Source: Methanococcoides sp. LMO-2
GTDB taxonomy: Archaea; Halobacteriota; Methanosarcinia; Methanosarcinales; Methanosarcinaceae
DNA length: 64,000 nucleotides
Assembly: GCF_038432375.1 (NCBI RefSeq)
Contig: NZ_JBCAUS010000006.1
Span: 62,001 to 126,000, forward strand
Reading direction: 5' to 3'
A program made the position numbers and the translations under genes. Under the pieces are notes generated by a model. It was not told the origin of the DNA. It searched no databases and saw nothing but the letters and a program-made list of their open reading frames with translations. This document shows, one piece after another, positions 1-64,000 of this stretch (position 1 is the first letter of the stretch; the number at the start of each line of letters is the position of its first letter).

Positions 1-2315
1 AGATGGTCCATCTTATCGCTCATGTCCAGCACTTTGGAATCATAGATCAGCGTCCTTTCATCCGCACGCTTTACAGGATACTCCACGCCTTTTGAGTCCA
101 CCATGAGCACTTCACTGCCATCAGTAGCTATTTCCTGCTCAAGCAGAGGTTTTAGCAGATCATGCTCGGTGATGAGCATCAGTTCCCTTCCATGAACAAC
201 TATCTCCAGCTGGTTCTCACTACCACGGCAGGAAATATCATTGCATACATCAGTGATCTCATCAAGGTTCAGTTCGGAAGACATGGTCACACGGAAAGCT
301 CCGGCTTTGTAGAACTCATCCGCCGTGTAGGAATTAAAAGTGTTGAACTCCTTTTGTACCACGAACGGAATTCCCAGCTGTTTAGCCACTTCAACCTGCC
401 CCAGAGTGTAGCATGCTATGCGGAAACCGGCGTCCTTTACATTCCCTAACAGAGGCAAAAGCTGCACAAGCTCAGCTTCATGACTTATGCGCGGGAGCAG
501 GAGAACTATCTCAGCACTTTTCCTTGCAGCCTCCAGTTTCTCTGCATTCTGCTCCGATGTCAGTTCATGGAACTTCCTTACAGGCACATAGACGCAATCA
601 GCACCCATTTCCACAGCATCGAACAGAGCACCGGAGTTCTTTACTTCCACACTGAGAACAGGAGTTCGCACTATGCTTCCGCATCCGGAATCGCCGCAGA
701 AGTGCGAGATGTCTGATAATTGAGGATGCTTTTCATCCTTCCTGTATTTTCCAAGAACCTTCTCAAGCAGCCTTTCAGCAGCCGCCCTTCTTGCACCAGT
801 GAGCACTCCGATAGGAATGAAGATGTTGCCTGTGACCTTCACGTCCACTGTTGATGCTGTAAATGAAGTATCACCCAATTTCTCCATTGCAGATATGATC
901 TGCTCTTCAGAAGTAGGGGCTTTTTTAGCTTCCTGAACCTCAAAATCATCGACGACATCTACGCGGATCTCACCTGAGCTCATGCTGACCTTTAAATTTT
1001 GACCCACCTCAGCAATCACTTCAATATCCACAGGAAGACCCTGTTCCTTTGTCCTCTGGAGGGTTTCCAGAAGTCTCTGGTCTGTTGTAAGATAGACCTC
1101 ATTGCCTCTGGCGACCGCCTTACCGGTCTTTGAACTGATCTCAAGGATGACCTTGTCACCTTTCTTTGCTGTCTTTATCTCGTTGCCATCCTTATCCAGA
1201 AGTTTGTTGATGGCAGAGCCCAGCACACCGACCTTTGTGTGGATGCCCACACCATCCTTCACCTGTATGTCTTCTTTCAGGGTGATAGTAAGGCTGGTAG
1301 TATACCTGTAAGTGGAAATATCCCTGATTTTCCCAAGAAAAACACCATAACTTGAACTGTATTTGGAATGGACTACATCCCTCTCACCAAGGACGAAGCC
1401 CTTTGTGAAACCACGATAGAACAGCTTTGCAAGGTCAGTTTCAAGCTCCATGACCTTAACCTCATCAAGCTTTTCTTTTTTGCAGATCGCTTCTACTGCA
1501 CGCTTGTAGACACTTGCACTTTCTGTAACGTACTCAGGTTTCTTCATCCTTCCTTCGATCTTCAGGCTTCGAAGACCGGTGCCAACGATCTCGTTAAGTT
1601 CCGAAAGGGTGCACAGTTCAGCACAGCTTATCGGGAACCTGCCCATGCCCTTGACATTTACCTTTCGACCGTTCACAACAAACTCATATGGTCTCCTGCA
1701 TGGTTGTGCACATGCACCACGGTTTGCACTCCTGTCACTCATGAAACTGCTGAAAAGGCATTTCCCGGAATATGAATAGCAAAGTGCCCCATGTACGAAG
1801 ATCTCGATCTCAGTATCAGAATGATCCACTATATCAGTGATCTCACGCACCGTCAGCTCCCTTGAAACGATGACACGGACAGCGCCTTCGTTGGCAACAA
1901 AGTCAACTCCTTCCATGCTGTGGACCGTCATCTGAGTACTTGCATGCAGTGCCAGGTCAGGATAGGTCTCATGAAGGATACGGAGAAGTCCCATGTCCTG
2001 CAGGATGATGGCATCAATTCCGAAAGAATATGCCTTATCAACCACATCCAGCGCATGCTGGAGCTCCTTCTGTTTGATCGGTATGTTCAAAGCCAGAAAT
2101 GCTTTGACCCCATGGGAATGCAGCATGTCAATTGCATCCTCAAGATCATCCATTGAGAAGTTCTTCGCACCTTTTCTTGCATTAAGATCCGTCACACCGA
2201 AATAAACTGCATCTGCACCTCCTTTAATGGCACCTGTCAATGCATCTATATCTCCTGCCGGGGCAAGTACCTCGGGTGGAACTTCGCAGACCTTTTTTTC
2301 ATTTTTCAATATCAT
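1..2315 (-). CDS. U32 family peptidase (partial, C-terminus beyond window)
   Basis: The minus strand reads open from an ATG at 2315 to the left edge, about 771 codons without a stop. The N-terminus carries the U32/collagenase-like signature: LAPAGDIDAL, then GADAVYFG, then a central block with Cys-rich SDRSANRGACAQPCRRPYE. In bacterial relatives (PrtC, YegQ, RlhA) this region binds an Fe-S cluster and acts in RNA hydroxylation. A second half resembles the long form of the family, with a DUF3656-type collagenase-like domain followed by a repeated Cys/U32-like segment. The protein is probably cytoplasmic. No strong ribosome binding site precedes the start. It follows the TPR gene on the same strand after 70 bp and could be co-transcribed. 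The substrate is unknown. Confidence 0.85.
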   Translation of the reverse strand, partial: MILKNEKKVCEVPPEVLAPAGDIDALTGAIKGGADAVYFGVTDLNARKGAKNFSMDDLEDAIDMLHSHGVKAFLALNIPIKQKELQHALDVVDKAYSFGIDAIILQDMGLLRILHETYPDLALHASTQMTVHSMEGVDFVANEGAVRVIVSRELTVREITDIVDHSDTEIEIFVHGALCYSYSGKCLFSSFMSDRSANRGACAQPCRRPYEFVVNGRKVNVKGMGRFPISCAELCTLSELNEIVGTGLRSLKIEGRMKKPEYVTESASVYKRAVEAICKKEKLDEVKVMELETDLAKLFYRGFTKGFVLGERDVVHSKYSSSYGVFLGKIRDISTYRYTTSLTITLKEDIQVKDGVGIHTKVGVLGSAINKLLDKDGNEIKTAKKGDKVILEISSKTGKAVARGNEVYLTTDQRLLETLQRTKEQGLPVDIEVIAEVGQNLKVSMSSGEIRVDVVDDFEVQEAKKAPTSEEQIISAMEKLGDTSFTASTVDVKVTGNIFIPIGVLTGARRAAAERLLEKVLGKYRKDEKHPQLSDISHFCGDSGCGSIVRTPVLSVEVKNSGALFDAVEMGADCVYVPVRKFHELTSEQNAEKLEAARKSAEIVLLLPRISHEAELVQLLPLLGNVKDAGFRIACYTLGQVEVAKQLGIPFVVQKEFNTFNSYTADEFYKAGAFRVTMSSELNLDEITDVCNDISCRGSENQLEIVVHGRELMLITEHDLLKPLLEQEIATDGSEVLMVDSKGVEYPVKRADERTLIYDSKVLDMSDKMDH

Positions 2316-2385
2316 CAGATCACATTCTTGTGGGAAGGATACAGCTATCGAGCGAGCGGCTCCCCCTTATCAGGCCACCTTCTGT

Positions 2386-4065
2386 TCAGATGTCCTCAAG
2401 TAATTCCTTTGCACTCTCGTGCATGCGGACCGAATCATCCGTACGGCCCATATTAGCAAGCAGTGAAGCCAGGTTGTCAAGGGCCCTGGCAGCATGCATC
2501 TTATAACTGGCCTTATCAGGATCGCCCTTAATAAGCCCTGCGTATATCTCAAGTGAGGATTCATAGATACTCTTTGCATCCTCGTAGCGACCCAGGTCAG
2601 CAAGCAGCTTTGCAAGATTGTTCAATGTAACTGCAGCACCGTCCTCATATACAGGTTCTTCAGGAAAACGGTCTAAAAGGTCCATGTACCCTTTAAGGGA
2701 TTCCTCGAACATTGTCTTTGCATCTGCAAAATCTCCTTCCTTTGCAAGTATGGTAGCAAGGTTGTTCTTAATGGAAGCGATCCCGAACTCATGCAACAGA
2801 GGAGATTCCCCGGCCCTGATCAGTTCGTCCCTGATCGCCAGAGACATATTGTAATTTTGACGTGCATCTTCCGACCTGCCTGCATTCATCAGGAACCTGC
2901 CCTTATCATCATGAAGCTTTGCTATCTTTGTACGGTATGAAAGATCCCTGGGGACCATATGAGCGAGCTTTTCATACATTGAGATGAGGACATTGTAATC
3001 CGCTTCCTTGTCAGATTCCAGAGAATCGATCACGAGCAGTTTTTCCATATTGGACAGTATGTTCCTGAACATATCCTGATAGACAATGTTACCGGGTTCC
3101 TCTCCAAGAAGCTTAAGTATCACTATCAGGGAGGTCTCATAGATAGAACGTGCATCATTAAGCAGACCTTCATCAACACGTCGGGATGCCAGTTTGATCA
3201 GACCGTGGAAGAGATCAGAGAACTTGTCTGAGAAGGATGAATCATAGGTTGCAGCTCTTGGGAGCATCTCAACCATTTCATAGATGCGGTCCTTTGCCAG
3301 GTCATATTCACCGGTGAACATCAGTGCATTAACAAGCCTCTCAAGCAATTTAAGTGACTGCTCCTGTAAGATGCTGTTCGATGGATCGTCCTCCATTGCA
3401 CCTGAGCAACCATCATATGCGTGTTCAAGGTTCTCCCTCGCTTCATGCATCAGACCCATATCATAGATAAGATTGGCCAGATTGGTCTGGACGGTCAGCG
3501 CCTTCGCAGTGTTCTCCATATTCACAGGGTCAAGGACCACAAGTTTTCCGGAAAGCCTGAGAGCTTTTTCGAACATCTCTTTTGCCCTTTCATTGCAACC
3601 ATCGGATGCCAGTATGGTGGCCAGGTCATTTGCCACAGAGGCAGCATTAGAACAGTAGCCATCGTTCTCAGGTTCTTTGTCAAGGAGCCGGTCATAAGAA
3701 CTGACAGCTTCCTCAAAGAAGGGGATCGCTTTAAGGTTATCACCCTGCTCTGTGAGAAGGGATCCGGTCTTGCTCATGACAAGGGCCTTGTGTTCCATGA
3801 ACGAAGGATCGGAATTTGCGATGCACTCAAGCATTCCTGATGCTTCCGCATACATGTCAATGGCTTCATCTATCCTGCCATTTGACTCCATTATACCTCC
3901 GATAGCCTGCAATACGTTGACAAGCAATTCCGGAGATCCTGCATCTCTTGCATCTGCTTCTGCATCCATCAAACACCCAAGGGCCTCCTCCTGCTGACCA
4001 TCGTAAAGGAGGGACATACCCTTGTTGAAATTTCGAAGTGCCATATCATTTGATCTTCTGGACAT
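2386..4065 (-). CDS. tetratricopeptide repeat protein
   Basis: This 559-residue soluble protein is made almost entirely of TPR units of the kinesin-light-chain type. Motifs such as NNLATILAKEGDFADAKTMF, LNNLAKLLADLGRYEDAKS and LDNLASLLANMGRTDDSVRM recur every 45-50 residues to the C-terminus. There is no signal peptide or membrane segment. Such proteins are scaffolds for protein-protein contacts; nothing here shows the partner. It is divergent from larB across a 220-bp promoter region and lies upstream of the U32 peptidase on the same strand. Expanded TPR families are common in Methanosarcinaceae. The function cannot be assigned. Confidence 0.85.
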   Translation of the reverse strand: MSRRSNDMALRNFNKGMSLLYDGQQEEALGCLMDAEADARDAGSPELLVNVLQAIGGIMESNGRIDEAIDMYAEASGMLECIANSDPSFMEHKALVMSKTGSLLTEQGDNLKAIPFFEEAVSSYDRLLDKEPENDGYCSNAASVANDLATILASDGCNERAKEMFEKALRLSGKLVVLDPVNMENTAKALTVQTNLANLIYDMGLMHEARENLEHAYDGCSGAMEDDPSNSILQEQSLKLLERLVNALMFTGEYDLAKDRIYEMVEMLPRAATYDSSFSDKFSDLFHGLIKLASRRVDEGLLNDARSIYETSLIVILKLLGEEPGNIVYQDMFRNILSNMEKLLVIDSLESDKEADYNVLISMYEKLAHMVPRDLSYRTKIAKLHDDKGRFLMNAGRSEDARQNYNMSLAIRDELIRAGESPLLHEFGIASIKNNLATILAKEGDFADAKTMFEESLKGYMDLLDRFPEEPVYEDGAAVTLNNLAKLLADLGRYEDAKSIYESSLEIYAGLIKGDPDKASYKMHAARALDNLASLLANMGRTDDSVRMHESAKELLEDI

Positions 4066-4247
4066 TATCGTAAACCTGTTTTTGTACCTTTATCCCCACC
4101 CGGACATCCTGCCAGTGCAATAATGACGGGACATAGAGTAAGACGATCGATATTCACATAAAGTGAAATAAGAAAGTATGATCTTTTCGCTTTCTTCTGC
4201 CTACATTCTAGGCTTCTTATTGTTATAATTCTTTGCCTGGAAGGAAC

Positions 4248-4260
4248 TTATATTTATAAG
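4248..4260 (+). promoter_or_regulatory. TATA box of larBC
   Basis: The stretch TTATATTTATAAG has the archaeal TATA form and sits 29-41 bp before the chosen larB ATG at 4289. That predicts a very short leader holding AGGT as ribosome binding site. Confidence 0.5.
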
Positions 4261-4288
4261 GTACATTCCATTATTATAAAGGTTGAAC

Positions 4289-5080
4289 ATGGAGCTAAAA
4301 AAGATATTAAGTCAGGTAAAGAACAACGAAACTGACCTTGGAGAGGCAGAGAACCAGATAAGGTCAATGGGTTATGTGCAAATATCGGATATTGCCAGAC
4401 TCGACACTTTCCGCAAGAACAGGACAGGCATAATGGAAGCCATACTTGCAGAAGGAAAGGAAGCAGAGGACATTATTGAGATCGCAAAAGCACAAATAAA
4501 AGCTACAGGAAGAGTGCTCATTACACGTCTTGACGGGAAAAAATCTGCCGTTTTGGAAAGTTCTTTCGGAAATGATAATATCGAATTCAGCAAAAATTCA
4601 ATAACCGCTGTTGTTCACGATGGCACCCCTGTCCCAAGAACCGGAGGAAAGGTTGCCATAATTTCAGCAGGTACCGCAGACATACCGGTGGCCGAGGAAG
4701 CCAGAATGACAGCTTCAGAGATGGGATGTGAGACACTTACTATTTACGACGTGGGGGTAGCCGGATTCCACAGGCTTATCTCACAACTACAGAATATAGA
4801 GGACTACAAACCGGATGTCATTGTTGTCGCTGCAGGAAGGGAAGGTACACTGCCCACTGTGGTGTCCGGCCTTGTTGACGCACCGGTAATAGGATTGCCA
4901 GTGTCCATCGGATACGGTGCAGGTGCAAAAGGAGAAGCTGCACTGTTATCCATGCTCCAGTCATGTTCGGTCCTCTCAGTGGTGAACATCGATGCCGGAT
5001 TCGTTGCCGGAGCATTTGCTGCAAGAATTGCAAATAAAGTTGCAGAGGCACGTAATACTAATGCCGGAAAAGGTTGCTGA
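4289..5080 (+). CDS. larB: LarB-like nickel pincer cofactor biosynthesis protein
   Basis: The 263-residue protein matches LarB along its length: an N-terminal helical part, then an AIR-carboxylase (PurE-like) domain with VAIISAGTADIPVAEEA and later GLPVSIGYGAGAKGEAALL and VVNIDAGFVAGAFAARI. LarB carboxylates and hydrolyses nicotinic acid adenine dinucleotide to pyridinium-3,5-biscarboxylate mononucleotide, the first step to the nickel-pincer nucleotide. ATG 4289 is preferred over TTG 4283 because AGGT lies just upstream and overlaps the TTG. larC starts 5 bp after its stop, so the pair is an operon. No larA or larE is in the window, so the final cofactor user is unknown. Confidence 0.9.
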   Translation: MELKKILSQVKNNETDLGEAENQIRSMGYVQISDIARLDTFRKNRTGIMEAILAEGKEAEDIIEIAKAQIKATGRVLITRLDGKKSAVLESSFGNDNIEFSKNSITAVVHDGTPVPRTGGKVAIISAGTADIPVAEEARMTASEMGCETLTIYDVGVAGFHRLISQLQNIEDYKPDVIVVAAGREGTLPTVVSGLVDAPVIGLPVSIGYGAGAKGEAALLSMLQSCSVLSVVNIDAGFVAGAFAARIANKVAEARNTNAGKGC

Positions 5081-5084
5081 TCAA

Positions 5085-6275
5085 ATGAGAGCACTTATAT
5101 TCGAGCCATTCTCAGGCGCATCCGGGGACATGTTCCTGGGAACAATGGTGGGACTTGGGGTGGACAGCTCCGAACTTAGGGAGATCATCGAGTCTGTTGT
5201 TGAGGTTACTGTTTCAGTTGGAAAAGCAAATAAATGCGGCATCCAGGCCACTGATGTGCACATCCTCACTGAAAAAGATCAGAACAGCAGGACATATCAG
5301 GATGTTATCGATGCCGTCATGGAAGCACAACTTCCTACGGAGGTCAGGGAAAGTGCTCTTGGGATCTTCAGGCTCATCGGAGAAGCAGAGTCAAAGGTAC
5401 ACGGGAAGAAACTCGAAGAGCTTCATTTCCACGAGGTTGGTCAGGATGATGCGATTGCAGATGTGATCGGTGCCTGTTATGCGATACACAAGATGAAAGT
5501 TGGTGCCATATTCTGCACTCCTGTGAATGTAGGAGGATGCACCGTAAAAGCTGCACACGGGAGATTTCCGGTCCCTGCCCCAGCCACTCTGGAGATACTA
5601 AATCAAAGCGGTCTGGACATCTACAGCTCCGGAGACAGGGAACTGCTAACACCCACCGGTGCAGCGATACTTGCATATTTTGCAGAACCTGTGGACAGGC
5701 TGCCCATGGGAAAGATACATGAGACCGGATATGGTGCAGGAGATGCAGATACTGACATGCCAAACGTCCTGCGTGCAATGCTCATGGATGTTGAAGGAGA
5801 GCTATCCCGCGATACTATAGAAGTCCTTGAAACGAACGTTGATGATGTGACAGGAGAAGTGCTGGGAAGCCTGTTCGACAAACTCATGGAAGTCGGAGCA
5901 AAGGATGTTGCCATAACACCCACCACTATGAAAAAAGGCCGAAGTGGCCACATAATACAGGTAATAGCAAGACCCGAGGATAGTACACGTATTGCAGGCG
6001 AACTTATGCGCCAGACAGGCACTCTGGGAGTACGCGTGATCCCAACAAAGCACCGATTCATCGCTGACCGCAGGATCGGAAAAATAACTATCGTCATTGC
6101 AGAACAGGAATATGAGGTTTCTGTGAAGATCGCGCAGGACAAAAGCGGTGAGATACTTCACATCTCTGCAGAGTACGAGGACTGTCGTCAGATAAGTGAC
6201 GTTAGTGAATTGCCTTTGAAAGAGGTCATGAGGCGCGCAGAGGAGCGCGCCTGGAAGATCTTCAGAGGATTTTGA
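5085..6275 (+). CDS. larC: LarC-like nickel insertion protein
   Basis: The 396-residue protein begins MRALIFEPFSGASGDMFLG, the standard LarC start. It contains ELHFHEVGQDDAIADVIGA and, in the second half, ETNVDDVTGEVLGSLFDKLM and TTMKKGRSGHIIQVI. LarC is the CTP-dependent cyclometallase that inserts nickel to finish the pincer nucleotide. In some bacteria it is made by a frameshift from two ORFs; here it is one continuous ORF of normal length (about 400 residues). ATG 5085 is chosen because upstream in-frame starts lie inside larB. It is translationally close to larB and is followed by a hairpin at 6288-6309. Confidence 0.9.
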   Translation: MRALIFEPFSGASGDMFLGTMVGLGVDSSELREIIESVVEVTVSVGKANKCGIQATDVHILTEKDQNSRTYQDVIDAVMEAQLPTEVRESALGIFRLIGEAESKVHGKKLEELHFHEVGQDDAIADVIGACYAIHKMKVGAIFCTPVNVGGCTVKAAHGRFPVPAPATLEILNQSGLDIYSSGDRELLTPTGAAILAYFAEPVDRLPMGKIHETGYGAGDADTDMPNVLRAMLMDVEGELSRDTIEVLETNVDDVTGEVLGSLFDKLMEVGAKDVAITPTTMKKGRSGHIIQVIARPEDSTRIAGELMRQTGTLGVRVIPTKHRFIADRRIGKITIVIAEQEYEVSVKIAQDKSGEILHISAEYEDCRQISDVSELPLKEVMRRAEERAWKIFRGF

Positions 6276-6287
6276 GTGAAAATACGT

Positions 6288-6309
6288 TTTTGGGAAATTG
6301 TACCCAAAA
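6288..6309 (+). terminator. hairpin after larC
   Basis: TTTTGGG and CCCAAAA form a 7-bp perfect stem with an 8-nt loop, 13 bp after the larC stop. It lacks a strong T-run directly after it, so it may be a 3'-end stabiliser rather than the terminator itself. Confidence 0.4.
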
Positions 6310-6990
6310 GATGGACTATTTGTGCGGCGTGTCCGACCCAGGAAGGAATCATGCCTTTAGATCCTTTTTTTAAAAGCAGGAAGAAATGAAAGAATCGAAT
6401 TCCATCAAGACAAAACGACTTGTTTTAGACAAAAAAAGCATCATAAGGATTTATGTGTGAAGAAATGCCTCAGTAAAGAGAGATATAACTCTTTATCAAA
6501 AATATAAGGAAATAACTTATTTTTTAATTTCTTTTCATAATTAAATTTTAAATAATGATTATGTGTTGTTATTCAAGAAAGCGTCCTTTGAGCACGATAT
6601 AATAGCCATTGATCAAAAAATGGATAATCTACAAAAAATAAATTTATTTTTTTTGATTAGAAATTAAATTACTCATATAAATAAACATATTAAATGAGTT
6701 TTATAGGTAGCTGTTTTAAGCAATTTTCCTGCATAAAATAAAAAGAATATTGAAGATATTGTTATCAACTGTCTGAAGAAATAAAATGAAAGGAAGCCTA
6801 CTCCTTGCGTTTCTTTAAACAACAATGTATATTAACTATTAATTCTCAATTGTAGAAAACTTTATATCTAGACAAATTAAGTCCAGTTTTTTTGTTTATA
6901 AAATAATTAATAAATAAAATCGAAGATTTATTCAAAAAGCCAATCCATATATAAATAAAACAGTAAACTTTATATTCTAGAATATTAGTG
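6310..6990. other. AT-rich intergenic region
   Basis: About 680 bp with very high A+T and only spurious short ORFs. It contains two similar promoter-like stretches, AAACTTTATATCTAGA near 6850-6866 and AAACTTTATATTCTAGA near 6965-6981. The second is suitably placed to start the transcript of the 47-aa gene at 7071. No RNA gene was recognised, though a non-coding RNA cannot be excluded. Confidence 0.5.
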
Positions 6991-6992
6991 TC

Positions 6993-7027
6993 TGTTTGCC
7001 TACTGCAACAGGAGCAAAGGGCAAACA
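6993..7027 (+). promoter_or_regulatory. leader stem-loop before the 47-aa gene
   Basis: TGTTTGCC (6993-7000) and GGCAAACA (7020-7027) form an exact 8-bp stem with a 19-nt loop. With the TATA-like box near 6967-6975 the stem would lie at the very 5' end of the mRNA, about 45 nt before the ribosome binding site. It may stabilise or regulate the transcript. Confidence 0.4.
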
Positions 7028-7070
7028 AAGGAGTCAAAAACTATTTTCAAAATATAAAGGAGAAACATCT

Positions 7071-7214
7071 ATGGTAAAAAAGATAGAAGTTAGAGTTGTA
7101 TCAGCTTCACCTCTGCCACATGCATTGCATGGTTTCAGGTTGAGCGACGGAACAGTTGAAGAGACTACCGCACATCCTGTTATTGAAAGCTCCGCTCGTA
7201 GAGCAGCTGAGTGA
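7071..7214 (+). CDS. small hypothetical protein, 47 aa
   Basis: The ORF starts at ATG 7071 behind AAAGGAG at 7057-7062 with an 8-nt gap, one of the best ribosome binding sites in the window. The 47-residue product starts MVKKIEVRVVSASPLPHALH and ends in a charged Ala/Arg tail. It has no Cys, signal peptide or membrane segment. The longer frame from 6996 is unlikely because it would include the leader hairpin. I do not recognise the family. The strong start signal, structured leader and isolated promoter suggest a real, possibly abundant small protein. Confidence 0.6.
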   Translation: MVKKIEVRVVSASPLPHALHGFRLSDGTVEETTAHPVIESSARRAAE

Positions 7215-7339
7215 TAGTTGTCACTTATTTCCAGGCACTGATATTTCTTCAGGATATATCTTTGCCACAACTTACCTTCAAAAACGATCGGCTTTCAATA
7301 AAGCCTAAAACAAGATAAAAAATGTCGTCCGTGAGGAAC

Positions 7340-7552
7340 TTACTTCCTCACGACCTCTTTTGCCAGTTTTAAATATTCAGTACATTCATCCATTCTTACT
7401 GCAGCAGTACGAATGTTTTCCGCGACTTCCTTAAAGCCAGCGGCTTCCAGCCTGACGATCCAGTCATTGAAGCTCTTGCTATGGCTGTCGTTGTGCTCTA
7501 TCCAGTGCTCCAGAAGATGTTCCAGTTTTCCTTCGTCCAGTTCTTCTACCAT
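7340..7552 (-). CDS. small His-ladder protein (putative metal-binding)
   Basis: A 70-residue, probably all-helical acidic protein. Near the N-terminus four histidines (His12, His16, His20, His24) repeat every four residues, so all would lie on one helix face, suitable for binding a metal ion. The start has GGAGGT seven bases upstream. It lies 25 bp downstream of the dehydratase large subunit on the same strand, so the two are probably co-transcribed. I recall similar proteins in methanogens under a DUF name, without known function. Metal binding is an inference from spacing alone. Confidence 0.75.
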   Translation of the reverse strand: MVEELDEGKLEHLLEHWIEHNDSHSKSFNDWIVRLEAAGFKEVAENIRTAAVRMDECTEYLKLAKEVVRK

Positions 7553-7577
7553 TTAACTACCTCCACTTAAGTAATTA

Positions 7578-8819
7578 TCAAACTTCCCTTGGATCAGTGA
7601 TCTCGCCGGTAAGTGCGGACGCTGCAGCTGTTGCAGGGGACGCCAGGTAGATCTGTCCACCGGTACCCATCCTGCCCCTGAAATTACGGTTTGCTGTAGA
7701 GATGCATACTTCCCCTTCTCCGATGACACCCATATGTCCACCAAGACATGGACCGCATCCGGGGGTTGCAAGGGTCGCACCTGCCTCCAGCAATGTTTCT
7801 GCAATGCCGTTGCGGATAGCTTCGATCATTATTGAGCGTGATGCAGGGATGACGATGGTCCTTACTGCCACTTTCTCGCCTTTAAGGAAATCAGCAGCAA
7901 CCTCGAGATCCTCGAGCCTTCCGTTGGTACATGTTCCGATGAAGACCTGATCCACCTTTGTACCGGCCACTTCAGGGACATCACATACATTGTCAACCTG
8001 ATGAGGGCGGGCAACCTGAGGTTCAAGGTTTGCTCCGTCGATCTCGTACTCAGCACAGTATTCAGCATCTTCGTCAGCATATACAGGCTCGTAATCTTCG
8101 ACTGCCCTGCCCTTAAGGAATTCGAATGTCTTCTTGTCAGGCGGTACGATACCAGCCTTGCCGCCCATCTCGATGGCCATGTTAGAAAGGGTCATCCTGC
8201 CAGACATTGAAAGGTCTGTAATTGTGTCACCGTAGAACTCCGCTGCTTTGTAAGTAGCACCAGCAGCACCTACTGTACCAATGACCTTGAGAGTAACATC
8301 CTTGGCAAGTACATTTTTACCCAATTTCCCACTGGCTGTCACTTTGATGGTCTCTGGAACCTTGAACCAGAGCTTTCCTGAAGCAAAGATCTCGGACATG
8401 TCAGTTGCCCCAACACCGGTACCGAATGCTCCGAAAGCGCCGTATGTACATGAATGGGAATCAGCACCGACCACAAGTTTACCAGGCATTGCAAAACCGT
8501 TCTCAGGAAGAACCTGATGGCAGATACCTTCACCCACATCAAAGAAATTGGGGATTCCCTGCTCTGCGATCCACTCCCTGATGTCGTGATGTAAATCAGC
8601 AGTTGTCTCCGTGTTGGCCGGAGTTAGATGATCGAATGGGATCACAATACGTTTTGGGTCCCAGACCTTATCAAGACCCATCTTCTTGAATGATCTTACT
8701 GCAAGCACACTGGTGCCGTCATGGGCCATGGCATAATCCACGTTAGCCATCGTAAACTCATTTGCTTTTACTTCTTTTCCGCTTGCCCTGCTAAATATTT
8801 TCTCGCTTATGGTACTCAA
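7578..8819 (-). CDS. 3-isopropylmalate dehydratase / homoaconitase large subunit
   Basis: The 413-residue protein is an aconitase-superfamily large subunit of the archaeal LeuC/HacA type. It shows [20 protein letters not shown] near residue 120, [19 protein letters not shown] near 290 and [18 protein letters not shown] near 350. The Cys residues in SHSCT, GTCTN and CGPC are the usual [4Fe-4S] ligands. It isomerises 2- to 3-isopropylmalate (leucine) or homocitrate homologues (coenzyme B biosynthesis). Methanogens have two such large subunits and sequence reading alone does not say which this is. The start is TTG 8819 with AGGAG eight bases upstream. The small subunit is not next to it. Confidence 0.9.
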
Positions 8820-9027
8820 AAGACTAACTCCTGTATCACTTGCTTACTGAATACTACAGTAACCAGATAGATATGTGTATCTGTCCGAAAGATCCGAAAC
8901 GGATAAAGAGAAGCGGCAAGGAATAAAAAAGCAGTTGTAAGAAAGAGGATTCAGAGATACCTTGATACCGATAAATGGAACAGATCAATGTAAAAAAGAA
9001 AAGAATTAAGAATAAATGAAAGAGGGA

Positions 9028-9399
9028 TTATGAAAGGGCTTTAAGTCTTTCAATGTTCTCCAGCATCATCCTGTTCTCAGAGATCACCTTCTGCTCGATG
9101 GTGTCAATAATCTCATCCATTGGAACAGTGAGAGTATAAACTTTTATTGGCCTGCCTTTGCCCTGTTTTTTCTTTACTTCCTCCACCTCAACCCAGTTGT
9201 TCTTCTGGAGATAGTTCATGGCAATACTGACCTCTGGCTGCCTCAGTCGCGACATCATCTCCACTTCACGTGAGGTTACCTGTTCAGAGCCCAGCAAGCA
9301 GGCAAGTGTCTTTGCCACAGGTTTTGAAACATTAAGTTTCTGAAGCAACAGAACCATTTCATTATCTTCGTCATCCATATAGAAGTCTCTATTATTCAT
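9028..9399 (-). CDS. winged-helix transcriptional regulator
   Basis: A 123-residue protein with one winged-helix domain. The helix-turn-helix is around residues 35-75 (ACLLGSEQVTSREVEMMSRL then QPEVSIAMNYL). A basic wing, KKKQGKGRPIKVYTL, follows, and a C-terminal helix may dimerise. It resembles archaeal ArsR/TrmB-like DNA-binding proteins but lacks a sugar-binding domain. GGTGG lies before ATG 9399. The neighbours are the dehydratase gene on the same strand and the tRNA-Ile; the target genes cannot be read from the sequence. Confidence 0.8.
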   Translation of the reverse strand: MNNRDFYMDDEDNEMVLLLQKLNVSKPVAKTLACLLGSEQVTSREVEMMSRLRQPEVSIAMNYLQKNNWVEVEEVKKKQGKGRPIKVYTLTVPMDEIIDTIEQKVISENRMMLENIERLKALS

Positions 9400-9508
9400 A
9401 CGTCCACCATTATAGTATGTATTTTATAAAGGAGATAATATCTATTCATTTATAAATTTTATGTTTTATTTATTATATTATCCCGGTGAGGTTACACAGC
9501 CAGATGCG

Positions 9509-9560
9509 CCAGATCTCAAGCTCCAGATCTCGCTTCTGCATACGCCAGATCTCGCTTCTG
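9509..9560. repeat. CCAGATCTC direct repeats
   Basis: CCAGATCTCGCTTCTG occurs exactly at 9523-9538 and 9545-9560, and its first nine bases also at 9509-9517. The spacing is 14 and 22 bp. This is a short local repeat of unknown origin, perhaps the remains of a miniature mobile or repetitive element. Confidence 0.7.
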
Positions 9561-9568
9561 GAGCGCGG

Positions 9569-9601
9569 TTCGAGATGTTGCGCTTCGCTCAACATCTCAA
9601 A
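9569..9601. repeat. hairpin-forming inverted repeat
   Basis: GAGATGTTG (9572-9580) and CAACATCTC (9590-9598) are exact reverse complements around a 9-nt loop, with two further T-A pairs beyond one mismatch. It directly follows the CCAGATCTC repeats, so the two together may be one element. It has no clear T-run and does not follow a gene end closely. Confidence 0.65.
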
Positions 9602-9773
9602 TACAGTTTTTGCTGCTGTTGCTATATGAAGAAAAACAGGAAAATTATGGCCGGATGAATTCATAAATACAGTGTGTAAATTGGAAAGAGGAGAAATTGA
9701 TAGCTAATACTACAGATATTAGCAATTAGAAAATAAGTAGTTAAAGATAGTAAATTTAGAAAAGATAGATTGG

Positions 9774-9847
9774 TGGGCCCGCTGAGGTTCGAACTCAGGA
9801 CCTCACGGTTATCAGCCGTGCGCTCCACCTGGCTAAGCTACGGGCCC
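9774..9847 (-). tRNA. tRNA-Ile (GAT)
   Basis: The minus strand folds as a full cloverleaf. The acceptor GGGCCCG pairs with CGGGCCC, the anticodon stem CACGG/CCGTG holds loop CTGATAA with anticodon GAT, and the T-arm contains GTTCGAAC. Discriminator A is followed by an encoded CCA at 9773-9771. A TATA-like stretch lies upstream near 9905 on this strand. Confidence 0.95.
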
Positions 9848-10023
9848 AATGCGTCTCTTGCACGATGTTGTTCATCGTACGAGCTACACAATACACATCC
9901 TAGTATATAATGGTTTTGTTTCGCAGCAACCTCATTTTGTAAATATCGAAGGTGTGCTGGAAAATGATAGAATAATCCAGCGATAGGTTTATTTCCGATA
10001 ATGGTAAGTATGTTCTAAACATT

Positions 10024-10095
10024 GGGCCGGTAGATCAGGGGAAGATCGCTACCTTGGCATGGTAGAGGCCTCGGGTTCAATTCCCGACCGGTCCA
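10024..10095 (+). tRNA. tRNA-Ala (GGC)
   Basis: The acceptor GGGCCGG pairs with CCGGTCC, giving the G3:U70 wobble that marks alanine tRNAs. The anticodon stem CTACC/GGTAG encloses TTGGCAT with anticodon GGC, and the T-loop reads GTTCAATTC. Discriminator A is followed by encoded CCA at 10096-10098. Confidence 0.95.
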
Positions 10096-10098
10096 CCA

Positions 10099-10418
10099 AT
10101 TTCTTTGATACGTTTTATTGATGTTATTTTGAATTTTTGTTATGTGATGTATAACTAGATCTACATACACAACAAGATGCGATCAAACAATTCCCTTAAT
10201 TATGTTCTATACGATATACGCGTAAATATATCACATGAATAATCATTAAGGATTTTGGAAATGTATATATAAGATTGCTGCGTATTTATATACAATATTT
10301 GCATGGAAATGCAAACGATCAAGCTATCACCAACGTCCAATACGTTTTTTGCAATTCCATAACGCTGATTTTTAGCCTAACATATGGACTACTGGGAAAT
10401 ATTCGGGGGTAAAGAATA
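10099..10418 (+). promoter_or_regulatory. cdhA promoter and long leader
   Basis: Two TATA-like boxes occur, TATATATA near 10264-10271 and TATTTATATA at 10283-10292. Either implies a 5' leader of roughly 100-125 nt before ATG 10419. A perfect 7-bp inverted repeat with a GGAA tetraloop, TTTGCAT and ATGCAAA, lies at 10298-10315, at or just after the predicted start point. Long leaders are known for cdh operons of Methanosarcina. Confidence 0.5.
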
Positions 10419-12824
10419 ATGACCAAGCTAACTACGGGAAAGATCTCCATCGAAGATCTGGAAAACGTTCAGATCAACATTAGCAACATTGTGGGAGCTA
10501 TCGAAAAGGAAATAGAAGAAAAAGGTGAAGGAGGACCAACACCAAAACCCGGAATAGAAGAGTTGAGGGACTGGGACTTCAAACTGCTCGATCGGTACGA
10601 ACCTGTGTACACACCGACATCCGACCAATGCAGTTACTGTACGTTCGGTCCATGTGATCTGACAGGTAACAAAGAGGGAGCTTGTGGCATCAATCTGGAA
10701 GGACAGACTTCGCGAGAGTTCCTGCTTAGCACGATAATTGGAGCTGCAGCCCACTCAGCGCATGGACGTCACCTCCTCCATTATTTGATAGAAAAATTCG
10801 GCAGGGACCATCCCATAGAGGTTGGACCATCCAACATCAAAGCACCTAACACCCAGACCGTCACCGGGCACAAACCAGAGACGATCGGGGATCTTGAAGA
10901 GGTACTGCAGTATGTAGAAGAACAACTGACCCAACTTATGGCAACCATCCACATGGGCCAGGAAGGCGAATCTATCGATTTCGAGTCAAAAGCCCTGCAT
11001 GCAGGGATGCTCGACCACGTGGGTATGGAAGTATCTGATATCGCACAGATCTCATGCCTGGAATTCCCAAAAAGCGATCCTGAAACACCTCTCGCAGAGA
11101 TAGGGATGGGGTGTATCGATTCCACAAAACCTGTACTTATCGTCATCGGGCATAACATGGCAGGTGTTTCTAATATAATCGATTACATGGAAGAGCATGA
11201 CCTTCTTGATGAAATAGAACTTGGAGGACTGTGCTGTACAGCCCTTGATATGACCCGCTATAAGACAGAGGGCGGAAATGCTCCAAAGGCAAAGATAGTC
11301 AGTACACTTGCCAAACAGCTGAAGATGATACGTTCAGGTGTCCCGGATGCCATTGTTGTTGATGAGCAGTGCGTGCGTGCTGATGTCCTCAGAGAGGCAC
11401 AGAAGCTCATGATACCTGTGATCACCACCAATGCGAAAATAATGTACGGCCTTCCAAACAGGTCAAATGACAATGTGGATGACATCCTTGATGACCTGAC
11501 CAGTGGAAAGGAGCCAGGTGCCCTCATGCTTGACTTTGACAAGCTTGGAGAACTGGCACCACGCCTTGTCCAAAAGATGGCAGTCATACGCGACGAAAAA
11601 GGCATAAGGGGACTCCCGACCGAAGAGGAGTTCAAAGAACTTACGTCGAGATGTGTTCACTGTCTGGCATGTGAACTTGCCTGCCCGATCAACCTGCCCA
11701 TAAGCGATGCAATGACCGCTGCAGAGAATGGAGACCTGAACCCATTTGAGGCACTCCGCGACAAATGTATAGGATGTGGTAGATGCGATCATTCATGCCC
11801 GAAGGACATTCCTGTACTGAATGTAATAGAGAAGGCGGCACAGAAGGTCATACGGGAAGAGATAGGAAAGGTAAGGGTAGGAAGAGGTCAGATCAGTGAC
11901 CCCGAGATCCGGGAAGAGGGTGTCAACCTTGTACTTGGAACTACACCTGGCATTATTGCAATAGTAGGATGCTCGAACTATCCGGACGGGACCAAGGATG
12001 TGTACGATATAGCAGATGAGATGCTTAAGAGGAATTACATTGTTCTGGTCTCAGGATGTTCGGGAATGGATGTTGGTATGTACAAGGATGAGGAAGGTCA
12101 GACACTCTATGAGAAGTATCCGGCAAAGTTCCTCAAAGGCAATCTGATCAACATGGGTTCCTGTGTGTCCAACTCCCATATCACGGCAACTGCGATCAAA
12201 GTTGCAGCAATATTTGCACAGAGGGACATCACCGGCAACTACGAAGAAATCGCAGACTACATTCTGAACCGTGTGGGTGCGGTCGGAATTGCCTGGGGCG
12301 CCTATTCGCAGAAAGCCCTGTCTATAGGAACAGGATGCAACAGACTGGGAATACCTGTAGTGCTCGGACCCCACGGCTCGAAGTTCCGCAGGGCGATAAT
12401 CGGAAAACCATATGATAAGGACAAATGGAAGGTATACGATGCACGTAATGGCGAAGTGATGCCAATACCACCTGCACCTGAATACCTTATCACCACGGCG
12501 GAGACCATTGAAGAACTGATGCCAATGCTTGCCAAGAGCTGCATACGTCCGAGTGACAACAATATGGGAAGGATGATCAAGCTCACCCATTACATTGAGC
12601 TCAGCCAGAAATATCTTGGAATAATGCCCGATGACTGGCACACTTTTGTCAGGACTGAGACAGACCTGCCTCTTGCAAAGCGCGAGGAACTTCTCAATAT
12701 ACTTGAGAAGGAACATGGATGGGAGATTGACTGGGACAAGAAGAAGATCCTCTCAGGACCGTCCATGAAACTTGATGTTTCAGCCCAGCCGACCAATCTG
12801 AAAAGACTTTGTAAGGAAGCATGA
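10419..12824 (+). CDS. cdhA: CODH/acetyl-CoA decarbonylase alpha subunit, solitary CdhA
   Basis: At 801 residues this is a full-length CdhA, the Ni-Fe CO dehydrogenase subunit. Visible ligands fit the family: His245 (GHNMAGV), Cys273, Cys318 (DEQCVR), Cys518, Cys547 and Cys582 for the C-cluster; two ferredoxin motifs at Cys412-422 and Cys450-460; B-cluster Cys71, Cys74, Cys79 and Cys89. The canonical family has two more cysteines here (Cys73 and Cys77 in M. barkeri numbering), which bind the D-cluster shared between two subunits. Here both are serine (Ser68, Ser72). No cdhB, C, D or E follows, unlike the usual operon. It may correspond to the solitary CdhA3 reported in Methanosarcina acetivorans to affect cdh expression. 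Confidence 0.93.
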
Positions 12825-12991
12825 TATCCGGCCTGGTATCTTTGGTCCAGTCACAGAGAATATCCAGTGAACCACAAACTCGGGTCCAAAGGACTTAGAG
12901 CCAAAACGGCCAACTGTAGTTGCAAAAATGATTCAAAAGCAAAGGGAACACTTCCAGGAGCGAGGTACCAATAAACTATAGTATATAATAA

Positions 12992-13029
12992 AAAAATGGG
13001 CATTTCATCCGAATGTTTTGCCCATTTTT
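12992..13029. terminator. bidirectional terminator
   Basis: AAAAATGGGCA (12992-13002) and TGCCCATTTTT (13019-13029) form an exact 11-bp stem. A-tracts and T-tracts on its ends can serve cdhA on the plus strand and the CMD-family gene at 13038 on the minus strand. Confidence 0.7.
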
Positions 13030-13037
13030 AAGTTACT

Positions 13038-13400
13038 TTATTTGAGAAGTTTCAGTGCATCCCTGCATGCAGCTACTGCAGGAGCTCCGGATGTTATGGA
13101 GATCACTTCCAGCGTTTCCATAATCTCTTCTTTGGTGGCACCATTTTGAAGAGCACTCTTCATTTGAACCACAGTACACCTTTCACATTGTTTAGATGCA
13201 ACGACGGCAAGTGCCATTAGGATCTTGTATTTTGCAGGCAAGGCACCATCTGATAGGATCTTCTGGTTGCAACGATTATATTTCCTTAGGAAATGTGGAT
13301 CCAGCTCTCCAAGGGTCTCAAGAATATGAGGTGTGAAACCCAGTTTATCACTCATGCTATCCAGCAATTCTTCATGTTCAAGTTCTTCGTGTTCAGACAT
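13038..13400 (-). CDS. carboxymuconolactone decarboxylase (AhpD-like) family protein
   Basis: The 120-residue helical protein carries the CMD/AhpD core: [20 protein letters not shown], then [19 protein letters not shown] with a CxxC, then the [13 protein letters not shown] helix. AhpD-type proteins use the CxxC pair as a thiol-disulfide or peroxidatic centre and form trimers or hexamers. GGGGGT precedes ATG 13400. It ends at a terminator shared with cdhA. A role in redox defence of this strict anaerobe is likely but unproven. Confidence 0.85.
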
Positions 13401-13721
13401 TATATACCCCCATAAATTATTACATAAAAACTCGGTTTGAATGTTATTTATTTTTTTCTACAGATGAGGAAAACTTGTCGAAAAGTTTCATCATTTCAAT
13501 CATCCCCACCATTCAACATAACTATTGATCAAGAATCCCACATACACCGGACAATGCACCCGAGCAGCCCATAATTGTTCTTTTTAAAATCATTTAAACC
13601 TGCCAAGATCTTTTAGTCATCTCTGTCCTGGGAAGTATACGAAATCAGAAAATGCAAAGTGCCAATAAAAACAGGAAATAACTTTATAGAAATTGCATCT
13701 TAATATTATTGGAGGTACCTG
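13401..13721. other. divergent promoter region
   Basis: About 320 bp of AT-rich DNA between two divergent genes. CTTTATAG at 13683-13690 is a likely TATA box for the membrane protein at 13722, with GGAGGT as its ribosome binding site. TTTTTATGTAAT near 13425 on the minus strand may serve the AhpD-like gene. Nothing else was recognised. Confidence 0.4.
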
Positions 13722-14300
13722 ATGAAACGTCGGACGACAGCAATATCCTTTGTACTTTTTGTTTCTGCAATAATAGTCTTCATACTTTTACAGGAAAAGG
13801 ATATGCCATTAAGGATGGTCGACAGGGCAACAGGACTATTTGCTTATCTGTTCATCTTTTTAGCAATACTATCTTCTGAATACATGATGCAGATGATGAA
13901 AATTTTTGGAACAGGATTTATCACCATACACCATCTTCTCGCCAGAACAGGGATTTCCCTCATGGTCATACATCCCATTGCATTCGCATTTGAAGAAAAA
14001 AGTATCTCAGTATTTTTACCGGTATTATATCCACTAAAGGATTTTCTGGAACTTGCAGGCAGACCGGCATTTTACCTTATATTAATAGCAGTAGCAGCGG
14101 CCGTATACAGGAAGCATATTATCAAAAAATGGAAGAACTTCCATTATTTGAACTACCTTGCTTTCATAATGATCTTCATACACGCATGGTTAATTGGAAC
14201 AGATCTTCAATATACAATAATGAAAATACTCTGGATATCCATGGCGCTGATAGTTTTCGGAGTTTTTGTTCATAAACATCTGATCAACTCAAGATCATAA
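13722..14300 (+). CDS. ferric-reductase-like transmembrane protein
   Basis: The 192-residue protein has about six membrane helices. Histidines placed as heme ligands occur in helix 3 (FITIHHLLARTG), helix 4 (LMVIHPIAF) and the later pair FHYLNYLAFIMIFIHAWLIG. This resembles the ferric reductase/MsrQ-like membrane domain that carries electrons across the membrane through two b hemes. There is no flavin or NAD domain, so a partner must supply electrons. GGAGGT gives a good start at 13722. The convergent neighbour at 14551 is an F420/Fe-S oxidoreductase, a possible but unproven partner. Confidence 0.75.
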   Translation: MKRRTTAISFVLFVSAIIVFILLQEKDMPLRMVDRATGLFAYLFIFLAILSSEYMMQMMKIFGTGFITIHHLLARTGISLMVIHPIAFAFEEKSISVFLPVLYPLKDFLELAGRPAFYLILIAVAAAVYRKHIIKKWKNFHYLNYLAFIMIFIHAWLIGTDLQYTIMKILWISMALIVFGVFVHKHLINSRS

Positions 14301-14550
14301 ATCGAAAGAGGTTTTACTTCCTTTATCAGAAAACAGTTTCTTAAAAGGCAATTCAAGTTGAAACCTCTTCATTGAGGATTATTACCCCACCTGATATTAA
14401 TCCAACATCTACAGACATCCATATATTTACTCCATATATTCACTGGACCTTCAAAAGCTATTGAAAGTTGCCCTTTTTACTGGTTGCTACTCCACCTATA
14501 GACCCACCATTTTTGTTACTGATTTGTAGGTAGAGCAACACTACAAAAGA

Positions 14551-15711
14551 TCATTTCTTTTGCCTGCGGTTCAAACCATACATCTGCACCTTCTTCATCT
14601 TCGCAAGATTGACAGCACGGTCCATTTCCTTCTTCTCAAGGCGCCTTGCATCGATGTAACCATTGTCGATCGCCTCACAGAGGATCTCCTAACCGATGGA
14701 CGAGCGTGCCAGAACAGTGCTCCAGCCCTGCGGCGTTCCCACGCCACCAAAGGAGATGTCCGAGTTCTCTGCAGCCATATCGGTACAGAACTTGCAGGAT
14801 GTAGACCTGTATTGGTCCAGTTCAGAAAGATCATAGCTCTCCAGGCCATCGGCCATACCAAATTCAAAGACACCTTTACGGATCTTCATGGACTCAATAT
14901 CATTGAGGTCCATCCCTTTTGCTTGCACGAATTCCCTGATACCTTCATGCTCGAAACTATCCATACAGAAAAGCCCGAACTTCAGGACCTTTGCTCTGAG
15001 GAACAGGTGAAGGAACCCATATGGACTTGTCTGCATCTTGTGAACAGCATCAATATTGCAACTGGGCCCCACAAATGCAATGCTCCTCATACCCTGCTTG
15101 ATGGCACTCATCAATGGCTCCATGGTCATGCTGTGGGAATAGATGCTTCCTGCTGACTCAAGGACCTCATCTGCGGTCGTTGCAATAAAAGGTTCAGGCC
15201 TCCAGGGATTACCTTCCGACTTCCTTGTAACGATGGCACAATCCAGAAGCCCCTCCTCAAGCCCGTATGCAAGCAGAGAAGTAACTACCCCACCGTCCTG
15301 GCCCTTAGAGTCGGGCATCCCAGACCTGGCCGCATAGCCGAACCTGAGCTTGCCCACAAGGTCCTCTTCCCTTGTAACGGTCCTTGGACACTGGTTGTAG
15401 CAGACACCACAGGCAGTGCACTTATCGATCAGTTTGGGCTGGCTGTTCACAAAGGCTATGGACTCACAGGAAGAGACGCAGGCACCGCACAATGTGCAGA
15501 TACCAAGGTTTATAATCTCCTTCTTGAGCTTCCCAAAGGATATCCTCTCCTTCTCACCAATGTTGCGCTTCAGGCGTATTACGCTCTTTTCCAGCTGATC
15601 GAACTTGTTCTTGCATTCAGCAGAACAAAAATAGTACTTCTTTCCGCCATAATCCGTAACATAGGAGCTGCCCTCACTTACATGAGCTTTACAGATAGGG
15701 TCTGTCATCAT
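14551..15711 (-). CDS. YHS / ferredoxin / FrhB-like F420 oxidoreductase with in-frame UAG (probable pyrrolysine)
   Basis: The protein starts at ATG 15711 (GGTGG upstream). It has a YHS metal-binding domain (DPICKAHV, then YYFCSAECKNKF), two [4Fe-4S] motifs (CTLCGACVSSC and CTACGVCYNQC) and the coenzyme F420 hydrogenase/dehydrogenase beta-subunit domain. At codon 341 the frame meets TAG (14691-14689). It then continues for 45 codons without a stop, EILCEAIDNGYIDARRLEKK and onward, to TGA at 14553-14551. The extension reads like the usual C-terminus of the family (GE-EIL-EAI-NGYI). UAG decoding as pyrrolysine gives 386 residues. Ending at the UAG would remove this tail. It probably oxidises or reduces F420 with a ferredoxin-like partner. 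Confidence 0.8.
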
Positions 15712-15861
15712 TTTTATCACCACCGTAAATATGAGTGATGAAGTAGTAAAAACTCATTCGTAATAAAACAAACTTTAATTATTTTTAATTGTAATTGTTT
15801 TACGTGAGGATAATAATATCCATGTTCGGAAACAAATGGAATAATATTAAAAAGTAAAAAG

Positions 15862-15904
15862 GAAAAAATACAGCATTTTTCCGGATTTTCGAAATGAAAT
15901 GCTG
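15862..15904 (-). terminator. terminator of the CobN operon
   Basis: CAGCATTT (15871-15878) and AAATGCTG (15897-15904) form an exact 8-bp stem 19 bp after the chelatase stop. On the minus strand the stem is followed by T-rich DNA (TATTTTTTCCTTTTT). Confidence 0.6.
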
Positions 15905-15922
15905 CCACCCTTTGCCTTACAA

Positions 15923-18900
15923 TTACTTCTTTCTCATGAAACCGAAGTAGATCAATCCCGCAGATAACAGGACCAACACCGCACCTATTACATCAGAACC
16001 TGAGAAAGACGATGATGATGAAGACTCATCAGGAGTATTCTCACGAGTCATTTCATAGCCTTCAACGTAGTTGTCCTGTGAAGCAGCAGTTGCCTGATCG
16101 GTCGTAGTTCCATAACCTGTAGCATCAGTGCTTGTGGTTGTGCTATTTACCACGTTTGCCGATGGAGTGTTCGAGCTGGTCTTCCTGCTGGAGCTACTGG
16201 TTTCAGGATAACGATGTGTTGCATCCTGCATCAGTTTGTTGTACTCATCAATAGTTGCCTGGTCGACAACACCTGGTACGGACATTATACCCTGCACATA
16301 CTCATCAAGCAGAGCATTTCCACAGGTATGATGACAGCATGTTACACCATTCTCGACAACTGATTCAATATACTCCCTAACCAGAGTCTGGATTACCTCA
16401 TCGGATGCGTCCCAGTAATCCTTTCTTGTTGTCTCAAGCATGCGGGCTAGCTGGGACTGATATTGATAGGGGTTCTCTGCGTAGAACTCGTCCAGACCAA
16501 GATCATACTTATCCAGAACATATGCCTCATACATCATGTTCCAGTCATCGTCCGTAACCATGTCCGGGCATGTAGCATCCCATCCCCACATGTACTCCGT
16601 GAATTTCATGAATTCCCTTGCACCGGCATAATCGAATTCCATCATTCCAGTCATCCATGAAGGATTGAGATACCTGGCACGCAATTCATTCCTGAAAGCC
16701 TCTTCAAGTGTTGTGTACTGAGGATTGTCAACATCCTTGAAGTCGGCTATATACATATCAGGAGTTTCCCCTGTAAGGGATCTGACAGCAAGTCCAAGAC
16801 CTCCGAGATACGAGTAGAAATCATCGTTGTCGATGAGTCCGTATAGGTTCGAGGTATCACTGTGCATAGCCACATCAACATCTTCGAGGTTCATTTTGAA
16901 CACATCTTCGTAGTTTTCTCCCCATGAATCTGCTCCATAGATATTGGACATTCTGGAGATGTAGAGATCCGCCATCTTGCTTTCATCATCCCATGTGTCA
17001 CTGGCAGCAACTGTTTCCGAAATTCCCGTACCATAAGAGCCAGGTGGTTCACTGAAGATCCTTGACCTGGAGATGTATTCTGCAGTCTCATTATCATAGC
17101 CCATGGCTATAAGTTCAGCCTCCATCTCAAGAGAATTCCTTCTGACGAAGTTGAAGTCTTCGCTCTCATTAAGGTCTGCAACTATACGGACAGCTTCATC
17201 CATCCATTCAAGCTGAAGTGGGAATGTGTCGCGGTATAGACCTGACGGAAGGACGAGTACATCAATCCTTGGATGTGTCATATTCTCTTCTGGGATCACA
17301 TTGAAACCTGTGATCCTTCCACTGCTCCTTTCAAGCTCTACACCTATAAGAGCGTAGATCTGCGCTTCCATGAGTCCTTTGTGACGCATTGTTTCAACTG
17401 ACCACAGGATAAAGGCCTGTTTGTCTGGATATACACCATTTACTGCATAGTAATCTGCTACCCACTGATCAATAAGGACTTTTCCAAGAGCCTCTGTTTC
17501 AGCATCAGGGAATTTTCTCTGGTCAAAACTGTAGAAGTTCCTTCCGGTTGGCAATGCTTCAGGATTGCGTATTGGGTCGTTTCCAGGTCCAGGTTCAATA
17601 TACTCTGCATTGAGTGCACGCAATGTCTGGTCGATCTCACGAGTGGTCTGCGCCAGCTGACCTGAATAATACAATGCCTGATCGAGATCTGCAGTAACAT
17701 TGGCATCAGTAAGATTAAGTACCTCAAGCTGAGCTGCTGACACATTTGTTCCGTTGATCAAAGTGGCATTCAGAAGATCAGCTGCACATGTATTAGCTGC
17801 ATTCTCCCAATCCTCCTCGTCTCCGGTATCTTTGGGGATCACACTATAGATGTGATCAATGAAATCACTACGAAGCATCGACTTGACCATTGATACAAGT
17901 TTCTCGTTCTCAGGAGCAACACCAAAGATGTGGAGTCCGTAAGGCATGAGTGTTGTCTGCAGTTTATGCAGGTAGTCATGGAGAACTGAATCAAGGAATG
18001 TTTCGAATTCCTCGTCAGTCATGGCATTCAATTCATCACATGTAACATTGAGGTCGTTCACCAGACATAGCGAGTCATATAATTCAATGGTACTGTTACG
18101 GTAGAGTGCCATCTTTGCAGTATCATTGATACTCTTTGCATCTTCGTAATTGTGTATCTTCTCATGCATTATTGACAAGTTACCATAAAGTCCTGCTTCC
18201 ACTATCGGTGGTGTCAGGTGGTCTATGATAACTGCATTGCCTCTACGCTTTGCCTGTGTACCTTCTCCGACATTATCCATGATGTAAGGATAGATCACAG
18301 GAGTTTCAGCAACCATTATTGAAGGATAGTCATATCTCCAGAGTCCAACTTCCTTTCCAGGCAACCATTCCTGTGTACCATGAGTACCGAAATGGATCAT
18401 TGCATCTGCATCATAGACATTGTTGATCCAGAAGTATGTTGCAAGATACTGGTGTGTTGGCGGAAGTTCCTTGTCATGATAGAGGATACTCTCATCTGAA
18501 AGAGTACCTCTGGTAGGCTGTGGTATGAAATTGACATTACCAAGCTGTACTGTAGGGATCACAAAGTTCCCATCATACACCATTATATCGCCAGGGGCAG
18601 TTCCCCATTTACTTTCAACATCCTGTCTTACAGATTCAGGAAGAGTGTTATACCAGGCGAGATAATCCTCCACAGGAACAAGGGTCACATTGCCGGAATT
18701 GACAACCTTCTCAAGTTCTCCGGGAGCCCAGGAACCAACGTTCCTGCTTTCAATGAACAGGTCGATGAACTCACTGGCATTTGGAATTGTACCATTACCA
18801 ATATCGTAACCATCTGCCCTCATTTGTTCAAGAAGCAATGTGAAACTTGAACCGATATCCAGATAGCTGGCACCAATGTTGTTCTTACCACCTTCATGGT

Positions 18901-21490
18901 TGTAGTATATGATGCTTACCTTTTTGTCAGAATTGTCTGTTTTACCCAACTCTGCCCATGCGATGGCCCTGTCACTGATCCACTCGACCTGCTCCATTAT
19001 TGGTTCGTAATATGACTGGCCGGTCATCGGATCTTTAACAATACCAGCCACCCATATGTAATCCGTACATCCTTCTATCTCAGGGTATGCAACCTGATAA
19101 TAGAGAGATGTTGGGCTTAATCCATGTGTGCTATTGTAGTATTCTGACGGTGACTGGTAATAATCATAGATTCCCTTTACTACCGGAATGTTATATCCGG
19201 TGAGATACTCCTGACCTTCAACCAGATCGAAATTTATGTAGAATCCTTTCAGGGAGATCATTGAATCAACTAATACAACTTCATCCTTCGAGTAATATTC
19301 AGCCGCCCTGTTTCCATCGTCATCATCCATAAAAGCAAGACCAGTTGCATAGATCACATTACAACCCTTTGATTCAATGTATCTTATCAGAGCATCGTCC
19401 GCTGTAAAAGCGAGAGTATTAGACTGAAGTGCATAATTCACAATTCCTATAGTTGGTGCATTTGAATCGTAAACATGTCCACCATCTATCCGATTTGAAT
19501 ACCATTCAAGATAATCTGTACTATCCTCAAAAATCCTTGGAAATGCATCCGGATGATAAATACCATTTTTTGGAATAGGAGGTTCGGTTACCGGCCCATA
19601 TTCAATATAGGCATCTTCAAAATTTGATCCGATGTAGCGAATCCATCTTTCCATATTGACAATTCCACTGTTCGTGAAATAATCGACCATGACGCTATGA
19701 GGCAGACTATCCATATCAATTGTTCCGACTCCTGTAGCTAATTCACCCATTCCAAAGACACCTATTTCTGTACCACTATTTTGGGCATCAATTAGAGCAT
19801 CCTTGAAAAGAGGGATCTGGTCAGCACCTACCATGTAGAGTATAATTACATCCTGATCGGAAAAATCACTGACACTAGTAGCTTCTTCCCCATTCATCAG
19901 TGTAACATTGAAACGTTCTGCTACAACTTCCCTATCAGTAAGAACCTGATTAAGATAGTACAGATTTGTTTCTGCATTTAGTATGAAAGTTATATTCACT
20001 TTTGGAAGCAACACCTGCGGTTCATCTATTGTTTCATGTTCCCATACATCCGCAAACTGCTGACCCATGAACATGAGCATATTCTCCATGTTTGTTTGGC
20101 CACCCTGAACCCAGTATCTTTCAATATCGGTATATTCGTCCGAGTATAGGTCAAGGTTAGACGGGGAAACGTTTGAAGCTAAATCATAACATATAACCTT
20201 CGAACCAAGCTCTTTGCTAACTTTGATACTTGTTGTCCAGTTTGCAATTGAGTTTTCATCCTGAGATTCAAGGAAAATCAACCCAAATTCTGAAAAGTCA
20301 TAATCATCAGGCACAGTATCATTTTTTGTGAAAATAGTTATATTCAATTCTGTCGAGATGTTAGAATCTTGTGCGGCATTGATCAGTGAAACTTCATTAT
20401 AATCCGTACCAAGAACAAATAAAATTTCATTGTAATCAACATTTACATTATCCCAGAAATTGATTATTGGATGATTACTGTATTCTGTTGCAAGGTAAAT
20501 TAGAAGGTCTTCTGCGCTATCAATCCCCTCAACTGTTACATCCATGTTGCTGTAATAGTTGTATACCTGGTCATCAGCACTACCATTTGAAATATGATCA
20601 AAATAGGAAGGAGTACTTGTATTCGCCTTCACGCTTAACAAAGAGGTACCATTATCATGGACTGCTTGCAGAGTCTCGTTTATGCTAAATCCGGTTGTAT
20701 CACTTGTTGTATTGTAAACTTTAGAACCAACCATCTCAAATAAAATTACATCCTGAGATGCTAAAAGACCATTATCTGCAGCTTCAACCAATTGATCACT
20801 TGCATACCAGGTTGCATTATATGCAGGAATGGCATTATATTCTATAAATTGACTATGATCGTTTGTCAACTTTGCAGTCTCTAAAGCATCACTCTCTTGA
20901 TAATAAACGTAAGTAATTCTCAGAGGTGTCAATAATCTTGTAATTGTAGGATCATTGCCATAATCCTTTGCAAGACATATGAGGAGATCTTCTGCATTTC
21001 CAAGACCTTCACCTTCAGTACCCATATTGCTATAATAGTTATATACTGCATCATCAGCACTGCCATTAGAGATATGGTCAAAATAGGAAGGAGTACTTGT
21101 ACTAGCCTTCACGCTTAACAAAGAAGTACCATTGTCATGGGCTGCTTGCAGAGTCTCATTTATGTTCAGTCCAGTTGTATCACTTACTGTGTTGTAGACT
21201 TTTGAACCGACCATCTCAAATAAAATTACATCCTGAGATGATAAAAAACCATTATCTGCAGCCTCAATCAATTGATCACTTGCATACCAGCTTTCATTGA
21301 ATGCCGGAATTGCAGTGTAACCTATAAATTGCCGGTACTCATTAGTAAGTTCTGCCATTTCCAGAGCATCACTTTCTTCGTAGTACACATAAGTAATGTT
21401 AACCATTGGTTCTTCAGCTGATACCACTGGCGAAGCTGCCAGCAAAATCAAAACACTTAAAAGTAATGTTTGACGTATTATATTTCGCAT
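15923..21490 (-). CDS. secreted, membrane-anchored CobN/HmuS-like chelatase
   Basis: A 1855-residue protein. It starts at ATG 21490 (GGTGG upstream) with a signal peptide (LLLSVLILLAASPVVSAEE) and ends in a Ser-rich linker, a single membrane helix and the charged tail FMRKK. So the body lies outside the cell with a C-terminal anchor. N-terminal domains repeat: two 160-residue copies are nearly identical and two more are distant. The large CobN/BchH-type chelatase region follows, with MIHFGTHGTQEWLPGKEVGL and, near the C-terminus, TCCHHTCGNALLDEY. Cytoplasmic CobN inserts cobalt into corrinoids; secreted relatives (HmuS) act on heme. Upstream ExbB-like, DUF2149 and DUF2162 genes form one operon. 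The likely substrate is a tetrapyrrole outside the cell. Confidence 0.88.
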   Translation of the reverse strand: MRNIIRQTLLLSVLILLAASPVVSAEEPMVNITYVYYEESDALEMAELTNEYRQFIGYTAIPAFNESWYASDQLIEAADNGFLSSQDVILFEMVGSKVYNTVSDTTGLNINETLQAAHDNGTSLLSVKASTSTPSYFDHISNGSADDAVYNYYSNMGTEGEGLGNAEDLLICLAKDYGNDPTITRLLTPLRITYVYYQESDALETAKLTNDHSQFIEYNAIPAYNATWYASDQLVEAADNGLLASQDVILFEMVGSKVYNTTSDTTGFSINETLQAVHDNGTSLLSVKANTSTPSYFDHISNGSADDQVYNYYSNMDVTVEGIDSAEDLLIYLATEYSNHPIINFWDNVNVDYNEILFVLGTDYNEVSLINAAQDSNISTELNITIFTKNDTVPDDYDFSEFGLIFLESQDENSIANWTTSIKVSKELGSKVICYDLASNVSPSNLDLYSDEYTDIERYWVQGGQTNMENMLMFMGQQFADVWEHETIDEPQVLLPKVNITFILNAETNLYYLNQVLTDREVVAERFNVTLMNGEEATSVSDFSDQDVIILYMVGADQIPLFKDALIDAQNSGTEIGVFGMGELATGVGTIDMDSLPHSVMVDYFTNSGIVNMERWIRYIGSNFEDAYIEYGPVTEPPIPKNGIYHPDAFPRIFEDSTDYLEWYSNRIDGGHVYDSNAPTIGIVNYALQSNTLAFTADDALIRYIESKGCNVIYATGLAFMDDDDGNRAAEYYSKDEVVLVDSMISLKGFYINFDLVEGQEYLTGYNIPVVKGIYDYYQSPSEYYNSTHGLSPTSLYYQVAYPEIEGCTDYIWVAGIVKDPMTGQSYYEPIMEQVEWISDRAIAWAELGKTDNSDKKVSIIYYNHEGGKNNIGASYLDIGSSFTLLLEQMRADGYDIGNGTIPNASEFIDLFIESRNVGSWAPGELEKVVNSGNVTLVPVEDYLAWYNTLPESVRQDVESKWGTAPGDIMVYDGNFVIPTVQLGNVNFIPQPTRGTLSDESILYHDKELPPTHQYLATYFWINNVYDADAMIHFGTHGTQEWLPGKEVGLWRYDYPSIMVAETPVIYPYIMDNVGEGTQAKRRGNAVIIDHLTPPIVEAGLYGNLSIMHEKIHNYEDAKSINDTAKMALYRNSTIELYDSLCLVNDLNVTCDELNAMTDEEFETFLDSVLHDYLHKLQTTLMPYGLHIFGVAPENEKLVSMVKSMLRSDFIDHIYSVIPKDTGDEEDWENAANTCAADLLNATLINGTNVSAAQLEVLNLTDANVTADLDQALYYSGQLAQTTREIDQTLRALNAEYIEPGPGNDPIRNPEALPTGRNFYSFDQRKFPDAETEALGKVLIDQWVADYYAVNGVYPDKQAFILWSVETMRHKGLMEAQIYALIGVELERSSGRITGFNVIPEENMTHPRIDVLVLPSGLYRDTFPLQLEWMDEAVRIVADLNESEDFNFVRRNSLEMEAELIAMGYDNETAEYISRSRIFSEPPGSYGTGISETVAASDTWDDESKMADLYISRMSNIYGADSWGENYEDVFKMNLEDVDVAMHSDTSNLYGLIDNDDFYSYLGGLGLAVRSLTGETPDMYIADFKDVDNPQYTTLEEAFRNELRARYLNPSWMTGMMEFDYAGAREFMKFTEYMWGWDATCPDMVTDDDWNMMYEAYVLDKYDLGLDEFYAENPYQYQSQLARMLETTRKDYWDASDEVIQTLVREYIESVVENGVTCCHHTCGNALLDEYVQGIMSVPGVVDQATIDEYNKLMQDATHRYPETSSSSRKTSSNTPSANVVNSTTTSTDATGYGTTTDQATAASQDNYVEGYEMTRENTPDESSSSSSFSGSDVIGAVLVLLSAGLIYFGFMRKK
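20438..21397 (-). repeat. 480-bp tandem duplication in the chelatase gene
   Basis: Two head-to-tail copies, 21397-20918 and 20917-20438, each encode 160 residues starting ITYVYY. They share long identical nucleotide runs (for example TCAAAATAGGAAGGAGTACT in both), so the duplication is recent or kept alike by conversion. Confidence 0.85.
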
Positions 21491-21514
21491 ATTATCCACC
21501 CGATAATGTGTAAG

Positions 21515-21551
21515 ACACCCCGGAACTTTGCTTGGCGGCTGTCCGGGGTGT
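21515..21551 (-). promoter_or_regulatory. GC-rich hairpin before the chelatase start
   Basis: ACACCCCGGA (21515-21524) and TCCGGGGTGT (21542-21551) are an exact 10-bp stem with a 17-nt loop. It lies in the 138-bp gap between DUF2149 and the chelatase and ends 25 bp before its start codon. It may be an attenuator, processing site or mRNA stabiliser that sets the chelatase level apart from the upstream membrane genes. It lacks a B12-box and is not a recognisable riboswitch. Confidence 0.5.
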
Positions 21552-21628
21552 ATCCAACTTTCATTATCCACACATTTTCATTTCATTCTAATTTTCTTAA
21601 TTTTCAGTACCACACACTCTTGAAAGGA

Positions 21629-21988
21629 TCAGGTACTCGTTTCGTTCCCGGAATCGGGAACATAAACGACACGACCATCGGCCAGCTGGTAAGCTGTACC
21701 CAGTGCTTCACCGGTGCCCCCACCGATCTGCTCTGTCATGTTCAGGACTTCGATGTCCTGCCCTTCCTTAACTATGATCTTCATGTTTTCCTGACCAGGA
21801 TTCTTTACGATGGTTATATCCTCAGTCGGACTGAGCAGCTCAGGTAACTGGTAAGACATCACAAGCGCGATCAACAGAGCCACAGAGAATACCATGGCAA
21901 CATCGAAGAGGTTGGCCACTCCGGTCAGAGGGTTCTGGTCTTCTTCCTCGTAGAGGATTCCCGTCCGATGATACCGTTTCCGCCTCAT
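21629..21988 (-). CDS. DUF2149 family protein (ExbD/HmuV-like)
   Basis: A 119-residue protein with a short charged N-terminus, one membrane helix (VAMVFSVALLIALVMSYQL, about residues 30-48) and an outer domain. This topology matches ExbD/TolR, the partner of ExbB/TolQ, and the family is DUF2149, found beside MotA/TolQ/ExbB proteins. Its ATG overlaps the stop of the ExbB-like gene by 4 bp (21985-21988), so translation is coupled. It probably forms the proton channel with that protein and transmits force to the secreted chelatase or its substrate carrier. Confidence 0.85.
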   Translation of the reverse strand: MRRKRYHRTGILYEEEDQNPLTGVANLFDVAMVFSVALLIALVMSYQLPELLSPTEDITIVKNPGQENMKIIVKEGQDIEVLNMTEQIGGGTGEALGTAYQLADGRVVYVPDSGNETST

Positions 21989-22608
21989 TCTCCAATCCCC
22001 ATGGAATCAACAAGATAGTCGATATCTGCCATGTCCTGCCAGTACCACCTTTTTCTGACCAGTGTAAGTACGTACCCCACGATACCTGCAAAAAGGCCAA
22101 GTACGGTTGTTGCAAACGCAATCATCAGGTTGTTGGCAAGCTGGAGGATATCACCCTGTGCAAGACCGATGAGTGCGGGACCCAGTGGAATTAAAGTTCC
22201 CATCAGTCCGAGCATAGGGGCTACTGTGGACATTATCTTTGTTTGCTCCAGACGCTTTGTCATCCTTACCTCATACTCCTCTGACAACCAGTCGATGGAA
22301 GAGATTGCATTATTTTTCAGGTGCTCTGCAGCATCATGTGCAAATGATGTGACAAGCTGGTTCTGGTCAATTTTCAGAAGATGTGATGCAGCATCGTCGT
22401 AGGAGGAATTCTTAACATTCTCCTGAACGCTTCGGCCTATATGTTCCAGTTCTTTGACGTTTCGGTGACGTTTTGCATATTCAGAAATGAACTCACCGAT
22501 CAAACCAAGCGATAACGCAATTGTCAGGATCAAAAGTATTACCACAGGATACAGCATAGCAGATGCAGCGGTATACATGATCTGGAACAAAGAAGAATCA
22601 ATACCCAT
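21985..22608 (-). CDS. MotA/TolQ/ExbB proton channel family protein
   Basis: The 207-residue protein has three membrane helices in the ExbB arrangement: one near residues 10-36, then a long cytoplasmic part, then a pair (MSTVAPMLGLMGTLIPLGPA and AFATTVLGLFAGIVGYVLTL). The APMLGLMGTLIPLG and ATTVLGLFAG motifs are the family's pore-lining helices. It couples ion flow to mechanical work with its DUF2149 partner. It follows the DUF2162 gene by 2 bp and overlaps the DUF2149 gene. Archaea have no outer membrane or TonB receptor, so its work must be at the single membrane. Confidence 0.9.
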   Translation of the reverse strand: MGIDSSLFQIMYTAASAMLYPVVILLILTIALSLGLIGEFISEYAKRHRNVKELEHIGRSVQENVKNSSYDDAASHLLKIDQNQLVTSFAHDAAEHLKNNAISSIDWLSEEYEVRMTKRLEQTKIMSTVAPMLGLMGTLIPLGPALIGLAQGDILQLANNLMIAFATTVLGLFAGIVGYVLTLVRKRWYWQDMADIDYLVDSMGIGE

Positions 22609-22610
22609 AT

Positions 22611-23285
22611 TTAGTTACTCCTTATTTTTTCAAGAACAAATCCACCTGCAATGAATATTGCAAAGACCACAAATGGAAGGATCTCCACAGGCGGTGCATG
22701 ATATGCAGGGATGTTCATCTGTTTTGTTTTAATGTAAGCAGGCACCAGGATAGCACCCATGAGGTAGTAGATACCAAGGATCATCATGATGTTACCAAGA
22801 GTCTCAGGTGTCTTGTTCAGCTTCTTGCATAAAAATGAGGTTGCAACCACAGAAACAAAGAACACAACACCCACGAGGAATCCGATCCAGAGCCCACTCA
22901 TCTCAAGGGATGTTGCCAGAAGCATACAGGAGATGAAGAGCGCTGTCAGGCAGACCGGACAGGGCAGGGAGATCACGAGGAATGTGCGATGGGAAACATC
23001 GCAGCCACAGTTCCACTGCTTCTGGGTATAGATACCTGCTCCGATGAGCAGCAAAGCAACCAGAACGTGCAGGGACATCCCCATGCTCGCAATGAGGTCA
23101 AGGTTTGACTGGTCAACATAGCCTATGAGGCTGCCGATGATTATTGACAGGATGAAATAGCTTCCTGCAAGTGCAAGGATCTGTTTTGTGCTTCGGTTGG
23201 AAAAACCACATCCAATTCCGGTCTTAACACCAAATAAAAGAATGGCTATCAGTATTCCCACAACAGTGAGAAGTACCATATTCAT
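22611..23285 (-). CDS. DUF2162 membrane protein (putative transporter)
   Basis: The 224-residue protein has about six membrane helices. Cysteines lie in loops or helix ends (KTGIGCGFSNRSTKQ, WNCGCDVSH and SLPCPVCLTALFISC), suggesting metal or heme contact. It belongs to DUF2162, predicted transporters of methanogens. ATG 23285 is chosen over the longer frame because GAGGTG lies seven bases upstream. It is the first gene of the DUF2162-ExbB-DUF2149-CobN operon and is the best candidate for moving the released metal or the tetrapyrrole. Confidence 0.8.
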   Translation of the reverse strand: MNMVLLTVVGILIAILLFGVKTGIGCGFSNRSTKQILALAGSYFILSIIIGSLIGYVDQSNLDLIASMGMSLHVLVALLLIGAGIYTQKQWNCGCDVSHRTFLVISLPCPVCLTALFISCMLLATSLEMSGLWIGFLVGVVFFVSVVATSFLCKKLNKTPETLGNIMMILGIYYLMGAILVPAYIKTKQMNIPAYHAPPVEILPFVVFAIFIAGGFVLEKIRSN

Positions 23286-23825
23286 TCTCAAGCACCTCTT
23301 GCAGATCTTAAACTTTTGTTTAAAATGTATGTTATTAGCAACACTTCTACCACCCAAATTAATAGTTTTTTAAACCATATTCATTCAGATATGATTTTTA
23401 TTGAATTAGACAAGTGTAATTGAATGAGATAGATGATACCATTCTGATATATAAAGATGTTTTTTTGAATGATATATGTATTACATTTAGATAATTTTGT
23501 ATCTTCTATGCCATACATATATTAGCTTTTATGATAGTTTTTGTTTGCAAATAGTAACAACTATACAAAACAATAAATTTAAAATCAAGAAGCTGCGATT
23601 CATCTGGATAAAACATCCAGAAATCCACCATCTGATGAATATGAAAACATAGAAATGGAATTAAAATATTAATTATATACAGCATATACAATTAATTATA
23701 CAGGATAGAGTTTTAATTATACATATTCTTAAAAATAAAAATATAAATAACACTAAATTCGTGTCAAACAATATAGAAACCCATATACAATATCAAAATA
23801 CTTATCACACATTATAAGGTTAGAA
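23286..23825. other. AT-rich divergent promoter region
   Basis: 540 bp without a credible gene. It separates the Hmu-like operon (minus) from the FKBP gene (plus). TTTAAAAAACTATTAA on the minus strand near 23360-23375 may be the operon's TATA region. AAGGT at 23816-23820 is the ribosome binding site of the FKBP gene. I saw no clear operator palindrome; a metal or heme regulator site would be expected here. Confidence 0.4.
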
Positions 23826-24383
23826 ATGTTGATTCCAATGAAAAAAACAATATTACTTGTTATACTTGCATGCATTGTCCTAATCAGTGGTTGTGCGGGC
23901 AATTCCGGGGATCAGGAAGATACAATGGTAAAAGAAGGAGATTATATCACTGTCAATTACATTGGCCAGCTTGAAGACGGAACTATCTTTGATACATCAC
24001 TGGAAGAAGTCGCAAAGGAAGCCGGACAGTATAATTCTGCAAGGGAATACAGCCCGCTCGGATTCACTGTTGGTGCAGGCCAGATGATCAAAGGGTTCGA
24101 CAATGGCGTAGTTGGAATGGAGATCGGAGAAGAACGTACTGTCACGATCCCTGCAGCAGAAGCATATGGAGAGTACAATGAGGAACTTGTCCAGCCGATC
24201 GAGATCAGCAAGCTTAACGAGATGGGGATCGAACCTGAAGTCGGGATGGCACTTTACACCCAGCACGGGCAGGTAACAGTAGCAAAAATGAATGAGACAC
24301 ATGCATTCATCGATTACAACCACCATCTTGCAGGAAAGACACTTGTCTTTAAGATAACACTGGTGTCTATCGGACAGCAATAA
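23826..24383 (+). CDS. FKBP-type peptidyl-prolyl isomerase, lipoprotein
   Basis: The 185-residue protein has an N-terminal signal sequence ending in a lipobox-like LISGC, so it is probably lipid-anchored outside the cell. The FKBP domain follows: DYITVNYIGQLEDGTIFDTS, FTVGAGQMIKGFDNGVVGM and the IF-type insert with AEAYGEYNEELVQPI. FKBPs of this SlyD-like type catalyse proline isomerisation and act as folding helpers. ATG 23826 has AAGGT five bases upstream; a second ATG at 23838 lacks one. A membrane OB-fold protein follows after 33 bp. Confidence 0.9.
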   Translation: MLIPMKKTILLVILACIVLISGCAGNSGDQEDTMVKEGDYITVNYIGQLEDGTIFDTSLEEVAKEAGQYNSAREYSPLGFTVGAGQMIKGFDNGVVGMEIGEERTVTIPAAEAYGEYNEELVQPIEISKLNEMGIEPEVGMALYTQHGQVTVAKMNETHAFIDYNHHLAGKTLVFKITLVSIGQQ

Positions 24384-24416
24384 AACAATCATCAAAAAAA
24401 CAAAAACGGATCAAGG

Positions 24417-24797
24417 ATGGAAAAAGAAGAAAAGATCGTAGCAGTCCTGCTGGTGATGGCCATCCTGTCACTGGCAGTAGCTTATTTTACATACCTCCCC
24501 GGAGAGCTGACAGGTGATATTCAGCCACTGACAGATTCATCCGGACTGGGAGAGAAGGTGTTCGTGGAAGGAGAGGTCTTAAGCAAACGTCTCACATACA
24601 CCGGAGACCACCTCATTCTTGAAGTTGGTCACAGCACTCAACCCATAACTGTTTTCATACCTAACAACAAGGGAGCCGAAGAGATGAACGAAAAGATCTC
24701 CAGAGGCGATCAGGTACATGTTAAAGGCATACTGGACGAATATGAAGGAGAACTTGAGATCATCGTCCAGAAGGAAAAGGATGTCCGGGTAGCCTGA
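24417..24797 (+). CDS. membrane-anchored OB-fold protein
   Basis: A 126-residue protein with one N-terminal membrane helix (IVAVLLVMAILSLAVAYFTY) and a small beta-barrel resembling the OB-fold of tRNA-anticodon/nucleic-acid-binding type: GEKVFVEGEVLSKRLTY, then ITVFIPNN, then GDQVHVKGILDEYEGELEI. Such archaeal proteins are annotated as OB-fold nucleic acid binding, but the extracytoplasmic location here makes the ligand uncertain. It probably shares a transcript with the FKBP gene. Confidence 0.75.
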   Translation: MEKEEKIVAVLLVMAILSLAVAYFTYLPGELTGDIQPLTDSSGLGEKVFVEGEVLSKRLTYTGDHLILEVGHSTQPITVFIPNNKGAEEMNEKISRGDQVHVKGILDEYEGELEIIVQKEKDVRVA

Positions 24798-24864
24798 ATA
24801 AGAAAGCAGGTGCCACAAACACATAACGGTAACAATATAAGTGAAAAGGGCGTTTTCTAAAAGT

Positions 24865-26025
24865 ATGAAAGCGTGTATCATGTGTGGGGGAGAAGGCACA
24901 CGACTTCGTCCTTTGACCTTTGACAGACCAAAGCCAAGCATACCAATTATGAACAAGCCATCCGTTGTTCATCTTATAGAGCACCTTGCAAAAGAAGGGT
25001 TCAATGAGATCGTAATAACTATCGGATACATGGCTGAAAAGATAGAAGAAAGCCTTGGGGACGGGCGTATGTTCGGAGTGCATATCGACTACGTCTATGA
25101 AGAAACAAAACTGGGTACTGCTGGAAGTGTGAAGAACGCAGAGGAGTACCTCAAGGATGAACCATTCATCATAGTTGGTGGAGACCATGTGATGGACCTT
25201 AACCTTCGTAACATGTACAGATACCACGAGACGAACGATGCAATGGTTACCATCGGACTGATGTCCATTGACGACCCACGGGAATTCGGTATCGCCGACA
25301 TGGATGTTAACAACAGGATACACCGGTTCCTGGAGAAACCCGGCCCAGGAGAGATATTCAGCAATCTTGCCAGCACAGGAATATACATGTGCTGCCCGGA
25401 GATCTTCGACTGGATACCTGAAAATCAGCAGTATGATTTCGCAAAGGACCTGTTCCCTGCCTTGATGAATGATGACAGGAAGATCAATGGCATGCTGGTA
25501 CGCGGCCACTGGACAGATGTAGGAAGTGCACACGCCTACAGAGAGGCACAGAGATGGATGCTTGAATCTCTTCCCGGAACTTCCATAGAAGGAAATTTCA
25601 AGACAAAAAATTCACGAATAGTCGGCCCCCTCAAGATCGGTAACAACGTATCTGTGGGTTCAAACTCCGCACTCGTGGGCCCAATTGTCATCGGCGAGAA
25701 CACAACCATCGGGAACAACGTACTGATAGGACCATACACCGCCATCGGCTCCAACTGTGTCATCAAGGACAACAGCAGGATACTGTCATCATACATATTC
25801 AATGATGTCACCATAGGGAACAACTCCAATGCATCCGGATCTATCATTGACAACAACACTGTGATAGGAAAGAACTGCAGCATGGAGAACGGAACAGTGA
25901 TCGGTCCCCGCGTGAACATCAATGATGACTCCACCATCCATTCCGATGTGAAGATATGGCCGGAGATCAATATCAAAGCAGGATCAAGGATCAAGGAGAC
26001 AATCATCGACCCTGAATTCGAATAA
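24865..26025 (+). CDS. sugar-1-phosphate nucleotidyltransferase, bifunctional type
   Basis: The 386-residue protein has a nucleotidyltransferase domain (KACIMCGGEGTRLRPLT with the GGxGTRLRPLT loop, GTAGSVKNAEEYL, GGDHVMDLN) and a C-terminal left-handed beta-helix of hexapeptide repeats (IGNNVSVGSNS, IGENTTIGNNV, IGKNCSMENG). It makes NDP-sugars, such as UDP-GlcNAc or dTDP-/GDP-sugars, for surface glycans; the archaeal GlmU-like group may also acetylate. ATG 24865 is preferred since the fold begins at once; an in-frame GTG at 24841 is also possible. The flippase-like gene follows by 25 bp. Confidence 0.88.
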   Translation: MKACIMCGGEGTRLRPLTFDRPKPSIPIMNKPSVVHLIEHLAKEGFNEIVITIGYMAEKIEESLGDGRMFGVHIDYVYEETKLGTAGSVKNAEEYLKDEPFIIVGGDHVMDLNLRNMYRYHETNDAMVTIGLMSIDDPREFGIADMDVNNRIHRFLEKPGPGEIFSNLASTGIYMCCPEIFDWIPENQQYDFAKDLFPALMNDDRKINGMLVRGHWTDVGSAHAYREAQRWMLESLPGTSIEGNFKTKNSRIVGPLKIGNNVSVGSNSALVGPIVIGENTTIGNNVLIGPYTAIGSNCVIKDNSRILSSYIFNDVTIGNNSNASGSIIDNNTVIGKNCSMENGTVIGPRVNINDDSTIHSDVKIWPEINIKAGSRIKETIIDPEFE

Positions 26026-26050
26026 GATGAGATAAGAAAACCTCAAGAAC

Positions 26051-27085
26051 ATGAATCGATTCTTTAAGTGGCTCGTAATATCACTGCTGTTAAGCTTTAC
26101 ATCAATTGTATTTTTGCTGGTCTTCACAGTGGATACGACCACGATCGATTCCATCCTTAACATCAAAAAGGAAGCGATCTTAGCTGCCATCGCACTTCAA
26201 GTGTTTTCCTATATTGTCTGGGGACTTCGTACGAAATTTATGTGCCAGTCCCTGGGCCACGATATCAGTTCATTAAAGACCACAGAGATCGCCATATCAA
26301 GCCTCCTCGTAGCTGCTGTCACACCGTCTTCTGCCGGAGGAGAGGCCCTAAGGGTGCACCTTCTTTCAAAGAACGAGATCCCGATAGGACAGGCAACATC
26401 AGTAGTAATTGGAGAGAGGCTCACTGATGCTTTTTTAATACTCGTGACAGCACCCATAGCACTCTACATTTTCAGGGGTGTTATCCCGGGTGAGAATTTC
26501 GACATCCTCCTCATCACCGGAGAAGCGGTGCTCCTCTCAGCCCTTGGAATATTGATATATGCCGTATGGAAACCACATCGTATAAAGAGAATGATCCATT
26601 TCCTCGTGCACAGGACAAGACGCTTTCATGGAAGGAAGACCGATGAAGCACTTGCACATCTGCTGAAGAAAGTGGATACGGAAGTGGATGATTTCCACTT
26701 TGGACTGCGATACCTGTTGAAAAAAGGAAGAAGAGGTCTGCTCTACGGCACAATATGCACCATAATCTATCGCTGCACGCTCTATTCCATCCTGCCGGTC
26801 ATACTCTCGGGACTGAACCAGCCACCAGAAGTGGTGGTGGCATTCGCAGCACAGATCCTGCTAACTATCGTAATGATAATACCTGCAACCCCGGGAGCAA
26901 GCGGAGTTGCAGAGTTTGGTGCAAGCTCACTTTTCTCAGTACTGGTGGCATCCCCGGCATTGATAGGAATAACAGTACTGGCCTGGAGAGCACTCACATA
27001 TTATACAAATATAATTGCAGGAAGCTTTGTGAGCCTGAAGGTCCTGAAAGATGCAGACTTCATGAACAGCTCAGTCGAAAAGTAA
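26051..27085 (+). CDS. LPG-synthase-TM / UPF0104 flippase-like membrane protein
   Basis: The 344-residue protein has about eight membrane helices and the marks of the lysylphosphatidylglycerol synthase transmembrane family: AAVTPSSAGGEALRVHLLSK, SVVIGERLTDAFLILV and PATPGASGVAEFGASSLFS. Family members are flippases or lipid-linked carriers. Standing behind a sugar nucleotidyltransferase, it may move a glycolipid. It is likely co-transcribed with that gene. Confidence 0.85.
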   Translation: MNRFFKWLVISLLLSFTSIVFLLVFTVDTTTIDSILNIKKEAILAAIALQVFSYIVWGLRTKFMCQSLGHDISSLKTTEIAISSLLVAAVTPSSAGGEALRVHLLSKNEIPIGQATSVVIGERLTDAFLILVTAPIALYIFRGVIPGENFDILLITGEAVLLSALGILIYAVWKPHRIKRMIHFLVHRTRRFHGRKTDEALAHLLKKVDTEVDDFHFGLRYLLKKGRRGLLYGTICTIIYRCTLYSILPVILSGLNQPPEVVVAFAAQILLTIVMIIPATPGASGVAEFGASSLFSVLVASPALIGITVLAWRALTYYTNIIAGSFVSLKVLKDADFMNSSVEK

Positions 27086-27136
27086 GAAATAAAAGATAAA
27101 GGACAGAGAGAAAAGGATGAAGAAGTAATTGCAGGA

Positions 27137-28831
27137 TCACACTATAATATAGTCCAGCATTCTTTCCACATCAATTACCTTTTCCAGGATATCATTCTTA
27201 TTTGCATAAGGTACCCCACTATAGATCTCTGAAGCTTCAAGATCGGTAATACCGGGGATCTCCTTAATTACAGAGAGGGGGGCGGAATTGATCTCAAGCG
27301 GATAGGGGATTGCCTTTACGGAACGCTGCCCATGCCCTGTGATCACAACATCGGTGAACTTCCAGAGTGGAAGTGTAAGCGGAATACCAACAAGCAAAGG
27401 ATAGGTGCCAAACTGCCTTCCAAATGTCAGCTCGTGTTTTGAGCTTTCATCATGTACCTCACACATCACATCCCGAAGTACGGTGCCTTTCGGAACGACC
27501 TTCCGAAGCATTGGCAGATCGATCTCTTTTCGTACTTTTTCCTTGTACTTCAGGAACAGCTTCTTGTGCTTTCCCACAAGCTCATCATTGCCATAGACCC
27601 GGGTACCCGGAAATGCCATGACCTGCCGGATATTGATCCTTCTTACCAGAAGTCCGGAGTCCAGGACATCCCTGAGAAAATCATAGTTCATATCAAAGGT
27701 CTTCTTGGTCTCGCCGGGAAGACCGTGGACAAAGTTCAACCCCGGTAAAAGCTCAGGGAGTCCGTTACTGCCTCTTGAAGCACCAACATCATTGAACATC
27801 CTGATCACATCCATCACATCCTCCGGCATTGCTTTCAGATCATTGGCACGCACCACATTCGGATCAGCACTTTCCATACCAAGGGCAGCAATATCACCGG
27901 ATGTGTGATGGCAGACAATGGTTTTCATTATCTCAAGGCTCTGCTCAGGATACGCAGCAATGGTTGCCGGATTTGCATTGTCCATGTGCAACACCTGAAG
28001 GTCAGGCGCCACCTTGCGTATGCCTCCATAGAGCGATTCCAGTACAGATGGATCCGGTTGCAGGATGTCCGCACCGATATCCTTAGCGTGGAAACCGAAC
28101 AGGTCAGGCTGCCTTCCAATACGGAAATATTTTGCACCGGCAGCGTAAAGGGAGGACACCTCATCGACCACATCGAATACAGGGCGGTAATCCGAAGGCC
28201 CGTAGAACCTTTCGGTGCAGAAGGAGCAGTGCACCTTACGGCCACAGCCACGGTAGGTCTCAAGCTCGCACATGACATACGGATACTCCGGATGTTTTTC
28301 GATGATAAAAGCACCAAGACGGGACCACTTCCCGATCTCACCTACTGTCCTCAGCCGGTGGTTAATATCATCCGGGTCAAGCAGGGAACCATTCTCAAAG
28401 AGATCATAGACGAAAGCCTCGATATCCTGCTTTGCAATGACAACATCTTCCGCTTCGATACCCAGCTCACTGGCACCTGTACCACCCTCTTTGCTGAAAC
28501 CGAGACGTATGGGACCACCTATCACTTTCAGTCCCTGTGAAAGACTACATATGTTCTCGATCTCACCAGGAGTTATAGGGGATGACCTTAGGTACTTGCC
28601 CGGGACGGTCATGCCTGACAGTATGACCACAAGGTCTGCACTCTTTAGTGCAAGGACATCATCTGCTGTTGCTGTCCTGAGCTGATCGATGGTAAAATAA
28701 TGAATATCATCTTCTGCTATGCCTCTGTCACGGAGGGCACCGGCTATGTAGCGGATGTAGGGAGAGATGTATGGCGGAACCCCGAAGCACGCGGGCTCAT
28801 CCACATAGCCGTCTATGATCACTGTTCTCAT
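27137..28831 (-). CDS. radical SAM protein, archaeal COG1031-like
   Basis: The 564-residue protein has an N-terminal B12-binding-like domain, a radical SAM barrel and a C-terminal helix-hairpin-helix (SVIKEIPGITDLEASEIYSG). The cluster motif is YRGCGRKVHCSFC, CX5CX2C, instead of the usual CX3CX2C; CSFC still supplies the last two ligands. Later parts (ELLPGLNFVHGLPGETKKTF and AFPGTRVY) fit the methylthiotransferase-like barrel. I believe this is the uncharacterised archaeal group COG1031. Reaction and substrate are unknown; a DNA- or RNA-linked substrate is suggested by the HhH domain. Confidence 0.85.
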   Translation of the reverse strand: MRTVIIDGYVDEPACFGVPPYISPYIRYIAGALRDRGIAEDDIHYFTIDQLRTATADDVLALKSADLVVILSGMTVPGKYLRSSPITPGEIENICSLSQGLKVIGGPIRLGFSKEGGTGASELGIEAEDVVIAKQDIEAFVYDLFENGSLLDPDDINHRLRTVGEIGKWSRLGAFIIEKHPEYPYVMCELETYRGCGRKVHCSFCTERFYGPSDYRPVFDVVDEVSSLYAAGAKYFRIGRQPDLFGFHAKDIGADILQPDPSVLESLYGGIRKVAPDLQVLHMDNANPATIAAYPEQSLEIMKTIVCHHTSGDIAALGMESADPNVVRANDLKAMPEDVMDVIRMFNDVGASRGSNGLPELLPGLNFVHGLPGETKKTFDMNYDFLRDVLDSGLLVRRINIRQVMAFPGTRVYGNDELVGKHKKLFLKYKEKVRKEIDLPMLRKVVPKGTVLRDVMCEVHDESSKHELTFGRQFGTYPLLVGIPLTLPLWKFTDVVITGHGQRSVKAIPYPLEINSAPLSVIKEIPGITDLEASEIYSGVPYANKNDILEKVIDVERMLDYIIV

Positions 28832-28948
28832 GTGGATTAAAATGGAAGGATACCTTATAAATGAACCTTTTGAAAGCAGTTTAACATAGTGTACTTATAC
28901 TTTAATCGTGTAGGATAGTACGTCATGGAGTTTTACTGAGGTTATCAT

Positions 28949-30610
28949 ATGAGAAGTGACAATACAAAGAAAGGAGATGCACGTGCACCGAACCGGTCGC
29001 TTTTGAAAGCGATAGGGGTTACCGATTCTGAGATGAAGAAGCCGTTCATAGCTGTTGTGAATTCATGGACAGAGTTCATTCCGGGACACATTCACTTAGA
29101 CAAGGTAGCAGAAGCGGTAAAGGCCGGTATTCGCAATGCAGGCGGTGTTCCTTTCGAATTCCATACCATAGGCATCTGTGATGGTATCGCAATGGGACAC
29201 GAAGGAATGAAGTATTCCCTTCCAAGCAGGGAAGCTATCGAGGACACCATTGAGATCATGATCCAGGGCCAGCAGATGGACGGTATGGTCATGGTAACAT
29301 CATGTGACAAGATCACACCTGCACACCTCATGGCTGCAGGAAGACTTGACATCCCGACAATGGTCGTCACAGGCGGACCTATGCTTCCGGGATTTGTTGA
29401 TGACAAATACACAGACCTCGTCTCCGTTTTCGAAGGAGTCGGGTCCTGCCAGAGCGGATCGGTCTCATCTGACAAACTGAAACAGCTTGAAGATATGTGT
29501 TGCTGCGGTGCAGGCTCCTGTGCTGGAATGTTCACAGCCAACACCATGGCATGCATGACAGAAGCACTGGGACTTAGCCTCCCGGGTTGTGCAACAGCCC
29601 ATGCAGTTGATGCAAAGAAGATGCGTATGGCAAAAGACACCGGTGAGAGGATCGTGGAGCTTGTACAGGAAGGAGTTACAGCACGCCAGATCGTTACCGA
29701 GAGATCCTTTGAGAATGCTATCATGGTCGACCTTGCAGTAGGAGGAAGTACCAACACAACCCTTCACCTGCCTGCAATCGCACACGAGTTTGGAATTGAG
29801 CTTCCGCTTGAGAAGTTCGATGAGCTCAGCAAGACAACTCCACACCTGATAGGACTCAGGCCAGGCGGAGATAACTTCATGCTTGATTTCGAGAGAGCTG
29901 GCGGAGTTCATGCGATCATGAAGAGGCTTAAGACAAAGCTCAACCTCGATGAGAAGACAATCACCGGAAAGACCGTTGGCGAGAATGTCGAAGAATTTGT
30001 CATTTATAATCCAAAGCTGAACGCCCGTATACTGACCACACTTGAGAACCCGCTCCACGAGGAAGGCGGAATTGCAGTGCTGAAAGGAAATCTTGCACCT
30101 GACGGAGCAGTTGTCAAACAGGCAGCTGTGGATGAGAAGATGCTCAAACACACCGGCCCTGCAAGAGTATTCAACAGTGAAGAAGAAGCAATGTCAACCA
30201 TCATGAAAGGCGAGATCAAGCCTGGAGATGTCGTTGTCATCAGGTACGAGGGACCAAAAGGAGGTCCGGGTATGCGTGAGATGCTCTCTCCAACCTCAGC
30301 TATCGCTGGAATGGGACTCATTGATTCTGTGGCACTCATCACGGACGGAAGGTTCTCAGGTGGTACAAGAGGACCATGTATCGGTCACATCTCACCTGAA
30401 GCCTATGAAGGCGGACCTATCGGCCTGATACAGGAAGGCGACATAATCGAGATCGATATGCCTGGAAGAAAGCTTGAACTCAACGTTTCAGACGAAGAAC
30501 TGGAAAAGAGGAGAGCTGACTTCAAGCCTATCGAAAAAGAAGTCACAGGTTACCTTTCAAGATACCGAAAAACAGTTAGTTCCGCAAACAGAGGAGCTAT
30601 CAGGGACTAA
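28949..30610 (+). CDS. ilvD: dihydroxy-acid dehydratase
   Basis: The 553-residue protein is a standard IlvD. It shows [20 protein letters not shown] at the N-terminus, [20 protein letters not shown], then [20 protein letters not shown] with the cluster cysteines, and [19 protein letters not shown] near the C-terminus. It dehydrates 2,3-dihydroxy-isovalerate and -methylvalerate in valine and isoleucine synthesis using an Fe-S cluster and Mg2+. GAGGTT precedes ATG 28949. It is a single gene with its own promoter (TATA-like ACTTATACTTTAA near 28890) and terminator. Confidence 0.97.
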
Positions 30611-30644
30611 AAGCTGCTACTTTAAGCAGCTTGTTCCTTTTTTA
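30611..30644 (+). terminator. ilvD terminator
   Basis: AAGCTGCT (30611-30618) and AGCAGCTT (30625-30632) form an exact 8-bp stem with a 6-nt loop directly after the ilvD stop. A T-run (CCTTTTTTA) follows at 30636-30645. Confidence 0.75.
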
Positions 30645-30711
30645 TTACTTTTGATATCCTTTAACTCTTTTTGACCTATTGATCCGAATTACTCCAAGAT
30701 CAGAACCAAGA

Positions 30712-31890
30712 TCAATCGGACCTCTTTTCAGGGGAACTGCTGAGATAGACCTTATCATCCTTTACAATGCTGGCTATTCTGCCATCTGATAGAAGCTGAT
30801 CTATTCTGGATTCCACTTCAGAATCCGCGTACTGCTTGGAAAGGAGGCTTTTGATAACATCTTTCTTTACTTCTGATCCGGACGGGAGGTAAGCAAATAT
30901 GCAGCTTTCAAGCTTGTCCGTTATAGGAACATACCGGTCAGGTACAGGGACTGCAGGATCCTCTGCCAAGACAGGAGATTGCGAGGGATCTGAAACAAAA
31001 TCAGCATTACTGTCAGGAGCACCATCCACGGCATCAACTTCATCGCCCTGCAAAAAATACGGCAGTTCCCTCTCATAACCCGCCTCAGAGTCCTGCTGAG
31101 AAGACAGTGGCGGAACCTTAGCATCGAATAACAAAGGCTTTGAAAATGGTTCAGGTAAAGAAGGTTCTTCAACGATGGCTTCCGGGATATCCGGTGAAAA
31201 CTTTTCGACCGGTTTTCCAATATCGTGGCCCGGCACTTCTGCTGGAGGAACTTCGGCATCACCCAGCAATTCAGGAGGAACCTTTAGATCAGGGAAAGAA
31301 AGGGTAGCATAGGGAACCTTTTCCTCAGTTCTTTCTGTAGCAATACTATCTGGCTGCACTACAGAAACTTGCTGTCCCCCTACATTGTCATCGGATAACT
31401 CAAATAATACGGACCTGTCTTTAATGGACTGGATACTAGAATTCATATCCATGATCTGCTTCTCAAGCTCACAGATACGGTCTGTCAGATCAACAATGAT
31501 GCTCTGGAAGCAAGCTGATTTTTCAACCGGAAAGTTACCCTCTTCAGAAAAAGATATCATATCAGAGGCTGGCTTTGCTTCTTCTCCCACTTCATCTTCA
31601 AGGTCGATATCTGTGAAAAGTTCAGCACAGCCATCGAGATCATCCGGATCCACCAGACTGCCATCACAGGGCAAAGTAAGAGGCTCTTCCTCAATATTTT
31701 CTATAGATCCTTCCTCTTCAAACGTATCTTCAAGTTCAAAGTATGCTTCTTCAGGAAGGTCTTCAGAGGTATCCCCGGCAGATACTTTCAGTCCATTCTC
31801 AATAAGTTCTGCCAAAAAGGAATCCTTATCAGGAACATTTGATAGTTCCCCATACAACTCATCGGAAATACTGATCTTAAGTTCTTTCAT
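30712..31890 (-). CDS. acidic protein with RHH-like N-terminus and winged-helix-like C-terminus
   Basis: The 392-residue protein is not recognised as a whole. The first 35 residues (KELKISISDELYGELSNVPD, then SFLAELIENGL) look like a ribbon-helix-helix DNA-binding unit. A long acidic, Pro/Ser-rich linker follows, with a short coiled coil (LTDRICELEKQIMDMNSSIQ, about residues 140-165). The last 65 residues (LESCIFAYLPSGSEVKKDVI, then SRIDQLLSDGRIASI) look like a winged helix. It follows mtxH by 70 bp on the same strand and may be co-transcribed with mtxXAH. A regulator or structural nucleoid-associated role is possible. Confidence 0.7.
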   Translation of the reverse strand: MKELKISISDELYGELSNVPDKDSFLAELIENGLKVSAGDTSEDLPEEAYFELEDTFEEEGSIENIEEEPLTLPCDGSLVDPDDLDGCAELFTDIDLEDEVGEEAKPASDMISFSEEGNFPVEKSACFQSIIVDLTDRICELEKQIMDMNSSIQSIKDRSVLFELSDDNVGGQQVSVVQPDSIATERTEEKVPYATLSFPDLKVPPELLGDAEVPPAEVPGHDIGKPVEKFSPDIPEAIVEEPSLPEPFSKPLLFDAKVPPLSSQQDSEAGYERELPYFLQGDEVDAVDGAPDSNADFVSDPSQSPVLAEDPAVPVPDRYVPITDKLESCIFAYLPSGSEVKKDVIKSLLSKQYADSEVESRIDQLLSDGRIASIVKDDKVYLSSSPEKRSD

Positions 31891-31960
31891 GCCACATCAA
31901 CCCGGGAAAGCTAAAAAGAATATGCATTCATAGGATACATAAGCATTTCCAAAAAAGGGT

Positions 31961-32893
31961 TCACACCAGCAGGTTAAGCGGGTGTGAGGATGAAGGTTCG
32001 ATATCAAGATCAGAAGATGCCTCTGAGATCATGATATCCGCCATTGCCGCAAGAGGGAAGGTGTACTTTGCATTCTCAATAGGACCATAGAGCACAAAAT
32101 CGCCACCGGCAAGCTGTTGCATGGAAACCGTTCCAATGTCGCACATCTTGTAGACAAGTGGGTCTTCCTTCTTCTTGGCTTTAAGCCAGCTCCAGGAAGA
32201 AGGAGCATTATGAATTCCGGATCCTACAGGATATCCCCATTTCGCCTTGGCAGTCATGGTCATACGAAGAGCAATACCTGCCCCATCGCCCATTGGAGTT
32301 ATGCTGGGATCGATGAGCACGTTCGTGATACCACATTCATCAGCAATTTCCAGCAGGCCCCTGTCCATCAGTTTGCCACCGTTCTCAAGCAATGCCATCC
32401 TGCCATCAAGGGAGGAATCCATTGCATTGAAGCCGAGGATGATGGAACTGTCAATATCGGAATCTGCAAGGGCTGCACATTCCTCATCGCTGATGCTCAT
32501 GTTAATGGAATTGTAGATCGTCTTGTCAGCAAGACCGATGTCGGTGACATATTCTGATGAAGCCATCCTCACAGCAGGCTGCGGGGAATCGATGATGAAA
32601 GGAGAATCACTTACCGAGGTCACAAAATCGATGTACTTCTGCATGCTCTCGAAAGTATTGGCAAAGATGTGGACAATTGAAGGATTTCCAGTCTCGTCGG
32701 ACATGGAATCCTGCATGTTCACAAGAGCTTCTGCTCCTGCCCTGTCAAATATACCGGCATCCGCATCTTCCACGATGCTGTGGCCTTCATAGAATATAGT
32801 ACCTGCAAGCGCTGTTGCCAGCTCACCCGGCTGGCCTCCGATCTTCACACCTGCAATATTGACGATCTCCTGCTCTTTCTGGAACCTGAACAT
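31961..32893 (-). CDS. mtxH: MtrH-like methyltransferase, MtxH
   Basis: The 310-residue protein is homologous to MtrH, the subunit of N5-methyl-tetrahydromethanopterin:CoM methyltransferase that moves methyl from H4MPT to the corrinoid of MtrA. It starts FRFQKEQEIVNIAGVKIGGQ, has GTIFYEGHSIVEDADAGIFD, and a TIM-barrel core with VLIDPSITPMGDGAGIALRM and GYPVGSGIHNAPSSW. ATG 32893 is chosen for GAGGTT upstream and the usual MtrH start. It is the third gene of mtxX-mtxA-mtxH, known from Methanosarcina. No membrane Mtr subunits accompany it. Confidence 0.88.
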   Translation of the reverse strand: MFRFQKEQEIVNIAGVKIGGQPGELATALAGTIFYEGHSIVEDADAGIFDRAGAEALVNMQDSMSDETGNPSIVHIFANTFESMQKYIDFVTSVSDSPFIIDSPQPAVRMASSEYVTDIGLADKTIYNSINMSISDEECAALADSDIDSSIILGFNAMDSSLDGRMALLENGGKLMDRGLLEIADECGITNVLIDPSITPMGDGAGIALRMTMTAKAKWGYPVGSGIHNAPSSWSWLKAKKKEDPLVYKMCDIGTVSMQQLAGGDFVLYGPIENAKYTFPLAAMADIMISEASSDLDIEPSSSHPLNLLV

Positions 32894-32954
32894 GAACACA
32901 ACCTCTACGAAATATAACAATGATTAAGATAACAATATAACAATAGAACGATAC

Positions 32955-33572
32955 TTACACGGAATCCACTTCACAGACGATACCGGAAGCCGAATCAAGC
33001 ATTACATCACCTGATATCATGATGTCACCTGATGTAACATCCATAACAGGCCTGCTTTTCTTCCTGGCGCTTTCCACAACGAAAGCTGCTTCACAGTACG
33101 GGCCTTCCTTGCCCTTGTATTCATCAACGATCCGGCGGATCTCATCAATATCCACCAGGCCGATACGTTCAATGAGGGTTACCTGCTTCTGGAAACGTTC
33201 AATAACATCCCTGCTGACATTCTCGATGAAAGGGATAGCACCATCAGAACCGATGATCCGCCCGTCCTCATCTATGCCGTTCTTATGAAGTGCAACAAGT
33301 GTTTTTCCTGCAAGGTGACCTCTGGATTCACTGCCACAGACAAGAAGATACCTGATATTCGAGTTCGATACCGTGTTTATGATGATCTTCTCTGCACCAA
33401 GGTTCTCGGTCTTGCAGGTGCCCCACATGGCAGCTTCATCATAAGGTTCAAGCGAGCTTGCAAGAGTTATTACTGCAATACAGGAGTCTGAATTCCCGGC
33501 GGTACAGTCCCCTTTCACAACAGGCCATCCACATGCAACAGTTTCTATGTCAACACCCCATAATTCACACAA
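32955..33572 (-). CDS. mtxA: soluble MtrA-like corrinoid protein, MtxA
   Basis: The 205-residue protein matches MtrA: GWPVVKGDCTAGNSDSCIAV, MWGTCKTENLGAEKIIINTV and CGSESRGHLAGKTLVALHKN, where the His in GHLAGK corresponds to the cobalt-ligating His of MtrA. It lacks the C-terminal membrane helix of true MtrA, so it is probably soluble. It would carry methyl on a corrinoid and accept it from MtxH. The start is TTG 33572, one base after the mtxX stop. The acceptor is unknown and need not be coenzyme M. Confidence 0.88.
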   Translation of the reverse strand: MCELWGVDIETVACGWPVVKGDCTAGNSDSCIAVITLASSLEPYDEAAMWGTCKTENLGAEKIIINTVSNSNIRYLLVCGSESRGHLAGKTLVALHKNGIDEDGRIIGSDGAIPFIENVSRDVIERFQKQVTLIERIGLVDIDEIRRIVDEYKGKEGPYCEAAFVVESARKKSRPVMDVTSGDIMISGDVMLDSASGIVCEVDSV

Positions 33573-34397
33573 TCAAGATCTGTTTCTCTCATTTTTCATG
33601 TCCACAAGGGCACTTGCAAGCATTATGGCCTTTGTGTAGTGGCCACCAACGCGTGATGTGTCCACGAAGACATGGTCGTCCATCAATACCGGTGCACCGA
33701 TACCGTCCCCTCCTCCGAGGAAAACAAGGGTCCTGAATATCAGGTTACCGGTTATGCCATCAGGAGCAAAGATGAAATTCGCCTCCTTTATGGCATCCTC
33801 GATCAGTATTGTATAATGCTTTGCACATATACCATTTTCCCGCAACCTGCTTGCCAGGAAGTCAGCATCTGCAAGTGTGCGGTCAATGTTCTCGTGCCTT
33901 CCAAGATCCCCCATCCTGCCTCCGGAGAGGACACCGACCACCGGCTCAACGCCAAACCTTCGCATGTGTTCCACACCAAGTTTGACAAGTGTGATCTTGT
34001 CTGAAAGATTATTTCCCTCATCGATCCCCACAGGTGCGAGGAAGAACGGAACGCCTTCGGCTGTCAGGAGAAAGGCCATACGATGCAGGCGATCGATCTT
34101 CAGGACATCCCTGAGATGGGAAAGAGTTCCCGAGGCCTTTGCAGTTCCCCTTACAGCCGCATCCACCGAACCCGATGCCAGCAGGTCACCAAGGACCAGC
34201 TCCGGCTCATGTGTGTTGATTATCTCAAGGGAAGTGCCAACGGCATCGATCTCCTGCTTATCCCCTACAAGAATAACGTGTGCATAACCCTCGTTGTGGG
34301 CTTTCTCTATGCTGGAGATCATCTTGGGTGTGGGATCACGTACACCAATAGCCACTTTTGCAGTGTTTGAAAGAGCCCTTTTCCGGACAACATCCAT
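33573..34397 (-). CDS. mtxX: methanogenesis marker protein 4, MtxX
   Basis: The 274-residue protein is the phosphotransacetylase-like MtxX family (methanogenesis marker 4): [20 protein letters not shown] at the start, [20 protein letters not shown] in the middle and [20 protein letters not shown] near the end. It is present in nearly all methanogens. The fold resembles phosphate acyl/butyryltransferases; the reaction is not known. The stop is directly followed by the mtxA start codon, so translation is coupled. Confidence 0.92.
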
Positions 34398-34517
34398 AAG
34401 ACCAGTCGTGCTATCGTTCTACATACCGGATCACCTGCCAGAAATGATATTAATCAGAATCAACAAAGAAATGCAAACATTAATTACTTTTCCCTTTTAT
34501 TGAAGGTATGATCACAG

Positions 34518-36038
34518 ATGGCAGAATCTATCGAATGGGTTGAAAAATACAGGCCACAGTCCCTTTCAGATCTTGTGGGCAACAAGAAATCGGTCGTGGA
34601 TATGAGAGAGTGGGCAGAATCATGGCTCACCGGCACACCGGAAAAGCGTGCAGCCATACTCTACGGACCTGCAGGTGTCGGAAAGACGTCCGCAGCACAT
34701 GCACTCGCCAGGGACTTCGGCTGGGAGACCATCGAGCTGAACGCAAGTGACCAGCGAACAGCAGGTGCTATCGAAAGGGTAGCAGGTTCTGCATCGAAGA
34801 TGAGCTCACTTACCGGCACATCCTCAAAGCGACTGATCATCCTGGATGAGGCCGACAACATGCACGGAAATGCCGACAGAGGTGGCTCCCGTGCCGTGGG
34901 AAACATAATCAAGACAACTGACCAGCCCATCGTGCTGATCGCTAATGACCTCTACGGACTCACACCCACCATACGCTCGAATTGCATTGAGCTGAAGTTC
35001 AACTCGGTGCAGGGAAGGTCCATGATCCCGGCGCTCAAGAAGATATGCGTTGAGGAGAAGATCATGTGTGGCGTAGGCGTCCTTGAGAAACTGGCCGAGA
35101 ACGCCGGTGGAGACATGCGAAGTGCTGTCAAGGACCTTCAGGCAGTTTCACTGGGAAGGGACGAGATCTACATTGAGGATATCGCCACCTCCGAGAGGGA
35201 CACGAAGGAAAACATCTTCAAGGTGATGGGAAAGATCTTCAAGAGCACCGACCCGAAAAGTGCATTGCAGGCCACATACGGCCTGGACGAGACTCCTGAG
35301 AACCTGATCCACTGGATCGACGAGAACCTGCCATTGCAATATGGCACGCAGGAAGGTACCGAAGAGGATGTGATTACAGGCTACAGGCGTCTTTCAAAAG
35401 CAGACAGGTACCTTGGTCGTGTGAGAAAGCGACAGAGCTACCGCCTCTGGAGATATGCGAGTGTCCTCATGACATGCGGAACAGTTGTATCGAAGTCACA
35501 TGTCAGCCGTGGGTTCACAAAATACCAGCCACCATCGTTCTGGAGAAAGATGGGACAACTAAGGTCAAAGCGCGATATGAGGGATAATATTGCATCCCGG
35601 ATCGGCGACCACTGCAACGAGTCCATGCGTTATTCACGCACAGACCTGGCACACCTCTACGGCAGGATGCTGAAGGATGATGCCTATGCAGTAGACGTTA
35701 CTGTGGACCTGGACCTGACCGTGGATGAGATCGTCTATCTTACCGGTGGGAAGAAGGTCACAAAAGGCATACAGAAGATCTATGACCTGGCACAGGAAAA
35801 ACGCAGTACCTATGGCACTGACGATGCACCGGTATTCTTTGAGAAGAAGGCAGCCAGAAAGGTACAGGACAAAAAGCAAATGGACCTGAACCAGATCATG
35901 CAAAATGCTGCATCAAGCGGGAATTCAGATTCTGCAGGAAGTTCACAGAACGCAGATCCGACTCCAAAAGCTGAACCGAAGCCGGAGCCAAAACCGGCTG
36001 CTAAAGCAAAGCCTCAGAAGACATTGTTCGATTTCTGA
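34518..36038 (+). CDS. rfcL: replication factor C large subunit
   Basis: The 506-residue AAA+ protein starts [20 protein letters not shown], with Walker [20 protein letters not shown], Walker [12 protein letters not shown] and a sensor 2 region. The C-terminal third holds the collar domain. The tail is Pro/Lys/Glu-rich and ends KPQKTLFDF, a PCNA-interacting (PIP) motif of QxxLxxF form. RfcL with RfcS loads the PCNA clamp. PCNA itself is encoded at 58261 in this window. Confidence 0.95.
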
Positions 36039-36068
36039 CCTATTGGTTTTACAGCAAAAATATCAAGA

Positions 36069-36887
36069 TCAAAGGGACAATGGATCGATCCATGTCCTGT
36101 AATATCCTTTTTCGCAAGCAACCTCAACGTCCATATCGAAGAGTTCAGAGAGGTTGCCTGCCGTAAGTATGTCCTCCTTAGGACCATCGAGGAAAACCTG
36201 CCCGTCCTTTAACAGCACAACACGACCGATCTCAGGAATCACATCATCAAGATCATGCGTCACAAGTATGATGCTCTTTCCTGCAGAAGCTATTCTTCTT
36301 AATGTCTCCCTGAACACGTGACGTGATCTCATGTCAAGACTGTTCGAGGGCTCATCGAGCACAAGGGTCTGCGGATCATGCACCAGTGCCCTTGCAATAA
36401 GGACACGTCTGGCTTCACCAGTGGACATTTCTGACATCTTCTTTTCAGAAAGATGGGATATGCCAAGAAGTTCAAGAAGTCCAATGGCCTTTTCCTTCAT
36501 TTCAGGCGAGATCTTATGGTTAGGATACAGACCAATGCTGCTGAAAAATCCTGAGATCACTGCATCCAGCCCGGAAACATTCCTTTCATAGTCTTCCTGC
36601 AGGTCATAGGACACGATCCCCAGGAAATGCCTCATTTCAAAAAGGTCCCACACATCCTGCCCCATAATCCTGAAGACAAGATCCTCACAATCAGCAAGAG
36701 GATAGTATTCCCTTGTGACCGTTTTGATCAGGGAGGATTTGCCGGAACCATTGGGACCTATGATGGCAACGTTCTCTCCGACATCAATGTTCAAAGAGAT
36801 AGAATCAAGAACATTCCTGTCTTTCTTTCTGACAGTTACGTTTTGGTACTCAATAAGTGGTTTTGTATCGCTGGACATTCGGATCAT
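36069..36887 (-). CDS. ABC transporter ATP-binding protein
   Basis: A 272-residue ATPase with Walker A AIIGPNGSGKSSLIKTV, a Q-loop region near IVSYDLQEDYERN, signature MSTGEARRVLIARAL, Walker B TLVLDEPSNSLDM and the H-loop IILVTHDLDDVIP. It resembles the stand-alone ModF/PhnC-like or iron-complex type; no permease or binding protein is adjacent. The start is set at ATG 36887 because a TATA-like TTTAATTTA near 36922 would begin transcription about 36895, after the longer ORF's start at 36914. An ATG at 36878 is also possible. The substrate is not readable. Confidence 0.85.
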   Translation of the reverse strand: MIRMSSDTKPLIEYQNVTVRKKDRNVLDSISLNIDVGENVAIIGPNGSGKSSLIKTVTREYYPLADCEDLVFRIMGQDVWDLFEMRHFLGIVSYDLQEDYERNVSGLDAVISGFFSSIGLYPNHKISPEMKEKAIGLLELLGISHLSEKKMSEMSTGEARRVLIARALVHDPQTLVLDEPSNSLDMRSRHVFRETLRRIASAGKSIILVTHDLDDVIPEIGRVVLLKDGQVFLDGPKEDILTAGNLSELFDMDVEVACEKGYYRTWIDPLSL

Positions 36888-36948
36888 CTGAATAGTTGTA
36901 CTGAACAATTGCAATGTAAATTAAATTTACTGGTACCAGCCATTCGCA

Positions 36949-37461
36949 TCACTCAGGTATGATGCTGTACTTGCCATTACCCCTGTCCCTGGTCTTTATG
37001 CCTTCAAGTTTTAGAAGCTCCACCATCACGTCAAGCCCGCCGGCATAACCTGCAAGTTTCCCCGAAGAGCTCACAACGCGGTGGCATGGGACGATCACCT
37101 GTATCGGATTTAGTGAATTTGCATGGCCTACTGCCCTTGAAGCTTTAGGATTGCTGATCATTTCAGCCACATATCCATAGGAAACTGTCGTACCGTAAGG
37201 GATCATTGTCAGAGCATCCCACACCTTTCTCTGAAAATCGGTGCCAACAGGTGCGAGCTTGACATCAAAATCTTTCAGATCACCTTCGAGATAATGACCA
37301 ATTTGTTCTTCGACATCTTTGAAGAAAGCCTCATTCTGCTCCCAGTCAGAGGGAATCGGATATTTTCTTTCTCCATCCTGAATGTTAAGCACTTTCAACC
37401 CCTCATTATCCCCGACCAGCAGAATGGTTCCAAGTTTCGTTCTCATGAGATCATAATACAT
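36949..37461 (-). CDS. ogt: methylated-DNA--protein-cysteine methyltransferase
   Basis: The 170-residue protein repairs O6-methylguanine. It has the active-site PCHRVVSSSGKLAGYAGGLD and the DNA-binding FQRKVWDALTMIPYGTTVSY. It acts once, moving the methyl group to Cys. It is convergent or adjacent to the MFS gene on the same strand with 21 bp between, so both may be on one transcript. Confidence 0.95.
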   Translation of the reverse strand: MYYDLMRTKLGTILLVGDNEGLKVLNIQDGERKYPIPSDWEQNEAFFKDVEEQIGHYLEGDLKDFDVKLAPVGTDFQRKVWDALTMIPYGTTVSYGYVAEMISNPKASRAVGHANSLNPIQVIVPCHRVVSSSGKLAGYAGGLDVMVELLKLEGIKTRDRGNGKYSIIPE

Positions 37462-37482
37462 TCAGTACACCACCATTTTTGA

Positions 37483-38649
37483 TCAGATACTGTTTTCCAC
37501 AATGAATCTCCCCCTGAAGAACAGGGTTGCAGCTGCAACGAGTATTCCGAAGATACCTGAGAAGAGGAACACCATATGCAGGTCGAAGAAAAGCAATATG
37601 ACACCCAGGACCACTGGTGACGCACTTTGTCCAACATATTTCATGGTATTGTGGATCGAAAGGACACCACCACGTGATGCCGGAGGAGATATCTGTATGA
37701 TCTGGGAGTCGATTGCTGTCTGGCAAAGTCCGAAGCCACCACCGAACAACAGCAATAACAGGAAGAGGACAGGAAGTGAAGCTGTCCATGAGATAAGGGA
37801 GATAGATATTCCCACAAGAGTGAAGCCCAGACCGATGAGGACGATCAGGGGAAGTTTCTCTGCAAGCTTTTTGATGTTTGATGCCACCATGATAATGGCA
37901 AGTCCCTGGATGGAAAGGACCAGACCGGCCTCTTTGGCAGCAAATCCGAACACATCCTTGAGCATGAACGGCAGGAAGACGACTATGGAGAACAGCAGGA
38001 AGAAGATGGCAAAGCTCAGGAAAACGGTGTAAAGTATCCTGAAGTCCCTTAGTTCACGAAATGCATTCCCAAGTCCGCTTCCATGTGATGATTCGCATTC
38101 CTTTGTTTCAGGAAGCAGCAGAAGTACAAGCAGGGCGAATGGCAGTGAGAGTACATAGAAAAGGAACGGATAGTTCCAGCCGATAGTTGCCAGCCCGCCT
38201 CCAATGAGAGGTGCAGTGACCGAACCAATGGCTATTGCCATGCTGATCCTGCCCATGGAATGGACACGATCTATCCCTGAGTAGACATCCCCTATCACCA
38301 GCATCACCAGTGACATCATACCGGCGATACCGATACCCTGCACAAACCTCAGTATGAGCAGGCTATGCAGGTCGGTGGCAAAGAAGCTGAAAAGGCCCAT
38401 CAGCCCGTTTATAACAAGACAGGGGACAAGCACGGATTTCCTTTTCACACGGTCGACGAAGTGCCCGATTACAAGAGAAAATATGGCTGTGGATATGGTG
38501 TAGACCGCCATGAGCTGTGCCACTTCATTCGGGCTGCTGCTTAGCGGATCCACCATCTGCGGAAGTACAGGGGCAAGGATGGCACCGCCTGCCATTGCAA
38601 AGAATACGGTTATTGCAAGGAAGAGCAGATGGTAGGGTTCGAATTTCAT
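37483..38649 (-). CDS. major facilitator superfamily transporter
   Basis: The 388-residue protein has 12 predicted membrane helices and the MFS loop motif GHFVDRVKRKSVLVPCLVIN between helices 2 and 3. The second half starts after the loop with LPETKECESSHGSG. It resembles drug efflux permeases of the DHA1 type. ATG 38649 with GGTGG upstream is preferred over the longer frame from 38736. The substrate is unknown. Confidence 0.88.
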   Translation of the reverse strand: MKFEPYHLLFLAITVFFAMAGGAILAPVLPQMVDPLSSSPNEVAQLMAVYTISTAIFSLVIGHFVDRVKRKSVLVPCLVINGLMGLFSFFATDLHSLLILRFVQGIGIAGMMSLVMLVIGDVYSGIDRVHSMGRISMAIAIGSVTAPLIGGGLATIGWNYPFLFYVLSLPFALLVLLLLPETKECESSHGSGLGNAFRELRDFRILYTVFLSFAIFFLLFSIVVFLPFMLKDVFGFAAKEAGLVLSIQGLAIIMVASNIKKLAEKLPLIVLIGLGFTLVGISISLISWTASLPVLFLLLLLFGGGFGLCQTAIDSQIIQISPPASRGGVLSIHNTMKYVGQSASPVVLGVILLFFDLHMVFLFSGIFGILVAAATLFFRGRFIVENSI

Positions 38650-38792
38650 ATATCCACCATTAGCATCACCTTTCTTCAAAAAAGTTCTGCAACATCTTAT
38701 AGCTCCCCAGTTTATCCAAAAAATGATATAAAGCAATCAATAGAACCTACCCGCGATTTTAAATAAAGTTTACTTTAATTAAAACAAGTGAT

Positions 38793-38822
38793 AATGATTA
38801 TATACTATTAGTACAAATCATT
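38793..38822. promoter_or_regulatory. promoter with flanking inverted repeat
   Basis: AATGATT (38793-38799) and AATCATT (38816-38822) are inverted copies around TATATAC, a TATA-like core before the 117-aa gene at 38858. The layout suits a repressor site; no regulator is known. Confidence 0.3.
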
Positions 38823-38857
38823 TTGATAACCAATCCATAAATTTAGGGGGTAATAAT

Positions 38858-39211
38858 TTGGCTATTGTAAAGAACAAGACAAAGTACAACATGCGCTTCG
38901 CAGCATACAGAGCAGACGGCAAATACATACACCAGAACAACAGCACAATTCCACCTAGCAACAGTCGCTATATCAGGGATGATTACATCGGTGAGATCGG
39001 GTGGTTCGTGATCGCAGCCTTCCTTCCCGAAAGTAAGATCCCGGGCTACTTCAACATGAGATCACCGGAAAACACACAGGGTCCCGCGCCTCTGGTCTAT
39101 GCGAAGATGGGAAAGGAGGATAAGTTCGTCCTTACTGAGGACGAAGCAAAGAAGGAATTCGCGATCTATGAAGATAGAAGTGAACCTGAGGGTGTAATTC
39201 ACGGCTGGTAA
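38858..39211 (+). CDS. hypothetical protein, 117 aa
   Basis: The start is TTG 38858 with GGGGG seven bases upstream. The 117-residue soluble protein has no Cys and no membrane helix. It starts AIVKNKTKYNMRFAAYRADG and has a mixed beta-rich composition with an acidic C-terminal third. I recognise no family. It has its own promoter and stands alone between the MFS gene (divergent) and the Dsr-like gene. Confidence 0.75.
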   Translation: MAIVKNKTKYNMRFAAYRADGKYIHQNNSTIPPSNSRYIRDDYIGEIGWFVIAAFLPESKIPGYFNMRSPENTQGPAPLVYAKMGKEDKFVLTEDEAKKEFAIYEDRSEPEGVIHGW

Positions 39212-39374
39212 TGGCCGTTAACATTACCTTCTATTTTTTGGCATCCACGTTACTGGGAAGGCACTTCCTTATTATAGGACAAAGCCGAAGAAGTGAAAAT
39301 CAAAACCCGTATATATCAGTTCCGCATAGCAGCCACCCTGCTCAAGTAGAGTGGATTAACATCATCAAAATGAG

Positions 39375-40238
39375 ATGAAGCCTATGCAAAATGCGATTAA
39401 TAAGGAACAATTGAAGAAAGATGGATTTCTACCGCAGAGACAGAATAACTTGTGTTCAATGCGTATTGGCATCACCGGCGGCTATGTGGAAGCCGCACAG
39501 TTAAGGGCCCTTGCAGATGCTGCTGAGAAGTACGGAGAGGGACATGTACATATCACCTCCAGACAGGGGATCGAAGTTCCTTTTGTTGATCTTGAGAATG
39601 TGGAAGCTGTGAAAACAGATATGAAAAAGGCAGATGTTCGCCCGGGTGTTGCCGGAAGAAGGGTAAGGGCTGTCGTCGCATGCCAGGGCAACCGGGTGTG
39701 TAATCACGGACTGATAGACTGCCAGGGAATTGCTGAAAAGATCGACAGAGAACATTTCGGAGCAGATGTCCCATACAAGTTCAAGATCGCGATCACAGGA
39801 TGTCCTGCAGCGTGCCTGAAACCACAGGAGAACGACATTGGGATCATGGGAGCCGTTCATCCTGAATGGAAAAAGGATGCATGCACAGGATGTGGATTGT
39901 GTGTAAAGCGCTGCAAAGCAGATGCCATTACTCTTGAAGAGGGAAAGATCCATATTGACATGAACAACTGCATACTCTGTGGAGAATGTATCCTCGCCTG
40001 CCCAAAAGATACAATTGTGCCTTTTAGGACAGGATATACCATCTTTGCAGGCGGGAAAGTGGGCAGGTTCCCACGCGATGGAACCAGGGTAGCGGAAGTT
40101 GCCACTGAGGAAGAAGTTTATGACATCGTTAACAGGACGATAGAATATTATCGCGAGAATGGTGGAAAGGATGAGAGACTTGGGAATCTTATGGATAGGG
40201 AAGGTATCGACAACTTCAGAGATACAATTCTGAAATAA
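39375..40238 (+). CDS. dissimilatory sulfite reductase-like siroheme protein (Dsr-LP)
   Basis: The 287-residue protein has the nitrite/sulfite reductase ferredoxin-like half-domain (DGFLPQRQNNLCSMRIGITG and GEGHVHITSRQGIEVPFV). Siroheme-[4Fe-4S] ligands follow: VVACQGNRVCNHGLIDC and ITGCPAACLKPQENDIG. Then come two ferredoxin motifs, CTGCGLCVKRC and CILCGECILAC. This is the short archaeal Dsr-like protein of methanogens, without the second repeat of true sulfite reductases. It may reduce sulfite or another small substrate, or serve siroheme chemistry; its role is unproven. Confidence 0.85.
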   Translation: MKPMQNAINKEQLKKDGFLPQRQNNLCSMRIGITGGYVEAAQLRALADAAEKYGEGHVHITSRQGIEVPFVDLENVEAVKTDMKKADVRPGVAGRRVRAVVACQGNRVCNHGLIDCQGIAEKIDREHFGADVPYKFKIAITGCPAACLKPQENDIGIMGAVHPEWKKDACTGCGLCVKRCKADAITLEEGKIHIDMNNCILCGECILACPKDTIVPFRTGYTIFAGGKVGRFPRDGTRVAEVATEEEVYDIVNRTIEYYRENGGKDERLGNLMDREGIDNFRDTILK

Positions 40239-40574
40239 ATTCCTTTCTTTTTCTTTATTTTTGTCCTTATTTCTAAAAACGGATGTTTTAAAACAAAGCA
40301 ATAGCTCTGCATCAGTAAGATCAATGAAAAGAAGAATGGAGCCTCGAGCGGAATGTTTACCTCGTGGTAAAAGCACCTTGCCATTGCCTTGAAAGGAACG
40401 TTTGATTTTCAATTAATCGTTAGTACTGGCACTAATAAACGATTTTTGTCCAGCAAACCAAATCTATAGATTGCCTTACCTCATCTTTAGCAATTGAGTC
40501 ACTGTTTAAGATCTTAATGGAAGAAGATGAGGTTCTCTAAAGTTAATTGCAATACATGAAGCAGAATACCAGAA
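40239..40574. other. non-coding left part of AT-rich island
   Basis: No gene is seen between the Dsr-like stop and 40575. A T-rich stretch just after 40238 may end transcription. The copy of the tRNA-Thr 3' end at 40340-40350 lies here. Confidence 0.4.
40340..40350. repeat. att-like copy of the tRNA-Thr 3' end (left)
   Basis: AGCCTCGAGCG is identical to 42416-42426, which is the discriminator and acceptor end of tRNA-Thr. The next ten bases also agree partly (GAATGTTTAC against TGATTTGAAC). Two such copies facing the same way are what integration at a tRNA 3' end leaves. Confidence 0.5.
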
Positions 40575-40763
40575 GTGAGAAAACATTTTCTCTCAATGCT
40601 CATGCGAGGAGGGCGGGCACTTAGGGAATTGGTAGTTAACTTCATTAAAAAGAATAAGGACTATTTTGCAAAAGAGAGTATGGTAAACGGGATCGAATAT
40701 TTCACTCCCTAAGAAAAGGCAAAGCTAAATGACTTGCTTTCAGGTAATAAGCCGGATTCATAA
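40575..40763 (+). pseudogene. degraded ORF with internal TAA
   Basis: From GTG 40575 the frame encodes RKHFLSMLMRGGRALREL and on to IEYFTP. It meets TAA at 40710-40712, then continues EKAKLNDLLSGNKPDS to a second TAA at 40761-40763. A GAA to TAA change would explain the break. The interruption is TAA, so pyrrolysine cannot rescue it. The family is not recognised; it may be the tail of a former element-borne gene. Confidence 0.4.
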
Positions 40764-40831
40764 TGATGGAACATCTATTGAAGATTGTAAGATAAATAAC
40801 AGACGTCTGGGTTTAGTGATGGGTTAAGGGT

Positions 40832-40999
40832 TTAATATATATTAATCTCTGTGACTTGGCGTTTAAAGATAATGCTGTTCCCACATATTGCAACAAGTTC
40901 CCAATTTGAAGAACCATGTCTATTTAGTTGTCTTTCAAAATCCGTCTCATCGATTACGTCGACAAGATATTCCCAGTGACTTTTTTCTTCATAAGGCAT
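40832..40999 (-). CDS. small DUF4177-like protein, 55 aa
   Basis: The minus strand from ATG 40999 (GGGAG seven bases upstream) encodes 55 residues beginning MPYEEKSHWEYLVDVIDET. The W-EYLV, later NWELVAICGNSIIFKRQ pattern is that of the short beta-alpha-beta DUF4177 family. There is no function known. It sits inside the island flanked by tRNA-Thr repeats. Confidence 0.65.
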   Translation of the reverse strand: MPYEEKSHWEYLVDVIDETDFERQLNRHGSSNWELVAICGNSIIFKRQVTEINIY

Positions 41000-41188
41000 A
41001 TAAACACTCCCTAAATTAATATTGCAGTAGCATTACTTTAATCTAATCCTGCATGATTGTCAACTTTCCGTTTTATCCCCTCATAACTCATCTGCACACA
41101 TGCGGTTTATCAATAAAGAGGACTCGTGGTTTGAAAAATCTTTCCTATGAAGGTAACGCTTAAAAGGTAACAAGCACTATTCTTAACT

Positions 41189-42286
41189 ATGGATGTGGGT
41201 GGGAATGAATCCATTTTATCAGATCAGTCTGGTTTATTAAATGAGTCAATTGTACCCAGTTTCATAAATACAACTACGATCGATCCAAACTGGTTTTACG
41301 CTGCTTCCGCACAAAGTGCCGCTGCAATTGTTGGGCTAATGGGGGCGTTTATCATAACTAAAATGGTAGACAACAAAATGCATGTAAGGCAGTTAAAATC
41401 AGAGATCTCCGATTACAACGAAAAAATGAATTATGTTCAATCGGAACTAGATAAGAAACAGAAGTATGTGGATGAGATTGCTTACGAAGAAGATTGTGAG
41501 TTAGTCGAAAAGTATCTTGAAGGCATGGTTGCTTACATCGATCCTTACAACTCCTTTAATGTGGATGAGCTTTATAATAAGGCACGGTTCGATGAAGGGT
41601 ATTCACACATTAACAGATCAGTTTTAGAAGATAAATATAATCAGGACTATTTGATAAAAGTTGCCAACTATCATGAAAAGTTAGTTGATGAATTTTTGGG
41701 AAAAAAGAAAAAGGATATTGATTTAGCAAACCCGCCTTCGACAGATGAACTTTATGATGAGGCTAGCAGAGATATTCCAAACATCAAAAAGTCTGTTCTT
41801 GAAAAGAGGTATAACCTGAAATATCTCACGGAAGCGAAAGCACCACATCAAGAAATAATAGAATCTACTATGCCTGAAACTTCCAATCCCTGGCTTACAG
41901 GTGGTCAATCAACAATTCCTTCTGAAGATCTCTACCCGCCTCCATCAGAAGACAATTATTTTTCAATAGTTTCTACTTTAAAATGGGATAAATATCACAA
42001 ATATGTAGAAGAGATTCCCGAAAAAGAAGCAGAATGCAATTATTATCTCGGTCTCATAGAATCCAAGGAAAGATTACTCCAAGCAAGTGATGAAGTAGCT
42101 AATTTGAAGGTAAATCTAATCAGTTTGTTCATTTTCTCAATATTGGGAGTATTTGTACCCCTTGGAATGATGCTTTTTGATTTTGAATACATGCTTAAAT
42201 TGAGAACAATTGTTTATGTTGGAATTTTTAGCGGTTGGCTTTTAGTTCTAGTTGTTTTGTGGAATGAAATACGGAAACGTGTGTAA
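41189..42286 (+). CDS. hypothetical membrane protein with internal duplication
   Basis: The 365-residue protein has one membrane helix near residues 35-58 (AASAQSAAAIVGLMGAFIIT) and two near the C-terminus (LISLFIFSILGVFVPLGMML and IVYVGIFSGWLLVLVVLW). Between them is a 250-residue Glu/Lys/Tyr-rich, partly coiled-coil region. It contains a duplicated unit: VDELYNKARFDEGYSHINRS and TDELYDEASRDIPNIKKS, each followed by VLE-(K/D)-YN-YL. The A+T content is higher than in neighbouring core genes. I recognise no family. It lies in the island ending at tRNA-Thr. Confidence 0.75.
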   Translation: MDVGGNESILSDQSGLLNESIVPSFINTTTIDPNWFYAASAQSAAAIVGLMGAFIITKMVDNKMHVRQLKSEISDYNEKMNYVQSELDKKQKYVDEIAYEEDCELVEKYLEGMVAYIDPYNSFNVDELYNKARFDEGYSHINRSVLEDKYNQDYLIKVANYHEKLVDEFLGKKKKDIDLANPPSTDELYDEASRDIPNIKKSVLEKRYNLKYLTEAKAPHQEIIESTMPETSNPWLTGGQSTIPSEDLYPPPSEDNYFSIVSTLKWDKYHKYVEEIPEKEAECNYYLGLIESKERLLQASDEVANLKVNLISLFIFSILGVFVPLGMMLFDFEYMLKLRTIVYVGIFSGWLLVLVVLWNEIRKRV

Positions 42287-42415
42287 TTGAAACTATCAAT
42301 ATGGAAATAAATAGGAAACTCTCAACTTTCCTTTTTATAATGCGCCCATATAGATTTTTTAAAAAACAAATCCATCCATCTGAATCTGGTAAAATTATTC
42401 AAAAAAAGGAAAATA

Positions 42416-42489
42416 AGCCTCGAGCGTGATTTGAACACGCGACCTAGTGATTACAAATCACTCGCTCTGCCAGGCTGAGCCATCGAGGC
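42416..42489 (-). tRNA. tRNA-Thr (TGT)
   Basis: The minus strand gives acceptor GCCTCGA/TCGAGGC, anticodon stem AGTGA/TCACT with loop TTTGTAA and anticodon TGT, and T-arm GTGTTCAAATCAC. The discriminator is U, usual for archaeal tRNA-Thr, and no CCA is encoded. Its 3' end faces the island at 40340-42415. Confidence 0.95.
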
Positions 42490-42563
42490 GCTATTGAAAC
42501 GTACCCATACAATGCATAATAACAAATAAATGTTATGGTTGATTTTACCATTGTAGAGATATC

Positions 42564-43115
42564 ATGTGGCAGGAAATGGCAAAATTCGGAAAAAAGCTGG
42601 TAGATCATGGGCTTGTTGAGTCCAATTTCGGGAATATCAGCGTGCGTATCGCAGACAGGATGATAATAACAAAGAGTGGCGTGGCACTTGATGAGATCAC
42701 TGAGGACGGGGTCGTGGAAGTGCCCATAGAGGGAACGTCGGAACTTGACAGGATAGCATCCACTGAGACCGTGGTGCACCGCGCCATTTACAGGAACACT
42801 CCTGCACTTGCCATAATGCACGCCCATTGTCCGTATTCAGTTACCCAGACGCTCATCGGGGATCCTGACAGCATCATTCCCCTTGACAGCGAAGGGATCC
42901 ACTTCCTGCATGAGATCCCCGTTTTCAGGGGAATGATGGGTACTGCCGGACTGGCAGAGGGAGCGGCAAATGCACTGTCCGACCATAAGGGAGCTATCGC
43001 ATACAGCCACGGAACCTTCGCCATCGGCAAGACCCTTGCTGAGGCTTATATCATCACAACACAGATCGAGCATTCCTGCAGGATCAAATATCTGGTAGAT
43101 CTCGCAAAGAAGTGA
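42564..43115 (+). CDS. class II aldolase (fuculose-phosphate aldolase-like)
   Basis: The 183-residue protein has the class II aldolase/adducin fold: HGLVESNFGNISVRIADRMI, then TVVHRAIY, the zinc-binding AIMHAHCPYSV (HAH) and AYSHGTFAIGKTLAEAY with the third His. Archaeal relatives cleave or form fuculose-1-phosphate; in methanogens such enzymes can supply lactaldehyde for F420 or related carbon pieces. The next gene starts 53 bp after the stop, so an operon is likely. Confidence 0.87.
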   Translation: MWQEMAKFGKKLVDHGLVESNFGNISVRIADRMIITKSGVALDEITEDGVVEVPIEGTSELDRIASTETVVHRAIYRNTPALAIMHAHCPYSVTQTLIGDPDSIIPLDSEGIHFLHEIPVFRGMMGTAGLAEGAANALSDHKGAIAYSHGTFAIGKTLAEAYIITTQIEHSCRIKYLVDLAKK

Positions 43116-43168
43116 ATACCCGGGACACCATAACACCTAATAAGAAAGAGCAAGATAAGGAGAAGTCC

Positions 43169-43777
43169 ATGACCATAGATGCATTAAGACCTGCTGCCAC
43201 AAGGATACTGGACCCGCTAGCCATATCGATCGCAAGAAGGGGCATATCACCAAACTCCCTTTCAATTGCATCCTTAGGGTTCGCAGTACTGGCAGGAATA
43301 TGTTTCTACTTCTCGATTGAAAGACCTTTATTTGCACTTGCAGCGCTCCTTTTCGTAGGTCTCAATTCATCCCTTGATGCACTGGACGGAGCAGTTGCAA
43401 GATACATGCGCACCGATAGCAGAAAAGGCGACTTCCTTGACCATGTCATCGATCGCTATTCCGATGTGTTCATCATCTGCGGAATGTTCTTCGGAGGACA
43501 TGTGCAGTGGCAGATAGGTACCATAACCATCGTCCTTGTACTACTGGTCAGCTATCTCGGGACACAGGCACAGGCACTGGGAATCGGAAGGTTCTACGGC
43601 GGCATCATGGGCAGGGCTGACAGGCTCGTGGTGATACTTCTTGCATCCATAGCATACGTAATCCACAGCGAGATGGTGCTGGGATACAGCATGATAGGCT
43701 GGGGCATAATCATCATAGCTATCGGAAGCCACATAACTACCATACAGAGAATGGGCAGCATATGGAAGCTCCTCTAA
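43169..43777 (+). CDS. CDP-alcohol phosphatidyltransferase (archaetidylinositol-phosphate synthase-like)
   Basis: The 202-residue membrane protein has the CDP-OH motif DALDGAVARYMRTDSRKGDF, then LDHVIDRYSD (D-x2-DG-x2-AR-x8-G-x3-D-x3-D), with about six helices. It condenses CDP-archaeol with an alcohol such as inositol-phosphate to make polar lipids. ATG 43169 is chosen for AAGGAG six bases upstream; the longer frame would overlap the aldolase. A second member of the family (pssA) lies at 55266. Confidence 0.88.
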   Translation: MTIDALRPAATRILDPLAISIARRGISPNSLSIASLGFAVLAGICFYFSIERPLFALAALLFVGLNSSLDALDGAVARYMRTDSRKGDFLDHVIDRYSDVFIICGMFFGGHVQWQIGTITIVLVLLVSYLGTQAQALGIGRFYGGIMGRADRLVVILLASIAYVIHSEMVLGYSMIGWGIIIIAIGSHITTIQRMGSIWKLL

Positions 43778-43847
43778 CCGTTCTCTTCTTCTGATGGCGA
43801 TTTTTTTCTGGAATAGTTTAAAGTAGAGCAAAGTCCATCTAAAAAAC

Positions 43848-44288
43848 ATGCAGAATTCTGACCTGGAATATGAATATCTTGAACACACGGCAGATGCCAA
43901 GTTCAGGGCCTACGGGAAAACAATGGAAGAGGCCTTTGAGAACGCAGCCGTTGCCATGTTCAACGTAATGATCAATACCTCAAAGGTCGACTGCATACAT
44001 ACAGAAGATATCGAGCTTACAGCACCTGATATCGACGACCTTCTGGTGGACTGGCTCTCAGAACTCCTGTTCATCTTTGAGGTGGACTTCATATCCTTCG
44101 GAAAGTTCGAGGTAAAAAGTATCACACAGGAGGATGGAGAATACAAATTATCAGCACGCGCAAGCGGTGAAGAGATAGACCTCGAAAAACACGAGATCGA
44201 TACCGAGGTCAAAGCTGCGACATACAACGACCTTAAGGCAGAAGAAACACCGGAAGGGTTCATGGTACAGGTCACAGTGGATACATGA
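43848..44288 (+). CDS. archease
   Basis: The 146-residue protein starts LEYEYLEHTADAKFRAYGKT, contains DDLLVDWLSELLFIFEVD and ends with KAATYNDLKAEETPEGFMVQ, all typical of archease. Archease speeds the guanylylation and multiple turnover of the RNA ligase RtcB, whose gene follows 48 bp downstream. The aspartates of its Ca/Mg site (HTAD and the C-terminal part) are present. Confidence 0.95.
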   Translation: MQNSDLEYEYLEHTADAKFRAYGKTMEEAFENAAVAMFNVMINTSKVDCIHTEDIELTAPDIDDLLVDWLSELLFIFEVDFISFGKFEVKSITQEDGEYKLSARASGEEIDLEKHEIDTEVKAATYNDLKAEETPEGFMVQVTVDT

Positions 44289-44336
44289 TCATATAAATTA
44301 CAATAATAGTCCAACATCACAGTGGGAGGGAAAGGC

Positions 44337-45809
44337 ATGGAAGAAGAACAAGAAGGACAGGGCGGCATACAGGAATCGCTCAAAAGGATAGACGATAACA
44401 TATGGGAGATACCCATCGGAACAAAGCCGGGAATGAACGTACCCGGAAGGATATTTCTCTCAGACAAACTGATCCACAACCTTGAGCCGGAGGCACTCGA
44501 CCAGGTTGCAAACGTGGCAATGCTTCCTGGAATTCAGAAATATTCCATGGCCATGCCCGATGCACACCTTGGGTACGGCTTCCCAATAGGAGGCGTTGCC
44601 GCCTTCGACGAGGAAGAAGGAGTGATCAGCCCAGGTGGCGTGGGTTTTGATATCAACTGCGGAGTTCGCCTCCTGCGCTCCAACCTCACTGTTGATGATG
44701 TACGCCCTGTGATGAAAGAGCTCACAGAGAAGCTTTTCCAATCCGTGCCTGCAGGCGTGGGTTCAAAAAGCCGCCTGAGGGCCTCGGATAGTGAACTGGA
44801 TGACATATTCCTGCACGGATCCCGCTGGGCAGTTGAGAACGGCTACGGAGTGGAAGCTGACCTCGAGCACTGCGAAGGCGGCGGATGCATTGAAGGAGGA
44901 GATGTCAGCCATATCAGCTCCAAGGCCCGCAAGAGAGGAAAACCACAGGCAGGCACACTGGGTAGTGGGAACCACTTCCTTGAGGTACAGTATATAGACC
45001 AGATATATGACCGGGAAGTTGCCGAAAAGTTCGGGCTGGAAGAAGGACAGGTCACCTTCATGATACACTGCGGTTCAAGAGGTACAGGACACCAGATCTG
45101 CACGGATCACCTTCGTACGATCTCGCAAGCTTCAAAGAAGTACAAGATCTCACTTCCTGACAAGCAGCTTGCATGCGCTCCGGCACAGTCCGACGAAGCA
45201 CAGAACTACTTCAGGTCCATGATATGCGCTGCTAACTATGCATGGAACAACAGGCAGGTCATAACCCACTGGACCAGAGAGGTCATATCAGACATCTTCA
45301 GGTCAGACATGGATGAGCTCGGACTTGATCTTGTATATGACGTTGCACACAATGTTGCAAAGCTGGAAGAGCATACCGTGGACGGGAAGAAAAAGAATGT
45401 CTATGTCCACAGGAAAGGCGCTACAAGGGCATTCCCACCGGGACACAAGGACGTTCCGCAGGCATATCGTGACGTGGGCCAGCCGGTATTGATACCAGGA
45501 AGTATGGGGACCGCATCTTTCGTACTTCACGGAGCAGAAGCCTCAATGGACATCTCTTTCGGAAGTGCATGCCACGGAGCCGGCAGGGTCATGAGCCGTG
45601 CTCATGCAAAGAAAGAGTTCCACGGCGAGGATGTCAAGAGCGATCTTGAGAAAAGCGGCATCATGGTAAGGGCTGCACATCCATCGGTTATCGCAGAGGA
45701 AGCACCCGGGGTTTACAAGTCCAGCAGTGATGTGGTCAATGTTGTCCACGATCTTGGCATTGCGGGAAAGGTTGCCAGAATGATGCCTCTTGGTGTTGTA
45801 AAAGGCTGA
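44337..45809 (+). CDS. rtcB: tRNA-splicing ligase RtcB
   Basis: The 490-residue protein joins 2',3'-cyclic phosphate and 5'-OH RNA ends using GTP and Mn2+. Metal and catalytic residues are visible: AMPDAHLGYGFPIGGVAAFD, VGFDINCGVRLLR, TLGSGNHFLEVQ, FMIHCGSRGTGHQI, VYDVAHNVAK and FGSACHGAGRVMSRAHAKK with the GMP-linked His. ATG 44337 is used because GGGAGG upstream overlaps the GTG at 44322. No intein is present. It forms an operon with archease. Confidence 0.97.
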   Translation: MEEEQEGQGGIQESLKRIDDNIWEIPIGTKPGMNVPGRIFLSDKLIHNLEPEALDQVANVAMLPGIQKYSMAMPDAHLGYGFPIGGVAAFDEEEGVISPGGVGFDINCGVRLLRSNLTVDDVRPVMKELTEKLFQSVPAGVGSKSRLRASDSELDDIFLHGSRWAVENGYGVEADLEHCEGGGCIEGGDVSHISSKARKRGKPQAGTLGSGNHFLEVQYIDQIYDREVAEKFGLEEGQVTFMIHCGSRGTGHQICTDHLRTISQASKKYKISLPDKQLACAPAQSDEAQNYFRSMICAANYAWNNRQVITHWTREVISDIFRSDMDELGLDLVYDVAHNVAKLEEHTVDGKKKNVYVHRKGATRAFPPGHKDVPQAYRDVGQPVLIPGSMGTASFVLHGAEASMDISFGSACHGAGRVMSRAHAKKEFHGEDVKSDLEKSGIMVRAAHPSVIAEEAPGVYKSSSDVVNVVHDLGIAGKVARMMPLGVVKG

Positions 45810-45822
45810 TCTTCGGCCTTTT
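45800..45822 (+). terminator. rtcB terminator
   Basis: AAAAGGC (45800-45806) and GCCTTTT (45816-45822) make a 7-bp stem that spans the rtcB stop codon and ends in a T-run. Confidence 0.55.
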
Positions 45823-46200
45823 CCTTTTGGAAAATATACCGGTTAGATGGAACTGAATATAGAAAGGAAAGAGCTGGAACTTCGATAAAAGCAGCTGATC
45901 GAAGCAACTGGATCCGGAAATAATAGCTTTGCTTAAAGGGTCCGGGAATAACAAAAGGCTACAAGAGAGTGAGGAAACGGCTTTGTTTGAGGGGATGAAT
46001 GGTTTGCTTGATTACAGTCATTTACAACACAAAAGTTTGCAAGCAATCTGTCCGCTTCCTCAAATAATAAAATGATATAATAATATTTAAAGATGTTCGA
46101 TATCATTTAAATATAAAACACGTGATGGATTATTTTCCATAACCGTTTTTTCACTATCCGACCGTCAACCATTTTAAGTTATATTCTTAATTTTGCGCCC
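45823..46200. other. intergenic region with leaderless promoter
   Basis: About 380 bp without a gene. TTTAAGTTATATTC at 46173-46186 is a TATA box about 25 bp before ATG 46201, so the PUA gene is probably leaderless. I saw no other feature in the first 350 bp. Confidence 0.45.
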
Positions 46201-46671
46201 ATGGATAAAAAGGCGAAGATGATTAAAAGAGTTCGTGTTATGGCTGACTACCAGTTCGGCAAGGGATGTGGAGAGATCCTTTTCCCCGATAACATAACCT
46301 TCCAGCTCTCAAGGACAAAACGTATCCGGCAGATCATGCTTGACGGAAAGCGTGTTGCAACAGCAAGGGCAAAGGACGGAATGCTCACACTCAGCATGGA
46401 AGCTGCTGCAACGGTCCACTCACACATACCTGCACCAGGCCTCAGAGTTACGGTCTGTGATGATGCAGTTCCTTTTGTTGCAAAGGGAAAGACAACATTC
46501 GCAAAGCATGTGACTGCAATCGACCCTGGCCTTCGAAGCGGGGACGAGGTCATTGTTGTTGATGAGAACGACAATGCCATTGCAACCGGACAGCTCATGC
46601 TTTCACCGGATGAGGTGGAAGCACTGGACACCGGTGCTGCGGTGGATGTTCGCTGTGGATGTGAGCAGTAA
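46201..46671 (+). CDS. PUA-domain RNA-binding protein
   Basis: The 156-residue protein has an N-terminal pre-PUA region (KRVRVMADYQFGKGCGEILF) and a PUA domain (FAKHVTAIDPGLRSGDEVIV, then NDNAIATGQLMLSP). This matches the C-terminal half of archaeal tRNA-guanine transglycosylase/ArcS proteins that is encoded separately in some Methanosarcinales. It probably binds tRNA and may work with a split archaeosine enzyme. There is a promoter-spaced ATG without ribosome binding site, so it is likely leaderless. Confidence 0.85.
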   Translation: MDKKAKMIKRVRVMADYQFGKGCGEILFPDNITFQLSRTKRIRQIMLDGKRVATARAKDGMLTLSMEAAATVHSHIPAPGLRVTVCDDAVPFVAKGKTTFAKHVTAIDPGLRSGDEVIVVDENDNAIATGQLMLSPDEVEALDTGAAVDVRCGCEQ

Positions 46672-46817
46672 ACCCGGTTAGACCTTACAGGCATATGGAA
46701 GAAACCTGTGCCTGACGTCAAAATCTACATATAGCAACAGGTTAAATAAGCTGTGAACTTATATATCGCCTCAAATTCATCTCGTCGGAGGGTGAGATCA
46801 TCGCAGAAGAGGAATTC

Positions 46818-47681
46818 TTGAAAACGTTTGTCATTCCAGACAATACAAAAATGGAAGAGCGCAATATCGTGCTGGATGGGGACATCATAATAGGTAACCA
46901 TTCCGATGTACGATATGGCCTTATAGCTAATTCTGCGATCCTTGGGGAAAGGGTCGAGGTTTCCGGCGATATAAAAACAATATCAGACATCAGGATCGAT
47001 ATATGGTCCCATATCGGCGGTACTGTCAAGACCAAAGAGAACGCCTACATCGGAGAGTTCGTCTCTATTGACGGGAAACTTGTGGTCAAAGGAGACCTTG
47101 ACATAGGCAACGATGTAAAGATCAAGGGCGGTTTTGAGGCAAAGGGATGGATCGTGGTAAGAAACCCGGTCCCGGTGATCGCCTACCTGTTCCTGTACCT
47201 GACCGAACTTTTACGCATGGGCAAGGATGAAGAGGTCGAGAAGGCATTGAATGAGCTGTTCGATGAAGAAGTCGAGACCATCGGAAGCGTTGCCATGATA
47301 ATACCCAACGGCTCAAAAATATCCATTGACTCAATAAGAGTACCTTCAAACGCTGTGATCGGAAACGATTGTCGCCTTGTTGGGAACATACGCGCCACTT
47401 CCCTCGATATGGCAAATGGCACCACACTTTACGGAAGCATACGTACCATGAACACGGTGAACCTTGGTGAGAACAACATAATACACGGGAACATAGTCTC
47501 ACGTGGAGAGGTGTACATCGATAAAGGCACACATGTCCTTGGAGAGATCAATGCCAGTTCCATAAGGATACATGAGACCGCACGTGTGGACGGTGTCATG
47601 AGAGCATCAGGAGGTATCGTCTTCGAAAGAGAAGGAGAAGATGCCCTCACCGATAATGAGCTGATGACACTCGATATTTGA
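46818..47681 (+). CDS. bactofilin-like / hexapeptide-repeat polymer-forming protein
   Basis: The start is TTG 46818 with GAGG upstream. The 287-residue protein is rich in beta-helix repeats (IIGNHSDVRYGLIANSAILG, VVKGDLDIGNDVKIKG and LDMANGTTLYGSIRTMNTVN), as in bactofilins and polymer-forming cytoskeletal proteins. A hydrophobic segment (NPVPVIAYLFLYLTELL, about residues 117-133) could touch the membrane. Family members form filaments without nucleotides. It is followed 26 bp later by argD but need not share function. Confidence 0.8.
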   Translation: MKTFVIPDNTKMEERNIVLDGDIIIGNHSDVRYGLIANSAILGERVEVSGDIKTISDIRIDIWSHIGGTVKTKENAYIGEFVSIDGKLVVKGDLDIGNDVKIKGGFEAKGWIVVRNPVPVIAYLFLYLTELLRMGKDEEVEKALNELFDEEVETIGSVAMIIPNGSKISIDSIRVPSNAVIGNDCRLVGNIRATSLDMANGTTLYGSIRTMNTVNLGENNIIHGNIVSRGEVYIDKGTHVLGEINASSIRIHETARVDGVMRASGGIVFEREGEDALTDNELMTLDI

Positions 47682-47707
47682 CAACATACCTAATTCTGAG
47701 GTATTCT

Positions 47708-48880
47708 ATGACCAAAGAGATTACTCTATCAAAAGATTACGAATCAATAGTAGAACAGGATAAAAATTACGTAATGCAGACATACACACGCCAGCCTATA
47801 GCTCTTGAGAGCGGAAACGGCTCAGTTGTCCGCGACATCAACGGTAATGAATACATTGACTGTGTGGCAGGAATTGCCGTGAACAATGTAGGACACTGCC
47901 ACCCACGTGTTGTAGAGGCGATCAGCAAACAGGCTGAGAAGCTCATCCACGTATCAAATCTCTATTATACCGACGTCCAGGCACAGCTTGCCGAGGAACT
48001 TGTAGGCATTACCGGCATGGGCCGTGCATTCTTCTGTAACTCCGGTACCGAAGCCGTTGAAGCTGCAATGAAACTGGCAAGAGTAACAACCGGAAAGACC
48101 GAGTTCATCGCAGCAGAACACTCATTCCACGGCCGTACCATGGGATCCCTTACAGTTACACACAAATCCATCTACAGGACACCTTTCGAACCCCTCATCC
48201 AGGGAGAGAAGTTCGTACCCTACAACGACGCACAGGCCATCAGGGATTCAATAACAAAAGATACCGCAGCGGTAATCGTTGAACCGATACAGGGAGAAGG
48301 CGGTATCAATGTGCCATCTGACGAGTATCTCAAAGAAGTGCGTGAGATATGTGATGAGAACGAAATGCTCCTGATATTCGACGAGGTACAGACCGGTTTT
48401 GCCAGGACAGGAAAATGGTTCTGTAAAGAACACTCTAAGGTGGATCCCGATATCATGACAATGGCAAAGGCAATCGGCGGAGGATTCCCAATGGGTGCTA
48501 TCACGGCACGTGATGGTATCACCTTCGACAAGAGCCAGCACGCTGCGACCTTCGGAGGCGGACCGCTTGCATGTGCCGCAGCCCTTGCATCCATAGGCGT
48601 GATCAGGGACGAGAACCTTGTGGAGCGCTCAGCACAGATGGGAGAGTACTTCATGGACAAGCTCAACTCACTTGAGCTTGACAACATCGTAGAGGTCCGC
48701 GGAAAAGGACTCATGATCGGTGTTGAAATCAACAGGCCATGCGCAGATATCGTAGACCTTGCAAGGGAGAACGGAGTGCTCCTCAACTGCACATCTGAGA
48801 AGGTCATCCGTATCGCACCTCCTCTTGTAATTACCAAAGAACAGATCGACGCGGTGGTGGACATAATTGCCCAGATATGA
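47708..48880 (+). CDS. argD: acetylornithine aminotransferase
   Basis: The 390-residue class III aminotransferase has [72 protein letters not shown] and the PLP lysine in [15 protein letters not shown]. It transaminates N-acetylglutamate semialdehyde in arginine synthesis and may also serve lysine. ATG 47708 has GAGGT five bases upstream. hisC overlaps its end by 14 bp. Confidence 0.9.
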
Positions 48881-49949
48881 GCTGATAAAGGAAGAGGTCG
48901 CATCCATTGCAAAATATGTACCCGGCAAATCCATCGACGACATCGTAAGAGCTTACGGCCTTGACCCTGCATCTGTGATAAAGCTCGGTTCAAATGAGAA
49001 CCCTCTGGGGCCATCACAAAAAGCAGTGAAAGCACTCATAGATGATGCACAGGGAATTAGCATATACCCTTCAGCCGATGCCCGTGAGCTCGTGGAAGCG
49101 ATCTCCGAATATACCGGCATAGCCGCAGACCACATCGTGGCATCCGGCCCGGGAATGGACGGGCTTCTGGACGGACTTTCAAGACTTGTCATAAGCCGTG
49201 GTGATGAGGTCATCCTCACAACACCGACGTTCTCCTACTATGAGATATCCGCACGTGCGAACGGCGCTGTTCCTGTTTACGTCCAGCGTGAAGAGGACTT
49301 CTCAGTGGATATTGAAAAGCTGATCGATGCTATCACGCCAAGAACAAAGATCATCTTCCTGTGCTCACCAAACAACCCATCAGGTAATGTGATACCTGAA
49401 GAGGACATACTCCGGATCGCAGAGGCCACTGATGCCCTCGTGTTCGTTGATGAGGCATACGTTGAATTCGCTGACAGGAATGTCGCACACCTTGTTCCGG
49501 AATATGACAACATCATTGTGGGAAGGACATTCTCAAAGGCATTCGGACTCGCCGGCATGAGGATCGGATACGGAATGATTCCTATCTGGCTCAAGGAAGA
49601 GTACATGAAGATCGCAACCCCGTTCAATGTAAGCTCTGCGGCAGTAGCTGCAGGTGTTGCTGCACTTTCAGATACAGAACACCTCAACAGGAGCATTGAA
49701 CTGGCACGTACGGGCAAGAAATATCTTCAGGACAACATCCCGTTCAAGGTCTACGACACCCAGGCAAACTTTGTGCTTGTTGACGTAGCCCCTCACAAGG
49801 CACGTGATGTTACCACGGAATTGCTCAAGAAAGGAATAATTGTTCGCGACTGTACTTCCTTTGCCAATGCAGGAGATTCACTCATACGCATTACCATCGG
49901 CACAGAAGAGCAGAACAAAAAGGTCGTGGAAGGGTTCTCTTCCATCTGA
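48867..49949 (+). CDS. hisC: histidinol-phosphate aminotransferase
   Basis: The 360-residue class I/II aminotransferase shows [32 protein letters not shown]-like [52 protein letters not shown] and the PLP lysine in [19 protein letters not shown]. It makes L-histidinol phosphate in histidine synthesis. It starts at TTG 48867, with GGTGG six bases upstream, inside the end of argD, so translation is coupled. The terminator is at 49988-50010. Confidence 0.95.
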
Positions 49950-49987
49950 CCACTTTGGAACTTAAAGCATAAATTAAAACATTCAGT

Positions 49988-50010
49988 TGACCGCCTGGAA
50001 AAGGTGGTCA
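49988..50010. terminator. bidirectional terminator between hisC and mptD
   Basis: TGACCGCCT (49988-49996) and AGGTGGTCA (50002-50010) form a 9-bp stem with one G-U pair and a 5-nt loop. It lies 39 bp after the hisC stop, overlaps the mptD stop, and is followed by T-rich DNA. Confidence 0.6.
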
Positions 50011-50364
50011 GTCTATTTTATCTATTTTCATTAATGGATAGTCCAGCTCCTTATTGAACTCCATTGAGACATGGACCTTTGCAGAGCCATATTTTGCATC
50101 GATCTGGACGTTGAGCATACGACCTTCCAGCTCACAGTATCCGAACTCATCATTGAGCTTTGAACGTACCATATCCCTGTCAATGGAAACTGTGATGTTC
50201 TCCACGCATGGCTGTACCGAGATGCTCTGTGCAATAGCTTCCTCAAGACTTTCCACGGTCCTCAGGCTCACAGGAGAGCCGGTGAACTGGTGATACAAAG
50301 CTCCGAGTTTGATCCCGGCTTCAAAAAGTACGTTGTCCCTGTCAGTTATTGTGTTTTCGGCCAT
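50008..50364 (-). CDS. mptD: archaeal dihydroneopterin aldolase
   Basis: The 118-residue protein starts with FEAGIKLGALYHQFTGSPVS near residue 14 and has the FGYCELEGRMLNVQIDAKYG core, matching archaeal MptD (PF04038). It cleaves 7,8-dihydroneopterin to 6-hydroxymethyl-dihydropterin in methanopterin synthesis. It is a single gene convergent with hisC and shares the terminator hairpin. Confidence 0.9.
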   Translation of the reverse strand: MAENTITDRDNVLFEAGIKLGALYHQFTGSPVSLRTVESLEEAIAQSISVQPCVENITVSIDRDMVRSKLNDEFGYCELEGRMLNVQIDAKYGSAKVHVSMEFNKELDYPLMKIDKID

Positions 50365-50484
50365 ATGCTACCTACCTTGATAGTTTATGGGTCGAGATTG
50401 ACCTGAAAATATAAAGCCAATACGGTTACCTGAAATTCTAAAAGGGATGATGAAGAAGAAGACAACGAAAGAATGAAACTGCCT

Positions 50485-51738
50485 TCAGGCCTTCTTCACA
50501 GTAACCCAGAAAACACTTCCCTGTCCTTCGGGGTTGTCCTCTACCCCCACTTCACCGCCATGAAGATCAATTATCCTTTTGACAATAGCAAGGCCCAGAC
50601 CGGTGCCCTTTACAGACGCCTTGGTTGCACGTTTGAACCTCTCGAAAACGAATGGCTTGTCCTCATCAGCAACTCCCTCTCCGGAATCAGTTACTGTAAT
50701 CTTCCACTCATCACCGTTGTCGAGAATGTCAACAATAACCCTGCTTCCCCCGGGGCTGTATTTTATTGCATTTGAAAGCAGGTTCACGAAGACCTCTTCC
50801 AGTACAGGGCTTGTCTTTGCATTGTATTTACCGGTTGCATTGTCCTCGAGAACGATCTGCTTGCTCCTGAATTGTTTGCCAAGGGACTGTATTGCCAGCT
50901 TTACGATCGCACCAACATCCGTTTCCTTGAACTCCAGTACACTGATCGCTTCCAGCCTTGAAAGCTTGGATGCTGATTCGATCATATCGATAAGTTTTCC
51001 GTTATTTCGCTTAATTGCACGGAGCTTTTCAGTGGTGTCCGGGTCGAACTCCCTCCTAAGCAATATTTCCACAAATCCTTTCACAAGACCTGCAGGATTC
51101 ATGAGGTCATGGCGAATGATATCTGTGAACAGGTCCTTAAGTTCATTTGAGTGCTCCAGTTCCCGGGCATATTCCTGAAGATCGGACTCTGCTTTCTTCC
51201 TCATAGTGATGTCCCTGTAACTGCATACATACCCCTTAAGGATCCCATCTGTAATTACAGGAAAAAGATAGTACTCAAAAATACGGCCATCCCTGAAATA
51301 AAGAAGATCCGAATTGGATCCTTGAGGACCTGAAAGGTTCTGTATCTTTGAAAGGACTTCGCTGGCATTTTTTAGTTGGAGTACACCATATTTGGTAAAT
51401 GCTTCAAGGTAGTTCTTCCCGATCTCAGCTTCATTGGGAATATTCCAGATCTCACGGAACCTTTTGTTCGACAGCCTTATCGTCCCATTGATATCAAAAA
51501 AAGCAATGCCGTCGTCCGTAGCTTCCAGGACATTTCTTAAAAGGGATTCCCTGCTTTTTATCGTCTTCTCCACATTGCTACTATTAGTATTGCCAGGAAT
51601 GTAATTCTCCGTCTTTTCGTCATGAGAAGAATTGATCCGGGCTGCCCCAAGCCCATCTTTTACATCAGATTTATACTTTCTGGTGATAGGAAAACCTCCT
51701 GGACCCCCATATGAATAATCGTACCCCAAATCATTCAA
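50485..51738 (-). CDS. PAS-domain sensor histidine kinase
   Basis: The 417-residue protein has an unstructured N-terminus, a PAS domain (residues about 65-190, NVLEATDDGIAFFDINGTIR to YVCSYRDITMRKKAE), the H-box DIIRHDLMNPAGLVKGFVEI with the phospho-His, and a full HATPase (VFVNLLSNAIKYSPGGSRVI, VTDSGEGVADEDKPF, GTGLGLAIVKRIIDLHGGEV). It has no membrane helix, so it senses a cytoplasmic signal. No response regulator is next to it. The upstream HTH regulator at 51813 reads in the same direction. Confidence 0.92.
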   Translation of the reverse strand: MNDLGYDYSYGGPGGFPITRKYKSDVKDGLGAARINSSHDEKTENYIPGNTNSSNVEKTIKSRESLLRNVLEATDDGIAFFDINGTIRLSNKRFREIWNIPNEAEIGKNYLEAFTKYGVLQLKNASEVLSKIQNLSGPQGSNSDLLYFRDGRIFEYYLFPVITDGILKGYVCSYRDITMRKKAESDLQEYARELEHSNELKDLFTDIIRHDLMNPAGLVKGFVEILLRREFDPDTTEKLRAIKRNNGKLIDMIESASKLSRLEAISVLEFKETDVGAIVKLAIQSLGKQFRSKQIVLEDNATGKYNAKTSPVLEEVFVNLLSNAIKYSPGGSRVIVDILDNGDEWKITVTDSGEGVADEDKPFVFERFKRATKASVKGTGLGLAIVKRIIDLHGGEVGVEDNPEGQGSVFWVTVKKA

Positions 51739-51812
51739 TACATAATATATAAGCAGGCATTATATAAGGATGCCTGATCAGGCAATAAGAGATAAAAACA
51801 GGAAGCTGAAGC

Positions 51813-52223
51813 TCACCTACTTCTCAGGCCAACCTCATTATCGATCTCCTCAGCGATCTTTTCCAGCTCATCAAAGATCCTTTCTGAATCTTTCCTCATC
51901 TCGCAGACCGCAGCCCTTAGACTGCCACCGCGAAGATACAGCATCTTTTTTCTACGGTAGACAAGGCCCGAGCCAATGAGATTTCGGAGGTGATGATTTA
52001 CCCTTGATAAACTGATATCCAGGGAATTTGCAAGCATCTCTGAAGTAACACCTTCGTTACGGGAAAGGTTTGAGAGCATATCCATTACTATCTTTTTGGA
52101 GATTTCCTCCACATCCCTGCCCGAGGAGAGACCGAAACTATCACAGAACCAATGGATGTCATTTTCGAGGTCCTTTTCCACGGGTTTTTCAATATTTATA
52201 AGGATGATCTGGTGAGTCATCAA
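51813..52223 (-). CDS. winged-helix regulator divergent from clpB
   Basis: The 136-residue protein has a helix-turn-helix of ArsR/MarR-like type (LSRNEGVTSEMLANSLDISL, then SRVNHHLRNLIGSGLV) in the middle and a wing RRKKMLYLRGG. The C-terminal helix may dimerise. It is transcribed away from clpB across 329 bp that hold a 7-7-7 palindrome. Archaeal heat-shock repressors (HSR1, Phr) are of this general size and fold. Control of clpB and itself is an inference from position. Confidence 0.8.
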   Translation of the reverse strand: MMTHQIILINIEKPVEKDLENDIHWFCDSFGLSSGRDVEEISKKIVMDMLSNLSRNEGVTSEMLANSLDISLSRVNHHLRNLIGSGLVYRRKKMLYLRGGSLRAAVCEMRKDSERIFDELEKIAEEIDNEVGLRSR

Positions 52224-52552
52224 AGATACATTGGTCTTTTAACATAAATACCTTCTTGTTTTTGTAGATATCATTTCGATAAAATCAATATCGAAGGTAT
52301 AAAATAGTAAATAAATAGATTTTTTACAAAACATTTAAATAGCAGAAAGGATGAGTAAAAGTGTTAAATGAAATAGTTCACAAACATGCCGATTGTGACC
52401 TGAACCTACAATAACACCATCCGGGTAGCAAAGGGAGTATGCTTCAAGGACACAATTTGGTTATTGTTGAGAATTATTGTTAAAGATTTAATTCATATCA
52501 ATGACAGAGAGTAGAACAAACCATTACATGAACATAACATAAGGAGGTTCAA
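52224..52552. promoter_or_regulatory. clpB/regulator divergent control region
   Basis: The 329-bp region holds TTCGATA (52275-52281) and TATCGAA (52289-52295), an exact palindrome with 7-bp spacer. It lies about 25-45 bp upstream of the regulator's TATA-like box near 52246. A GGTATAAAATAG box follows at 52296-52307. Further TATA-like stretches occur near 52330 and 52480. clpB has AAGGAGG before its ATG. Confidence 0.5.
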
Positions 52553-55159
52553 ATGGATCTAAACCGTTTTACACAGAAAGCACAGGAAGCCATCCAGAAG
52601 TCATTCACAATTTCTGCAAGATACTACAACCAGCAGACAGATTGTGAACACATGTTCCTTGCATTGATGGAACAGGACGGTGGCCTCGTGCCCACACTTC
52701 TTACAAACATGGGCGCTGATACACAGGAGATCGTCCGGAAGCTTGAACAGCACTTATCAGGACTTCCACAGGTATCCGGCCCGGGAAGCGAGCAGGCATA
52801 CGTGAGCCAGTCCTACAACCGGGTCCTGGATACTGCTGACAAGGAAGCACGCTCCATGAACGACGAGTATGTCAGTGTTGAACACCTCCTCATAGCATTA
52901 TTAAAAGAAAAAGGAAGCCCCGGCTCCCGCATACTTCAAGAGGCAGGAGTCACAACAGAAGCAACGTTACAGGCAATAAAAGAACTAAGGGGGAACCGCC
53001 GCATCACAACCGAAAATCCCGAAGATACAATGGAACCGCTCAAGAAATACGGTATCGACTTTACAGAACTTGCTGCACAGGGAAAACTTGACCCTGTTAT
53101 CGGAAGGGACCAGGAGATCAGGCACACCATCGAGATCCTTTCCCGCCGCAGGAAGAACAATCCGGTCCTCATAGGAGAGGCCGGTGTCGGTAAGACCGCA
53201 ATTGTCGAAGGCCTTGCACTGCGTATTGCAAAGAGGGACGTCCCCGATGACATGAAAGACAAGAAGATAATCGCACTGGACATGGGTTCCCTGATCGCTG
53301 GAGCGAAGTTTAGAGGAGAGTTCGAGGAACGCCTGAAGGCAGTATTAAAGGAAGTTGTGGAATCCGAAGGACAGATCATCCTCTTTATCGATGAGCTGCA
53401 CACCATTGTAGGTGCAGGTGCCACAGAGGGTGCCATGGATGCAGGAAACCTGTTAAAGCCTATGCTGGCAAGGGGCGAGCTCCACTGTATCGGTGCTACC
53501 ACCCTTGATGAGTACCGCAAGTACATCGAGAAGGATGCAGCTCTTGAGAGACGTTTCCTGCCGGTACTTGTGGACCAGCCTGATGTCGAGAACACCATTT
53601 CCATCCTGAGAGGACTGAAAGAGAAGTATGAGGTCCACCACGGAGTAAGGCTTAAGGATACCGCACTTGTGGCAGCAGCAGTTCTCAGCGACCGTTACAT
53701 CTCGGACAGGTTCCTGCCTGACAAGGCCATCGACCTTGTGGACGAGGCAGCTGCAAAGGTCAGGACATCCATCGACAGCAAGCCACCGGAACTTGACGAA
53801 GCTGACAGGAAGATCCTCCAGCTGGAGATCGAGCGCGAAGCACTCAAAAAAGAGAAGGATGCAGCTTCAAAGGAGAGGCTTGCAGACCTTGAGAAAGAGC
53901 TTGCGGACATCCGTGCCGAATCCGATGCCATGCGGGCAAAATGGCAGGCTGAAAAGGATGTTATCGCAAACCTGGGTTCCCTGAAGCAGCAGATCGAAGA
54001 GATCAAGGTCCAGTTAGAACTTGCCGAGAACAGCGGAGACTTCGAACAGGCATCCAAGCTGAAATACGGCACACTCGCACCTCTTGAACACCAGTACAAG
54101 GAAGAGGAAGAAAAACTGCAGGAACAACAGGAAGAAATGCTCCTCAAGGAAGAGGTAGGCGAGGAGGATATCGCACAGGTGGTAAGCCAGTGGACGAACA
54201 TCCCGATCACCAAGCTCATGGAAGGCGAGCGCGAGAAGCTCACACATCTGGAAGACAAGCTCCATGAGAGGCTTATCGGACAGGATGAGACGGTGAAGGC
54301 TGTCTCTGATGCAGTCATCCGTGCCTATGCAGGTATCAAGGACCCGAAGAGGCCGATTGGAAGCTTCATCTTCCTCGGACCTACCGGTGTTGGTAAGACA
54401 GAGCTTGCTAAAGCACTTGCAGCAGAGTTGTTCGATGATGAGAACAACATGATCCGCATTGACATGTCCGAGTACATGGAAAAGCACACAGTATCAAGGC
54501 TTATCGGTGCCCCACCGGGATACATCGGCCATGAGGAAGGCGGACAGCTCACCGAAGCAGTACGCAGGAGACCGTATTCAGTTGTTCTGTTCGATGAGAT
54601 CGAAAAGGCACACCATGATGTGTTCAATGTCATGCTCCAGATACTCGATGACGGACGCCTGACAGATTCACACGGAAGGACGGTGGACTTCAAGAACACG
54701 CTCATCATCATGACATCGAACATCTGCGTGGACTACGCTATCTCAAAACTTGAGAAAGGCGAGGACTATGCAAAGATGCAGGAGATGGCACAGAATGAGC
54801 TGACAAAGCACTTCAGGCCGGAGTTCATCAACCGTATCGATGAGCTGGCGATCTTCAGGCCACTGACGAAGGACCAGCTTGTTCATATCGTGGACATCAA
54901 GGTTGCAGACCTTGTCCACAGGCTCAGGGATAAGAGGATCACCCTTGAGATCACCGATGATGCAAAGCACTACCTTGGAGATGCAGGTTACAGCGAAATG
55001 TTTGGTGCACGCCCACTGAAACGTGTGATCCAGAACGAGGTTGAGACAGCAGTTGCAAAACTGATCGTTGCAGGAAAGGCTCTTGAAGGATGCACCGTTA
55101 TCGTGGGTGCCAATGAACGGGGAATCACTGTAGAAGTGAAAGAACCGGCCGAAGAATAA
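52553..55159 (+). CDS. clpB: ATP-dependent disaggregase ClpB
   Basis: The 868-residue Hsp100 has the N-domain repeats, NBD1 with Walker [21 protein letters not shown], a coiled-coil middle domain (about residues 400-540), and NBD2 with [20 protein letters not shown] and a sensor region [15 protein letters not shown]. It frees proteins from aggregates with DnaK. AAGGAGG gives a strong start. ClpB is usual in bacteria but only patchy in archaea, and its layout here is the full bacterial one, which suggests old transfer. It stands alone with its own terminator. Confidence 0.97.
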
Positions 55160-55167
55160 GACGTGAG

Positions 55168-55200
55168 AGGGGACAGATGATCCCCTTTACTACTTTTTTT
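55168..55200 (+). terminator. clpB terminator
   Basis: AGGGGA (55168-55173) and TCCCCT (55181-55186) form a short stem after the clpB stop, followed by a run of T at 55194-55200. Confidence 0.65.
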
Positions 55201-55265
55201 AACTTTACCTGACCAGATTTTGTATAGGACTATCACGAAAGGATTTTGCCAGTCATAGTTCCAGA

Positions 55266-55946
55266 TCAGTCCTCGTAATATTTCCTCGGGACCCTCATTA
55301 TCGGAGATTCAAGATAGAGGAGCAATAAGAGGAACATCACTGTGGAAAATACAGGAAGATATGCAGGGAGCACAAAGTAGGACATTATGGGTAAAGCAAA
55401 TACAAGAGCCACAAATCCCATTGCTTTTGAGCCTCTTAGCTTTGGATATGGATATTCACTGACCATAAGTAAAGAAAGCAACACCATGATACCGATTACG
55501 CCGTAAAAGTAAACGTAACGGTCTGCTATGAGCAAATAGGAAGCCATTACCACAGCAGCTGCGGTTATTGGCAGGCCCTCAAAGTCAGGTATGCTTTTGT
55601 GCTTCGTGTTGAACCTTGCAAGACGAAGAATTCCGCAGAAGAGGTAGAAACAGGCAACAATAGCCATCAGGTATGGGTGGGTATATCCATAGATGAAGTA
55701 TAGGGCACAGGCAGGTGCAACACCGAAAGATATCGCGTCTGCAAGGGAATCAAGATACTCACCAACATCACTGCTACCGACCTTGCGTGCCAGGAAACCA
55801 TCCATTCCGTCAGCAATAGCTGCAAAAAGTATCAATATGAAAGCAAGGTCATCATAACCGGAGCATGCACTGAAGATCGCCATCATGCCGAAAAGGGCAT
55901 TCCCAAGTGTCATGAAGTCAGGGATACGGAGGAGCTTGAACATCAT
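55266..55946 (-). CDS. pssA: archaetidylserine synthase
   Basis: The 226-residue membrane protein has the CDP-OH motif ADGMDGFLARKVGSSDVGEY, then LDSLADAISFG, and about eight helices; it starts FKLLRIPDFMTLGNALFGMM. It makes archaetidylserine from CDP-archaeol and serine. Its start overlaps the stop of the decarboxylase gene. The artA-asd-pssA order matches the lipid/sortase cluster of haloarchaea. Confidence 0.92.
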   Translation of the reverse strand: MMFKLLRIPDFMTLGNALFGMMAIFSACSGYDDLAFILILFAAIADGMDGFLARKVGSSDVGEYLDSLADAISFGVAPACALYFIYGYTHPYLMAIVACFYLFCGILRLARFNTKHKSIPDFEGLPITAAAVVMASYLLIADRYVYFYGVIGIMVLLSLLMVSEYPYPKLRGSKAMGFVALVFALPIMSYFVLPAYLPVFSTVMFLLLLLYLESPIMRVPRKYYED

Positions 55947-56572
55947 TATTGTTTCCTCCTGAAGCCTTTTTCTTTTGCGATCATGGATTCACCTGCATAC
56001 ACGCGGTCACCTACCTTACAGGATATCTCGAAATTTGAAGGAATACTCACATCAACCCTTGAGCCAAATCGTATCATACCGATCTTTTGGCCGCTGACAA
56101 CCTCGTCACCTTCCTGCAAATAGGATACGATCCTGCGCACGAGGACACCGGCTATCTGGGTCACCTCCACATCACCATGGCTGCTCCCTATGACCGTGAT
56201 AGTACGCTCGTTCCTGTCAGAATCCTTGTTGAAGGCAGGCATATGGCCACCTTTTTTGTGCTCTATGCTGCGGACCTTACCGGAGATCGGTGCACGGTTG
56301 ACATGAACATTGTGGATGTTCATGAAAACACAGACCTTCCCATTGCTAATGTCTATGACCTTTCCGTCTGCAGCAGAGAACAGGCAGTGGTCACATATCT
56401 TTGTTGTCCTGTCAGGGTCCCTGAAGAACCAGATCATGAAGACAAAGATAGCAAAAGCAGCATATGACAGGTACCGTAGCGATAAAAGGTCAGTAAGGAA
56501 AGACGCTATTGTGACTGCCAGAGCAAAAAAGCCCATAAAAGCGATCCATGAGGCCGAATCTTTAGCTAACAT
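55946..56572 (-). CDS. asd: archaetidylserine decarboxylase proenzyme
   Basis: The 208-residue protein belongs to the short phosphatidylserine decarboxylase group: two N-terminal membrane helices, VCVFMNIHNVHVNRAPISGK and, near the end, MIRFGSRVDVSIPSNFEIS, where the GS bond is cut to make the pyruvoyl group. It turns archaetidylserine into archaetidylethanolamine. ATG 56572 (AAGG upstream) avoids a 49-bp overlap with artA that the longer frame from 56632 would make. It overlaps pssA. Confidence 0.9.
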   Translation of the reverse strand: MLAKDSASWIAFMGFFALAVTIASFLTDLLSLRYLSYAAFAIFVFMIWFFRDPDRTTKICDHCLFSAADGKVIDISNGKVCVFMNIHNVHVNRAPISGKVRSIEHKKGGHMPAFNKDSDRNERTITVIGSSHGDVEVTQIAGVLVRRIVSYLQEGDEVVSGQKIGMIRFGSRVDVSIPSNFEISCKVGDRVYAGESMIAKEKGFRRKQ

Positions 56573-56583
56573 TTCCGAGGTCC

Positions 56584-57396
56584 TTAGCTTTTCCGTACAA
56601 TATTCCTGACATGCCTGGTCGTCATCTGCCACAGACCGTCGATCATGTCAAGAAGCTCAGGCAATATTCGCATCACAGCATAAGCTATCACAAAGAGCGC
56701 AATAGCTGATCCGATCTTGGCGATCACATGGTGTGCGATCTCAAAACTTTCAGGACCGAACCACTGGTCACCGTAGGCCACTATTACAAAGGCATCCCTG
56801 ACAATATTAAGTGCATATATTACCGGCACCGAGATCATAAATGCTGACATGAGCCTTTTGAAAGGTGCATTGATGGAGATTATAAGTCCTGTGAAAAGGG
56901 CAATGCTTTCGATGGCAGTACAGGCAAGGATTATCTGCACAGTATAGCCATTGTAGGTGATCTTATGCCATGTTGAATCCACATTGTATCCCAGAAAGGT
57001 GAGAAGACCGGCCGTAGCATTGGTCACATTGGATATGAGCCACTGGTTCAGGGCAGGAATGTTCGCGAAAGGGAAATAGAACAATGAGCCTATGGCCGTT
57101 GCACTTGTTACCATCAGGACGATATCAATATCGCCACCCCTTCCTGATATAGAAGGCTCCCTGTACTCACGTATCATATTATGTGCCATGAAAAGACAGA
57201 ACGCGGCAATTGCCAGGGTCAGCACTACATTGAAGTAATCACTGATCTCAATATAGTGAACTGGCTGGTATGCCCAATGGACGGAAAAGAAAATCCACCC
57301 TACCCCGCCTACGAGGTACTTTGCGCCTCTTTTTGTAGGAATTACCGAGGAGAGGACCATCAGGGCAACTGCGATCCATAGTACATTCTCTATCAT
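56584..57396 (-). CDS. artA: archaeosortase A
   Basis: The 270-residue protein has about eight membrane helices and the exosortase/archaeosortase triad: Cys in QIILACTAIESIALFTGLI, Arg in ALNIVRDAFVIVAYGDQW and His in FEIAHHVIAKIGSAIALF. ArtA cuts PGF-CTERM proteins and attaches them to a lipid. In Haloferax the same function needs PssA and PssD, whose homologues follow here. No clear PGF-CTERM target was found in the window; the CobN-like protein has a helix-plus-Lys tail without the PGF motif. Confidence 0.9.
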   Translation of the reverse strand: MIENVLWIAVALMVLSSVIPTKRGAKYLVGGVGWIFFSVHWAYQPVHYIEISDYFNVVLTLAIAAFCLFMAHNMIREYREPSISGRGGDIDIVLMVTSATAIGSLFYFPFANIPALNQWLISNVTNATAGLLTFLGYNVDSTWHKITYNGYTVQIILACTAIESIALFTGLIISINAPFKRLMSAFMISVPVIYALNIVRDAFVIVAYGDQWFGPESFEIAHHVIAKIGSAIALFVIAYAVMRILPELLDMIDGLWQMTTRHVRNIVRKS

Positions 57397-57463
57397 TGTG
57401 AAGCACCTTTATTACAGGTATGATATATAGTATCATTGCTAATTGTATTAAGGTTTTGTTCAA

Positions 57464-57883
57464 ATGACAGTTCCAACCACACCCCTGCTAACAGTTGATG
57501 CCGTAATCATATTAAACAGGAAGATTGTACTCATTAAAAGGAAGAACCCTCCCTTTAAAAACAACTTCGCATTGCCTGGCGGTTTTGTGGAGGTGGGAGA
57601 GACGACCGAAGCTGCGGTCATTCGTGAAGCAAAGGAAGAGACCGGGCTGTCTATCGATATTATTAAATTGGTTGGAGTATATTCAGAGCCTTCGCGCGAC
57701 CCGAGAGGACATACTGTGTCCGTTTGTTACCTTGCGATCGGCCACGGAGAGCCAAGAGCCGCCACGGACGCCGCCGGAGTAGCATTGTTCGACATAAAGG
57801 AGCTGCCGGACATAGCTTTCGACCACCAGAAAATGATTGACGACGCAGGAGACGATATTAATGGAATTCTGTCCAAAATGTAA
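57464..57883 (+). CDS. Nudix hydrolase
   Basis: The 139-residue protein carries a full Nudix box, [20 protein letters not shown] followed by ETGL, with [20 protein letters not shown] after it, which suits ADP-ribose-pyrophosphatase-like members. It hydrolyses nucleoside diphosphate derivatives. It is divergent from artA. Its end overlaps the TFS gene by 23 bp, so it is the first gene of the TFS-PCNA-PriL run. Confidence 0.92.
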
Positions 57884-58172
57884 GAGCATGATGTTCCCCA
57901 TCGAAGGCTCATTAAAATGCAAAAAATGCGGGTATGTAAAAGAGAAGGAAGAAGCGCCTGAACTTGTATCAAGATCAAACCGTGAAGAAAGAGAAGTTAC
58001 AGTTCTTGAAGGAAATATTGACGAAGGACTCCCGACAACTACTGTAAGATGCCCTGAATGTGAAAACAATACCGCATACTGGTGGCTTAGACAGCTGAGA
58101 TCTGCTGATGAATCCGAGACAAGGTTCTTCAAGTGTACCAAATGCAGCTTCACATGGCGTGAATATGACTAA
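57861..58172 (+). CDS. tfs: transcription factor S
   Basis: The 103-residue protein has an N-terminal zinc ribbon ([21 protein letters not shown]) and the C-terminal TFIIS-like ribbon ([20 protein letters not shown], then [20 protein letters not shown]). The DE before ETRFF is the catalytic hairpin that helps RNA polymerase cut backtracked transcripts. ATG 57861 is inside the Nudix end. Confidence 0.96.
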
Positions 58173-58260
58173 AAGCCGTGTCAAAGCAAAACAGTGAAAA
58201 CATATATACTGTAACTGATATAAAGAAGTTGAAATCGAAACTATTTGGCGGAGAAACAAC

Positions 58261-58998
58261 ATGTTCAAGGCGACAATTGATGCATATCTTCTAAAGGATT
58301 CAGTCGAAACACTATCTGTACTCGTGGATGAAGCAAGGTTCAGGATATCACCGGAAGGAATCGCCGTCCGGGCAGTCGATCCTGCAAACGTTGCAATGGT
58401 CAGTTTTGACCTGGCGACCGAGGCATTCGATGATTTCAGTGCAGATGACTGCGAACTGGGATTGGACCTCTCAAGAGTAAGTGACATACTCGGAGTTGCA
58501 GACAGGGATGACAAGGTCCACATGGAACTTAATGAAGATACAAAGAAACTGATGATCCAGATCGGCGGTTTCTCATACACACTATCCTTACTTGATCCGT
58601 CAACCATCCGTGCAGAACCAAGGATACCACAGCTCGACCTTCCGGCACAGATCGTCCTTAACGGCAAGGACCTCCAGAAGGCTGTCAAGGCTGCAGAGAA
58701 GATCAGCGACCACATGTTACTTGGTGTTGAAGGAGAGGACTTCTTCATGGAAGCAGAGGGTGACACTGACCGTGTGAAGCTCACAATGTCAAGAGATCAG
58801 CTGATCGACATCAAGCCCAACGACACACGTTCACTGTTCTCACTGGACTACCTTTCAGATATCATCAAACCAGCCTCAAAATCCAATGAAGTTACACTTC
58901 ACCTTGGAAAGGACTTCCCGATAAAGATCAACTTCTCCATTGCCAACGGAGCCGGAACTATCGGATACCTCCTTGCACCAAGGATCGAGTCTGACTAA
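58261..58998 (+). CDS. pcn: DNA polymerase sliding clamp (PCNA)
   Basis: The 245-residue protein is typical archaeal PCNA: FKATIDAYLLKDSVETLSVL, GIAVRAVDPANVAMVSFDLA, the interdomain region and the C-terminal NGAGTIGYLLAPRIESD. It forms a trimeric ring that is loaded by RfcL/RfcS (rfcL at 34518) and tethers polymerases. GGCGGAG lies before ATG 58261. PriL follows by one base. Confidence 0.97.
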   Translation: MFKATIDAYLLKDSVETLSVLVDEARFRISPEGIAVRAVDPANVAMVSFDLATEAFDDFSADDCELGLDLSRVSDILGVADRDDKVHMELNEDTKKLMIQIGGFSYTLSLLDPSTIRAEPRIPQLDLPAQIVLNGKDLQKAVKAAEKISDHMLLGVEGEDFFMEAEGDTDRVKLTMSRDQLIDIKPNDTRSLFSLDYLSDIIKPASKSNEVTLHLGKDFPIKINFSIANGAGTIGYLLAPRIESD

Positions 58999-58999
58999 A

Positions 59000-60058
59000 A
59001 TGGAAAGCAGAGATCTGGCCTTATATCCTTTCGTATCCGAGGCATCCGAATATGTCGGTAGCCTCGGTTTTTCACCAGAGAGACTATTATCCTCCCGCGC
59101 ACTTGACGCGGCCCGCATGCGCGGAAAGGAACGTGTCACACAATCACTGACCGGAGAGATAGAAAAACCCTCACCTTCAGCTTCGGAAGAGGGAAAGATA
59201 CTCACCGAGCTCTTATCCTACCCTTTTGCCAGGATATTGGTATCCTGCATAGATGACCAGTTCCTGATAAGGAAATATGCACTTGCAGAAGCAAAGGCTG
59301 CATACAGGCTCCTTAAGACACAACAACCGGAATTCCTGCAGGAGATTGGGGTTGATTTCCGCATCAATGCAGATACTTACGAGAATGAGGACACACATGA
59401 CATCCTTTTCGACCTTCATTTTACCGATTACATAAGGCTTGCAAGTCCCTTAAAGGACCTCAACTGGAAGCTTGTCAACAGGAAAATGAAAGCAGGCCAT
59501 GTGAGGATCACAAAGGAAGAGTTCGCCCGTCTGCTCCAGGAAGCCATTCGTGTACGTATACAGAATGCACTGCCACTAGCAGTTCCTGACGAGATATGCG
59601 AGGCATGCAACCCCCACCTTACAGATATCAACGAGACCCTTGAAGAAAAGAAATCCGATTTTGGTGTCGGAGAGTTCCAGAAGGTCGAAAGTGAACTGTT
59701 CCCCCCATGTATCGTAGAGGCTATCGCAAAGGTCAGGGCAGGAGTGAACCTCGCCCATTCAATGAGATTTGCAATGACATCGTTCCTGCTCAACATAGGG
59801 ATGTCCGTGGACGAGGTCGTCGCCATGTTCAATGTATCGCCTGACTTTGACGAAGAGAAAACGCGCTACCAGATAGAGCATATTGCAGGCTCCTCAGGTA
59901 CGCCCTACAAGCCACCGTCCTGCAACACCATGCGCACATACGGCAACTGCTACAATCCTGATGAGATCTGCAAGAGCATTAAGCATCCATTAGGATATTA
60001 CAGCAGAAGGATGTGGTTCAAGAACAAAGCGGAAAAAGAGAATCAAAAGAAGACCTGA
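59000..60058 (+). CDS. priL: DNA primase large subunit
   Basis: The 352-residue protein has the archaeal PriL layout: an N-terminal helical part and a C-terminal domain with the four [4Fe-4S] cysteines (EICEACNPHL, PPSCNTMRTYGNCYNPDEIC and nearby). With PriS it makes RNA primers. ATG 59000 begins one base after the PCNA stop; the longer frame overlaps PCNA. TFS-PCNA-PriL order is conserved in Methanosarcinales. Confidence 0.95.
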   Translation: MESRDLALYPFVSEASEYVGSLGFSPERLLSSRALDAARMRGKERVTQSLTGEIEKPSPSASEEGKILTELLSYPFARILVSCIDDQFLIRKYALAEAKAAYRLLKTQQPEFLQEIGVDFRINADTYENEDTHDILFDLHFTDYIRLASPLKDLNWKLVNRKMKAGHVRITKEEFARLLQEAIRVRIQNALPLAVPDEICEACNPHLTDINETLEEKKSDFGVGEFQKVESELFPPCIVEAIAKVRAGVNLAHSMRFAMTSFLLNIGMSVDEVVAMFNVSPDFDEEKTRYQIEHIAGSSGTPYKPPSCNTMRTYGNCYNPDEICKSIKHPLGYYSRRMWFKNKAEKENQKKT

Positions 60059-60143
60059 AGGCCTCCTCTTTTGAATTTATTAGTTAATTCCTGATCTAAT
60101 TTTAAATTTCGCATTTTGTTTAATGCACCAAATATTCACGTAA

Positions 60144-61463
60144 TTATTTCCTGCCATACTTACGGCATTCTTCCACAAAACTGTCCACAGGGAAAGAAGC
60201 AGGGTGTGCGTGCATGTAACTTGCAAGGGAATTGTGCTCTGTGATTCCATCCTTGCCGTTCATGATACCTTTCCCGCGCTCCATCTCATAGATAAGCCTT
60301 GAATCACTGTCGCACTCTGTGAGAGAGTAGTGGAACTCGTGCCCCCTGACAGGTCCTTTGATGAACTTACCTTTTGCAACACCGTGAGTATATCCAAGTG
60401 CCTGAAGTTTCTTTGTAAGGAGGGTCTCTGCTGGGAAAAGGTCTGCCATCTTGTAAACAACATCCTCTATCTCATAGGAACTGCAAAGGTACTGCAATCC
60501 ACCACATTCACCATAGATCGGCATACCGTCTGCGGAAAGATCTTTGAGCTTCTTTGTGGTCCGGGATTTTTCAAGTTCGGCAATGTTCAGCTCAGGATAG
60601 CCACCGCCGAAATACATACCATCAACTTCAGGAATCTCGCCATCAAGAGGACTGAAGAACTCGATCTTTGCACCACATTTCCTGAACATGTCGAACATTT
60701 CTTCGTAATAGAAACAGAATGCAGCATCACGGGCAACACCAATGGTAACCTCTGACATGTCCTCGATACACCTTTCATCCTCAACCTCAGGTTTCTTTGG
60801 CTCGGAAGCAAGAGAAAGGATCGCATCGATGTCAACGTTCTCCTCAATGAACTCTGCGAGCTTGCCGACATCGTAGTCCTGCTCACCGGCCATGTGCAGG
60901 CCAAGGTGCCTTGAGGGGACCTTTACATCCTGGTTCCTTGGAACTGCGCCCACAACAGGAATGTCAGGAAGTACGTCCTTTATCATCTGAGCGTGACGCG
61001 GACTCCCCACCCTGTTCAGGATAACACCTGCAATGTTAACGTCTTTGTCGAACTCGGTGAAACCCTTGACTATGGCACCAGTGCTTCTGGACATACCATG
61101 AACATTTACGACCAGAATTACAGGAATATCAAGTGACTTGGCAACATGGGCTGAGCTGGCGATCTCCGTGGAGTTCATACCGTCGTACAGACCCATCACA
61201 CCTTCGATAACGGAAATATCAGCGTCCTTGTAGCTGTTCTCAACAGTCCTTCGAACCCCTTCAACACCCATCATGAATGTATCAAGGTTCCTTGAGGACC
61301 TGCCGCATATGGCAGTGTGATGTGTAGGATCAATATAATCAGGACCAACCTTGTAAGGCTGTACATTCATATTCCTTTTCGTAAGAGCGGCCATAACACC
61401 CATTGCTACAGTGGTTTTGCCTACGCCGCTATGTGTTCCTGCAATTAGGACCGATCGTTTCAT
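60144..61463 (-). CDS. cobyrinate / Ni-sirohydrochlorin a,c-diamide synthase
   Basis: The 439-residue protein starts KRSVLIAGTHSGVGKTTVAM (P-loop), has VIEGVMGLYDGMNSTEIASS and a class I glutamine amidotransferase domain with the nucleophile Cys in PIYGECGGLQYLCSSYEIED and the His of GHEFHYSLTE. It amidates the a and c side chains of cobyrinate (CbiA, B12) or Ni-sirohydrochlorin (CfbB, F430); one reading cannot separate the two. ATG 61463 sits about 25 bp after the TATA box ATATATATAAAA (61492-61481), so the mRNA is probably leaderless. Confidence 0.9.
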   Translation of the reverse strand: MKRSVLIAGTHSGVGKTTVAMGVMAALTKRNMNVQPYKVGPDYIDPTHHTAICGRSSRNLDTFMMGVEGVRRTVENSYKDADISVIEGVMGLYDGMNSTEIASSAHVAKSLDIPVILVVNVHGMSRSTGAIVKGFTEFDKDVNIAGVILNRVGSPRHAQMIKDVLPDIPVVGAVPRNQDVKVPSRHLGLHMAGEQDYDVGKLAEFIEENVDIDAILSLASEPKKPEVEDERCIEDMSEVTIGVARDAAFCFYYEEMFDMFRKCGAKIEFFSPLDGEIPEVDGMYFGGGYPELNIAELEKSRTTKKLKDLSADGMPIYGECGGLQYLCSSYEIEDVVYKMADLFPAETLLTKKLQALGYTHGVAKGKFIKGPVRGHEFHYSLTECDSDSRLIYEMERGKGIMNGKDGITEHNSLASYMHAHPASFPVDSFVEECRKYGRK

Positions 61464-61540
61464 GCCTCTAATTGAGTTGGTTTTATATATATCCATTACT
61501 ATTCCTGTTCATAACTTAATTCATTCTAGTGTATACGAAC

Positions 61541-62509
61541 ATGAAATCCTCAAAAGATCTTCTTACAGACAGGTTCGGCCGGACGGTCACAAGTCTCCGG
61601 ATCTCACTTACCAACCGTTGCAATCTTGACTGCATCTATTGCCACAGTGAAGGCGACGAAGGTACCAGGAACGAGATGACAGTTGAAATGATCGCGCAGA
61701 TAGTGGATACCGCGTCAAAGTTCGGCGTCAATAAGGTCAAGTTCTCAGGAGGAGAACCGCTCGTCAGGAAAGATTTTGAGGACATACTCAGGGCATTGCC
61801 AAAACTAAAGGATGTATCCGTGACCACGAACGGAGTACTGCTTAAAGGACGCGCACACGCCCTGAAAGAAGCAGGACTGGACCGTGTGAATGTCAGTCTT
61901 GACACCCTTGATCCTGAGAAATACGCCTATATCACACACGGAAGGCCGGAGGACCTTTATGAAGTGCTCGAGGGGATCAAAGCAGCCATCGATGCAGGCC
62001 TTACTCCGGTGAAGATCAACATGGTCCTTCTCAAAGGAATCAATGAGAATGAGATCGATGACATGCTGGATTTCGTCAGGGGTTACAGCGGCGACCTTGT
62101 GCTACAGATAATACAGGTAATGGACTTCAGGGACGGTGCCCAATATGACCTTGATGCCAAAAAGATCGAAGAGGATCTTGAAAGACGTGCAGATGATATA
62201 AGGATGCGGAAGATGCATCACCGTAAAAGCTATATCATCAACGGAGCAGAAGTTGAGTTTGTAAGACCTATTGAAAATGCGGAATTCTGCGCCAATTGTA
62301 ACAGGCTCAGGATAACTGCAGATGGTAAGCTAAAGCCCTGCCTTCTGGTCAAGGATAACCTTATAGACTTCACAAATGCTAAGCAGGAAGAACTTCCTGA
62401 GCTACTGAGGGCCTCCATAGAACGCAGGATACCATTCTACACGAACTCTGAAGAAAAAAGGATCATTGAGAAAAAAACAATAATCGGAGATAGAAAAGAT
62501 GGAAGTTGA
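61541..62509 (+). CDS. moaA: GTP 3',8-cyclase
   Basis: The 322-residue radical SAM enzyme has SLTNRCNLDCIYCHSEGDEG (CX3CX2C) and the second cluster AEFCANCNRLRITADGKLKP followed by CL. It starts molybdopterin synthesis, needed for formylmethanofuran dehydrogenase. ATG 61541 is about 25 bp after the TATA-like ATAACTTAAT (61511-61520), so it may be leaderless; the ORF also has an in-frame GTG at 61529. Divergent from the diamide synthase. A 49-aa ORF overlaps its end. Confidence 0.95.
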   Translation: MKSSKDLLTDRFGRTVTSLRISLTNRCNLDCIYCHSEGDEGTRNEMTVEMIAQIVDTASKFGVNKVKFSGGEPLVRKDFEDILRALPKLKDVSVTTNGVLLKGRAHALKEAGLDRVNVSLDTLDPEKYAYITHGRPEDLYEVLEGIKAAIDAGLTPVKINMVLLKGINENEIDDMLDFVRGYSGDLVLQIIQVMDFRDGAQYDLDAKKIEEDLERRADDIRMRKMHHRKSYIINGAEVEFVRPIENAEFCANCNRLRITADGKLKPCLLVKDNLIDFTNAKQEELPELLRASIERRIPFYTNSEEKRIIEKKTIIGDRKDGS

Positions 62510-62648
62510 ACTTACAGTTGACGGCAATGATATTGAGATCAACCATTTTGTGCAGAAGATCCTGGGAGCAATGGCAAGCTCTTCAGTGGAGACACTTCAT
62601 GGTGTCGATACCGACTGGAAGGACATCACGATCAAACTGAAAAAGTAA
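62499..62648 (+). CDS. small hypothetical protein, 49 aa, overlapping moaA
   Basis: ATG 62499 lies within the last codons of moaA and reads another frame to TAA at 62646-62648. The 49 residues start MEVELTVDGNDIEINHFVQK, with a helix and a second strand (DWKDITIKLKK). It is acidic, without Cys. The overlap suggests coupled translation with moaA. I do not know the family; a small partner or beta-rich adapter is possible. Confidence 0.6.
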   Translation: MEVELTVDGNDIEINHFVQKILGAMASSSVETLHGVDTDWKDITIKLKK

Positions 62649-62706
62649 AACCAATATAGTACTGCCTTTCAATTCATCACTATCTTTTTTCATCGGGCTG
62701 AAAGTA

Positions 62707-63504
62707 TCAGACCAGATGCTCTATATCTGAGAAATCGATCGGAGATGTTGCATCCAGCGAGATCGGTGTCACGGATATGTGACCGTTCTCAATGGCATTG
62801 ACATCGGTACCCTCTTCCGCTTCATGGATCAGGTCACCTGTTATCCAGTAATATGAGGTTCCCCGTGGATCATGGCGCTCTTCGACATTGGTCTCGAAGA
62901 ACTTGCGTGCAAGCTTTGTGATCTCCACTTCACAGTCATCTTCTGCAAAATGAGGGATGTTAATGTTCAGAAGGTCAACATTCTCAGGAAGGCCATCCTT
63001 CAATACTTTTTTTGCCACACGGTTAACAAACTTCACGCCCACATCAAAGTCATGCTGGAAATCCCTCAGGTCATCGAATTTCAGGCCCTCCTCAGTTACC
63101 TGGATGGAAGCAGCAATAGCAGGAACACCATAACTTGCACCCTCGAGTGCAGCTCCTACGGTCCCTGATGTCGTGATAGTGTCGGTACTTATGTTCTCAC
63201 CAATGTTGAACCCGGAGAGGATCAGATCAGGCAGTCCCTTCATGATAGAAAAGATGCCCAGTATCACGGAATCCGTAGGGGTTCCGCCCACAGCATGCAC
63301 ATCTATGCCATCTATTGATGTACGGGTTATACGAAGTGGATCAAATATGGAGATCGATCGGCCCACACCGCTTTGTTGCATAGCCGGTGCTGAGACTGTG
63401 ACATCGCCAAGGTCGGACACACTCCTGTAGGCTGCCCTTATACCGGCAGCATAGACACCATCATCGTTTGTGAGCAGTATTCGCTTTGACATCGGTGTTC
63501 TCAT
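62707..63504 (-). CDS. surE: 5'/3'-nucleotidase SurE
   Basis: The 265-residue phosphatase begins with SKRILLTNDDGVYAAGIRAA (metal-binding NDD), then APAMQQSGVGRSISI, LSGFNIGENISTDTITTSGT (GxN) and GVPAIAAS. SurE removes phosphate from nucleoside monophosphates with divalent metals. ATG 63504 has AAAGGA close by; ATG 63492 is the alternative. Confidence 0.93.
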   Translation of the reverse strand: MRTPMSKRILLTNDDGVYAAGIRAAYRSVSDLGDVTVSAPAMQQSGVGRSISIFDPLRITRTSIDGIDVHAVGGTPTDSVILGIFSIMKGLPDLILSGFNIGENISTDTITTSGTVGAALEGASYGVPAIAASIQVTEEGLKFDDLRDFQHDFDVGVKFVNRVAKKVLKDGLPENVDLLNINIPHFAEDDCEVEITKLARKFFETNVEERHDPRGTSYYWITGDLIHEAEEGTDVNAIENGHISVTPISLDATSPIDFSDIEHLV

Positions 63505-63666
63505 TGTCCTTTGTCGTATTATAGTTAATGGAACAAAAAAGATGAAAAAAGTAAAAAGAGATTTGGAGTGTGGACTTAAGGACAGATGAACAAAAACAAT
63601 GTCATCAGGCAGGCATTATGCAAATACCGGATGAATGACAGAACAATATTACACGTCAAATAAAAG

Positions 63667-63951
63667 TTAGCGTGGTAGCTGATCGGATACCACTTCGGAC
63701 CTCATCCTGTTGTAACTGACGTTAAAGTTATTACCAGGATAGTCAGAGAACTGACCGCCATTGACCTCGAGCTCCATTTCAGGAACATTGCCCTCAGCCT
63801 CAGCATCATCAAGTATCGGATCACAGAGATAGATCTGCAGATCCCCGGCTGCATCAAGGAAAACAGATGGCCGGACACCTGTATTGTCGTATTCTTCTAC
63901 TGCGCCCCTGAAGACCAGGGACATATATTTGACTGCCTGCATTGTGATCAT
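63667..63951 (-). CDS. hypothetical protein, 94 aa
   Basis: The 94-residue acidic protein starts MITMQAVKYMSLVFRGAVEE and has one Cys, no membrane helix and a beta-rich look (RPSVFLDAAGDLQIYLCDPI). AGGA lies just before ATG 63951. It stands alone near the right edge. I recognise no family. Confidence 0.65.
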   Translation of the reverse strand: MITMQAVKYMSLVFRGAVEEYDNTGVRPSVFLDAAGDLQIYLCDPILDDAEAEGNVPEMELEVNGGQFSDYPGNNFNVSYNRMRSEVVSDQLPR

Positions 63952-64000
63952 CTTTTCCTAACGTATAATAGCTAGTTTCTATGGACATGCATATAGCCGG

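Follow-up and report, generated by a model that had tools for sequence, protein, structure and literature searches.

Probable decoding of an in-frame TAG as pyrrolysine in an FrhB-like F420 oxidoreductase gene of Methanococcoides

The original report of pyrrolysine (Pyl) in Thg1, the tRNA-His guanylyltransferase of M. acetivorans, is said to be that of Heinemann and co-workers from 2009. A study by Kivenson and colleagues, published in Science in 2025, reportedly described archaea in which every TAG codon is read as Pyl, with more than 1,800 Pyl proteins predicted; it is said to have used proteomics and to have included Methanococcoides. In the passages of PMC2933860 that treat Thg1, its Pyl is described as observed and as not essential for activity, and the enzyme as the only physically observed Pyl protein then known outside the methylamine methyltransferases. 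Scarce TAG stops are a known trait of Pyl archaea (PMC3941956). The FrhB-like gene described below is not named in the relevant passages of the earlier computational Pyl surveys (PMC3639795; PMC1242214).

This gene lies on the minus strand of a 64,000-nucleotide stretch of the Methanococcoides sp. LMO-2 genome (contig NZ_JBCAUS010000006.1, positions 62,001 to 126,000), referred to here as the window; the host genome comprises 2.31 Mb in 14 contigs. The frame runs from 15711 to 14551, starts with ATG ATG ACA GAC, contains a single in-frame TAG and ends in TGA, giving 386 amino acids when TAG is read as sense. Frame inspection placed the TAG exactly where the initial annotation had put it (14691-14689, codon 341) and returned the same 45 codons from there to the TGA, and its YHS/FrhB-like identity was borne out by Pfam matches to YHS, FrhB_FdhB_N and FrhB_FdhB_C. 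The latter two score above the gathering cut-off, and the FrhB_FdhB_C match (residues 209-360, E 5e-40) runs across the TAG. The features are as follows, with their basis in brackets.

14551..15711, minus strand: read-through coding sequence of a putative YHS + ferredoxin + FrhB-like F420 oxidoreductase, 386 amino acids, residue 341 = TAG (frame, orthologues, Pfam)
14689..14691, minus strand: in-frame TAG, codon 341, probable Pyl; Tyr (TAT/TAC) in other Methanosarcinaceae (frame, orthologues, selection)
14554..14688, minus strand: 45-codon C-terminal extension, residues 342-386, predicted to form the remaining helix, strand and long C-terminal helix of the FrhB fold (homology, purifying selection, model, structural match)
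14551..14553, minus strand: TGA, the probable true terminator (TGA in 6/6 TAG-bearing orthologues)
15595..15708, minus strand: YHS domain, residues 2-39 (Pfam)
15379..15528, minus strand: 2[4Fe-4S] ferredoxin-like segment, Cys 72/75/78/82 and 98/101/104/108, all invariant (Pfam, homologues)
15112..15336, minus strand: FrhB_FdhB_N domain, residues 126-200 (Pfam)
14632..15087, minus strand: FrhB_FdhB_C domain, residues 209-360, with the TAG inside and invariant Cys 218, 249, 306 and 309 (Pfam, homologues)

Membership of this family suggests an F420 oxidoreductase that exchanges electrons with ferredoxin-like centres, possibly with F420:ferredoxin-type activity, and ideas about a partner and about the function of the YHS domain likewise derive from family membership. 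Among the genes around the FrhB-like gene, no close same-strand neighbour suggesting an operon and no partner subunit gene was found. Approximately 2 kb past its end, on the opposite strand, the window encodes a CO dehydrogenase alpha-like protein of 801 amino acids with Prismane family and ferredoxin motifs (10419-12824, plus strand). Clustering of certain FrhB paralogues with CODH genes is known from elsewhere (PMC9012536). The window also encodes an 1,882-amino-acid surface-type protein (15923-21571, minus strand), the tail of which consists of a Ser-rich stretch, a hydrophobic helix and FMRKK and resembles archaeal sorting-signal tails.

To judge from the comparisons below, TAG 341 is very probably a sense codon read by tRNA-Pyl as Pyl, yielding a 386-amino-acid F420 oxidoreductase with a tolerated Tyr-to-Pyl change. 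In the proposed mechanism, tRNA-Pyl (CUA), charged by PylRS, would read UAG 341 as Pyl, most likely without a special RNA signal, and translation would proceed 45 codons beyond it to the TGA. The product would be an FrhB-family protein that carries a YHS domain at its N-terminus together with two [4Fe-4S] sites of the ferredoxin type. A single transversion at the base of one Methanococcoides clade would have turned the original Tyr codon (TAY) into TAG; the change would have been tolerated because TAG rarely serves as a stop in this lineage and is widely read as Pyl, and because the residue is variable, lies at a helix start and is not a cluster ligand.

Besides the host, ten genomes of the genus were compared. 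Codon 341 is TAG in five of them, with protein identities of 91-96% (96% in the nearest relative, G010); it is a sense codon in four, at 75-77% identity and TAT (Tyr) in every case, while one has no close orthologue. An assembly error or a private mutation was rejected, the TAG recurring in six assemblies. The other Methanosarcinaceae have TAT or TAC (Tyr) at this site. Across 92 loci, a set in which certain species are counted twice, once per collection, TAG occurs in 7/7 at identities of at least 90% and Tyr in 60/60 at 60-90%, and the loci below 60% carry Leu (22), Met (2) or Asn (1). The site is thus not wholly unconstrained, since Tyr is found in every other member of the Methanosarcinaceae sampled. 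In an alignment of 35 homologues, the flanking residues G340 and E342 are invariant, as are A347, K373 and Y378 downstream of the TAG, and the C-terminal extension is present in all 25 close orthologues examined. Because the post-TAG residues are invariant and orthologues carry the extension, it can be regarded as the family's normal C-terminus, as the initial annotation had proposed; it had suggested aligning the extension with FrhB-like proteins and orthologues, and had named orthologues lacking it as evidence against Pyl.

Selection on both sides of the TAG was compared among the six TAG-bearing genes by dN/dS sums over 15 TAG-TAG pairs, which are non-independent as the genes are related. 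The values were 0.046 for codons 1-340, 0.032 for codons 209-340 and 0.032 for codons 342-385, with dS of approximately 0.72-0.79 across the compared regions and a synonymous divergence of approximately 0.74 per site in the part behind the TAG. The six species show neither indels nor additional stops downstream of the TAG. Because purifying selection there equals that upstream, this stretch almost certainly is translated and serves a function. TAG 341 itself is unchanged in 6/6, whereas only 39/139 fourfold-degenerate sites are unchanged; therefore, residue 341 has probably been under some constraint once fixed.

The decoding machinery was found in the host genome as one pyl cluster (L075 = G000 C6:200001-220000), with pylB, pylC and pylD assigned from sequence and gene order. 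Its members have the following positions in L075.

10684-10755: tRNA-Pyl, anticodon CTA (CUA)
10865-12100: pylS
12051-13292: pylB, ends in TAG
13165-14247: pylC
14251-15039: pylD

The check for pylTSBCD that the initial annotation had called for, a genome without pyl genes counting against Pyl, thus returned the whole set, and PylS scores above the curated cut-off in 11/11 genus members. The release factor aRF1 is represented in the host genome by one full-length copy and weaker homologues. A PYLIS-like structure was once proposed for Pyl decoding and has been reviewed as not required (PMC8211752); there is no sign of such an element at TAG 341, where the 105 nucleotides from the TAG onward fold no better than shuffles (z +0.96). 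The TAG of pylB stands near the usual gene end, and the frame remains open for 42 further codons, into pylC. TAG is found at the same position in pylB of M. mazei, M. acetivorans and M. burtonii, where it is treated as a real stop (PMC2933860).

The use of TAG across the host genome was surveyed over 2.267 of 2.311 Mb in mechanically picked, non-overlapping ORFs of at least 200 amino acids. TAG ends 29 of 1,445 such ORFs (2.0%); among TAA+TAG+TGA trinucleotides, counted over about half of the genome, its share is 17%. The frame stays open for at least 40 codons past the stop in 79% of cases after TAG versus 19-21% after TAA or TGA (Fisher p approximately 2e-11 for the excess behind TAG). About eight TAG-bearing methylamine methyltransferases were assigned from protein sequence, and TAG also interrupts about a dozen conserved non-methyltransferase genes. 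The ordinary genes among those interrupted include NnrD (NAD(P)H-hydrate epimerase/dehydratase), IorA, PycA, a fumarase/aspartase-type lyase and an aldehyde dehydrogenase; further cases are a CcmF-like gene, a methyltransferase, a glycosyltransferase and several sensor/histidine kinases. Pfam matches were obtained in all eight TAG-interrupted genes scanned; for NnrD, PycA, the lyase, the aldehyde dehydrogenase and CcmF, a matched domain clearly extends across the TAG. Since so many ordinary genes of this genome carry an in-frame TAG, the remark of the initial annotation that Pyl in a redox enzyme would be unusual loses much of its force. In addition, a PAS-rich sensor kinase of 1,454 amino acids has two in-frame TAG codons (G000 C3:13886 onward).

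The history of the TAG was traced across the genus for four genes, the FrhB-like gene included. In PycA, it lies inside the Biotin_carb_C domain (G000 C2:916936-918426, L256) and has the same distribution over six species as the TAG of the FrhB-like gene, with Ile or Val in the others. In IorA, the host has TAG where relatives have Trp (G000 C2:433363-435243, L266), and a second, independent TAG is present at a different position in a different species, where relatives have Gln (G005 C3:392271-394151, L270). The NnrD TAG is confined to the host genome, with Glu or Lys in relatives. Most ancestral codons of the traced TAGs are one base change from TAG. Such a pattern would follow from TAG being a usable sense codon, with Pyl drifting into tolerant positions, and the FrhB-like gene fits it; on the sequence evidence, TAG appears to be close to a general Pyl sense codon in Methanococcoides. 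Its meaning in the host genome may still be mixed, and TAG may terminate some genes: pylB and a small number of other ORFs finish at a TAG that has little or no extension behind it. A HypF-like gene (G000 C2:85139-87412) and a sugar-kinase-like gene (G000 C3:63246-64145) end in TAG followed immediately by TAA or TGA, which would be a back-up terminator if TAG were read as Pyl.

The structural setting of residue 341 was examined in an AlphaFold model of the read-through protein with Lys in place of Pyl, the mean pLDDT of which is only 66. Residue 341 is placed in helix 338-349, near the helix start (block 341-350, pLDDT 88). Beyond this helix, the model has a strand at 353-357 and a long helix at 360-383. 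Structural matches to 8RIU_B, 9R51_B, 4CI0_C and 6QGR_B cover residues 115-386 (Z approximately 30). The equivalents of residue 341 in solved proteins are Lys (8RIU_B), Asp (FrhB, 3ZFS) and Glu (Fsr 7NP8; 9R51). Cys 218, 249, 306 and 309, invariant in the 35 homologues, align with the [4Fe-4S] cysteines of FrhB given in PMC3591093, and residue 341 is therefore not a cluster ligand. In FrhB, the N-terminal end of the C-terminal helix is near the F420 access channel (PMC3591093). A catalytic role of Pyl341 by its position was considered and is not favoured, relatives having Y, L, N, M, K, D or E at this site.

An alternative is that UAG is read both as stop and as Pyl, giving products of 340 and 386 amino acids in a ratio set by the supply of pyrrolysine or charged tRNA-Pyl, so that activity would be tied to growth on methylamines. 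UAG can be stop or sense in Pyl archaea (PMC2933860), the host pylB has TAG at its usual end, and, because TAG may still end some genes here (pylB and a few ORFs), partial termination at codon 341 is possible. However, a product cut at 340 would lack part of a helix, the strand and the long terminal helix, all belonging to one fold, along with E342, A347, K373 and Y378; a working 340-amino-acid product is thus unlikely according to the model. The absence of any sign of a structured element behind the TAG and the strong avoidance of TAG as a terminator in this genome also speak against the two-product reading, which is considered improbable.

It is also conceivable that Pyl341 was selected for its own chemistry, the electrophilic imine conferring a new binding, redox or regulatory property in the clade. 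The retention of the TAG in six species, against the few fourfold-degenerate sites retained, is in keeping with this. Family members, however, differ at this site (Y, L, N, M, K, D, E), which lies outside the set of cysteines that bind the cluster; constraint on the average codon of the gene is similar, and the unrelated PycA keeps its TAG just as strictly. Selection for Pyl chemistry is accordingly rated as quite unlikely, and equally doubtful is the suggestion that the imine, or dependence on pyrrolysine supply, tunes the F420/ferredoxin oxidoreductase and links its activity to methylamine growth. If Pyl341 were put to use in this way, it would represent a selected, non-methyltransferase role of Pyl in redox metabolism. 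The best reading is that Pyl341 is a tolerated substitution fixed in one clade without new chemistry, the Tyr-to-Pyl change being presumably near-neutral.

A recent nonsense mutation, with the gene stopping at codon 340 and the extension decaying, was the alternative put forward by the initial annotation. The table 11 ORF does end at the TAG, and four orthologues of the genus have a sense codon there. Nevertheless, the TAG is common to six species approximately 0.7 synonymous substitutions per site apart, the downstream sequence evolves under strong purifying selection (dN/dS approximately 0.03) and is free of indels and new stops, and the same TAG pattern is seen genome-wide, which together make this explanation highly improbable. 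Decoding of the TAG by a near-cognate tRNA inserting a standard residue, for instance Tyr or Gln, is scarcely credible, for although the inserted residue is not identifiable from sequence alone, the host has a dedicated tRNA-Pyl (CUA), the full pyl gene set and canonical TAG-bearing methylamine methyltransferases, as assigned from protein sequence.

The FrhB-like protein is, therefore, probably to be added as a well-supported case of a Pyl protein outside methylamine metabolism, a kind that is itself already known. Together with PycA, IorA and NnrD, it suggests that TAG in Methanococcoides is nearly an ordinary sense codon, arising by point mutation across genes and species. Annotation under the standard code truncates TAG-bearing genes or labels them as pseudogenes. 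Furthermore, this set of TAG genes offers a clean test of neutral Pyl drift into proteins versus recruitment for function.

Similar to the Pyl code reportedly described by Kivenson and colleagues in 2025, TAG in the host genome is depleted as a stop and stands in-frame in many ordinary genes; a few host genes, such as pylB, may still terminate at TAG, unlike in a code in which all TAG codons are Pyl. Compared with Thg1, in which Pyl was physically observed, the FrhB-like protein has a Pyl deduced from sequence and a TAG common to six species, and it is a predicted F420 oxidoreductase. It resembles FrhB of the F420-reducing hydrogenase (3ZFS/4CI0, 6QGR) in having the same fold over residues 115-386 (Z approximately 30), and the zeta subunit of the F420-reducing CODH of Ca. 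Ethanoperedens (8RIU) also has the FrhB fold, 8RIU_B sharing the N-terminal ferredoxin domain as well (PMC11493965). Relative to FrhB and 8RIU_B, it adds an N-terminal YHS domain, and the equivalent of its residue 341 is Asp in the former and Lys in the latter. Like MtmB, MtbB and MttB, the gene has an in-frame TAG that would be served by the same pyl system; the Pyl of these methyltransferases occupies the active site at a conserved position (PMC2933860), whereas that of the FrhB-like protein would replace Tyr at a site that varies within the family.
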